From: Ignavibacteria bacterium
Lineage (GTDB): Bacteria; Bacteroidota; Ignavibacteria; UBA10030; SZUA-254
NCBI GenBank assembly: GCA_003235555.1
Contig: QJVY01000255.1
Location: 1-37,888 of the forward strand
Length of the DNA stretch: 37,888 nucleotides
Direction of reading: 5' to 3'
The notes beneath the pieces were generated by a model. It was not told the DNA's origin. It made no database searches and worked only from the letters and a program-made list of their open reading frames with translations. The translations under genes and the position numbers were made by a program. Positions 1 through 37,888 of the stretch are shown here, in pieces; within the stretch, counting starts at the first letter, position 1, and every line of letters begins with the position of its first letter.

Positions 1-749
1 GCGAGGCCCACGATCCCGAGCTTTTCGGCAGTCAGGACGGCCAGCTCCTCGGCGGTCCGTTCGACGCGGGGGTCGACGTCGGCGGGTGCCACGAGGTAAT
101 CGATCAGGTTCGCTTCGTGGAAGACCATCTCGACGGAGGGGAACACCTTCATTTCGCCCGAACGGCTGCGGGCCACGATCACGGAGAGTTCTTTATCGAT
201 GTCCACCAGCCTTTCGATGATGCTCGGCTCGGTGAACCCGCCCGCGAGGCTTTCGCGGGAGGGAATTTTCATCACGCCGCGGCCGTCGTACCCGGTGCGG
301 CGGAGTTTCTGGATCGCCGGGAAGAATGCGTCGAAGCCGTCCCGTTCGCCGGCCCCCGACAGGAAATGGTATTCCGCCGTCGGGATCCCGTGTTTCGTCA
401 GAAAGTCCTTCTGGTTCCCCTTGTCCTGGATGATTCCGATGATGGCCGACGAGGGGGAAACGAGGATCCCATCGGATTCCAGCCGCCGGAGCGCGTCGAC
501 GTTGACGTTCTCGATTTCGATCGTGAGGAGCTCCACCTCCCTGCCGAAGCGGTACACGGCGTCGGCGTCGTTCAGGTCCCCCACGACGAAGTTGTGGCAG
601 TAGGGTTCGCAGGGGGCGTCGGGGCTGCCGTCCATGATGCTCAGGTGGAGGTCGAAGTTCATCGCCGCCTGGGTGAGCATTTTTCCGAGCTGGCCCCCGC
701 CGAGGATCCCGATGCGGGGATGGGGGGAGGATTTCTTCGGTGTGGTCAC
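1..749 (-). CDS. purK: N5-carboxyaminoimidazole ribonucleotide synthase PurK (3' end missing)
   Basis: ATP-grasp enzyme of purine synthesis that carboxylates aminoimidazole ribonucleotide with ATP and bicarbonate to give N5-CAIR. The visible 249 residues begin VTTPKK and reach the nucleotide-binding GGGQLGKM motif about residue 18, then TIEIENV, the FLTKHGIPT segment and the RRTGYDGRG loop typical of PurK. The C-terminal part lies beyond the left edge, so the gene is partial. The start is GTG at 749, whose bases overlap the TGA stop of the RidA-family gene upstream (GTGA), suggesting translational coupling. PurE, the usual partner, is not in the window but could follow beyond position 1. Family assignment is firm. 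Confidence 0.93.
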
Positions 750-1186
750 GGGGTCCCGCCGGTTTTCACACTCTTCAGGACGGCTTCTGCCTCGATTTCA
801 ACGAGTATATCGGGCGAGACGAACCCCCTCACGGCGATGAGGGAGGTGGCCGGGCGGATCGTCCCGAAGACCTCGCCGTGGGCCCTCCCGACCTTTTCCC
901 AGTCCGCAGGGTCCGTGACGTACATCCTGGTCCGGACGACGTCCTCCATCGACGCTCCCGCCTTCTCCAGCGCGCGTGCGATGTTCTTCAGGGTCTGCAC
1001 CGCCTGCGCGTACGCATCGCCGCGCCCCACGATCTCCCCGTCGTCGCCGGTGGCCGTCGTGCCGGAAACATGGACCCGGTCGCCGACGCGCACGGCGCGC
1101 GAGTAGCCCACCACCGGCTCCCATTTCGTGCCGGAGGAAATATTCATCCTCTCCCCGGAGAGGGGATCGTTGTTTCTATCTGCCAT
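746..1186 (-). CDS. RidA (YjgF/YER057c/UK114) family protein
   Basis: Small cytosolic trimeric protein of the Rid family. Characterised members hydrolyse reactive enamine/imine intermediates released by PLP enzymes. The 146 residues carry the family pattern: VSGTTATG near residue 40, the [19 protein letters not shown] helix, TRMYVTD, and an IRPATSL segment whose arginine matches the substrate-binding arginine of active Rid proteins, ending in VEIEAEAV. An internal ATG at 1147 (MNISSG) would give 133 residues, closer to the usual length of about 130. Neither start has a clear Shine-Dalgarno sequence. The last four bases overlap purK. The exact substrate cannot be told from sequence. Confidence 0.9.
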
Positions 1187-1235
1187 GGGTGGTCGAATGA
1201 TTAGTGTGAACCGGAATCCGCCCGGGCGGAGCTGT

Positions 1236-1640
1236 TCAGTTGCCCAGGGCCCGGAGGTTGAACCGTGGGATGGTGACCCGCGTGAACTCCCCGTGTTCCT
1301 TCTGGATGAGGTAGGTCCCCTCCATCGAACCCTCGAAAGATTCCAGGATGCAAAAACTGTTATAGGCGTGGGATTCTCCCGGCAGGATCACCGGCTGTTT
1401 CCCCACGATGCCCTCGCCTTCGACCTCCTCGACGCGGTAGCCCCCGTGGTTGATCAGCCAGTGCCTCCGCAGGACCTGGATCCGCTCCTTGCTCCGGTTG
1501 TTGATGCGTACGAAATAGGCGAAGACGAATTTGCGGGACATGATATCGGACTGACCGTCGATGTAGACCGGCCTCACCTCGACGCTGATGTCATCGGTGA
1601 CGGCGGTGTAGTGGTGCATGAAGAATTTCTCGGCGGTCAC
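1236..1640 (-). CDS. apaG: ApaG domain protein
   Basis: A 134-residue ApaG-type protein with an immunoglobulin-like fold (DUF525). The family was named from the E. coli apaG-apaH locus and has been linked to Co2+/Mg2+ resistance; its biochemical role is not settled. Diagnostic segments are [13 protein letters not shown] near residue 38, [23 protein letters not shown] and the MEGTYLI segment near residue 105. The start used is GTG at 1640; an ATG at 1619 (MHHYTAV) is an alternative that still keeps the domain whole. Unlike E. coli there is no apaH beside it. A promoter-like pair lies at 1677-1705. Confidence 0.93.
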
Positions 1641-1676
1641 TGTCTCTGTCGTGTCTGAATCATGTCGTTATACTGA

Positions 1677-1705
1677 AAAATACGAAAATCCCGGGATAAT
1701 GAAAA
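1677..1705 (-). promoter_or_regulatory. Predicted promoter for apaG
   Basis: On the minus strand TTTTCA (1705-1700) and TATTTT (1682-1677) are separated by 17 bases, about 37 bases before the apaG start. This agrees in spacing with the other promoters in the window. The -35 box is weak. Confidence 0.4.
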
Positions 1706-1708
1706 ATG

Positions 1709-2362
1709 TCACCGGCCCGCCCTCCCGGCGAGGACGATCACGATGAACCCGAGCATCATGCAGCCGCCGAACCCGACGAGCCACATGACACCGCCCGCCA
1801 TGTAGGAGCCGATGTCGTGCCTCTGGGGGGGGAGGAGGAAGATGTCCATGCCGCACACCGGGGGGTGGGTATCACCGGGACGTACGGAGACCCCGAGCGT
1901 CCATTGCCTCCCGCCTGCGGGGACGCCGAGAGTGTCGATCAGGACCCAGCCCCGTCCGGTGGGGAGCGTGGCGGGAACATTTCCCGGGGTGATCCTGCGG
2001 CTGTAGGTGACGCGTCCGTCGGGGTCGGTAACCGCGATCTCCAGCGACCCGTCGTATTCGATGATGCCGGCGAGGACCGCTTCGGGAGGGCAGGCAGCGG
2101 CGTTCCGTTGTCCCGGACCGCGACCGGGGTCCTCCGGGTCTCCGGGAGCGGAGAGATAGAGGGAGTAGGTCCCGTCGCGGTAGGGGAGGAAACCCGCCGA
2201 GAGTGAGGCGGCGGTATCGGCGAACGGCACCGGGACGGTCGCGGCGACCGCGTGCATGAGGTTTTCCCTCCTGATGTCCTGGTAGGTGATGCCCGCGCCT
2301 GCCACCCCGGCGATGAGGAGGGCGATACCCGTCCCCAGCAGGATTTTTCGGGAATTCTTCAT
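1709..2362 (-). CDS. Membrane protein of unknown function with two terminal transmembrane helices
   Basis: I do not recognise this 217-residue protein. It has an N-terminal hydrophobic helix (about residues 6-24, after MKNSRK), a soluble middle of about 150 residues with beta-rich, PGD/DPDG-containing sequence, and a second hydrophobic helix near residues 188-212 ending in AGRAGR. This suggests an inner-membrane hairpin with a periplasmic domain. The ATG at 2362 is chosen because a TTGGAT-N17-TACATT promoter (2399-2371) would start transcription about 2 bases before it; a longer in-frame start at 2431 would lie upstream of that promoter. It diverges from carB. Codon use looks like that of its neighbours, so it is probably a real gene. 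Confidence 0.72.
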   Translation of the reverse strand: MKNSRKILLGTGIALLIAGVAGAGITYQDIRRENLMHAVAATVPVPFADTAASLSAGFLPYRDGTYSLYLSAPGDPEDPGRGPGQRNAAACPPEAVLAGIIEYDGSLEIAVTDPDGRVTYSRRITPGNVPATLPTGRGWVLIDTLGVPAGGRQWTLGVSVRPGDTHPPVCGMDIFLLPPQRHDIGSYMAGGVMWLVGFGGCMMLGFIVIVLAGRAGR

Positions 2363-2370
2363 GACAGGAC

Positions 2371-2399
2371 AATGTATCAAGAGAACCGGTGACATCCAA
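2371..2399 (-). promoter_or_regulatory. Predicted promoter for the 1709-2362 gene, apparently leaderless
   Basis: Minus-strand TTGGAT (2399-2394), 17-base spacer, TACATT (2376-2371). The ATG at 2362 begins 8 bases after the -10 box, so the mRNA would have essentially no 5' leader. Confidence 0.5.
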
Positions 2400-2419
2400 C
2401 GTCGGTGCCGGCGCGGCGT

Positions 2420-2448
2420 TTGGCAAGTCACCGGAATTTTCCTATCTT
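2420..2448 (+). promoter_or_regulatory. Predicted promoter of the split carB operon
   Basis: TTGGCA (2420-2425), 17-base spacer, TATCTT (2443-2448). Transcription would begin near 2455, leaving only about 13 bases before the ATG at 2468, with no Shine-Dalgarno sequence. It also excludes the longer in-frame start at 2405. Confidence 0.55.
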
Positions 2449-2467
2449 TTCAAAATTCAACCGCGTA

Positions 2468-3940
2468 ATGCCCAGAAGAACCGACCTTACGTCCATCCTC
2501 GTCATCGGCGCCGGGCCCATCGTCATCGGCCAGGCGTGCGAATTCGATTATTCCGGCACCCAGGCGTGCCAGGTCCTCAAGGAAGAGGGGTTCCGCGTCA
2601 TCCTCGTCAACTCGAATCCCGCGACGATCATGACCGACCCTGAGTTCGCCCACGCCACGTACGTCGAACCGATCACCCCCTACTACGTCGAGCGGATCAT
2701 CGCGAAGGAGAAGCCCGACGCGATCCTCCCGACCATGGGGGGGCAGACCGCGCTGAACACGGCCGTGGCCCTGGCCGAGAAGGGGGTGTTGCGCAGGCAC
2801 AACGTCGAACTGATCGGGGCCAAGCTCGAGGCGATCCGCAAGGCCGAAAACCGGGAGCTCTTCCAGCAGACCATCCGGGAGATCGGTCTCGACTCCCCCC
2901 GCGGGGTGTTCGTCAAGAGCGTCGACCAGGCGATGGAGTTCGCCGAGAACACAGGCTTTCCGATTATTATCCGGCCCTCCTTCACGCTGGGGGGATCGGG
3001 GGGCGGGATCGCCTACAACATCGAGGAGTTCCGTCCGAAAATCGAACACGCGCTCACCGTCAGCCCGATCCACGAGAGCCTCATCGAGGAATCCGTCATC
3101 GGGTGGAAGGAGTACGAGCTGGAAGTGATGCGCGACCTGAAGGACAACGTCGTCATCATCTGCTCGATCGAAAATTTCGACCCGATGGGGGTGCACACCG
3201 GAGATTCGATCACCGTCGCCCCGGCCCAGACGCTCACCGACAAGGAATACCAGGCGATGCGGGACGCGTCGAAGAAAATCATCCGCGCCATCGGCGTGGA
3301 GACCGGCGGCTCGAACATCCAGTTCGCGGTCGACCCGGCGACGGGCAGGATGATCGTCATCGAGATGAACCCCAGGGTGTCCCGCTCGTCGGCGCTCGCA
3401 TCGAAGGCCACGGGCTTCCCGATCGCGAAGATGGCGGCGAAGCTGGCGGTGGGCTACACGCTCGACGAAATCCCGAACGACATCACGAAGAAGACCCCCG
3501 CCTCGTTCGAACCCACGATCGATTACTGTGTCGTGAAGATCCCGCGGTGGGACTTCGAGAAGTTCCGGGGGGCGGACGACATCCTCGGCGTGCAGATGAA
3601 ATCGGTGGGGGAGGCGATGGGGTTCGGGCGGACCTTCAAGGAGGCGCTCCAGAAGACCCTCCGGTCGCTGGAGAACGGCCGCCACGGACTCGGGGCCGAC
3701 GGGAAGGACCCGTTCAACCCCGCCGACCTGGACGCGGAGCAGAAGAAGGAGCTCCTCGAAACCATCACCACCAAGCTCCGCACGTCGCGGCAGGACAATA
3801 TCTTCTATCTGCGCCACGCCCTCCAGCTGGGCATGTCGGTGGCGGAACTGCACGAGGTCACCGGGGTGGATCCGTGGTTCCTGCACAACATCGCGCAGAT
3901 CATCGAGACCGAGAACGAATTGAGAGAATATTCACTCTGA
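2468..3940 (+). CDS. carB: Carbamoyl-phosphate synthase large chain, N-terminal section
   Basis: First half of the CarB subunit, 490 residues, matching roughly residues 1-475 of the about 1070-residue fused E. coli protein. It makes carboxyphosphate from bicarbonate and ATP and phosphorylates nothing else; the product passes as carbamate to the second half. Visible are the pre-ATP-grasp [37 protein letters not shown], the ATP-grasp [11 protein letters not shown] loop and the metal-binding [18 protein letters not shown]. It ends after helices of the oligomerisation domain ([18 protein letters not shown]), exactly where the second gene takes over. Start ATG 2468 is set by the promoter at 2420-2448. 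The missing half is at 4455-6272; carA is not in the window. Confidence 0.96.
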
Positions 3941-3951
3941 AAGGAGGCGCC

Positions 3952-4458
3952 ATGACCCGACGAACCCGAATTGTCTCCGCGGCCCTCACCATCCTGCTGA
4001 TGATCGCGGCGGCGGCCGCCCCGCTCCCCGGGCAGATCCCCCCCGACCGCGACGCCCTGCTGAACGGGGACAGTGACGGGATGACGGCCTACGCCGAGTC
4101 GAACGGGTATCCCGGACCGAAAGCCGTCCTCGACCTCGCGGCGAAACTGGGGCTCACCGCGAAACAGAAATATGACGTCGGCGAAATCCTCAAGGATTTG
4201 CGTACCCGGGCGCGGGTCGTCGGGAAGCTGATCGTCAAGGTGGAGGAGGAACTCCACACCGCGTTCAACTCCGGCATGATCGCACAGGAATCGGTCGAGG
4301 ACGACGCGGAGTCGATCGGCAAGCTGAGGGGGACCCTCCGCGGGATACACCTCGCGGCGTACCTCAAAACGAAGGAGATTCTCACCGCGAAACAGTTCGA
4401 GGCGTACACCGCGTTCCGGAAGGCGGAAAAACAGAAAGCGGCCGAAGAACGGAAATGA
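3952..4458 (+). CDS. Secreted Spy/CpxP-like protein between the two carB halves
   Basis: A 168-residue exported protein. MTRRTR followed by a hydrophobic stretch to about residue 23 and a PLPGQ region forms a signal peptide. The mature part is almost all helical and charged, with two LTAKQ motifs (residues 68-72 and 144-148) that fit the LTxxQ signature of the Spy/CpxP/periplasmic metal-sensor family. Spy is an ATP-independent periplasmic chaperone and CpxP a regulator of the Cpx sensor; which role applies here is not shown. An AAGGAGG site at 3941-3947 sits just before the ATG. Its TGA stop overlaps the start of the next gene (ATGA), so it is translated with the carB second half. Metal-binding residues are not obvious. 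Confidence 0.8.
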   Translation: MTRRTRIVSAALTILLMIAAAAAPLPGQIPPDRDALLNGDSDGMTAYAESNGYPGPKAVLDLAAKLGLTAKQKYDVGEILKDLRTRARVVGKLIVKVEEELHTAFNSGMIAQESVEDDAESIGKLRGTLRGIHLAAYLKTKEILTAKQFEAYTAFRKAEKQKAAEERK

Positions 4459-6272
4459 AGACGAAGAAAATCACCGCCGGGGTGCTCCACCGGGCGAAGC
4501 AGCAGGGGTTTTCGGACCGGCAGCTGGCGCACATCTTCAACACCGACGAAATCAGCGTGCGGAAACTCCGGAAGAAGCTGGGGGTCCTGCCCGTCTACAA
4601 GACCGTCGATACCTGCGCCGCCGAATTCGAGGCCGAAACGCCCTACCACTACTCCACCTATGAAACCGAAAGCGAGGTGGCGGTCAGCGACCGGAAAAAG
4701 GTCATCATCCTCGGCGGGGGCCCCAACCGGATCGGCCAGGGGATCGAGTTCGACTACTGCTGCGTCCACGGCGTGTTCGCCCTCGTGGAGGAGGGGTACG
4801 AGACGATCATGATCAACTGCAACCCGGAGACCGTCTCCACCGATTACGACCAGGTCGACAAACTCTACTTCGAGCCGCTCACGCTGGAGAACGTGCTCGA
4901 CATCTGCGATATCGAAAAACCGGAAGGGGTCATCATCGCCTTCGGCGGCCAGACCCCGCTGAAACTCGCCAAGGCACTCGAGGCGCAGGGGGTGCCCATC
5001 CTCGGGACCTCCCCCGACGACATCGACGTCGCCGAGGACAGGAAGCGGTTCGGGTCGCTCCTCAAGAAACTCACCATCCCCCATCCGGCCGACGGCACGG
5101 CGTCCTCGGCGGCCGAGGCCGTGAAGATCGCCTCCAAAATCGGATACCCGGTGCTCGTGCGCCCCTCCTACGTCCTGGGCGGCCGCGCGATGGAGATCGT
5201 CTACGACGACACGTCGCTCGAGGGGTACATGCAGAAGGCCGTCGACGTCTCGCCGGACCACCCCGTCCTCATCGATAAGTTCCTCGAGGACGCCCGGGAG
5301 TTCGACGTCGACGCGGTCTGCGACGGGACCGACGTCCTCATCGGCGGGGTCCTGCACCACATCCAGGAGGCCGGCATCCATTCGGGGGACAGCACCTCGG
5401 TTCTCATGCCGTCGGCCGAGAGTCCGCAGGTGGTCGAGCAGCTGAAAGATTTCACGAGGAAGCTCGCGCTCGCGCTGAAGGTGAAGGGGCTGATCAACGT
5501 CCAGTTCGCGGAGAAGGGGGGGATCGTCTACGTCCTGGAGGTGAACCCCCGGGCGTCGCGCACGGTGCCCTTCATCAGCAAGGCGATGGGATTCCCCCTC
5601 GCCAAGATCGCCGCGAAGGTGATGGTGGGAAGAACGCTGAAGGAGCTCGGGTACGACCTGGACGCCAGGCCGAAGTACATCGCGGTGAAGGAGCCGGTGT
5701 TCCCGTTCAACAAGTTCCCGCAGACGAAGATTTTTTTGGGGCCCGAGATGCGCTCGACCGGCGAGGTGATGTCGATGTCCGGGACCTACGGCGAGTCGAT
5801 CGCCAAGGCGGTCCTGGCCGCCGGCGGGATCCTGCCGGTGAGCGGCGGGGTGTTCTTCAGCGTCAACAACAACGACAAGAACGAGCGGATGATCGAGACC
5901 GCGAAGGGCATGCTCGATTTCGGGTTCAGGCTCTACGCGACCCGGGGCACATCCCTCTTCCTCGACAGCCACGGCGTGCCCAACACGATGATCTACAAGG
6001 CGAACGAGGGCCGCCCCAACGTGGTCGACTACATCAAGAACGGGGACATCCAGATGGTCATCAACACCCCCCTCGGCGGGCCCTCCCGCTTCGACGAACA
6101 GGCGATCGGGAAGGCCGCACTCGAGGAAAACCGGCTGGCCGTCACGTCGATTTCGGGAGCGGCGGCGGCGCTGAGCGCCGTGCGGTGGTACCGGCAGGGC
6201 AAGGGGGACGTCCGGAGCCTCCAGGAATACCACGCGGACCTCAGGGTCCCCGAAACTACGTTGAAGGAATAA
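4455..6272 (+). CDS. carB: Carbamoyl-phosphate synthase large chain, C-terminal section
   Basis: Second half of CarB, 605 residues, matching about residues 477-1073 of the fused enzyme. It begins with the remainder of the oligomerisation domain (LHRAKQQGFSDRQLAHIFN), then VYKTVDTCAAEFEAETPY, GGGPNRIGQGIEFDYC near residue 87 and the second ATP-grasp (RPSYVLGGRAMEIVYDD), which phosphorylates carbamate to carbamoyl phosphate. EVNPRASRTVPFISKAMG carries metal ligands. The last 140 residues are the MGS-like allosteric domain, with ATRGTS, NEGRPNVVDYIKNG and INTPLGG in place of the nucleotide-binding segments of E. coli. The start overlaps the stop of the Spy-like gene by four bases. All catalytic segments look intact. 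Confidence 0.96.
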   Translation: MKTKKITAGVLHRAKQQGFSDRQLAHIFNTDEISVRKLRKKLGVLPVYKTVDTCAAEFEAETPYHYSTYETESEVAVSDRKKVIILGGGPNRIGQGIEFDYCCVHGVFALVEEGYETIMINCNPETVSTDYDQVDKLYFEPLTLENVLDICDIEKPEGVIIAFGGQTPLKLAKALEAQGVPILGTSPDDIDVAEDRKRFGSLLKKLTIPHPADGTASSAAEAVKIASKIGYPVLVRPSYVLGGRAMEIVYDDTSLEGYMQKAVDVSPDHPVLIDKFLEDAREFDVDAVCDGTDVLIGGVLHHIQEAGIHSGDSTSVLMPSAESPQVVEQLKDFTRKLALALKVKGLINVQFAEKGGIVYVLEVNPRASRTVPFISKAMGFPLAKIAAKVMVGRTLKELGYDLDARPKYIAVKEPVFPFNKFPQTKIFLGPEMRSTGEVMSMSGTYGESIAKAVLAAGGILPVSGGVFFSVNNNDKNERMIETAKGMLDFGFRLYATRGTSLFLDSHGVPNTMIYKANEGRPNVVDYIKNGDIQMVINTPLGGPSRFDEQAIGKAALEENRLAVTSISGAAAALSAVRWYRQGKGDVRSLQEYHADLRVPETTLKE

Positions 6273-6309
6273 ACCCGCACATCCCAACCACAACAACAGG
6301 AGATCACCC

Positions 6310-6870
6310 ATGCACAGGTTCGTAACGCTTTTTCTGGCGCTCTGCGTCGTTGCGATTCCCCTCCACGCCCAGACGGGCACCCCGGTGAGCATACCTCTCT
6401 CGGTACAACTCGGGCTGGGGGGCGGTGTCTCTCTTCCGACGGGGGACATCAGCGATACATCCAACACGGGCTACCACATCGGGGGCAAACTCCGGATCTC
6501 CGGTCCGCTCCCGTTCAACATCGTCGCAGGGGGGATGTACAACAGTCTGCCGCAAAAGGTCGGCGACAAATCCGACAACCAGGTCATCCTGGGAGCGGGC
6601 ATCGAAGTCGGTATCCCGGCCGTGGCCGTGCATCCGTATGTCGGGGCGGATATCCTCTACGTCCACTTCAACAATGAGGGTACCGGGACGTCATCCTTCG
6701 ACAGGGGCGGCCTGGGGCTCGGCGCCGGAGTGGAATTCGTGATCCCCGCGTTCGGCAGTTTCGACACGTCGGTCAAGTACCAGTTCCTGAACCTCATGGG
6801 CAAAAAGGACCTGGAGGGGACGATGTCCCAGATCGTCGGCACGGTGGCGATCATGGTGGACCTCCTGTAA
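6310..6870 (+). CDS. Outer-membrane beta-barrel protein (186 residues)
   Basis: Signal peptide [21 protein letters not shown] with an AXA-like cleavage site, followed by alternating hydrophobic/polar strands rich in Gly and aromatic residues ([50 protein letters not shown]) and ending in a hydrophobic strand, VAIMVDLL. This is the pattern of small eight-strand OMP_b-brl/OmpA-like barrels. Substrate or role unknown. An AGGAG site precedes the ATG. It lies 37 bases after carB with no promoter seen between, so it probably ends the carB operon; a terminator follows directly. Confidence 0.8.
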
Positions 6871-6891
6871 TCCGCCTGCCGGAATTGCAGA

Positions 6892-6926
6892 CAGGGCCTT
6901 CCCCGGCGGGGATGGCCCTTTTTTTT
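6892..6926 (+). terminator. Rho-independent terminator of the carB operon
   Basis: Stem AGGGCC (6893-6898) with GGCCCT (6914-6919), an inner CCCCGGCGGGG pairing, then a run of eight T. It lies 22 bases after the barrel gene stop. Confidence 0.88.
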
Positions 6927-6956
6927 CTCCGTCACCGCCGGAGCGGTCGTCCGGCC

Positions 6957-6986
6957 TTGCATTTTCACCGCCCGAGGGTGTACATT
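6957..6986 (+). promoter_or_regulatory. Possible uvrA promoter
   Basis: TTGCAT (6957-6962), 18-base spacer, TACATT (6981-6986). If real, transcription starts near 6993, which rules out the in-frame TTG at 6985 as uvrA start and favours GTG at 7015. Confidence 0.35.
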
Positions 6987-7014
6987 GTGGTTTGGCCACA
7001 GTGGACCCCGATCA

Positions 7015-9924
7015 GTGAGAGCCTCTCCCCGAACAGGGCGAAAAAAATCCCGCGAGACGAGGCGCGGCCGGACCGGCGCGCGCGGCACGCGTGCGCCCCG
7101 TGCGGGGAGTCCGGCGCGGGCCGAAAAGTCCCCGATCGTGATCCGGGGGGCGAGGGTACACAACCTCAGGAACGTGTCGCTCGAGCTCCCGCGCAACAAG
7201 CTGATCGTCTTCACCGGGGTGAGCGGCTCCGGGAAATCCTCCCTCGCGTTCGATACCATCTACGCCGAGGGCCAGCGCCGGTTCGTCGAAAGCCTGACCG
7301 CCTACGCGCGTCAGTTCCTGGAACGGATGGACAAACCCGACGTGGACTTCATCCAGGGGATCAGTCCCGCGATCGCCATCGAGCAGAAGACCACCGCGAA
7401 GAACCCCCGCTCGACGGTGGGCACGAGCACGGAAATCTACGATTACCTCCGGCTGCTCTACGCGAGGATCGGCCGCACGGTCTGCCCCTCCTGCAACCGC
7501 ACCGTCCATCGCGACAGCGTCGCCGACGTCGTCGAAAAGCTGGAGGAGCTGGCCGCGGCCGGGGGATCGGTGAAATTCCACCTCGTCTGCCCCCTCATCC
7601 CCCACCCGTCGGCCACCCTGAAACAGGAAATCGACTTCCTCAGGAAAAAGGGGTTCATCCGGGTGATGGTCGGGGGGGAGGTCGCGGACCTGTCGACCGC
7701 CGGCGTGCCCGCGCGCGCGAGGAAGAAATCCGACGTGCGGATCGTCATCGACCGCCTCGTCTACAGGCCGGGGGGCGCCGACGCGCGGATCGCGGACTCG
7801 ATCGAAACGGCGTTCAACCAGGGGGAGGGATACGCGACGATCGTCGTGCACGAGAGCGGCGAAGAATTCAATTTCAACCGGCACTTCGAATGCTCCTCGT
7901 GCGGGACGCGGTTCGAGGAGCCCGACCCGCGGCTCTTCTCGTTCAACAACCCCTACGGCGCCTGCCCGGACTGCCAGGGGTTCGGGAAATCCGTGGGCAT
8001 CGACATGGACCTCGTCGTCCCCGACCGCGAAAAATCGATCCGCGACGGCGCCATCCACCCCTGGACCACCCCCAAGTGGCACGAAAACCTCCGGGGCCTG
8101 CTCCGGATCGCCTACGAACAGAAGATCCGGATCGACGTCCCCTGGCGCGACCTGACCGCACGGGAGCTGGGGATCATCATGAACGGATCGAAGGGGTTCG
8201 AGGGCATCAACGATTTTTTCCGGAAGGTCGGGAAGAAGTCCTACAAGATCTACTACCGGATCTTCCTGAGCCGGTACCGCGGGTACACGCTCTGCGCCGG
8301 CTGCGGCGGCACGAGGCTGCGCCCGGCGGCGCTGAATGTCCGGATCCGGGACCGGAACCTCCCCGGCGTGGTCTCGGGGACGATCGGGGAGGCGCGGAAG
8401 TTTTTCGGGAAGCTGAAGCTCACCGCGTACGAAACCTCGGTCGCGCGGAGGATCCTCGAGGAGGTAAACCGCCGGCTGGAGTACCTCGTGAACGTGGGGC
8501 TCGGGTACCTGACCCTCGACCGGCTCGCGAGCACGCTCTCGGGGGGTGAAACGCAGCGGATCAACCTCGCCACGGCGCTGGGGTCCTCGCTGGTGGGCTC
8601 CCTCTACGTCCTCGACGAACCGAGCATCGGGCTCCACCAGCGGGACACCAGGAAGCTGATCTCCATCCTCGCCTCGCTGCGGAACGTGGGGAACACGGTG
8701 ATCGTGGTGGAACACGACGCCGATATCATCGCCGCCGCCGACCACGTCGTGGACCTCGGGCCGGGGGCCGGCGAAGAGGGTGGGACGGTCGTGGCCGAGG
8801 GGGAGGTGCGGGCGGTCGCCCGTGCGGCGGGCTCCCTCACCGGAAAGTACCTCGCCGGCGCCCTCTCGATACCGGTCCCGCGCAGGAGGCCGGTCGCCGG
8901 GGTGAAGAGGGTCGTCCTGACGGGGGCGCGCGAGAACAACCTGAGGTCGGTGGAGATGGGAGTACCCGTCGGCAGGTTTTCCGTCGTCACCGGCGTGAGC
9001 GGTTCGGGGAAGAGCACCCTCGTGCACGACTGTTTCTACGCCGCGCTCCGGCGCGAGAAGGGGGACTATTCGGTCCGGGCGGGGAGATACCGCGATCTCT
9101 CCGGCGCGGGCCACGTCGACGCCGTCGAGCTGGTCGACCAGGCCCCCATCGGCCGCACTCCCCGGTCCAACCCGGCGACGTACACGAAAGTGTTCGACCT
9201 GGTGCGGGACCTCTTCGCCTCGACGCAGGCGGCCAGGATGAGGGGCTTCACCCCGGGGTCGTTCTCGTTCAACGTCCCGGGGGGGAGGTGCGAGACGTGC
9301 GAGGGGAGCGGCATCCAGACGATCGACATGCAGTTCCTCGCGGACATCGAGCTCCCCTGCGAATCCTGCAAGGGGAAGAGGTTCCGCGGGGAGGTGCTCG
9401 AGGTGCAGTACCACGGGAAATCGATCGACGACGTCCTCGGCATGACGGTGACGCAGGCCATGGAGTTCTTCTCGGCCCACCCCCGCGGCGGGAGGATCGT
9501 CTCGCGGCTCGCGGTGCTGTCGGACGTCGGCATGGGGTACGTGCGCCTGGGACAGTCCTCCACCACCCTTTCCGGGGGGGAGGCGCAGCGGATCAAGCTC
9601 GCCTCGCACCTGGCAAACAGTCAGCCGGGCAGCCGGACACTGTTCATCTTTGACGAACCCACGACCGGGCTGCATTTCCATGATATCGCGAAGCTGCTGA
9701 CCGCGCTGAACGCGCTCGTGGAGAAGGGAAACACGGTCCTGGTCATCGAGCACCATCCCGACGTCATCAAATGCGCCGACTGGGTCTTCGACCTGGGCCC
9801 GGAAGCGGGTGAGAAGGGGGGACGGATCATCGCGGAGGGAACCCCCGAAGAGATCGCGGCGGTCGCGGCGTCCCACACGGGAAAATTCCTGAAGCCGTTG
9901 CTGGGGAAGCAGGCCGGCGGCTGA
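7015..9924 (+). CDS. uvrA: Excinuclease ABC subunit A
   Basis: DNA damage-recognition ATPase of nucleotide excision repair; with UvrB it scans DNA and loads UvrB at lesions. Two ABC ATPase modules are present: Walker [11 protein letters not shown] near residue 65 and GVSGSGKST about 600 residues later, signature motifs [13 protein letters not shown] and [13 protein letters not shown], and Walker B segments ending VLDEPSIGL and FDEPTTGL. Zinc-module cysteine pairs occur as CSSC/CPDC and CETC/CESC. About 969 residues, against 940 in E. coli. The N-terminus carries an Arg-rich extension of some 40 residues before [14 protein letters not shown], and no ATG is available; TTG 6985, GTG 7015 or GTG 7138 could be used. 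No good Shine-Dalgarno sequence marks any of them. Confidence 0.95.
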
Positions 9925-9957
9925 AGGCAGGCGGCGCGGGGGATTACGCGGCCGGCG

Positions 9958-10662
9958 TCAGTACCAGGCGTTGCCGAAACTGAGAGTGATGAAAAACCCG
10001 CCGAACTGTTTTTTTTGGACTCCCTGCAGCCCCTCGATGCCGCCCGGGTAGGGAAGGTAGTAATAGCGAAGGTTCAGTCCGAGGATGTTCGATCGTTCCG
10101 AACCGAAATACGCTCCGACACCGACATACCCGCCCGCGGTGTACTTCGGATAGCCCTTCCCGAGCGCGTTGAAAAATTCCTCACGTTCGGGGAACACGTA
10201 GATCATCGCCGGTCCCGCCGCGGCGTTCACGTAGGGGCGGAAGTTGTCCAGGATGTCCTCCTTGAAAAGCCGCTTCTGGGCCCCGAGAAACAGGGGCATG
10301 ATCAGGAACCGGTTCACCTTTCCGACCGTGTAACTCCTGCCGTAGTAATCATAAAAGGTGAATTCGTCGTCGTCTTTCGCCTCGGAGATCGAGAAATCGA
10401 CGAAGGCGGAGAATTCGTCGGAGTATTCGTGCCGGTAAAAGGTTCCGAGGCCGAATCCGCCGTTCGAGACCAGGAGGTCGAGTCCAAGCGCGTTCGGACG
10501 GAGGGCTTTTCCTTCGGCGAGGGCGAGCGTATCGCCGTACCGCACCCGCGCCGCCCCGTCCGGTGACCCCCCGATCCGGCCGGTGTTGGTCGTCTGGGCG
10601 TCCACGCCGGCGGTCAGTACCGCGAGCAGGGGGAGGAGTATAATATGTCTGTGTCTTCGCAT
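9958..10662 (-). CDS. Outer-membrane beta-barrel protein (234 residues)
   Basis: Starts MRRHRHIILLPLLAVLTAGVDAQ, a clear signal peptide with cleavage after VDA. The mature part alternates strands and charged turns (GLDLLVSNGGFGLGTFYRH, FSAFVDFSIS, PYVNAAAGPAMIYVF, AGGYVGVGAYFG) and ends FGGFFITLSFGNAWY, with an aromatic last residue as favoured by the BAM machinery. It resembles small outer-membrane barrels of the OMP_b-brl group; function unknown. Start ATG 10662 is supported by an AGGGAG site and by a strong promoter at 10696-10724; a longer in-frame start at 10830 would lie inside the methyltransferase gene. It converges with uvrA, separated by 33 bases without a clear terminator. Confidence 0.78.
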   Translation of the reverse strand: MRRHRHIILLPLLAVLTAGVDAQTTNTGRIGGSPDGAARVRYGDTLALAEGKALRPNALGLDLLVSNGGFGLGTFYRHEYSDEFSAFVDFSISEAKDDDEFTFYDYYGRSYTVGKVNRFLIMPLFLGAQKRLFKEDILDNFRPYVNAAAGPAMIYVFPEREEFFNALGKGYPKYTAGGYVGVGAYFGSERSNILGLNLRYYYLPYPGGIEGLQGVQKKQFGGFFITLSFGNAWY

Positions 10663-10695
10663 CGGCTCCCTATAATTCTCAACGCCTCTTCTATC

Positions 10696-10724
10696 AATAT
10701 AATTCCGGTGCGCAGAAAAGTCAA
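10696..10724 (-). promoter_or_regulatory. Promoter of the minus-strand barrel gene
   Basis: Minus-strand TTGACT (10724-10719), 17-base spacer, TATATT (10701-10696), about 27 bases of leader with an AGGGAG ribosome site before the ATG at 10662. One of the best sigma70-like matches in the window. Confidence 0.7.
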
Positions 10725-10742
10725 CGGAGTCTGTGACGGCCG

Positions 10743-11918
10743 CTATTCCACGGAGAAAACCGCGAATTTCAGGTAACGGGTTTCGGGCATGGAGGGGTGC
10801 ACGGGGTGGTCGGGGGCCGCGCCGCGCCATTCGAGGAGGCGTATTTTCCTCCCCGCCTCGGCAGCGGCCCGGGCGATGATCCCGAGGAAGACCTCCTCCT
10901 GGATATGGTGTGAGCAGCTGGACGTGGCGAGGATTCCCCCGCGCTTGACCAGCCTGAGCGCCGTCGCGTTGAGCCGCGCGTACCCCTTTTTGGCTGCGGG
11001 GACCGATTTTTTATTCCGGGCGAACGACGGCGGGTCGATGTTGACGGCGTCGTAGATCCGTTTTTTCTCCGAAGCCGCCTTCAGGAACTCGAAGGCGTCC
11101 GCCACGGTGAAGGTCGCGGTGCCGTCCAGGCGGTTGAGAGACGCGTTGGAGGAGGCCCGCGCGACCGCCCCCTCCGACGCGTCCACACCCGTCACCGATT
11201 CCGCCTCCGCGTACGCGGCGTTCAGCGCGAACCCCCCCTCGTTGCAGAAACAGTCGAGGACCACCCCGCCGCGCGCGTAGCGCCGGAAGGCCTTCCGGTT
11301 TTCGCGCTGATCGAGGAAAAACCCCGTCTTCTGCCCGCCGAGGGGGTCCACCTCGTATTTGATCCCGTACTCCGAGACCACGGTCGTCGCGGCCGTGCCG
11401 CGCAGGATCCCCTTTTTGGTTTCGAGCCCCTCGAGCGCCCTGAGGGTCGATTCGTTCCGTTCGATGATGCCGGCGGGAGAAAGCACCGCTTCGAGAACGT
11501 CGCAGATGAGCGTCATCCGGGCGTCCATTCCCGCCGAGAGGGTCTGGACGGTCAGGTACTCGTTGTACTTGTCGATCACCAGGCCAGGGAGATAGTCGCT
11601 CTCGCCGTGGACCAGCCTGAACGTTTCCGCGGAGGGGTAGAGCTTCCTGCGCAGCTCAAGCGCGGCCGTGATCCGCCTCCGGAAAAATTCGAAGTCGATT
11701 TCTTCGTCCGCGGTGGTGAGCAGACGGCAGGCGATCAGCGAGTGGGGGTTGTAGAACCCCGTCCCGATCGGCTTCCCGCCGCGCGCCCGGACGACGATGA
11801 TGTCCCCGGCAGACGGGTCGCCGGCGGTCTCCCCGATCTCGTTGCTGAAGGCCCAGAGGTGTCCCCCCTCGATACGTCTCTCTTCATTCTTTTTCAGCGT
11901 TACGCTTTTCACTGCCAT
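10743..11918 (-). CDS. rlmI: RlmI-type class I SAM-dependent rRNA (cytosine-C5) methyltransferase
   Basis: 391 residues with an N-terminal PUA-like RNA-binding domain (LKKNEERRIEGGHLWAFSNEI, AGDIIVVRARGGKPIGTGFYN), a middle segment (LPGLVIDKYNEYLTVQ) and a Rossmann methyltransferase domain. Characteristic pieces are GQKTGFFLDQRENR, VLDCFCNEGGFALNA (SAM site), NIDPPSFARNKKS and TSSCSHHI, whose cysteine fits the catalytic Cys of m5C enzymes. E. coli RlmI methylates C1962 of 23S rRNA; the same target is likely but not proven. It lies 81 bases downstream of the aldolase gene, beyond a terminator, so either its own promoter or readthrough drives it. An AGGA site precedes the start. Confidence 0.9.
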   Translation of the reverse strand: MAVKSVTLKKNEERRIEGGHLWAFSNEIGETAGDPSAGDIIVVRARGGKPIGTGFYNPHSLIACRLLTTADEEIDFEFFRRRITAALELRRKLYPSAETFRLVHGESDYLPGLVIDKYNEYLTVQTLSAGMDARMTLICDVLEAVLSPAGIIERNESTLRALEGLETKKGILRGTAATTVVSEYGIKYEVDPLGGQKTGFFLDQRENRKAFRRYARGGVVLDCFCNEGGFALNAAYAEAESVTGVDASEGAVARASSNASLNRLDGTATFTVADAFEFLKAASEKKRIYDAVNIDPPSFARNKKSVPAAKKGYARLNATALRLVKRGGILATSSCSHHIQEEVFLGIIARAAAEAGRKIRLLEWRGAAPDHPVHPSMPETRYLKFAVFSVE

Positions 11919-11943
11919 GGTGTCCTCGCTGGTGGTCGGGGGG

Positions 11944-11978
11944 TAAAAAAAAGACGACCCCGTTTCCCGGGGTCGTCC
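11944..11978 (-). terminator. Rho-independent terminator of the aldolase gene
   Basis: On the minus strand a perfect 10-base stem, GACGACCCCG (11977-11968) with its complement at 11962-11953, a five-base loop, then eight T. It lies about 22 bases after the aldolase stop. Confidence 0.9.
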
Positions 11979-11999
11979 CTTCCGTCCGACTGGTATGGT

Positions 12000-13058
12000 T
12001 CAGGCAACCGTGATCTCTTTGGCGAGGTACACGTCCTGGATGGCGTTCAGGATCTGCACCCCTTCTTTCATCGGTCTCTGGAACGCCTTCCGTCCGCTGA
12101 TGAGGCCCATCCCGCCCGCCCGCTTGTTGATGACGGCCGTGCGTACGGCCTCGGCCATGTCCGAGGCGCCCTTCGACTCGCCCCCCGAGTTGATGAGTCC
12201 GGCCCTTCCCATGTAGCAGTTCGCGACCTGGTACCGGCAGAGGTCGATCGGGTTGTCCGACGTGAGTTCGTCGTAGACCTTCTTGTTCGTCTTGCCGAAC
12301 TTCAGGGCGTTGAACCCCCCGTTGTTCCCCGGGAGCTTCTGCTTGATGATGTCCGCCCCGAGGGTGACCCCGAGGTGGTTCGCCTGGCCGGTGAGGTCCG
12401 CCGAGACGTGGAAGTCCTTCTCCGCCGTCTTGAAGGCCGGGTTGCGGAGGTAGCACCAGAGGATCGTCGCCATCCCGAGTTCGTGAGCCTGCTGGAACAT
12501 CCTGCCGACCTCCTGGATCTGCCTCTTGGATTCGGCCGAACCGAAATAGATGGTCGCCCCGACGGCGACCGCGCCCATGTCGAACGCCTGTTTGATCCTC
12601 GCGAACAGTATCTGGTCGTACGAGTTCGGGTAGGAGAGGAATTCGTTGTGGTTGAATTTCAAAATGAAGGGAATCTTGTGCGAGTACTTCCTCGCCACCG
12701 CCCCGAGGACCCCGAGCGTCGAGGCCACCGCGTTGCACCCCCCCTCGATCGCGAGCTTCACGATATTCTCCGGGTCGAAGTAGATGGGGTTGGGCGAGAA
12801 GGACGCCCCCGCCGAATGTTCAATCCCCTGGTCCACCGGTAAAATGGAAAGGTAGCCGGTGTGCGCCAGCCTGCCCTGGTGGATCAGCCAGTTGAGACTC
12901 TTCAGGACGGGCACGGGACGATCGGACGTCGCGTAGACACGGTCAACGTAATCCGGTCCGGGCACGTGGATAGTGTTCCTGGGGATACCCTTGCACGTAT
13001 GGCCGAGCAGGCTCTGGGCGTCGGCGCCGAGGAGTTTTTCGATGTCGTTGAGTTGCAT
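12000..13058 (-). CDS. fbaB: Class I fructose-bisphosphate aldolase (DhnA/FbaB type)
   Basis: 352-residue glycolytic/gluconeogenic enzyme that cleaves fructose 1,6-bisphosphate into dihydroxyacetone phosphate and glyceraldehyde 3-phosphate through a Schiff-base lysine. Diagnostic segments are [17 protein letters not shown] near residue 75, [40 protein letters not shown] and [11 protein letters not shown], where the reactive lysine is expected, plus [11 protein letters not shown] and [12 protein letters not shown] for phosphate binding. ATG 13058 ([10 protein letters not shown]) is chosen over an in-frame start at 13157, because a promoter lies at 13100-13128 in between. No Shine-Dalgarno sequence is visible. 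It is monocistronic, closed by a terminator at 11944-11978. Confidence 0.94.
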
Positions 13059-13099
13059 GATGTCGAAAAGAGGAAAATTGAAGGAAAAAGGGATGCGCC

Positions 13100-13128
13100 A
13101 ATATACGAAATCCGGAAGAAAGTGAAAA
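13100..13128 (-). promoter_or_regulatory. Predicted promoter of the aldolase gene
   Basis: Minus-strand TTTTCA (13128-13123), 17-base spacer, TATATT (13105-13100), about 36 bases of leader before the ATG. It lies 29 bases from the divergent promoter at 13157-13185. Confidence 0.5.
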
Positions 13129-13156
13129 GTGAGAGCGGGCGATCCGGCCGCCGTCA

Positions 13157-13185
13157 TTGATTTCGATCGTCAAATCCCGTATATT
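13157..13185 (+). promoter_or_regulatory. Predicted promoter of the 13238 membrane-protein gene
   Basis: TTGATT (13157-13162), 17-base spacer, TATATT (13180-13185). Transcription from about 13192 excludes the longer in-frame start at 13157 for the downstream gene. Confidence 0.6.
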
Positions 13186-13237
13186 TTCCCGCCATTCCCT
13201 ATGTATACGTATTGACCACCCGTCGGCGGCACACCCG

Positions 13238-13906
13238 ATGGTGGACACAAGAGGACGTGTCTTGAACAATCCGCGGTTCGTGTCGTTGCTTGCGAGGATC
13301 TACTCGATCCCGCTTCTCCTTCTCGGGTTCCTGGTCTATCTCCGGTACAGGCTGGACCTGCCCTTCCCGTACTTCACCCGGGACCCTGCAGCTTTCGCGG
13401 GCTTCCCGGCGTACCTCGGACTCTACTCGAACCTGGGAATGATGGTTTGGGGATTTTCCACGGGTGTCCTCTGGTTCACCTTCTGGATCGTCAGGGAGCG
13501 GGGCCGGGGAGACGGGGTGCGGAGATATCTCCTCACCTCGGCGATCCTGACGACCGTCTTATTTTTCGACGATTTTTTCCAGTTCCACGAGGCGATCATA
13601 CCCGGATACCTCGGGATCCCCCAGACACTCGTTCTCGCGGGTTACGCCGCGTGGGCCCTCGTGTGGTTGATGATGAATTTCCCGGTCATCCGAAAGGCCG
13701 AGCCCCTCCTCCTCTTCAGTTCGCTGGCATTTTTCGGCCTGGCGGTGGTTTTCGACTTCCTGGAAGACACGGCCCGGCTGCCGGGTCACCACCTCTGGGA
13801 AGACGGGTCGAAATTTCTCGGGATATTCGGATGGTGTGTGTATTTCGTCCGAGTCTCACTTCGCGAGGTCAGGGCATTCCATCAGGGACACCAATCGCGG
13901 GCCTGA
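13238..13906 (+). CDS. Multi-pass membrane protein of unknown function
   Basis: 222 residues with about six hydrophobic segments (IYSIPLLLLGFLVYL, LGMMVWGFSTGVLWFTFWI, LLTSAILTTVLFF, TLVLAGYAAWALVWLMM, LLLFSSLAFFGLAVVF, FLGIFGWCVYFV). Polar residues unusual for a membrane sit beside the helices: DDFFQFHE near residue 110, FDFLEDTARLPGHH and HLWEDGSKFLG near residue 185. This array of Asp, Glu and His could bind metal or form an active site in the membrane, but I cannot name the family. ATG 13238 is used because the promoter at 13157-13185 lies downstream of the earlier in-frame start. It stands alone between the aldolase and the glycosyltransferase operon. Confidence 0.72.
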   Translation: MVDTRGRVLNNPRFVSLLARIYSIPLLLLGFLVYLRYRLDLPFPYFTRDPAAFAGFPAYLGLYSNLGMMVWGFSTGVLWFTFWIVRERGRGDGVRRYLLTSAILTTVLFFDDFFQFHEAIIPGYLGIPQTLVLAGYAAWALVWLMMNFPVIRKAEPLLLFSSLAFFGLAVVFDFLEDTARLPGHHLWEDGSKFLGIFGWCVYFVRVSLREVRAFHQGHQSRA

Positions 13907-13954
13907 CGGCCCGGCTCCGTCCCGGACTGCTCAGGCGCCGATGAACGTCCCCTC

Positions 13955-13983
13955 TTTCATCCCCCGCCGAATATCTATATATT
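13955..13983 (+). promoter_or_regulatory. Predicted leaderless promoter of the glycosyltransferase operon
   Basis: TTTCAT (13955-13960), 17-base spacer, TATATT (13978-13983). The ATG at 13990 begins 6 bases after the -10 box, at about the expected transcription start. The -35 box is weak. Confidence 0.45.
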
Positions 13984-13989
13984 CCCCCC

Positions 13990-15558
13990 ATGGAATTCGG
14001 TGACGTTTCGGGCCGGCACCGGCTGTTGATGGTGGGGGGGCTGGCCGTCCTGGTATCCCTCTTTTATTTCTCCGCGGCCGAGCATTTCGACTATACCACG
14101 GACGATTCCTACATTTATTTCCAGTACGCGAGGAACCTCGCCGGGGGGGAGGGGTTCTCCTTCAACGCCGGGACGCCGGGATACGGGTTTACGAGTCCCC
14201 TCTGGCTCCTGATGATCTCGGCCGCCGGCGCGGCGGGGGCCGACATCCCGATGGCGGCAAAAATCCTGGACCTCATGTTCGCGAGCATGTCCGTCCTCCT
14301 TCTCTTTTTCGTGTCCTTCGAAATGACCCGCGACGTCGCCGTGGCGTTCTGCGCGACACTGGCGTACTCGGTGAACGCCTGGCTCCTCCGGTGGGCGGGA
14401 AGCGGATTGGAAACATCGCTGGCGGTCTTCCTGGTGCTGGCTTTTTTCCGCTACCTGCTCCGCAACGAATACCATGTCGCATCGGGGGTCCTGGGGCTGC
14501 TGACGCTGGTGCGGCCCGAGTCCGTCCTCCTCCTCTTTCCGATGCTCGCCGACCTCCGCATCAATTCGGTACGGAGGTCTCAGGCGTTGCGCACGGGGGT
14601 CCGCCTCCTCTCGGTCTGGCTGGTCATCGTCCTCCCCTGGGTGTTCACCGCGTACGGGATCTTCGGGACGATCATCCCGACGACCTTCGGCGCGAAGCAC
14701 GGTGCGATGTTCGAGGCGGGGGAGATGGCCGGGAGCGCCGCGGACGTCCTCAGGACCCTGGCATCGGCGGATGGGGCGGGGATCCTCTGCCTGATCGTTT
14801 CGGTGTTTCTCTTCTGGTTCAGGCACCGCCGGACGGCCGGGGCGGGGGAGGGCACCGGAGGGAGTCGTCGACTCCCGGTCCCGTTTTACCATTTCAGGCA
14901 GAGCGTTGCGGGGTTCGCGTGGATCATCCTGCTCCCGGCGTTCTACGTCCTGTTTTCGGTGAACGTGGTGTCACGGTACCTCCTCATCGTGACACCGTTG
15001 ATCCTGGTCCTGGGATATTTCTACTTTCACGAACTCCTTCGCGACCGCCCCACGGTGCTTCGCTACGGGCTCGTCCTCGCGCTCACGGCCGTCGTGATGC
15101 TCCAGAGCCAGTTCATCTACAAGAAATACGCCCGGCCGCACATGGAGGCGTTCACCGTCGGACTGGAAACGTGCCTGGAGCCGATCGGCAGGTGGCTGGG
15201 GGAACAGACCCCGCCCGGGACGGTGATCATGACGGCCGACGTCGGGGCTCTCGGCTATTTCTCCCGCCGGTATATCTGCGATTACAACGGCATCGTCTCA
15301 CCGGGGGCGGACACGGGAACAAAGAGCAACGATTCGTTCACCGAGCTGATCAGGCACAGGGGATGGGGGGACCTCTGCGAACCGGCCTACATCGTCCACC
15401 GCTCGTCCGTTCCCGGGGACCTGGAGGATGTCGACGGGCTCGTGCCCGTCATGTCGAAGCCCTTCCCCGGACTCTCGATCTCCGACACCCGGACGGTGTA
15501 TTTTACGGTCTACCGCGTGGCGTACCCGGCGACCGACAAACTTCTGACAGGGAGGTGA
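13990..15558 (+). CDS. GT-C fold membrane glycosyltransferase (ArnT/PMT/AftB-like)
   Basis: 522 residues with about ten or more transmembrane helices over the first 390 residues and a soluble C-terminal domain. The first luminal loop carries a DD motif (D38-D39 in TTDDSYIYFQYARNL), followed by GEGFSFNAG and GYGFTSPLWLL, as in polyprenyl-phosphate-sugar-dependent GT-C enzymes such as ArnT and the mycobacterial arabinosyltransferase AftB. It probably moves a sugar from a lipid carrier onto a periplasmic acceptor; donor and acceptor are unknown. The tail has ADVGALGYFSRRYICDYNGIV, common in this family. It heads an operon: the oxidoreductase starts 3 bases after its stop. No Shine-Dalgarno sequence is needed if the mRNA is leaderless. 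Confidence 0.82.
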   Translation: MEFGDVSGRHRLLMVGGLAVLVSLFYFSAAEHFDYTTDDSYIYFQYARNLAGGEGFSFNAGTPGYGFTSPLWLLMISAAGAAGADIPMAAKILDLMFASMSVLLLFFVSFEMTRDVAVAFCATLAYSVNAWLLRWAGSGLETSLAVFLVLAFFRYLLRNEYHVASGVLGLLTLVRPESVLLLFPMLADLRINSVRRSQALRTGVRLLSVWLVIVLPWVFTAYGIFGTIIPTTFGAKHGAMFEAGEMAGSAADVLRTLASADGAGILCLIVSVFLFWFRHRRTAGAGEGTGGSRRLPVPFYHFRQSVAGFAWIILLPAFYVLFSVNVVSRYLLIVTPLILVLGYFYFHELLRDRPTVLRYGLVLALTAVVMLQSQFIYKKYARPHMEAFTVGLETCLEPIGRWLGEQTPPGTVIMTADVGALGYFSRRYICDYNGIVSPGADTGTKSNDSFTELIRHRGWGDLCEPAYIVHRSSVPGDLEDVDGLVPVMSKPFPGLSISDTRTVYFTVYRVAYPATDKLLTGR

Positions 15559-15561
15559 CCG

Positions 15562-16569
15562 ATGGCGGCCATTCAGAGGGACGGGTACAGAATCGGGGTG
15601 GCGGGGACGGGCCACCTCGGGTCGCTCCACGCGAAGATGCTCCGGGAAACCGGGAGCGCGGAGCTCGTCGGCGTCTTCGACACCGACCCGGAAAAATGCA
15701 GGGCGGCGGCCCGCGCGGGCGATACGAAAGCCTTCGAATCGCTGTCCGGGCTCCTGGCGGAGGTAGACGCGCTCTGCATCGCCACGCCGACGAGCACGCA
15801 CGCCGGGATCGCCATGGAGGCGTTGCGCGCCGGGAAGCACGTCTTCATCGAGAAGCCGGTCACCAGGACGGTGCCGGAGGCCGAGGCCCTCGTGGCGCTC
15901 GCGAAGGAAAAGGGGTTGAAGGTCCAGGTCGGGCACATCGAACGTTTCAACCCGGCGATCCTCGCCCTGGGAGACCAGCGGCTCGATCCGATGTTCGTCG
16001 AGTCCCACCGTCTCGCCGGTTTCAATCCCCGTTCCACGGACGTCGACGTCGTGCTGGACCTGATGATCCACGACATCGACATCATCGTCAGCCTCGTCGG
16101 CTCGGCGGTGGAAACGGTCGACGCCAGCGGCGTTGCGGTTGTGTCGGAAAATCTGGATATTGCCAACGCGCGCATTCAATTCAGGAACGGGTGCGTCGCC
16201 AACGTCACCGCCAGCCGTATCTCCCAGAAAAAAATGCGCAAGATGCGCCTCTTCCAGAGGGACGCGTACATCTCGATCGATTTTCTGAAGGGGGTCTCGG
16301 AGATTTTCCGCCTCACCGACGGGGAGGAGGGTGCGGGCAGGGGGACGAGAAAACTGGGACAGATCGACACCGGCACGAAAAAAAGGACCATCGTCTACCG
16401 GAAACCGAAGGTCAGGAAGCTCAACCCGCTGAAGTACGAACTCGAAACATTCATCGAATGCATCATCCACGACCGGACGCCCCCGGTCACCGGGGAGGAC
16501 GGCCTGGTCGCCCTCGGCGTGGCCGGCCGCATCATCGGGGCGATCCACAATCGAACGATCACGCTGTGA
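15562..16569 (+). CDS. Gfo/Idh/MocA family NAD(P)-dependent oxidoreductase
   Basis: 335 residues. The N-terminal Rossmann domain has GVAGTGHLGSLHAKML near residue 12 and an acidic FDTDPEK turn suggesting NAD preference. EKPVTR (97-102) carries the conserved lysine, and VGHIERFNPA with DLMIHDIDII gives the usual active-site His/Asp pattern of the C-terminal domain. Family members oxidise sugars or inositols; those with a similar MIHDIDI motif include GnnA-type UDP-GlcNAc 3-dehydrogenases of lipid A synthesis, but a GnnB aminotransferase is not present here. A GGGAGGTGACC ribosome site lies just upstream. Between a glycosyltransferase and a tRNA nucleotidyltransferase gene, a role in a surface sugar is an inference. 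Confidence 0.88.
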   Translation: MAAIQRDGYRIGVAGTGHLGSLHAKMLRETGSAELVGVFDTDPEKCRAAARAGDTKAFESLSGLLAEVDALCIATPTSTHAGIAMEALRAGKHVFIEKPVTRTVPEAEALVALAKEKGLKVQVGHIERFNPAILALGDQRLDPMFVESHRLAGFNPRSTDVDVVLDLMIHDIDIIVSLVGSAVETVDASGVAVVSENLDIANARIQFRNGCVANVTASRISQKKMRKMRLFQRDAYISIDFLKGVSEIFRLTDGEEGAGRGTRKLGQIDTGTKKRTIVYRKPKVRKLNPLKYELETFIECIIHDRTPPVTGEDGLVALGVAGRIIGAIHNRTITL

Positions 16570-17975
16570 GGAAACGAAAACTCGATCCCCCGCTGACCAT
16601 CCTCCGCGAGGTGGGAAAGGTCGCGGACCGGCTCGGCGTCGAAGTCTACCTGGTCGGGGGATACGTCCGCGACCTGCTGCTGGGACGGGAGGTGAAGGAC
16701 GCCGACATCACGGTGGTGGGCGACGGTGTCGCGTTCGCGCGGGAGGCGGCCCGGGCGCTCGGCATGGGCCGCCCGGTGGTGTTCGAAAAGTTCGGCACGG
16801 CGATGGTGCCCCTGGAGGACGGCAAGCTGGAATTCGTCGGGGCGCGGGAGGAGAGTTACGCGCGGGATTCACGCAAGCCTTCGGTCGTCCCCGCGACGCT
16901 GGCCGGGGACCTCTCACGGAGGGATTTCACGGTCAACGCAATCGCGGTGTCGCTGAACGCCGGCCGGTACGGGGAGATCGTCGACCCGCTCGGCGGCCGG
17001 GCCGACCTCGCCGGCAGCGTCCTCAGGACACCGCTCGACCCGGACAGGACGTTCGACGACGATCCCCTCCGGATGATGCGCGCCCTCCGCTTCGCCGCGG
17101 TCCTCGGTTTTACGATCGACCCCGGGGCGCTCGCCGCCATCACGCGGATGGCCGGCCGGCTGGCGATCGTTTCGAGGGAGAGGATCACCGACGAATTCCT
17201 GAAGATCCTCGCGGCACCCAGGCCATCGGTGGGCCTCGCCCTCATCCAGGAGACGGGCCTGACCCCCCATGTCTTCCCCGAGCTCTCCGACATGGTCGGC
17301 GTCGAACAGAGGAAGGACTACCACCACAAGGACGTCTTCCTGCACACGCTCAAAGTCGTGGACCACATCTCCGAGACGACCGACGACGTCTGGCTCAGGT
17401 TCACGGCCCTCGTCCACGACATCGCCAAACCGCGCACCAAGGCCTTCAGGGAGGGAGTCGGATGGACGTTCCACGGCCACGAGGACCTCGGAGCCCGGAT
17501 GATGAAATCGGTCTTCCGCCGGTTGCGCCTCCCCACGGAAAAGCTCCCCTACGTGGAGAAACTGGTGCGCCTCCACCTCCGGCCCATGGTCCTGGTGAGC
17601 GAGCAGATAACGGATTCCGCGCTGAGGAGGCTGCTCTTCGAGGCCGGTGACGACATCGACGACCTCATGAAGCTCTGCCGGGCAGATATCACCTCCCAGA
17701 ACCCCGCCCGGGTTGTCCGATATCTGAATAATTACGATATTGTGATGGATAAATTGAGGGAGGTCGAGGAAAAGGACCGACTGAGAAACTGGCAGCCTCC
17801 CGTCCGCGGCGAAGAAATCATGCAAATTTGCGGCATCGGCCCCGGTCCGGTGATCGGAAAACTGAAAAAGGCCATAGAAGACGCCATTCTGGAAGGCTCC
17901 ATTCCGAACGAGCACGATCCCGCCCTCGAATTTCTGCTCAAAATCAAAGACAAGGTCCTTCAGGATAATTCCTGA
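16566..17975 (+). CDS. CCA-adding / poly(A) polymerase-type nucleotidyltransferase with HD domain
   Basis: 469 residues of the class II nucleotidyltransferase family, which adds or repairs the 3' CCA of tRNA or polyadenylates RNA. The head domain has LVGGYVRDLLLGRE (28-42), the metal-binding DADIT (D45, D47), then RRDFTVNAIA, and FDDDPLRMMRALRFAA in the neck. An HD phosphohydrolase domain follows (KDVFLHTLKVVDHI, LVHDIAKPRTK, HGHEDLGARM). CCA addition, A addition or both cannot be separated here. The start is GTG at 16566, overlapping the TGA of the oxidoreductase gene; a much longer open frame upstream is spurious, because it runs through the two preceding genes in another frame. Confidence 0.9.
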   Translation: MRKRKLDPPLTILREVGKVADRLGVEVYLVGGYVRDLLLGREVKDADITVVGDGVAFAREAARALGMGRPVVFEKFGTAMVPLEDGKLEFVGAREESYARDSRKPSVVPATLAGDLSRRDFTVNAIAVSLNAGRYGEIVDPLGGRADLAGSVLRTPLDPDRTFDDDPLRMMRALRFAAVLGFTIDPGALAAITRMAGRLAIVSRERITDEFLKILAAPRPSVGLALIQETGLTPHVFPELSDMVGVEQRKDYHHKDVFLHTLKVVDHISETTDDVWLRFTALVHDIAKPRTKAFREGVGWTFHGHEDLGARMMKSVFRRLRLPTEKLPYVEKLVRLHLRPMVLVSEQITDSALRRLLFEAGDDIDDLMKLCRADITSQNPARVVRYLNNYDIVMDKLREVEEKDRLRNWQPPVRGEEIMQICGIGPGPVIGKLKKAIEDAILEGSIPNEHDPALEFLLKIKDKVLQDNS

Positions 17976-17989
17976 AGGAGCCCCTTTTT
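17957..17989 (+). terminator. Stem-loop at the end of the nucleotidyltransferase gene, possible weak terminator
   Basis: Perfect 9-base inverted repeat CCTTCAGGA (17957-17965) and TCCTGAAGG (17970-17978) around a TAAT loop, spanning the stop codon. The T run (17985-17989) follows only after AGCCCC, so termination may be partial. Confidence 0.5.
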
Positions 17990-18030
17990 CTGCAACCTTT
18001 CCACCTCAAATACGTCTAAGGATGTGTTAT

Positions 18031-19449
18031 ATGGATACCTGCATCGGTTCTTTCGATCTCTTTCGCCTTCACATGATCACCATTGCACGCAATTTTATGA
18101 ATAACCTCACCGGTTTACTGGGTTGTCTTCTCATCATCGGGATTACCGGTGCGTCGGCCCAGACGCCCAAACTCCTGACACTCGACGAGGCGGTTTCCCT
18201 GGCCCTCCAGCACAACGTCCAGGTCATCCAGGCCCAGAACCGGCTCGAGGGGAGTTCGAGCGCGACACGCGCGGCGTACGGAGCGCTCCTCCCGTCCCTC
18301 TCGCTCGGCGGGGGGTTCTCGCGCGACCAGCGCTGGCAGTCGGGCGGGGTGACCCTGATCGGCGGCGTGCCCGTCACGTACGACGCCGGGTACAGCGCCG
18401 ACAACAATTACAGGGCGGGGTTGTCGAGCCAGCTGACACTCTTCAACGGTTTCGCAAACACCAGCAACATCGCGCGCGCGCAGGCGAACGCCTCCTCGAC
18501 GCAGTATTCGGTGGAGAGCACCGAGCAGTCCGTCATTCTCCGGACACACGTCCTCTTCCTGGGCGTTGCCCGGGCCTACCAGCTCCTGAACGTTGCCGAC
18601 GACAACCTGAAACGTTCCCGCCGTCAGCTGGAGCGGATCACGGAGTCCAACAAGGTCGGCGCCGTGGCGCTCGCGGACGTGTACCGTCAGCAGGTCCAGG
18701 TGGGCAACGACGAGCTCGCCGTGATCTCCGCGCAGAGCACCTATGAATCGTCGAAGGCCGACCTCATCGCCTACCTCGGCGTGGATTTCAACGAGGCCGC
18801 CTACTCCATCGACGTCTCCACGTTCCCGGCGGACATCGACACCAGCGAATTCTCCGCCCTCAACAGCCGGTACTCGGATTTCGGGGGCCTCGTCGCGACG
18901 GGGATCGGCCAGCGGCCCGACCACCAGGCGGCCGTCGAGACGTACAACGCGGCGTCGTCCTCGGTGACGATCGCGAGGGCGGGACACCTCCCCACGGTGA
19001 GCGCATCGGGGTCGTTCGGATATGCGAACCCGGAAATCGACAGGCTCACGGACAACAGGAGCCTGTCGCTCGGCCTCAACATCAGTCTCCCGATCTTCAA
19101 CGGGTTCTCCACCTCCAACCAGGTCCAACAGGCGCAGGTCACCGAAATGAACGCGCAGGAGGACCTCGAACAGTCGAAGAGGCAGATCGCGGTCGATATC
19201 CGGAAGGCGCTGCTCGATCTGCAGCAGGCCGAGAAAAGGGTGATCGTCACGCAGACCAGCGTCTTCTCGGCCGAGATGGACAGGAAAATCGCGGAGGAAA
19301 AATACAACCTCGGTGCCGGCACGCTTCTCGACATGCTCGTGGCCGCCGCCAATTACACCAATGCCGTCAGCGGAAAAGTCAACTCCATCTTCGATTTCCT
19401 CCTCGCGAAGAAGTCGATGGAGTACGCGCTCGGAACAATTTCACACTAA
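18031..19449 (+). CDS. TolC family outer-membrane efflux protein
   Basis: Outer-membrane channel of a tripartite efflux pump, about 472 residues. A signal peptide ends near GASAQ, then LLTLDEAVSLALQHN opens the first outer-membrane-factor repeat and NRSLSLGLNISLPIFNGF marks strands in the second. Long heptad-like helices (NLKRSRRQLERITESNKVGA, QVTEMNAQEDLEQSKRQIA) form the periplasmic tunnel. The second repeat ends with EKYNLGAGTLLDMLVAAANY. The start is uncertain: ATG 18031 has an AAGGA site 8 bases upstream, but ATG 18073 or 18097 would give signal peptides of more usual length. It opens the operon with the adaptor, ATPase and permeases downstream. Confidence 0.9.
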   Translation: MDTCIGSFDLFRLHMITIARNFMNNLTGLLGCLLIIGITGASAQTPKLLTLDEAVSLALQHNVQVIQAQNRLEGSSSATRAAYGALLPSLSLGGGFSRDQRWQSGGVTLIGGVPVTYDAGYSADNNYRAGLSSQLTLFNGFANTSNIARAQANASSTQYSVESTEQSVILRTHVLFLGVARAYQLLNVADDNLKRSRRQLERITESNKVGAVALADVYRQQVQVGNDELAVISAQSTYESSKADLIAYLGVDFNEAAYSIDVSTFPADIDTSEFSALNSRYSDFGGLVATGIGQRPDHQAAVETYNAASSSVTIARAGHLPTVSASGSFGYANPEIDRLTDNRSLSLGLNISLPIFNGFSTSNQVQQAQVTEMNAQEDLEQSKRQIAVDIRKALLDLQQAEKRVIVTQTSVFSAEMDRKIAEEKYNLGAGTLLDMLVAAANYTNAVSGKVNSIFDFLLAKKSMEYALGTISH

Positions 19450-19476
19450 CTGATCCTGACCAGGAGGTTCGGATAC

Positions 19477-20763
19477 ATGGCAAACTCACGGAAAAAATCC
19501 AAAAAGAAGGTCATCATCTTCTCGGCGCTCGGCGCGGTTCTCATCGTGCTCGCGCTGCTGGTAATCCTCGGAAGCAAGAACGAGCCGATCATCCCGGTCC
19601 AGGTCGAGAAGGTCTCTTCCCGGACCGTCACGCAAACGGTCCTGGCCACGGGAAAAATCTACCCGGAGATCCAGGTCCTCATCAGCCCGGAGGTCAGCGG
19701 CGAGATCATCGACCTCCCCGTCAGGGAGGGGATGAGGGTCGCCAAGGGCGACCTGCTCATGCGGATCAAGCCGGACATTTACGTCGCCGCCAAGGACCGC
19801 GCGGACGCCGGCCTGAACTCGGCGCAGGCGAGCCTGAACCAGAGCAATTCGGAGTACAACCGTGCCAAGGAACTCTATGAGAAGGGGCTGATCTCCGAAT
19901 CTGAACTCGAACAGGCGAAGACGACGTTTCAGACACGACAGGCCCTCTATGACCAGGCCAGGGCCTCGGTGGACCAGGCGGCGGAGGACCTCCGCAAGAC
20001 CACCATCTACGCCCCGATGGCGGGTACCATCAGCGGCCTGCAGGTCGAGGCGGGTGAGCGGGTCCTCGGCACCGCGCAGTTCCAGGGGACGCAGGTGATG
20101 ACCGTGGCCGACCTCTCGCGGATGGAAGCGAGGGTGGACGTGGGAGAGAACGACATCGTCCTGATCTCGATCGGCGACACGACGAGGATCGAGGTGGACG
20201 CCATCACCGACAAGAAACTCAACGGCATCGTCTATGAAATCGGCAATTCGGCGGTGACCCGGGGACAGGGAACGCAGGAAGAGGTCACCAATTTTCAGGT
20301 GAAAATCCGGATCGTCGACGATGAACCGAGGCTGCGCCCGGGGATGTCGATGAACGCCACGATCGAAACCGAGACCCGCGATAACGTGCTGACGGTCCCC
20401 ATCCAGAGCGTCACCGTGAGGATGCCGGAAGGGATGGAGGGCGGAATGATGGGCGGAAACGGGAACGGCAACGGCGGCGGCGAGGACGAGACCGGCGGGC
20501 TGACCGCGGCGAACCAGCCGAAAGCGAAGAAGAAGGCGGACAAACCGAAGGAAGTGGTCTTCGTGGTCGAGGGGAATGCCGTGAAATCCTACGAAGTCAA
20601 GCGCGGTATCTCCGACGACAACTACACCGAGATCGTCTCGGGTCTCAAGAAGGACCAGGAGGTCGTCTCGGGCAGCTACAAGGCCATCAACAGGGAGTTG
20701 AAGGAGGGGTCGAAGGTGCGGATCGACGAGGACAAGAAGAAGGACCGTCCGGCCACGCCCTGA
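19477..20763 (+). CDS. MacA-like periplasmic adaptor (HlyD/RND-type membrane fusion protein)
   Basis: 428 residues linking the inner-membrane ABC transporter to the TolC-like channel. A Lys-rich N-terminus ([12 protein letters not shown]) and one transmembrane helix (about 12-31) anchor it. The barrel-sandwich halves are [20 protein letters not shown] and [21 protein letters not shown], flanking a coiled-coil hairpin (about 95-165; [20 protein letters not shown]). The beta-barrel and membrane-proximal parts follow. Unusual is a low-complexity insertion rich in Met, Gly, Asn and Lys (about 315-365) inside the membrane-proximal region. An AGGAGG site precedes the ATG. It lies 27 bases after the TolC gene. 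Confidence 0.92.
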
Positions 20764-20797
20764 CCCATTCACGAATCAACCTTACGAACAGGTACTT

Positions 20798-21511
20798 ATG
20801 CAGGATTCACAGGTCATCAACCTCCAGCAGATCACGAAATCGTACGACATGGGCGGCGTCGAACAGGTGAACGCCCTCAGGGGCGTCTCGGTCGGGATCA
20901 GCAAAAACGAATACGTGGCCATCATGGGCCCGTCCGGTTCAGGCAAGTCGACCCTCATGAACATCATCGGGTGCCTCGACACTCCGACATCGGGTCTCTA
21001 CGAGTTCAACGGCATCAACGTCAGCGAGATGAACGACAACGAACTGGCCAAGGTGCGGAACAAGGAGATCGGGTTCGTGTTCCAGACCTTCAACCTGCTG
21101 GCGAGGTCCGACGCGCTCCACAACGTGGAACTCCCCCTGATTTACGCGGGGGTGCACTCCACGGAGCGGAAGCGCCTGGCGATGGAGGCCCTCGAACACG
21201 TCGGGCTGGGCGACCGGGTGCACCACAAGCCCAACGAACTCTCCGGCGGTCAGCGGCAGCGCGTGGCGGTGGCGAGGGCTCTCGTCAACAAACCCTCGAT
21301 ACTGCTCGCAGACGAACCGACCGGCAACCTGGATTCGAAGACCGGCGACGAAATCATGGTCCTCTTCGGGGACCTCCACAAACTCGGGAACACGATCATC
21401 CTGGTGACGCACGAGGAGTACATCGCCGAGCACGCGCACAGGATCATCCGCGTGCGCGACGGCGAAGTCGCCAGCGACGAGGCCGTGACGAAGCGACCCG
21501 CACTCGCATAA
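20798..21511 (+). CDS. MacB/LolD-type ABC transporter ATP-binding protein
   Basis: 237-residue ATPase of the type VII (MacB) ABC family. Walker [10 protein letters not shown] at 44-52, Q-loop [10 protein letters not shown], signature [15 protein letters not shown], Walker [15 protein letters not shown] and H-loop THEE are all intact. The family uses ATP-driven strokes transmitted across the membrane to move substrates within the periplasm or to the channel. E. coli MacB fuses this domain to its permease; here it is a separate protein serving the two permeases downstream. The 34-base gap after the adaptor gene has no promoter that I can see. Confidence 0.94.
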
Positions 21512-21524
21512 AGGGGAATTGCCC

Positions 21525-22754
21525 ATGTTTTTCCTGCAGGAACTCAAGGAAGGGATGCTGATCGCGTTCCAGGCGATCAGGGCGAACAAGATGCGTTCGG
21601 TCCTGACCACACTCGGGATCATCATCGGCATCGTCGCGGTGACCGTGATGGCGACCGCCATCGACGGGCTCGACAAGGCGTTCGAAAAGAGTGCAAAGGC
21701 CTTCGGCACCGACATTCTCTATGTACAGAAATTTCCCTGGGTTTCGAACGAGGACTGGTCGCTCATCCGCAACCGACCGGACATCAAGCCCCAGTACGTT
21801 GACGTCATCGAACGGCAGGCGAAACTCTCCGCGGCTGCAGCCCCCGTCGTGGCGAGGAGGACGACGGTGAAAAACGGCACGTTTTTATTTGAGGACGCCA
21901 TCGTCACCGGCACCACGCACTCCTACAACGAAGCCTCCGGCAACACGAACATCGACGGACGATTTTTCACTGCGGAGGAGTCGGACCGCGCGCGGCTGGT
22001 CTGCGTCATCGGCGCGACGGTCGGCGAGAAACTCTTTCCCACGGGCGATCCGGTCGGCCAGACGATCCTCATCGCCGGGGCCCCGTACCAGGTCCTCGGG
22101 GTCTACGAGAAGCAGGGAGGGCTCTGGGGCCGGTTCACATCCGACAACAGGGTGTTCATCCCGTTCGACGCGTTCCAGAGCCGCTTCGGTTCCAGGAGGT
22201 GGGTCACGATCAACGTCAAGGTCGCGGACATCGGCGAAATGGAAAACGCCAAGCTGGAACTCGAGGGGATCATGCGGAAGGTCCGGCGGATCGAGCCGGG
22301 CAAGGCGAATAATTTCAACATCAACGCGCAGGAGATCCTCACCCAGACGTTCGGCCGGTTTACCATGGTCGTCGGCGCGATCGGGCTGGTCATCACCGGC
22401 CTGTCACTCATCGTTGGCGGGATCGGCATCATGAACATCATGTTCGTCTCGGTCACCGAAAGGACGAAGGAGATCGGGATCCGGAAGGCGATCGGCGCGA
22501 GGAAAAGGACGATCCTCATGCAGTTTCTCATCGAAGCAGCCGCGCTCTGCCTCATCGGGGGGATGATCGGGCTGTCGATCTCGTTCATCCTGGTGCAGGT
22601 CGTCAGCAACGTCTTCGAACTGGAGGCGTCGATGCCGGCCATCGTGGTCTTCATCGCGATCGTCGTGTCACTCGTCGTCGGCGTGATCTCCGGGTTCCTC
22701 CCGGCCTTCCGCGCCGCCAAAATGGACCCCGTGGAGGCGCTCCGCTATGAGTAA
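21525..22754 (+). CDS. MacB-type ABC transporter permease, first of a tandem pair
   Basis: 409 residues with the four-helix FtsX/MacB layout: one N-terminal transmembrane helix after MRSVLTTLGIIIGIVAV (about 24-45), a periplasmic core domain of about 230 residues (MacB_PCD), and three C-terminal helices (about 285-400) containing GIGIMNIMFVSVTERTKEIG and IRKAIGARK, the coupling region that touches the ATPase. The ATG at 21525 is preceded by AAGGGG with proper spacing, so the in-frame TTG at 21519 is unlikely. The last 8 bases overlap the second permease gene. The two permeases probably form a heterodimer; the substrate is unknown. Confidence 0.92.
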   Translation: MFFLQELKEGMLIAFQAIRANKMRSVLTTLGIIIGIVAVTVMATAIDGLDKAFEKSAKAFGTDILYVQKFPWVSNEDWSLIRNRPDIKPQYVDVIERQAKLSAAAAPVVARRTTVKNGTFLFEDAIVTGTTHSYNEASGNTNIDGRFFTAEESDRARLVCVIGATVGEKLFPTGDPVGQTILIAGAPYQVLGVYEKQGGLWGRFTSDNRVFIPFDAFQSRFGSRRWVTINVKVADIGEMENAKLELEGIMRKVRRIEPGKANNFNINAQEILTQTFGRFTMVVGAIGLVITGLSLIVGGIGIMNIMFVSVTERTKEIGIRKAIGARKRTILMQFLIEAAALCLIGGMIGLSISFILVQVVSNVFELEASMPAIVVFIAIVVSLVVGVISGFLPAFRAAKMDPVEALRYE

Positions 22755-24006
22755 ATTACTACTGGAATGGTCGGGGATCAGGGAAAGCTTCCTGATGGCG
22801 GTCTCCTCCATCCGGGTAAACAAACTCCGTTCGTTCCTGACGCTCCTTGGAATTATCGTCGGGGTCTTTTCGATCATCGCGGTGATGACCGCCATGGGGG
22901 TGCTGCGCAACAGTATCGAGCAGGGGATGTCGCAGCTCCAGGCGAACACCTTCCAGATCCAGAAATACCCGGCCGGTTTCGACGGGGGCCACGACGCCCG
23001 GCGGCGGCTCAGGAACAGGAAAGACATCACGTATGAACAGGCGCTGCAGGTGTGGGACAAGTCGACCTACTCCGAGGCGGTGGGCATCGAGAGCTGGCAG
23101 TTCGGGAAGATCGCGGTCTGGGAGGGGAACAAAACGAATCCCAACGTCCAGATTGCCGGCGAGAACCCCGAAGGCCTGATCACGAACGACTGGGTCGTCG
23201 AATCCGGCCGCGGGCTCAACACGCAGGACATCGACCTCGCGCGGAAGGTGATCATCCTCGGCGTGGGCGTCCGCGAGAAACTCATTCCCAGGAACATCGA
23301 TCCCATCGGCCAGCAGGTGAGGGTCGACGGGCACATATACAACGTGATCGGGGTCTTCGAGAAGAAGGGGAGCCTGTTCGAGGACAACCCCGACAATTTC
23401 TGCGTCATCCCCATCACGGCCTTTTTCCAGGTGTACGGCAAGACCGTCCGCAGCATCAACATCATGGTGAAGGCGAAGAGCCAGGAGAGCTACGACGACT
23501 GCCTCGAGCAGTGCCGGGCCATCCTCCGGGTGGCCAGGAACGTCCCCCCCGGCGAACCCGACGATTTCGAGTTTTTTTCCAACGAGGCTATCATCGCGCA
23601 GTTCAACGACATCACCTCCGGTTTCCGGACGGGCGTCCTGGTGATCAGCTCGATCGCGTTGCTGGCGGCGGGCATCGGCATCATGAATATCATGCTCGTT
23701 TCGGTCACCGAGAGGACCAGGGAGATCGGCATCCGGAAGGCGATCGGGGCCCGGAAGACCAATATTCTGTCGCAGTTCGTGCTCGAGGCAATCGTCCTGT
23801 CCGAGATGGGGGGGCTCGTCGGGATCCTGCTGGGGATCGTCGCCGGGAACCTCGTGGCCCTGCAGTTTTCGATGCCCGTGGTTTTCCCCGTCGATTGGGC
23901 CGTCATCGGGTTCGTGGTCTGTTCGATCATCGGGATCGTTTTCGGGGTCTACCCGGCCTGGAAGGCATCAAACCTCGACCCCATCGAATCTCTCCGGTAC
24001 GAGTGA
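22747..24006 (+). CDS. MacB-type ABC transporter permease, second of a tandem pair
   Basis: 419 residues, same architecture as its neighbour: N-terminal helix in KLRSFLTLLGIIVGVFSII, a periplasmic domain of about 230 residues, and three C-terminal helices with GIGIMNIMLVSVTERTREIG and IRKAIGARKTNIL. The two genes clearly arose by duplication: the coupling segments are nearly identical while the periplasmic domains differ greatly. That fits one heterodimeric transporter in which the two periplasmic domains have specialised. It starts 8 bases inside the preceding gene and ends the efflux operon before the terminator at 24048. Confidence 0.92.
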   Translation: MSKLLLEWSGIRESFLMAVSSIRVNKLRSFLTLLGIIVGVFSIIAVMTAMGVLRNSIEQGMSQLQANTFQIQKYPAGFDGGHDARRRLRNRKDITYEQALQVWDKSTYSEAVGIESWQFGKIAVWEGNKTNPNVQIAGENPEGLITNDWVVESGRGLNTQDIDLARKVIILGVGVREKLIPRNIDPIGQQVRVDGHIYNVIGVFEKKGSLFEDNPDNFCVIPITAFFQVYGKTVRSINIMVKAKSQESYDDCLEQCRAILRVARNVPPGEPDDFEFFSNEAIIAQFNDITSGFRTGVLVISSIALLAAGIGIMNIMLVSVTERTREIGIRKAIGARKTNILSQFVLEAIVLSEMGGLVGILLGIVAGNLVALQFSMPVVFPVDWAVIGFVVCSIIGIVFGVYPAWKASNLDPIESLRYE

Positions 24007-24047
24007 GGGAGGGGGCCCCTCCCCGGGGCTCCGCAGAATGGGTAGTT

Positions 24048-24072
24048 TGGGGGGGGCTCCCCCCATTTTTTC
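24048..24072 (+). terminator. Terminator of the efflux operon
   Basis: TGGGGGG (24048-24054), GGCT loop, CCCCCCA (24059-24065), then six T. A second GC-rich hairpin lies just upstream in 24007-24033. Confidence 0.75.
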
Positions 24073-24082
24073 CATATTTCCC

Positions 24083-24110
24083 TTGCTTTTTTTATTCAAT
24101 CCCTTATATT
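24083..24110 (+). promoter_or_regulatory. Predicted promoter of the T9SS cargo gene
   Basis: TTGCTT (24083-24088), 16-base spacer, TATATT (24105-24110); transcription from about 24117 leaves about 46 bases of leader before the ATG at 24163, with no clear Shine-Dalgarno sequence. Confidence 0.5.
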
Positions 24111-24162
24111 TTAGTGTTGTCCCCCTAGCTAATCCACCACCACCCTTTACTGGCACTGAACT

Positions 24163-25596
24163 ATGTATTCACGCGGAATATCAGCCGCCGCATTCCGTCC
24201 GGCCGGCATCTTCGCCATGGTCGCGGTGGTCTTGTTCATCGCTTCCACGGTCTCCATCTCCCAGCCGAAATACCGCACCTTCAACCAGACCGATCTCGGT
24301 GTGAAGAAGACCAAGGCCGGGAGGGTTACGGGAAGCCAGGTCACCTTCACCTTCGTCAACCCGAAGCTCACCGCCGTCCAGGGATTCACCGCGATCCTCA
24401 GCAAGCACCTCATCGCCGTCCTCGACTCCGGGGGGGCCACGAGCTTCACGGTGGAAAGCAAGCGGATCGTGCACGCCCAGGGCCTCGATGTCGCCGCCGG
24501 GGACAGCATCACGGTCACGTTCCTTGTCAGAAACCGGGTTCCGGGCACGACGGTCAACTATTTCTGGTGGACAAACGCTTCCGGGGACAAGGTCTCGGCC
24601 AGGGAATCTAAATCTTTCCCGAGCGTGGACGAACAGATGTACATCCAGCCCAACGGCGGGAACATGACGAACTTCCTCTACAGGAAAATCCTCCGGCCCC
24701 AGGGGGGTCTCTATCTCGGCATCGTCGCGCCCGACCAGGGCGTGGGCTGGGTACGGAACGTCAGCGCCAACGGGAAGTACTTCACACACACCGGCACTCC
24801 CCGGTGCCTCGACTACACGGTCTCCTCCTCCGGCAGACTGAAAGCGATCACCCGCCAGAAGCGAAACCTGCGGGTGAAGTACCACGACAACCACCTTCTG
24901 GGTGAAACACACGCCCTCAAACTGGCGATCATCGCGAACGACGCAGGGATCACCGAACCGACCGACCCCGCCGAGAACAGGCTGGGAGATCTGATTTTCG
25001 ACGACGGGAGCGGGGCGGGCAACCCCATCAACGGGTTGATGATCCGGGAAATAGCCCACATTGCGGACTCCGCGCTGACTTACTGCGGGAACTTCACCCA
25101 GGCGGACATCTTCAAGCTCGACAGCAACATCACCCAGATCAACAAACAGTTCGACGGTCCCTACCACGCGCTCTCGTTCGATCCCTTCCTCCTGGAGGGG
25201 AGCGCGGGGCTGGACGGTGTGGCGTACCTTCATATCAACCCGAACCCCCCGCCGGAGGTGAACACCTTCAGGGTTGACGACCTGTCGATCCTCGAGGACG
25301 ATGTCCCGTCGGTCTACGCCCTGACGCAGAATTACCCGAACCCCTTCAACCCGTCGACCACCATCGAGTTCTCCCTGGCGGAAGAGGGGACCGTCACGCT
25401 GAAGGTGTTCGACATGATCGGCCGGGAGGTCGCCACGCTCATCGACAACGAAGAACTCGAGGACGGCGAACATCTGGTGAATTTCAACGCCGACGCGCTG
25501 ACCTCCGGGGTCTATTTCTACCGCCTGATTTCGAAGGGGACCGGCAACCAGCGCGGGTATTTCGACGAACTCAGGAAAATGATCCTGATGAAGTGA
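24163..25596 (+). CDS. Secreted protein with C-terminal T9SS type A sorting domain
   Basis: 477 residues. An N-terminal hydrophobic signal (about 15-33, ending STVSISQ) exports it to the periplasm. The last 90 residues are a type A T9SS sorting domain: QNYPNPFNPSTTIEFSL (about 392-408), VTLKVFDMIGREVATLID and SGVYFYRLIS. In T9SS bacteria this domain directs passage through the outer membrane and is usually cleaved as the protein is attached to the surface or released. The middle 350 residues match no family I know: beta-rich with N- and T-rich turns, and no catalytic motif seen. An ATG at 24217 is an alternative start. It has its own promoter and terminator, so it is not co-transcribed with the efflux genes. 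Confidence 0.88.
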   Translation: MYSRGISAAAFRPAGIFAMVAVVLFIASTVSISQPKYRTFNQTDLGVKKTKAGRVTGSQVTFTFVNPKLTAVQGFTAILSKHLIAVLDSGGATSFTVESKRIVHAQGLDVAAGDSITVTFLVRNRVPGTTVNYFWWTNASGDKVSARESKSFPSVDEQMYIQPNGGNMTNFLYRKILRPQGGLYLGIVAPDQGVGWVRNVSANGKYFTHTGTPRCLDYTVSSSGRLKAITRQKRNLRVKYHDNHLLGETHALKLAIIANDAGITEPTDPAENRLGDLIFDDGSGAGNPINGLMIREIAHIADSALTYCGNFTQADIFKLDSNITQINKQFDGPYHALSFDPFLLEGSAGLDGVAYLHINPNPPPEVNTFRVDDLSILEDDVPSVYALTQNYPNPFNPSTTIEFSLAEEGTVTLKVFDMIGREVATLIDNEELEDGEHLVNFNADALTSGVYFYRLISKGTGNQRGYFDELRKMILMK

Positions 25597-25620
25597 TTTT
25601 GGGAGTTTCCCGAAACTCAA

Positions 25621-25650
25621 AACCCCGGTCCTGTGACCGGGGTTTTTTTG
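25621..25650 (+). terminator. Terminator of the T9SS cargo gene
   Basis: ACCCCGGTC (25622-25630), CTGT loop, GACCGGGGT (25635-25643), followed by a run of seven T. A second small hairpin, GAGTTT/AAACTC, sits just upstream. Confidence 0.92.
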
Positions 25651-25672
25651 TTGATGCAGGTCACACCCTCCG

Positions 25673-25701
25673 TTGCCCTCCCCCGCTATATTACCGATAT
25701 T
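25673..25701 (+). promoter_or_regulatory. Possible promoter of the small membrane-protein gene
   Basis: TTGCCC (25673-25678), 17-base spacer, GATATT (25696-25701). A TATATT at 25687 has no matching -35 box. Tentative. Confidence 0.35.
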
Positions 25702-25735
25702 TACAGCGGATAGTTAACAGCGGAGTGTGCAAGAA

Positions 25736-26053
25736 ATGTTTCGTCATCGATCTATCACATATTTTCTGTTCTGGGGGATCGGCGTTTCGATCGCCTTCCT
25801 TCCCTTTTTGTTCGGGATGATGCTCCCGTCGTTTGTCGACAGGAACCCCTATTCCATCTTTTTTTCGATGTTCAATTTCCCGGTAACGTTCGCGCTGGAC
25901 GGGGTGATCAGGTGGCTGGGGGAATACCTCTGGCAGACGCCCAGCCGGTACGAGGCTGTGCTCTCGCAGTTTTACGTGACCGTGGCGTTCTGGTCGATTT
26001 TCGGTGGGGTGGTGGGGTTGATCAAGGACCTGACGGGGGACCGGGGGAGGTAA
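25736..26053 (+). CDS. Small membrane protein of unknown function
   Basis: 105 residues, not recognised. Two or three hydrophobic segments: SITYFLFWGIGVSIAFLPFL, a FFSMFNFPVTFAL region and VTVAFWSIFGGVVGLI near the C-terminus, with a basic/acidic tail LTGDRGR. ATG 25736 is chosen; an in-frame GTG at 25727 adds three residues. It lies alone between the T9SS cargo gene, which ends in a terminator, and a convergent minus-strand gene. Codon use resembles the neighbours, supporting a real gene, but no function can be given. Confidence 0.65.
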   Translation: MFRHRSITYFLFWGIGVSIAFLPFLFGMMLPSFVDRNPYSIFFSMFNFPVTFALDGVIRWLGEYLWQTPSRYEAVLSQFYVTVAFWSIFGGVVGLIKDLTGDRGR

Positions 26054-26078
26054 GGACACTCCCCGCAGGGAGATCGGC

Positions 26079-27788
26079 TCAGGCTTTTTTCCGCATCCCT
26101 TTTTCTTCGTAGCTGAATATCCATCCCGCGACCTTGCCCGGGTCGATGTCCAGGAAGTGGTTCCAGTACGCCGGGTTGTTCATATGATGTGAACTCGTGT
26201 CCCCCGGGATGACCTGTCCCGCCTGCTTCTGTATCCCGCTGAATCGTTCCTTCCACAACTGCATGTTGGGTTTCCTGAGGTCCACCCAGCCGTCGTGCGC
26301 CCAGAGGTTGATCTTCGCGGGGTTGACCGCGACCTCGGTCTCGCCGTGCATCGCGGGGATCTTGATCACCGGTCCGCGCAGCAGCCTGCGCCCGTCCGGC
26401 ATGAGGATCGGGATGCCGATCGAAATGATGTGGGAGCGGATGACCGCCTCGGCGGTGATCTTGTCGGTGATCCGTTTCGACATCGTCGCCGGGTCGGTGC
26501 GGAGCACCCGGAGCATGTCCTTGAAGCAGAGCCTGAGCAGATACGCCTCGTAGAGGAGTTTGGAGAGCCTCGGCGGTCCCAGCATTTCGAAGGCCACGCT
26601 GTCCACGTTGTGGAGCCTCTCCAGGTCCTCGATCTGGTCCATCGCCGACTGGAAGAGGAACCCCGCGCGGTAGGTGGGGGAGAGTGTGGCGTTGTCGAGG
26701 GCGTTGATGATGTCGTGCCCGGTGTTCCCGCCCATGATTTCGTAGACGACCGTTTCGGCGATCTCCTCCGGCGTGATGAACTCCATCTGTCCCGGGGTGG
26801 CGATCGTCTGGAATTCCCCCCGGGAGAAGAGCCCGTTCTCCCCGGTGTCGATGAACACCGAACGGAGGGTCCTGTTGAGGGAGCGGGCCGGTTTCTCGAC
26901 GTGCAGTTTCAGTTTCTTCGTGAGCCGGGCGGCCTGGGTCGGGGGACAGTCGACCAGCTGGATCGGTTTGCCCTGTTTGCGGATCTCTCCGAACCCCACC
27001 CGTTTCCACGCTATGGCGGCCGCGGGTTTGACCTCCTTCGTGATGGGCGCGTCGGGGGTTCTCCCCATGAGGAAGAGCAGCATGGTGTGGGCCCCTGCCA
27101 CTGCGGACTTGCCGAGCAGCACGCTCGACGGGCGTTCCTCGCTGTGGGTGTAGGGGATGTTGAGCCCCATTCCGCCCGTTCCGCTCGTCCCGATTTTGAG
27201 ATAAATCTTCGTCCCGCACTGGTGCATCACCCTGTAGAGCAGCTGGACGTGCCTGATCAGCTGGGGGGTGTACAGCGTGCAGAGGAGCCGCTCGGTGTAT
27301 TCCCGGAGGGTGTTCCCGGTGTCTTTTTTCCGGCCGCGTCCGAGCGCCCGGTAGACCCTCCGGGCGTTCCCGAAAATATCCTGGTAGGCGATAGCCGTCG
27401 CAGAGTTGATGCAGTCGATGATGATGTCGGGTTTGTAGCCGTTCAGCAGCCTGTGGATGGTCGACCGCCGGATGACGGGTTCGGCGAGTTCGTCGAGCGT
27501 GTCCTCAATGAACATCCTCCTCCTGGCGGGGTCTTCCATGATCTCGTCGCGGCGGGCGTCCTTGAGGACGTGCCGGACGAAAATGTTGCCCCCCCAGGCG
27601 ACGAAGAGCTTTTTCGAGGCGCGCGGAAACTCCCCGCGGAGGGTGGCGATCGTCTCCTCCGCCTCCCGTTTGACGAGGGAGGTGACGATGATCCTCTTCG
27701 GCCCCTCCCCGACGAGCCTGCGACAGACGGCCAGGCCCACGAGACCCCCTCCCCCGAGAACAAGGACGGTGCGGTTTTTAATGTCCAT
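26079..27788 (-). CDS. Large Rossmann-fold (SDR-like) protein of unknown function
   Basis: 569 residues. The N-terminus is a dinucleotide-binding fold: VLVLGGGGLVGLAVCRRLV with a Gly-rich loop at 12-18, and IIIDCINSATAIAYQD near residue 125 in the position of the SDR NNAG-like strand. A segment KIGTSGTGGMGLNIPYTHSEE (about 200-220) contains Ser, Thr and Tyr residues that could form an SDR-type active site. The remaining about 340 residues, with TPGQMEFITPEEIAE and PDGRRLLRGPVIKIP, match no family that I recognise. No signal peptide or membrane helix. A GGAG site precedes the ATG. It is the last gene of a four-gene minus-strand operon with an aldehyde dehydrogenase, so an oxidoreductase role is an inference only. 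Confidence 0.75.
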   Translation of the reverse strand: MDIKNRTVLVLGGGGLVGLAVCRRLVGEGPKRIIVTSLVKREAEETIATLRGEFPRASKKLFVAWGGNIFVRHVLKDARRDEIMEDPARRRMFIEDTLDELAEPVIRRSTIHRLLNGYKPDIIIDCINSATAIAYQDIFGNARRVYRALGRGRKKDTGNTLREYTERLLCTLYTPQLIRHVQLLYRVMHQCGTKIYLKIGTSGTGGMGLNIPYTHSEERPSSVLLGKSAVAGAHTMLLFLMGRTPDAPITKEVKPAAAIAWKRVGFGEIRKQGKPIQLVDCPPTQAARLTKKLKLHVEKPARSLNRTLRSVFIDTGENGLFSRGEFQTIATPGQMEFITPEEIAETVVYEIMGGNTGHDIINALDNATLSPTYRAGFLFQSAMDQIEDLERLHNVDSVAFEMLGPPRLSKLLYEAYLLRLCFKDMLRVLRTDPATMSKRITDKITAEAVIRSHIISIGIPILMPDGRRLLRGPVIKIPAMHGETEVAVNPAKINLWAHDGWVDLRKPNMQLWKERFSGIQKQAGQVIPGDTSSHHMNNPAYWNHFLDIDPGKVAGWIFSYEEKGMRKKA

Positions 27789-27854
27789 GAGATTTCTCCA
27801 ATGCTGTCCGGCGCCTGTCCGGGTGCGGCCCCGGGCGGAGCCCGGGACGTCCCG

Positions 27855-28850
27855 TTATTTCAGTTTGAGGGACTTGACCATGCCCTCGAGGACGGGGAAA
27901 TACTCCTCCTTCTTCGGGGCGAACCAGTTCAGCGTCGTCCGCACCACCTTGTCGTTCTTGACCGTAAAATACGCACGGCTCGAGACCTTCGACATGGGGG
28001 AGTAATCGACCCAGAAGGTCTTCTGGCCGTCGATGGTCGTCTCGCCCGTGCCGCGGGACCGGTACCGGCCCTTGTTCTGTTCCCAGACCTTGTCGACGGT
28101 GAGCCCCACCGCCCCGAAGACGTCGATGTGCAGCGTCACGTCCTGGCGGTCCGCCTTCAGTTCCACGACGTAGTCCTTATCGCCTTTTTTGACGTCCACG
28201 AACTCCATGTTCTCGGGGTAGGGGAGGGTGAAGTATTTCGTATCGAGCGAGGAGACATTCGGCGACGCCTGCCAGACGTCGGGGAGTTTTTCGACGACCA
28301 CCGGGACCTTGAAGGAGGCCAGCATCGCGTCGAAGACTGCGCTGTGCGCCTGGTACTGGTCACCGTATCCCTCCACGGTAATTTTATAGGTGGCGGTGTC
28401 GCCGGGGACGTAGATTTCGTATCCGTAGATCTTTGTTTTCGACGTCGCCTGTATCGAGTAGGGGATCTTCGTTGACGCCCTGCCATCGATCGTGACCTCG
28501 GTCTGGGGACTGACATCGGCCTGCATCTGGCCCAGAACGTCTTTGCCGGCGGTGATGGCGTCGTCCATCGTCATCTCGCCGCGCGGGAAGACCTCCACGA
28601 GGACCCTTCCGCCCTCTATCCCCTTCGACGGGTCGATGAATTTGTTGGCCATTTCCTGCGATTCGGTGAAGAGGGCCTTTCCGATGGTGCCGAGCTGCAG
28701 CCATTTTTCGGGGTACTGCATCGAAAATCCGTAGGCCGGGTCCTTGTATTCATTCGGGGTTCCCATGGTGACCGGGACGATCTCGGTTTTACCGCAGCCC
28801 CAGAGGAACAACAGGCCGGTGAAGAGGAAGGTCAGTGAAAGCGATTTCAT
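27855..28850 (-). CDS. Lipoprotein with two PsbP/MOG1-like domains
   Basis: 331 residues. MKSLSLTFLFTGLLFLWGC forms a lipoprotein signal with lipidated Cys19; Gly at +2 would favour outer-membrane delivery by Lol. Two similar domains follow: the first opens EYKDPAYGFSMQYPEKW (about 35-51), the second has KYFTLPYPENMEFVDVKKGD (about 207-226). The phrase of an aromatic/Gly turn followed by YPExW is typical of PsbP-like proteins, which in bacteria are mostly uncharacterised. A GGAGAA site lies 9 bases before the ATG. It starts 28 bases after the aldehyde dehydrogenase stop and belongs to the same operon. Confidence 0.75.
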   Translation of the reverse strand: MKSLSLTFLFTGLLFLWGCGKTEIVPVTMGTPNEYKDPAYGFSMQYPEKWLQLGTIGKALFTESQEMANKFIDPSKGIEGGRVLVEVFPRGEMTMDDAITAGKDVLGQMQADVSPQTEVTIDGRASTKIPYSIQATSKTKIYGYEIYVPGDTATYKITVEGYGDQYQAHSAVFDAMLASFKVPVVVEKLPDVWQASPNVSSLDTKYFTLPYPENMEFVDVKKGDKDYVVELKADRQDVTLHIDVFGAVGLTVDKVWEQNKGRYRSRGTGETTIDGQKTFWVDYSPMSKVSSRAYFTVKNDKVVRTTLNWFAPKKEEYFPVLEGMVKSLKLK

Positions 28851-28878
28851 TGATGCGTTCTCCGTGTGATGATTGGGA

Positions 28879-30396
28879 TCAGGATGACTTCGGCACGACC
28901 ACGTCGTACCAGAACTTCTTTTCGCGCGCGCCCACCTCGTCGATGTGCATGTGCTTGGTTTCCATATATTCGTGCAGGCCCTCGAGGCCCAGTTCCCGGC
29001 CGATCCCGCTCTGTTTATACCCTCCGAAGGGGGCCTTCTCCGACATCAGGTGCCACTCGTTGATCCAGACCGTGCCGGCACGCAGGCGCTTTCCGATCCC
29101 GACGGCCTTTTCAGTGTCGGCCGACCAGACGCCCGCCCCGAGGCCGTAGTCGGAGTCGTTGGCGATGGCCACGGCTTCCTCGACATCCCCGTAGCGCAGG
29201 ACGGAGAGGACCGGCCCGAAGATTTCCTCCCGGGCGATCTTCATGTCGTTCCGGACGCCTGTGAAGAGCGTCGGTTCGACATAAAAGCCATTCTTCGCCG
29301 CCGGCACGTCGGGCGTGCCCCCTCCGGTGACGACCTTCGCCCCCTGCTCGATCCCGCTTTTGATGTACTGCAGAATTTTGTCGCGCTGCGCGGCGGAGAC
29401 CACGGGGCCGATTTCGGTGGAGGGATCCCGCGGGTCGCCTATTTTCATTTTTGCGATCTTCGAGACCATTTCGGAGACGAAACGGTCATGGATCGAATCG
29501 GGGAGGAGGAGCCGGGTCCCGGCCTCGCAGCACTGCCCCTGGTGGTAGTAGACGGCGTAGAGCGCGCCGTCGACGGCCATGGGAATATCGGCGTCCTCCA
29601 GGACGATGTTGGCCGATTTCCCCCCGCACTCGAGCGTGCATTTTTTCAATGTCGCCGCGGCGGACGACATGATGGAGCGGCCGACGGCCGTTGAGCCCGT
29701 GAAAGCGACCATGTCCACGCGGGGATCGGACACCAGCGCGGCGCCCGCGTCCTCGCCGAAACCGGGGATGATGTTGACGGCCCCGGGGGGGAAACCGACC
29801 TCCCGGAACATCGCCGCGAGTTCCATGGCCGTGACCGGCGTGAGTTCGGAGGGTTTCAGGACCACCGTGTTTCCGGCGGCGAGGGCCGGTCCGAGTTTCC
29901 AAACCGCCATTTTCAAGGGAAAATTCCACGGGGTGATCGCCGCGACGACACCGACCGGTTCGCGCACCAGCACGTTCCGGCTGAACCCCGGCTTGGAGAG
30001 GCCGTCCACCGGGGAGCTGAACTCACCGGCGGCGAGTTTCGAAAAATAGTACATCGCACGCGCGCTGAGCTTCACGTCCTCCTTCACCTTGCGGAGGGTG
30101 GAGCCGGAGTCGGCGATTTCGAGCTGTTCGAGTTCGGAGGACCGGTCGTTGATCCTGCCGGAGACGGCCTTCAGGAGTTCTGCGCGCTCGGCGCCGCTCA
30201 TCCGCGGCCAGGGGCCGCTGTCGAAGGCGCGTCTGGCCGCGGCGACCGCGTCCCCGGCGTCGCGGGAGCCCGCCCGCGCGCATCGCGCGATCACCGCGCC
30301 CGTGGATGGATCGATCGAATCGAAGGTCCTTCCGTCGGCCGCGGGACGGAACCTGCCGTCGATGAAGAGTTCAAGGGTGCGGACCTGTTCCGCCAT
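28879..30396 (-). CDS. NAD(P)-dependent aldehyde dehydrogenase
   Basis: 505 residues of the ALDH superfamily, oxidising an aldehyde to its acid. Visible are TPWNFP (N158 stabilises the thiohemiacetal), KPSELTP, the cofactor loop FTGSTAVGR (232-240), the general base E256 in LECGGK, the catalytic Cys290 in GQCCEAGTR, EEIFGPVLSV and PFGGYKQSGIGRELG. It looks most like betaine-aldehyde/broad-specificity enzymes; the substrate is not predictable. The C-terminal HIDEVGAREKKFWYDVV tail is of a type seen in several thermophile and FCB homologues. The ATG (30396) shares a base with the TAA of the membrane-protein gene upstream (TAATG), so the two are translationally coupled. A much longer in-frame start at 30636 would lie inside that gene. 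Confidence 0.95.
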   Translation of the reverse strand: MAEQVRTLELFIDGRFRPAADGRTFDSIDPSTGAVIARCARAGSRDAGDAVAAARRAFDSGPWPRMSGAERAELLKAVSGRINDRSSELEQLEIADSGSTLRKVKEDVKLSARAMYYFSKLAAGEFSSPVDGLSKPGFSRNVLVREPVGVVAAITPWNFPLKMAVWKLGPALAAGNTVVLKPSELTPVTAMELAAMFREVGFPPGAVNIIPGFGEDAGAALVSDPRVDMVAFTGSTAVGRSIMSSAAATLKKCTLECGGKSANIVLEDADIPMAVDGALYAVYYHQGQCCEAGTRLLLPDSIHDRFVSEMVSKIAKMKIGDPRDPSTEIGPVVSAAQRDKILQYIKSGIEQGAKVVTGGGTPDVPAAKNGFYVEPTLFTGVRNDMKIAREEIFGPVLSVLRYGDVEEAVAIANDSDYGLGAGVWSADTEKAVGIGKRLRAGTVWINEWHLMSEKAPFGGYKQSGIGRELGLEGLHEYMETKHMHIDEVGAREKKFWYDVVVPKSS

Positions 30397-30872
30397 TACT
30401 GACCCCCCAGCCGGCCGTAGACCGACAAGTACAGGATGGCCAGCAGAAGGAGGGGAAGGATGATGTATCCCGCCATGACCCACGAATCGTACGAGGAAAG
30501 TTGTTTTTCGGCGTCCGGGCCCGCCCCGCCGGCGGCCATCGACGCCACGAGGGCCCCCCGTTTGCGGGCGACGATCCCCATCACGACGCCGCCGATGACG
30601 GCGACGGCGAATACCACCAGCTTCGCGCTCAGCCAACCGAGGGTGAGGATTCCCACCCCGAGCGCGTGCATATTACCGATCCCGGTGATGAGCATGATCA
30701 CCATGCCGACGGGGCTCAGCAGGCCGATCGGCCTGGAGGCCCGGAGGATCAGCGCCTTCGTCTTGAGGTCTTCGGCCTTTTTATACTGCCTGTTGAGGAG
30801 GATGCCGGCCACACTGGCGGACACGAGCAGTCCCAACCCGAGGAAATGCAGGATCAGTGTGATCTCGCGCAT
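30396..30872 (-). CDS. Four-helix integral membrane protein, DUF2269-like
   Basis: 158 residues with about four transmembrane helices: ITLILHFLGLGLLVSASVAG, PIGLLSPVGMVIMLITGIG, GWLSAKLVVFAVAVIGGVVMG and YIILPLLLLAILYLSVY. A histidine in the first helix (HFLGLG) and an RPIGLLSPVG loop recall predicted membrane proteins of the DUF2269/CopD-like kind, some of which are haem- or copper-associated; this is a weak resemblance. ATG 30872 is chosen (AAGGA 10 bases upstream); longer in-frame starts overlap the divergent promoter region. First gene of the aldehyde dehydrogenase operon, with a leader of about 80 bases. Confidence 0.7.
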   Translation of the reverse strand: MREITLILHFLGLGLLVSASVAGILLNRQYKKAEDLKTKALILRASRPIGLLSPVGMVIMLITGIGNMHALGVGILTLGWLSAKLVVFAVAVIGGVVMGIVARKRGALVASMAAGGAGPDAEKQLSSYDSWVMAGYIILPLLLLAILYLSVYGRLGGQ

Positions 30873-30909
30873 GGAGGTCTGTTCCTTTCTGACGTGATTG
30901 TGTGTTTTG

Positions 30910-30938
30910 GCGGACCGAACGACCGTACCGGGGTCCGC
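30910..30938 (-). promoter_or_regulatory. Stem-loop in the leader of the aldehyde dehydrogenase operon
   Basis: GCGGACC and GGTCCGC (30938-30932 and 30916-30910 on the minus strand) form a 7-base stem that encloses a smaller CCG-GTA-CGG hairpin. It lies in the leader between the promoter and the first ATG. It has no T run, so it is not a simple terminator; a regulatory or stabilising role is only a possibility. Confidence 0.35.
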
Positions 30939-30960
30939 AGGGGATGAAATGGCGCCCGAA

Positions 30961-30989
30961 AAGATACAAAATCTTTTAAAGAGACTCAA
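30961..30989 (-). promoter_or_regulatory. Promoter of the aldehyde dehydrogenase operon
   Basis: Minus-strand TTGAGT (30989-30984), 17-base spacer, TATCTT (30966-30961); transcription starts near 30954, giving a leader of about 80 bases. It is divergent from the hemG promoter. Confidence 0.6.
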
Positions 30990-31021
30990 GGTACGGGCCA
31001 GCCGCCGGGAGGAACTGCGAA

Positions 31022-31050
31022 TTGACATCCCTCCGATTTTTCTCTATGTT
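31022..31050 (+). promoter_or_regulatory. Promoter of hemG
   Basis: Consensus TTGACA (31022-31027), 17-base spacer, TATGTT (31045-31050). The ATG at 31066 follows about 9 bases after the expected transcription start, with no ribosome site. Confidence 0.68.
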
Positions 31051-31065
31051 TTCAGTGATATTCGC

Positions 31066-32439
31066 ATGGCAGAAGTCGCAATCATCGGGGGAGGGATCAC
31101 CGGTCTGACCGCGGCCTACAGGCTGCACGGCCGGGGCATCGGCGTGACCGTTTTCGACGGGGGGAAGGAGGCCGGCGGCGTCGTACGGACGACGTTCCGG
31201 AACGGGTTCCTCGCCGAGCACGGACCGAATTCCATCCTGGTCACCTCCCCGCTCATCCCGGCCCTGATCCGCGATGCCGGCCTCGACGCCCGCGTGGTTT
31301 CCCCGGGCACAAGCGGAAAGAACCGCTTCATCGTCCGCTCCGGAAGACCGATCTGCCTCCCGCTGACTCCACCCCAGTTCGTCACAACACCGCTCTTCTC
31401 GCCGTGGGCGAAATTGCGCCTGATCGCCGAACCGTTCATCCGGAGGGCCCCCGCCGACATGGAGGAATCACTCTCCGGTTTCGTCCTCCGCCGGCTGGGG
31501 AGGGAGTTCCTGGATTATGCCATCAATCCCTTCGTGGCCGGGGTCTATGCCGGGGATCCCGACCTGCTCTCCGTGCGGCATTCCTTCCCGAAACTGCACG
31601 CGCTGGAACAAAAATACGGATCGCTCATCGGCGGGCAGATCAGGGGGAAAAAAGAGCGGGAAACACGGGAGGACGTCGGGAAGAACGAGGCCGGGATGGT
31701 TTCCTTCGACGCGGGGCTGCAGGTGCTCACGGACACGCTCGCCGCTTCGCTCGGCGACCGCGTAAAGCTCCTGACACCGGTCGGGAGGGTGTCCAGGGCC
31801 GGGGGAGGATGGGGTGTCGACGCCGACGGTACGCCGGGGGACACCGTGTTCGACGCCGTCCTCTTCGCAGGTTCGGCGCACTCGCTGGCGCGGATGGGGT
31901 CCCCGGGTGAAGGTCCGTCGCCGGAGCCGCTTGGGGAGATTCACTATCCCCCGGTGAGTTCTCTCGCGTTGGGCTTCCGGCGCGGGGACATCGCGCACCC
32001 GCTGGACGGTTTCGGCATTCTCATCCCCGAAGTGGAGCCTTTCGCGATCCTCGGCGTCCTTTTCTCCTCCTCGCTGTTCCCGGGCCGGGCCCCCGCCGAC
32101 CACGTCACCCTCACCTGTTTTCTTGGCGGTACCCGTCGCCCCGAAACCGCGACCGGTGAGACGGGTGAACTGGTCGAAACCGCGATGCGGGACCTCAGGA
32201 GACTGGTGGGGTTGACGGGCGAACCGGTGTTCGTCCACCGGTCCTTCTACGAGAAGGCGATCCCGCAGTACAACGTCGGCTACGGGAAATACCTCAGGAT
32301 CATGGATGAGATCGAGGGGGCCAATCCAGGCTATTTCCTCGCGGGGAACTTCAGGAACGGGATCTCCCTCGGCAATTCGATCGTGGCAGGTGACGAGGTT
32401 GCGACCAGGATCGCCGCGTGGCTGCGGAAGGGGGGCTGA
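31066..32439 (+). CDS. hemG: FAD-dependent protoporphyrinogen oxidase (HemY/PPOX type)
   Basis: 457 residues. It oxidises protoporphyrinogen IX to protoporphyrin IX in haem synthesis, using FAD and oxygen (or, in related enzymes, coproporphyrinogen III). MAEVAIIGGGITGLTAAYRL is the FAD-binding dinucleotide motif; RNGFLAEHGPNSI, RLGREFLDYAINPFVAGVYAGDP and the C-terminal AGNFRNGISLGNSIVAGDEVA are characteristic PPOX segments. The symbol follows general annotation use; this is the oxygen-type enzyme, not E. coli HemG flavodoxin. An in-frame start at 30898 is rejected because the promoter at 31022-31050 lies after it. No other haem genes are near. Confidence 0.92.
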   Translation: MAEVAIIGGGITGLTAAYRLHGRGIGVTVFDGGKEAGGVVRTTFRNGFLAEHGPNSILVTSPLIPALIRDAGLDARVVSPGTSGKNRFIVRSGRPICLPLTPPQFVTTPLFSPWAKLRLIAEPFIRRAPADMEESLSGFVLRRLGREFLDYAINPFVAGVYAGDPDLLSVRHSFPKLHALEQKYGSLIGGQIRGKKERETREDVGKNEAGMVSFDAGLQVLTDTLAASLGDRVKLLTPVGRVSRAGGGWGVDADGTPGDTVFDAVLFAGSAHSLARMGSPGEGPSPEPLGEIHYPPVSSLALGFRRGDIAHPLDGFGILIPEVEPFAILGVLFSSSLFPGRAPADHVTLTCFLGGTRRPETATGETGELVETAMRDLRRLVGLTGEPVFVHRSFYEKAIPQYNVGYGKYLRIMDEIEGANPGYFLAGNFRNGISLGNSIVAGDEVATRIAAWLRKGG

Positions 32440-32469
32440 GCCGGCCGGACCGGGCGCCCGGTCGGGCGG

Positions 32470-32498
32470 TTGTGAATCGGCCACGCTTTTCCTATATT
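32470..32498 (+). promoter_or_regulatory. Predicted leaderless promoter of murI
   Basis: TTGTGA (32470-32475), 17-base spacer, TATATT (32493-32498). The murI ATG at 32508 lies about 3 bases after the expected transcription start. Confidence 0.55.
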
Positions 32499-32507
32499 TT
32501 TCCGCCC

Positions 32508-33320
32508 ATGGAATCCTCCCGGCAGTCAAAACCGATCGGCGTGTTCGATTCGGGCATCGGCGGCCTGACTGTCGTCCGAGCCCTGACCCGACACCTGCCC
32601 AGCGAGAACATCGTCTACTTCGGCGATACCGCGCGCGTTCCCTACGGACCGAAATCACCCCAGGTGGTGCGGGAATACGCGGTGGAGGACACCGGTTTCC
32701 TGATGAGCCACGACGTGAAGATGATCGTCGTCGCCTGCAACACCGTCTCTTCGGTCGCGATGGACCTCGTCATGAAAAAAGCCGGCGTCCCGGTGGCCGG
32801 GGTGATCCTCCCCGGCGCGCGCGCCGCGGCGGCGGCGACGAAGAACCGAAAGGTGGGTGTGATCGGGACGGTGGGGACCATCTCCAGCAACGCGTACCCC
32901 AACGCGATCCGGCAGCTGGACCCCTCGATACACGTCATCAGCCAGGCATGCCCCCTCTTCGTCCCGCTGGCGGAGGAGGGATGGACCGATCACGCGGCGA
33001 CGGCGTTGATCGCGAAGGAGTACCTCTTCCCGCTGAAGCGTGAAAAGATCGACACGCTCGTCCTGGGGTGCACGCACTACCCCGTCCTCTCGGAGGTCAT
33101 CTCCGGGGTCTTCGACGGGAAGGTGACGCTCATCGATTCCGGGGAATCGACGGCGATGGAAGTGGCCCGCGTGCTGGACGAACACGACATGCGAAACAGC
33201 AGCAGGGCCAGGCCGCACGTCAGGTTTTTCGTGAGCGACATTCCCCGGAAGTTCACCGAGGTCGGCGAGAGGTTCCTCGGGCGGACGCTGGGCCGCGTCC
33301 GCCGGGCGGAGGGATTTTAG
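32508..33320 (+). CDS. murI: Glutamate racemase
   Basis: 270-residue cofactor-independent racemase making D-glutamate for peptidoglycan. The two catalytic cysteines are present: C77 in VACNTVSS and C188 in VLGCTHYPVL. The opening IGVFDSGIGGLTVVRAL, with Asp14 and Ser15 in the active site, and YFGDTARVPYG are diagnostic. An earlier in-frame start at 32418 is excluded by the promoter at 32470-32498. The phhB-like gene begins 118 bases after the stop; between them is a structured region without a clear terminator. Confidence 0.95.
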   Translation: MESSRQSKPIGVFDSGIGGLTVVRALTRHLPSENIVYFGDTARVPYGPKSPQVVREYAVEDTGFLMSHDVKMIVVACNTVSSVAMDLVMKKAGVPVAGVILPGARAAAAATKNRKVGVIGTVGTISSNAYPNAIRQLDPSIHVISQACPLFVPLAEEGWTDHAATALIAKEYLFPLKREKIDTLVLGCTHYPVLSEVISGVFDGKVTLIDSGESTAMEVARVLDEHDMRNSSRARPHVRFFVSDIPRKFTEVGERFLGRTLGRVRRAEGF

Positions 33321-33339
33321 AGAAGACCGGGACACGCGG

Positions 33340-33417
33340 GTTTCCAACCCCCGACGGCCCGCTGGGGAAACCTGGCTACTCCGGATTGTCGCAGGTTGTC
33401 CGGGACCTCCCCGGACT
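33340..33417 (+). promoter_or_regulatory. Structured intergenic leader before the phhB-pyrE-NUDIX genes
   Basis: Three pairings can be drawn: GGTTTCC (33340-33346) with GGAAACC (33367-33373); AACCTG (33370-33375) with CAGGTT (33393-33398), which competes with the first; and GTCCGGG (33399-33405) with CCCGGAC (33411-33417). Such alternative stems resemble an attenuator, but no T run follows the last stem. Its role is not established. Confidence 0.25.
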
Positions 33418-33438
33418 CTCAAGAAGGAAGGTGACTGC

Positions 33439-33720
33439 ATGGAATTGCTGTCCGAAAAAGACATCACTGTAAAACTCGCCGGCCTGCGGGGCTGGACCAG
33501 GGAGGGAAAGGAGATCAGGAAGACCTTCGACCTGAAGGACTTCGCCCGCTCGGTCGGGTTCGTCGCCTCGGTGGCGCTCCTGGCCGAAAAGGCCAACCAC
33601 CACCCGGACATCGACATCAGGTGGAGCAAGGTCTCCCTGGCGCTCTCCACGCACAGCGCCGGCGGTCTGACCGAAAAGGATTTTTCGCTCGCCGCCGGTA
33701 TCGACGGACTGGAGAAATGA
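33439..33720 (+). CDS. Pterin-4a-carbinolamine dehydratase family protein (PhhB/DCoH)
   Basis: 93 residues, the usual length. The family dehydrates 4a-hydroxytetrahydrobiopterin formed by aromatic amino acid hydroxylases; many bacterial members have no known partner hydroxylase. The signature is intact: E-x3-HHPDIDIRW near residues 50-62, then a 9-residue gap to a His in THSAGGLTEKD. A GGAAGG site precedes the ATG. Its TGA overlaps the ATG of pyrE (ATGA), so the two are co-translated. No hydroxylase gene is present in the window, so a role in pterin recycling here is not shown. Confidence 0.9.
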   Translation: MELLSEKDITVKLAGLRGWTREGKEIRKTFDLKDFARSVGFVASVALLAEKANHHPDIDIRWSKVSLALSTHSAGGLTEKDFSLAAGIDGLEK

Positions 33721-34292
33721 TCAGCCGGGAAGAAATCCTCGGAATGTTCCGAGAGACCGGGGCGCTGCTGGAGGGGCATTTCCAGCTGACGAGCGGCCTC
33801 CACAGCCCGCATTACTTCCAGTGCGCGAAGGTGCTCCAGTACCCCGAATACACACGGACCCTCTGCGAAGCGATCGTCGGGCAGTACCACGCCCGGGGAG
33901 CGGACGCCGTGATCGCGCCCGCCCTCGGCGGGATCGTCGTGGGGCAGGAGGTGGGGAGACAGCTCAACCTCAGGACCATGTTCGCCGAGCGGAAAGACGG
34001 CTCCATGCAGCTCCGCCGCGGGTTTTCCATCGCACCGGGGGAGAACATCATCGTCTGCGAGGACGTGGTGACGACGGGAGGTTCGGTCTCGGAGGTGATC
34101 ACGATCGTTCGCGGCCTCGGAGGCGTCATCGCCGGCGTGGGGGCGATCGTGGACCGCAGCGGCGGGAAGTCGGGCCTGAAGGATTTTTTCGCCCCGCTGG
34201 TGATGGACGCGCTCACCTATAAACCGGAAGTCTGCCCCCTCTGCGCGCAGGGAACGCCGGTCGAAAAGCCGGGGAGCAGGAACGCGAAGTGA
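33717..34292 (+). CDS. pyrE: Orotate phosphoribosyltransferase
   Basis: 191 residues. It joins orotate and PRPP to give orotidine 5'-phosphate, the fifth step of pyrimidine synthesis. FQLTSGLHSPHYFQCAKVLQ near residue 22 is the substrate-binding opening, FAERKDGSMQLRRGF carries the catalytic lysine/arginine loop, and the PRPP motif is IIVCEDVVTTGGSV. The tail EVCPLCAQGTPVEKPGS has a CPLC pair seen in the Thermus-type PyrE subgroup. ATG 33717 overlaps the preceding stop, and its own TGA overlaps the GTG of the NUDIX gene. With carB at 2468-6272, two pyrimidine enzymes are in this window but far apart. Confidence 0.95.
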   Translation: MISREEILGMFRETGALLEGHFQLTSGLHSPHYFQCAKVLQYPEYTRTLCEAIVGQYHARGADAVIAPALGGIVVGQEVGRQLNLRTMFAERKDGSMQLRRGFSIAPGENIIVCEDVVTTGGSVSEVITIVRGLGGVIAGVGAIVDRSGGKSGLKDFFAPLVMDALTYKPEVCPLCAQGTPVEKPGSRNAK

Positions 34293-35002
34293 CGCTGAAA
34301 CTGGTGAAGCGCACCACGGTGTTCGAGGGCCGCGTCTTCGACATCATCGTCGACGACGTGGAATACCCCTCGGGAAACCACTCGGTCAGGGAAGTCGCCC
34401 GGCACGCCGGGGGGGCGGTGGTCGTGCCGGTGCTGGACGACGGCGGCCTGGTGATGATCCGGCAACACCGATACCCGCTCGACGAGGTGATCTGGGAACT
34501 GCCGGCAGGAAAGCTCGACAGGGGGGAGGACCCCCTCGCCTGCGCGAAACGCGAGCTGGAGGAGGAGACCGGCTACACGGCCGGGGAGTGGAAACTCCTG
34601 AATTCGATCTTCACCACGCCCGGTTTCTGCGACGAGGTGCTGCATATCTATCTCGCCCGCGGACTCGCCCCCTCACCCGGCGGGAGGAGACCGGAGGAGG
34701 GGGAAGAATCGATGACCGTCCATGAAGTACCCTTCGCGGACGCGGTGGAGATGATCTCGAAGATGGAAATACGGGACGGGAAATCGATCTGCGGCATACT
34801 CCAGGCCGCCCCGCTTCTGGGACCACCCGCCCGGGCCGGAGAGGGTGAACGGATGTACCGCGCGGAGATCGCCAGGTGCGTCCATCCGGGGTGCCCGGGG
34901 CGTCCCCTGGAACTTTCCTACTATGAGCGGAACAACTGGGCGACATCGGAGATGCAGTGCGACACCTGCCGTACCAGGTTTACGATGAAGTTTGAGATTT
35001 AA
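34289..35002 (+). CDS. NUDIX hydrolase (ADP-ribose pyrophosphatase-like) with C-terminal four-cysteine tail
   Basis: 237 residues. The NUDIX box G-x5-E-x7-REL-x-EE-x-G (74-96, GKLDRGEDPLACAKREL then EEETGY) is complete and the IRQHRYPL and WELPAG segments preceding it match NudF/ADP-ribose pyrophosphatases, which hydrolyse nucleoside-diphosphate linkages. These enzymes are usually 180-210 residues. Here about 50 extra residues follow and carry Cys197, Cys202, Cys224 and Cys227 (CVHPGC and CDTC), a zinc-ribbon pattern. NudC has a zinc ribbon too, but before the NUDIX domain. Start GTG 34289 overlaps the pyrE stop. The downstream ferredoxin has its own promoter. Confidence 0.88.
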   Translation: MTLKLVKRTTVFEGRVFDIIVDDVEYPSGNHSVREVARHAGGAVVVPVLDDGGLVMIRQHRYPLDEVIWELPAGKLDRGEDPLACAKRELEEETGYTAGEWKLLNSIFTTPGFCDEVLHIYLARGLAPSPGGRRPEEGEESMTVHEVPFADAVEMISKMEIRDGKSICGILQAAPLLGPPARAGEGERMYRAEIARCVHPGCPGRPLELSYYERNNWATSEMQCDTCRTRFTMKFEI

Positions 35003-35020
35003 TTTTTCAATGGTTATTTT
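34992..35020 (+). promoter_or_regulatory. Predicted promoter of the ferredoxin gene
   Basis: TTGAGA (34992-34997), 17-base spacer, TATTTT (35015-35020), overlapping the end of the NUDIX gene; leader of about 27 bases to the ATG at 35054. Confidence 0.45.
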
Positions 35021-35053
35021 AACAACGCTTTTTCACAATCATCTGGACGATCA

Positions 35054-35494
35054 ATGCCGGTTATCACACTAGAGAAAGAAGGAAAAACCATCGAGGTGGA
35101 GGCGGGCGCGAACCTGAGGAAGACGCTCCTGCAAAACGGCGTCTCCCCGTACAAGGGTCTCGACAGGGTCCTCAACTGCCTCGGGAACGGGCTCTGCGGA
35201 ACCTGCAGGGTGGAGGTGGCGGACGGCAAGGGTGCATCGCCGATGACTCCCGTCGAGGAATCGGCGCTCGTCGGTTTCTTTCCACTCTACGGCAGGCAGA
35301 TCCCGAAAAACGTACGGCTCTCGTGCAGGGCCACGGTCACCGGTGACATGACCCTCCGCACCCACCCGGACATCCCGATCGACTGGAAACTCACGAAAGA
35401 GCGACTGATCATGACGGCGATCTGGACGTTCTTCGGCGGAGCACTGCTCTTCGTGACCGCACGGCTGCTCCTGGAGATCGCCACCGGGAGATAA
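35054..35494 (+). CDS. 2Fe-2S ferredoxin with a C-terminal membrane anchor
   Basis: 146 residues. An N-terminal beta-grasp [2Fe-2S] domain (about 1-105) has four ligand cysteines, C42, C48, C51 and C91, in a C-x5-C-x2-C pattern (NCLGNGLCGTC, then LSCRA). This is the spacing of adrenodoxin-type more than plant-type (C-x4-C-x2-C) ferredoxins. A basic WKLTKER stretch leads into one transmembrane helix (about 119-140, MTAIWTFFGGALLFVTARLLL). The cluster therefore probably sits at the cytosolic face of the membrane as an electron carrier. Partner enzymes are not in the window. It starts 51 bases after the NUDIX gene. Confidence 0.88.
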   Translation: MPVITLEKEGKTIEVEAGANLRKTLLQNGVSPYKGLDRVLNCLGNGLCGTCRVEVADGKGASPMTPVEESALVGFFPLYGRQIPKNVRLSCRATVTGDMTLRTHPDIPIDWKLTKERLIMTAIWTFFGGALLFVTARLLLEIATGR

Positions 35495-35549
35495 ACCGGT
35501 ACAGTCCGGACTTCGAACGTCAACGTGTTCCACGACCCACCGTCATCTC

Positions 35550-35575
35550 TGGGGTAATCACCCCATATTCCTTAT
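35550..35575 (+). terminator. Weak terminator-like hairpin after the ferredoxin gene
   Basis: TGGGGT (35550-35555), AATC loop, ACCCCA (35560-35565), followed by a T-rich but interrupted stretch. Tentative. Confidence 0.35.
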
Positions 35576-35611
35576 TCCCCTCTTATTTTTATCAATCTGC
35601 GGGAATTCCTC

Positions 35612-35640
35612 TTGACAAGATTCGCAAAATTTAATACAAT
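35612..35640 (+). promoter_or_regulatory. Promoter of the two-component system genes
   Basis: TTGACA (35612-35617), 17-base spacer, TACAAT (35635-35640); a near-consensus sigma70 site. Leader of about 22 bases to the ATG at 35669. Confidence 0.7.
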
Positions 35641-35668
35641 ATTCGTGTAATTTAACGGTGTCTCCCTG

Positions 35669-36391
35669 ATGTTTCAAACAGCAACCATCCGCCGGCATTT
35701 ACCCGGCCCGATACAAATGGAAGAGCAAACGGAGGAAAGCGGAATAGACCGGAACGAAGGGCGGATCAGAGCCCTGGACCTCCACGATGAAACGGGACAG
35801 CTCCTCACCGCCGTGCTGATCAACCTCCAGCACCTCGAAAAACTCACGGACATGGACCGGCTGAAGGACACCGTGCGGGACACCCGGGACCTGATCGAGC
35901 TCCTCTTCCATTCGATCCGTTCATACCTCAACGGAGCGGACAGCGTTCCAGCCCGTTTTGGCGATCGCATGCCGGAGATCGTACCCGCCCTCCGGCGGCT
36001 CGCGGGCGATTTTTCCCGACGGACCGGGATCGAGATCGATCTGGAGACGGAGTGCGATCCGGAGCGCCTTCCGAGGGAACACAAGGTGGTCATTTACCGC
36101 GTCGTGCAGGAGAGCCTCACCAACGTTTTCAAACATTCGGCGGCAAGCCGCGTCACCGTCCGCTGCGGCCGGACGCCGGAGAGAATCCGCCTCGAAATCG
36201 AGGACGACGGCCTGAGACCTGAGGGCATCGTCCGCACCGCGTCCGTCAGAGTGGCGGGGGGAGTGAGCGGGGGGAACGGAATGCGGGGGATGCGGGAGCG
36301 GATCAGGTTAATCGGCGGGGAGTTCCGGGCGGAACTCGTCACCGGCCGCGGGATGTCGATAGTGGTGGACCTTCCCTACAACATCTCCTGA
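35669..36391 (+). CDS. Cytosolic histidine kinase of the NarL/DegS (HisKA_3) type without sensor domain
   Basis: 240 residues. The dimerisation/phosphoacceptor helix has RALDLHDETGQLLTAVL with His39 as phosphosite, and a second helix around residues 60-90. The HATPase domain shows the N box VVQESLTNVFKHSAASRV, a degenerate G1 box (IEDDGL) and NGMRGMRERIRLIGGEF as the G2 region. There is no membrane helix and only about 30 residues before the phosphoacceptor, so the signal must come from a partner or the cytosol. An ATG at 35717 (MEEQTEES) is an alternative start. The response regulator starts 25 bases downstream, on the same transcript. Confidence 0.85.
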   Translation: MFQTATIRRHLPGPIQMEEQTEESGIDRNEGRIRALDLHDETGQLLTAVLINLQHLEKLTDMDRLKDTVRDTRDLIELLFHSIRSYLNGADSVPARFGDRMPEIVPALRRLAGDFSRRTGIEIDLETECDPERLPREHKVVIYRVVQESLTNVFKHSAASRVTVRCGRTPERIRLEIEDDGLRPEGIVRTASVRVAGGVSGGNGMRGMRERIRLIGGEFRAELVTGRGMSIVVDLPYNIS

Positions 36392-36416
36392 CACCATCAA
36401 CCATGGAGGAACAAAG

Positions 36417-37052
36417 ATGATCTCGATATTGCTCGCCGACGACCACACCATCGTCCGAAAGGGGTTCCGCCTCCTTCTGGAACATGAACCGGACGTGAAC
36501 GTCCTCGGCGAGGCGGCGAACGGCCGCGAGGCCGTGGAGATGGCGGTGAAACTCAAACCCGACGTCGTGCTCATGGACATCATGATGCCGGAACTGAACG
36601 GTTTCCAGGCCACGCAACGGCTCCGCCTCATGGACGATTCAATCCGCGTGCTGATCCTGTCGATGTATTCGAGCCAGGACCACGTTCACCAGGTGGTCCA
36701 GTCCGGGGCGTCGGGATACCTCCTGAAGCAGTGCGCCCCGAGGGACCTTCTCTCAGCGGTGAAGGAGATCGCGGGGGGGAAGACCTACTTCGCCCCGGCG
36801 GTGTCGCGCCAGGTGCTCGATTTCAGGAGGCAGTACCGCGCCGACAAGGGTTCGATCCTGACGACACGTGAATTCGAGGTCCTGCAGCTCGTCGCCGAAG
36901 GAAAGACCAACAAGGACATCGGGGGTAACCTGTTCATCAGCGTGAAGACGGTCGAGAAACACCGGCAGAGGCTCATGGACAAGCTGGGGATTCATGACGT
37001 GGCCGGCCTCACGCGCTACGCGATCGCGCGCGGGATCGTGGACGTCTACTGA
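36417..37052 (+). CDS. NarL/FixJ family response regulator
   Basis: 211 residues. The receiver domain has ADDHTIVRKGFRLLLE with acidic D8/D9, phosphoaccepting Asp54 in VVLMDIMMPELNG, and the switch residues in LILSMYSS and YLLKQCAP. The LuxR-type DNA-binding domain is LTTREFEVLQLVAEGKTNKD followed by LFISVKTVEKHRQRLMDKLG. It most likely receives phosphate from the kinase directly upstream and activates or represses transcription; target genes are unknown. An AGGA site precedes the ATG. It ends at a convergent junction with the IMPase gene; no adjacent gene hints at the regulon. Confidence 0.94.
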   Translation: MISILLADDHTIVRKGFRLLLEHEPDVNVLGEAANGREAVEMAVKLKPDVVLMDIMMPELNGFQATQRLRLMDDSIRVLILSMYSSQDHVHQVVQSGASGYLLKQCAPRDLLSAVKEIAGGKTYFAPAVSRQVLDFRRQYRADKGSILTTREFEVLQLVAEGKTNKDIGGNLFISVKTVEKHRQRLMDKLGIHDVAGLTRYAIARGIVDVY

Positions 37053-37060
37053 CCGCTGCC

Positions 37061-37097
37061 GCCGGCCGGTTCAGGCCGGGGCCGAGGGGCGGCCGGC
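37061..37097. other. GC-rich inverted repeat at a convergent junction
   Basis: GCCGGCCG (37061-37068) and CGGCCGGC (37090-37097) can pair, with smaller repeats between. It lies between the convergent response-regulator and IMPase genes and has no T run on either strand. It may stop or stall transcripts from both sides, but this is not shown. Confidence 0.3.
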
Positions 37098-37107
37098 CGC
37101 GGGGAAC

Positions 37108-37888
37108 TCAGGGCAGGCTGATCGAATCGAGGAGTTCGCGGTGGACCACGCCATTGGAGGCCGCGATGGCTTTTCCGCGGATGTCGCACGGGCCGCCCCC
37201 GAAGTCTGAGACCGTTCCCCCCGCCTCGGTGACCAGGAGCATCCCCGCGGCGACGTCCCAGGGGGCAAGCCCCACCTCCCAGAACCCCTCGTAACGGCCG
37301 CACGCCACGTAGGCGAGGTCGATGGCGGCCGAACCCATCCGCCTGACCGCCTGCGCGGTTTTCAGGACCTTCGCGAACCGTTCGATCGTCCGGTCGGGGT
37401 TCTCGCTGATGTTGTAGGGAAAACCGGTCACCAGCAGGCTCCGCCGGATGGTCCCCACCGTCGAGACGCGGACCGGCGCGCCGTTGAGCGTCGTGCCCCC
37501 GCCCGATTCGGCGCTGAACAGTTCATCGAGGTTCGGGTCGTAGATGACACCCGCGACGATTTTCCCCCCGTGCTCGATCCCGATGGAGACGCAGAAAACC
37601 GGGAAAGCGTGCGTGTAATTCGTCGTCCCGTCGAGGGGATCGATGACCCACCGGTACCCGGAGGTGCCGGAGCCGGCCTTTCCGCTTTCCTCCGCAAGGA
37701 TATCGTCGCCGGGGAATTTCGACCGGACGGCCGCGATGATCATCGCCTCAGAGCCCCTGTCGATTTCGGTGACGAGGTTCTTGCCCCCGTCGTCCTTGTC
37801 CGTGACCGACCGGACCTTCCCGAGGTTTTCGATGAGGAAGCGTCCCGCCGCGCGGGCGGCGTCAATCGCGGTGGTGAGTCTTGAAGTT
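37108..37888 (-). CDS. Inositol monophosphatase family protein (5' end missing)
   Basis: About 259 residues are visible; the start lies beyond the right edge, and residues before the internal Met at 37743 (NLVTEIDRGSEAM) belong to the gene. Metal-binding motifs of the IMPase/SuhB/FBPase superfamily are complete: DDILAEESG, IDPLDGTTNY, and GLAPWDVAAGMLLVTEAGG. The family dephosphorylates inositol monophosphate, and related members act on fructose 1,6-bisphosphate, PAP or histidinol phosphate. Closest in appearance to SuhB-type inositol monophosphatases, but substrate is not certain. It converges with the response-regulator gene. Confidence 0.92.
   Translation of the reverse strand, partial: TSRLTTAIDAARAAGRFLIENLGKVRSVTDKDDGGKNLVTEIDRGSEAMIIAAVRSKFPGDDILAEESGKAGSGTSGYRWVIDPLDGTTNYTHAFPVFCVSIGIEHGGKIVAGVIYDPNLDELFSAESGGGTTLNGAPVRVSTVGTIRRSLLVTGFPYNISENPDRTIERFAKVLKTAQAVRRMGSAAIDLAYVACGRYEGFWEVGLAPWDVAAGMLLVTEAGGTVSDFGGGPCDIRGKAIAASNGVVHRELLDSISLP

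Follow-up and report, generated by a model that had tools for sequence, protein, structure and literature searches.

Protein X, a 569-residue product encoded on the minus strand of the 37,888-nucleotide stretch of contig QJVY01000255.1 (Ignavibacteria bacterium) analysed here, termed the window, represents a conserved protein family that has a predicted SDR fold, has lost the catalytic tyrosine of extended SDRs and kept the lysine, and is linked to catabolic genes in several lineages. The assignments of fold and residues are strong, and the pathway can fairly be inferred from gene linkage in separate lineages. The reading preferred here, which we hold to have a little less than an even chance, is that X would be a tyrosine-less, NAD(P)-linked enzyme of extended-SDR descent, placed at the node of amino acids, 2-oxo acids and acyl-CoA, with cofactor use, catalytic roles and pathway all predicted. 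This enzyme-like family is strictly conserved, occurs in much of Ignavibacteria and in a third of a Marinimicrobia-type sample, and is without a family model in the libraries searched. With its C-terminal part of no recognised fold, it would extend the set of SDR lineages that lack the catalytic tyrosine. Because the operons suggest that abundant, uncultured fermenters use them in 2-oxo-acid catabolism, the function can be tested. The features of the locus, in window coordinates, are the following:

26079 to 27788, minus strand: open reading frame of X, 569 residues, ATG start, stop included, with full-length relatives.
27794 to 27799, minus strand: GGAGAA hexamer resembling a ribosome-binding site, 5' of the X ATG, read directly from the sequence.
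27735 to 27755, minus strand: GxxGxxG nucleotide-binding motif of the extended-SDR type, residues 12-18 of X, with G12, G15 and G18 each in 149/150 rows.
27108 to 27188, minus strand: conserved active-site segment, residues 201-227 (Thr201, His215, Glu217, Val223 at the place of the lost tyrosine, Lys227), from alignments; low pLDDT at 202-218.
26687 to 27788, minus strand: SDR-fold part, approximately residues 1-367/370, from the VIA-align comparison with 6nkk_A (model range 1-369).
26082 to 26687, minus strand: C-terminal part, residues 368-569, mostly helical, without significant PDB match (model pLDDT 82).
27855 to 28850, minus strand: gene of a PsbP_2-type predicted lipoprotein, directly upstream of X (PF18933, 35.6 bits, cut-off 27).
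28879 to 30396, minus strand: aldehyde dehydrogenase gene, 505 residues from the chosen ATG, the listed frame extending to a TTG at 30636 (PF00171, 566 bits).

X is a single uninterrupted frame from ATG to stop, and its full-length relatives, nearly all free of internal stops, show that it is coding. Relatives of the PsbP_2 gene also adjoin X in close relatives. The best NCBIfam match of the aldehyde dehydrogenase is BADH (540 bits, under its cut-off of 668.6). A small membrane-protein gene without Pfam match precedes it (30399-30878, minus strand), and look-alikes recognised by eye stand at similar positions in loci L181 and L183. Scans for sigma-70 promoters (1 promoter-like site vs 1.1 expected) and terminators (10 terminator-like sites vs 5.9 expected) were uninformative.

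The first-pass annotation described X as an orphan, a view overturned by one scan of GTDB contigs, in which 168 pattern matches yielded 139 confirmed relatives, 80 of them kept. Most of these carry titles of Ignavibacteria, Calditrichota, Marinimicrobia, KSB1 or Gemmatimonadota, and Chloroflexi, Bdellovibrionales, Thermoanaerobaculia and Deltaproteobacteria are represented by one record each. Relatives are approximately 40-67% identical to the window protein (42-67% across the 51 rows of alignment A1, falling to ~40% in the remotest loci retrieved). Matches at E ≤ 0.001 were found in 55 of 60 related genomes, some merely contig-end or broken pieces, and none in G024, G031, G032, G046 and G052. 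The sample of the window's own phylum, Bacteroidota, contained matches in 40 of 148 genomes, comprising 34 of full or nearly full length and 6 with an N-terminal SDR-like match only. In phylum samples built on a Gemmatimonadota, a Bdellovibrionales and a Chloroflexi genome, X was present in 13/81, 4/144 and 6/251 genomes, respectively, and it was found in 41/120 Marinimicrobia-type genomes, fragments among them. Most of the carriers found have one copy of X. Plasmids and phages yielded no relatives, and 59 pattern matches in viral contigs gave none that was confirmed. Two of the 161 loci considered, L026 (internal stop) and L066 (short), were removed before counting, and the remaining 159 sequences were reduced to 150 non-redundant at 97% identity, 101 of which were placed in the tree. 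Stop-interrupted or split copies in draft genomes (L026, G137:C150, G057:C140 and G012:C91) possibly reflect sequencing errors. Two genome titles are at odds with the X that they carry: the X of L021, titled Chlorobiaceae, clusters in the tree with the family of the window, and L038 is titled Caldisericaceae and displays a Calditrichota-type X and gene order.

The SDR-like, nucleotide-binding N-terminus noted at first reading is present, as revealed by GxxGxxG at residues 12-18 and by weak, sub-cut-off SDR/epimerase matches over residues ~1-60; in the one row in which each glycine of the motif is missing, the alignment has a gap. No full-length match to a named family was found for X in Pfam, NCBIfam, PHROGs, PADLOC or PDB sequences. 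The weak matches all score under curated cut-offs and are nearly all confined to the first 50-100 residues; they include Pfam Epimerase (16.3 vs a cut-off of 20.9 bits), adh_short (13.3 vs 26.6) and Polysacc_synt_2 (PF02719; 12.5 bits for the window X, short of the gathering score of 20.2), and all NCBIfam rows are likewise under cut-off. The best PDB sequence matches of the X profile are UDP-GlcNAc 4,6-dehydratase and CapD, over residues 1-70. Text searches of a limited literature corpus, in which sequence is not searchable, returned nothing naming the family, a result that does not establish it as new to the literature. X could belong to a described enzyme family simply not modelled in the libraries used, since libraries are incomplete and most literature lies beyond the corpus searched; the absence of a full-length match in all five collections, together with the silence of the text searches, argues against this explanation, which is considered unlikely.

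The AlphaFold model of X computed from A1 (pLDDT 84) gave 222 PDB matches at E ≤ 0.001 in Foldseek, with SDR proteins throughout the best 50 and PglF entries high in the ranking. In VIA-align the best match was 6nkk_A (Z 17.1, rmsd of 3.5 over 231 aligned residues), and the SDR fold spans residues ~1-370. The part that resembles nothing known, initially put at about 340 residues, thus shrinks to ~200, as the predicted SDR fold runs on to ~370. Two conserved stretches, 202-218 and 357-368, display pLDDT below 50, as would be expected for loops that become ordered upon ligand binding. Modelled alone, residues 368-569 reach a pLDDT of 82. Foldseek returned 35 rows for this C-terminal model at E ≤ 10 and none at 0.001, VIA-align against 76 chains gave a best Z of 2.4, and the matches of the C-terminal profile were unconvincing both among PDB sequences (best E 0.49) and in Pfam (single members at E 0.03-0.1). 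The missing PDB match does not prove that the C-terminal part adopts a new fold.

The segment at residues ~200-220 was originally described as Gly/Ser/Thr-rich, with Tyr and without a clear YxxxK, which is correct; Tyr213 lies within it, and its conservation, proposed as a check, proved the highest of any 25-residue stretch of X (mean of 92% at residues 200-224 vs 59% overall, in 150 non-redundant relatives). Thr201, Gly203, Met207, Glu217, Pro220 and Lys227 are invariant in all 150 rows, as are His180, Lys198, Glu317, Asn318, Glu325, Lys410 and Glu414 elsewhere in the protein, and His215 is present in 149. Position 213 is Tyr in 132 rows and Phe in 18, so the Tyr213 hydroxyl is dispensable. 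The YxxxK dyad is absent: Lys227 is found in 150/150 rows and Tyr at positions 221-226 in 0/150. Position 223 is Val in 98 rows, Met in 23, Thr in 14, Pro in 5 and Leu in 4. Compared by profile with 16 extended SDRs of related genomes, X aligned over residues 1-200 with a probability of 97, and Thr201 fell on the Thr of the STDK motif. A forced local alignment with dTDP-glucose-dehydratase-like proteins, of low confidence past residue 200, matched Glu217 with the invariant Glu of those proteins, Val223 with their catalytic Tyr and Lys227 with their catalytic Lys. The alignment of the Rossmann part is sure, and the register of these three residues is a hint. Global hhalign alignments gave an implausible register and were set aside. 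Judged from sequence, X appears to have kept the lysine of YxxxK and lost the tyrosine. A new enzyme family, as first suggested, is a fair reading. The oxidoreductase activity suggested with it is putative, the loss of the tyrosine leaving room for non-redox SDR chemistry.

In the mechanism proposed, X would retain the SDR active-site Lys227 and the Ser/Thr position (Thr201) with the tyrosine lost. The invariant loop Thr201-Glu217, which includes His215, probably closes over the substrate and supplies acid/base groups, and the helical C-terminal part of ~200 residues, with invariant residues of its own, would complete the enzyme.

The commonest single context of X, observed in 44/150 loci, is a housekeeping cluster (rluB, scpB, cmk or moxR) with the typical order trpS-scpA-scpB-rluB-X-cmk-rpsA, found in Calditrichota, Marinimicrobia-type genomes and Gemmatimonadota. 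In the other loci X lies beside a divergent ptsN (19/150), after Buk-Ptb (11), between an HNH gene and nuoM (9), after an aldehyde dehydrogenase (9), after the PsbP_2 gene only (8), beside iorA (5), after E1 (3) or convergent with a P5C dehydrogenase (2). The 40 loci without any of these markers are an upper bound, as labels vary with flank length and some flanks are short. X adjoins 2-oxoacid-oxidising modules in 19/150 loci, in separate parts of the tree, arranged as X-iorA-iorB-acyl-CoA ligase, Vor-Buk-Ptb-X or hydratase-E1-X. The iorA, Ptb/Buk and E1 labels jointly need 6 changes on a quick 101-row tree, and thus the catabolic contexts do not go back to a single inherited arrangement. In the profile searches that named the neighbours, at least one curated cut-off was exceeded by VorB, IorB, butyrate kinase, PaaA, PaaD, P5C dehydrogenase and NuoM; IorA, acyl-CoA ligase, E1, enoyl-CoA hydratase and Ptb are best matches that remain under the NCBIfam cut-off.

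In the Bdellovibrionota-type sample X is directly upstream of iorA in 4/4 carriers, with 7-98 bases between matched ends, and iorB and an NDP-forming acyl-CoA ligase follow downstream. IorA was present in 4/4 X carriers vs 6/140 other genomes (Fisher p 1.2e-5) at a 440-bit line that was chosen after the scores were seen and splits 10 genomes with stand-alone IorA from 23 with weaker matches, mostly long fused frames; counting all 33 gives 4/4 vs 29/140, and none of the 144 genomes has an IorA row over the curated cut-off. A dependence of X on IorA fails outside this sample, the association being negative in Bacteroidota (2/34 carriers vs 26/114 others). Eleven non-redundant loci of the Marinimicrobia type have butyrate kinase and phosphate butyryltransferase directly upstream of X, with 5-105 bases between the end of the Ptb gene and X in each; in 4 of 5 listed loci, Vor subunits come before Buk. 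The Vor-Buk-Ptb-X operon is seen in L205, L207, L212 and L214; in L207 and L212 a small ferritin-like frame, read by eye and without profile match, lies between Vor and Buk. Butyrate kinase occurs in 32/41 X-bearing vs 40/79 other Marinimicrobia-type genomes (p 0.006, uncorrected for relatedness), an enrichment that is moderate only, and 9 X-bearing genomes are without it. Enoyl-CoA hydratase and a PDH/BKD-type E1 are upstream of X in 3 non-redundant loci. E1 lies ~30-40 bases before X in L151, L152 and L197 and ~1.3 kb before it in L153. The phenylacetyl-CoA epoxidase gene PaaA is convergent to the E1-X pair in L151, L152 and L197, and PaaD is shown in L152. The partner enzymes differ in expected substrate, and a single substrate of X is thus not implied. 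Counting against the catabolic reading are the frequency of the housekeeping cluster, the 40 loci free of any marker, the negative IorA association in Bacteroidota, the modest butyrate kinase enrichment and the sub-cut-off scores of several neighbour labels.

At the node of amino acids, 2-oxo acids and acyl-CoA, X would most likely carry out an NAD(P)-linked step that either yields a branched-chain or aryl 2-oxo acid or interconverts its amino or hydroxy partner. The neighbouring ferredoxin- or NAD-linked enzyme would then oxidise the 2-oxo acid to acyl-CoA, and the ligase or the Ptb-Buk pair would convert acyl-CoA to the acid and ATP. The exact step is a guess of low probability. A bolder and unlikely version holds that X is a new class of NAD(P)-dependent enzyme, predicted to combine the tyrosine-less SDR core (His215/Glu217, Lys227) with a new C-terminal domain and to deaminate branched-chain or aryl amino acids oxidatively; if true, X-iorAB-ligase and Vor-Buk-Ptb-X would be complete amino-acid-to-ATP operons. 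To our knowledge, no SDR deaminates alpha-amino acids. The portion consulted of a Black Sea study places aminotransferases and iorAB in most of its bins and presents aminotransferases as the usual source of 2-oxo acids (PMC8359207); a deaminating dehydrogenase therefore need not be missing.

Persistent pairing with the aldehyde dehydrogenase, raised in the first-pass annotation, found no support. The gene is directly upstream on the same strand in the nine loci mentioned, all from the window's own order by kinship codes. In loci L021-L100 the window aldehyde dehydrogenase matched, apart from itself, a single convergent gene of 27% identity (L079), and wider flanks of close relatives revealed 8 further X loci with the gene upstream. 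These loci would suit an acyl-CoA (thioester) reductase yielding an aldehyde that the neighbouring enzyme oxidises or the pair balances, as would the acyl-CoA-handling neighbours of X in several lineages and the AMP-dependent acyl-CoA synthetase-like gene two genes downstream in L082. This activity has a small chance of being correct: X lacks the YxxxK that fatty acyl-CoA reductases keep, no acyl-CoA reductase family is among its Pfam rows at E ≤ 1 (not an exclusion, as HMMER filters weak matches), and no aldehyde dehydrogenase marker accompanies X where iorA, Ptb or E1 is its neighbour.

The 44 housekeeping loci, with X between rluB and cmk-rpsA, suggest that X could act in translation or chromosome maintenance by sensing NAD(P) or through a link to RNA, with no catalysis of its own. 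Such a role is quite unlikely, as the strict 201-227 loop, with invariant Lys and Glu and a near-invariant His, looks catalytic, X moves to catabolic operons elsewhere, and it is missing from many genomes of the carrier phyla. It is very unlikely that X, like PglF and WbpM, dehydrates (or epimerises) a nucleotide sugar or some other activated compound without a catalytic tyrosine, bound NAD(P) serving as its internal redox cofactor: the UDP-GlcNAc 4,6-dehydratase and CapD matches over residues 1-70, the Foldseek rank of PglF and the alignment of Thr201 with the Thr that, with Asp, lets these enzymes function without Tyr in the part of the source consulted (PMC8987622) agree with such a role, but the Asp-Lys following that Thr is replaced in X by Ser/Thr/Ala/Cys202 and invariant Gly203, and no sugar-pathway genes are prominent among the listed neighbours, save two in L053.

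Compared with known systems, X shares with extended SDRs of the GalE/RmlB kind the GxxGxxG motif, the Rossmann SDR core, a Ser/Thr after strand 5, a Glu in the next loop and a Lys in the next helix. In contrast, X presents Val, Met, Thr and other residues in place of the catalytic Tyr, extends ~200 residues further at the C-terminus, and scores under all Pfam and NCBIfam cut-offs. Some fatty acyl-CoA reductases, themselves extended SDRs, resemble X in overall size and in joining an SDR core to a C-terminal helical part, but retain the YxxxK that X has lost; their domains are unlisted by Pfam at E ≤ 1 for X or its C-terminal part, in a filtered list that is not an exclusion. The UDP-GlcNAc 4,6-dehydratases PglF and WbpM (TDK...Mx3K) are precedents, in the part of the source consulted, for SDR enzymes that dispense with Tyr and use Thr and Asp (PMC8987622). 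X differs from them in having no Asp-Lys after the Thr, a longer loop before the Lys, a C-terminal part and other gene company. At the position of the Met in Mx3K, residue 223 of X is Met in 23/150 and Val in 98/150 rows, a placement past residue 200 that comes from the forced alignment. What X and these dehydratases have in common is an active site without Tyr, a Lys that is kept and a Thr after strand 5.
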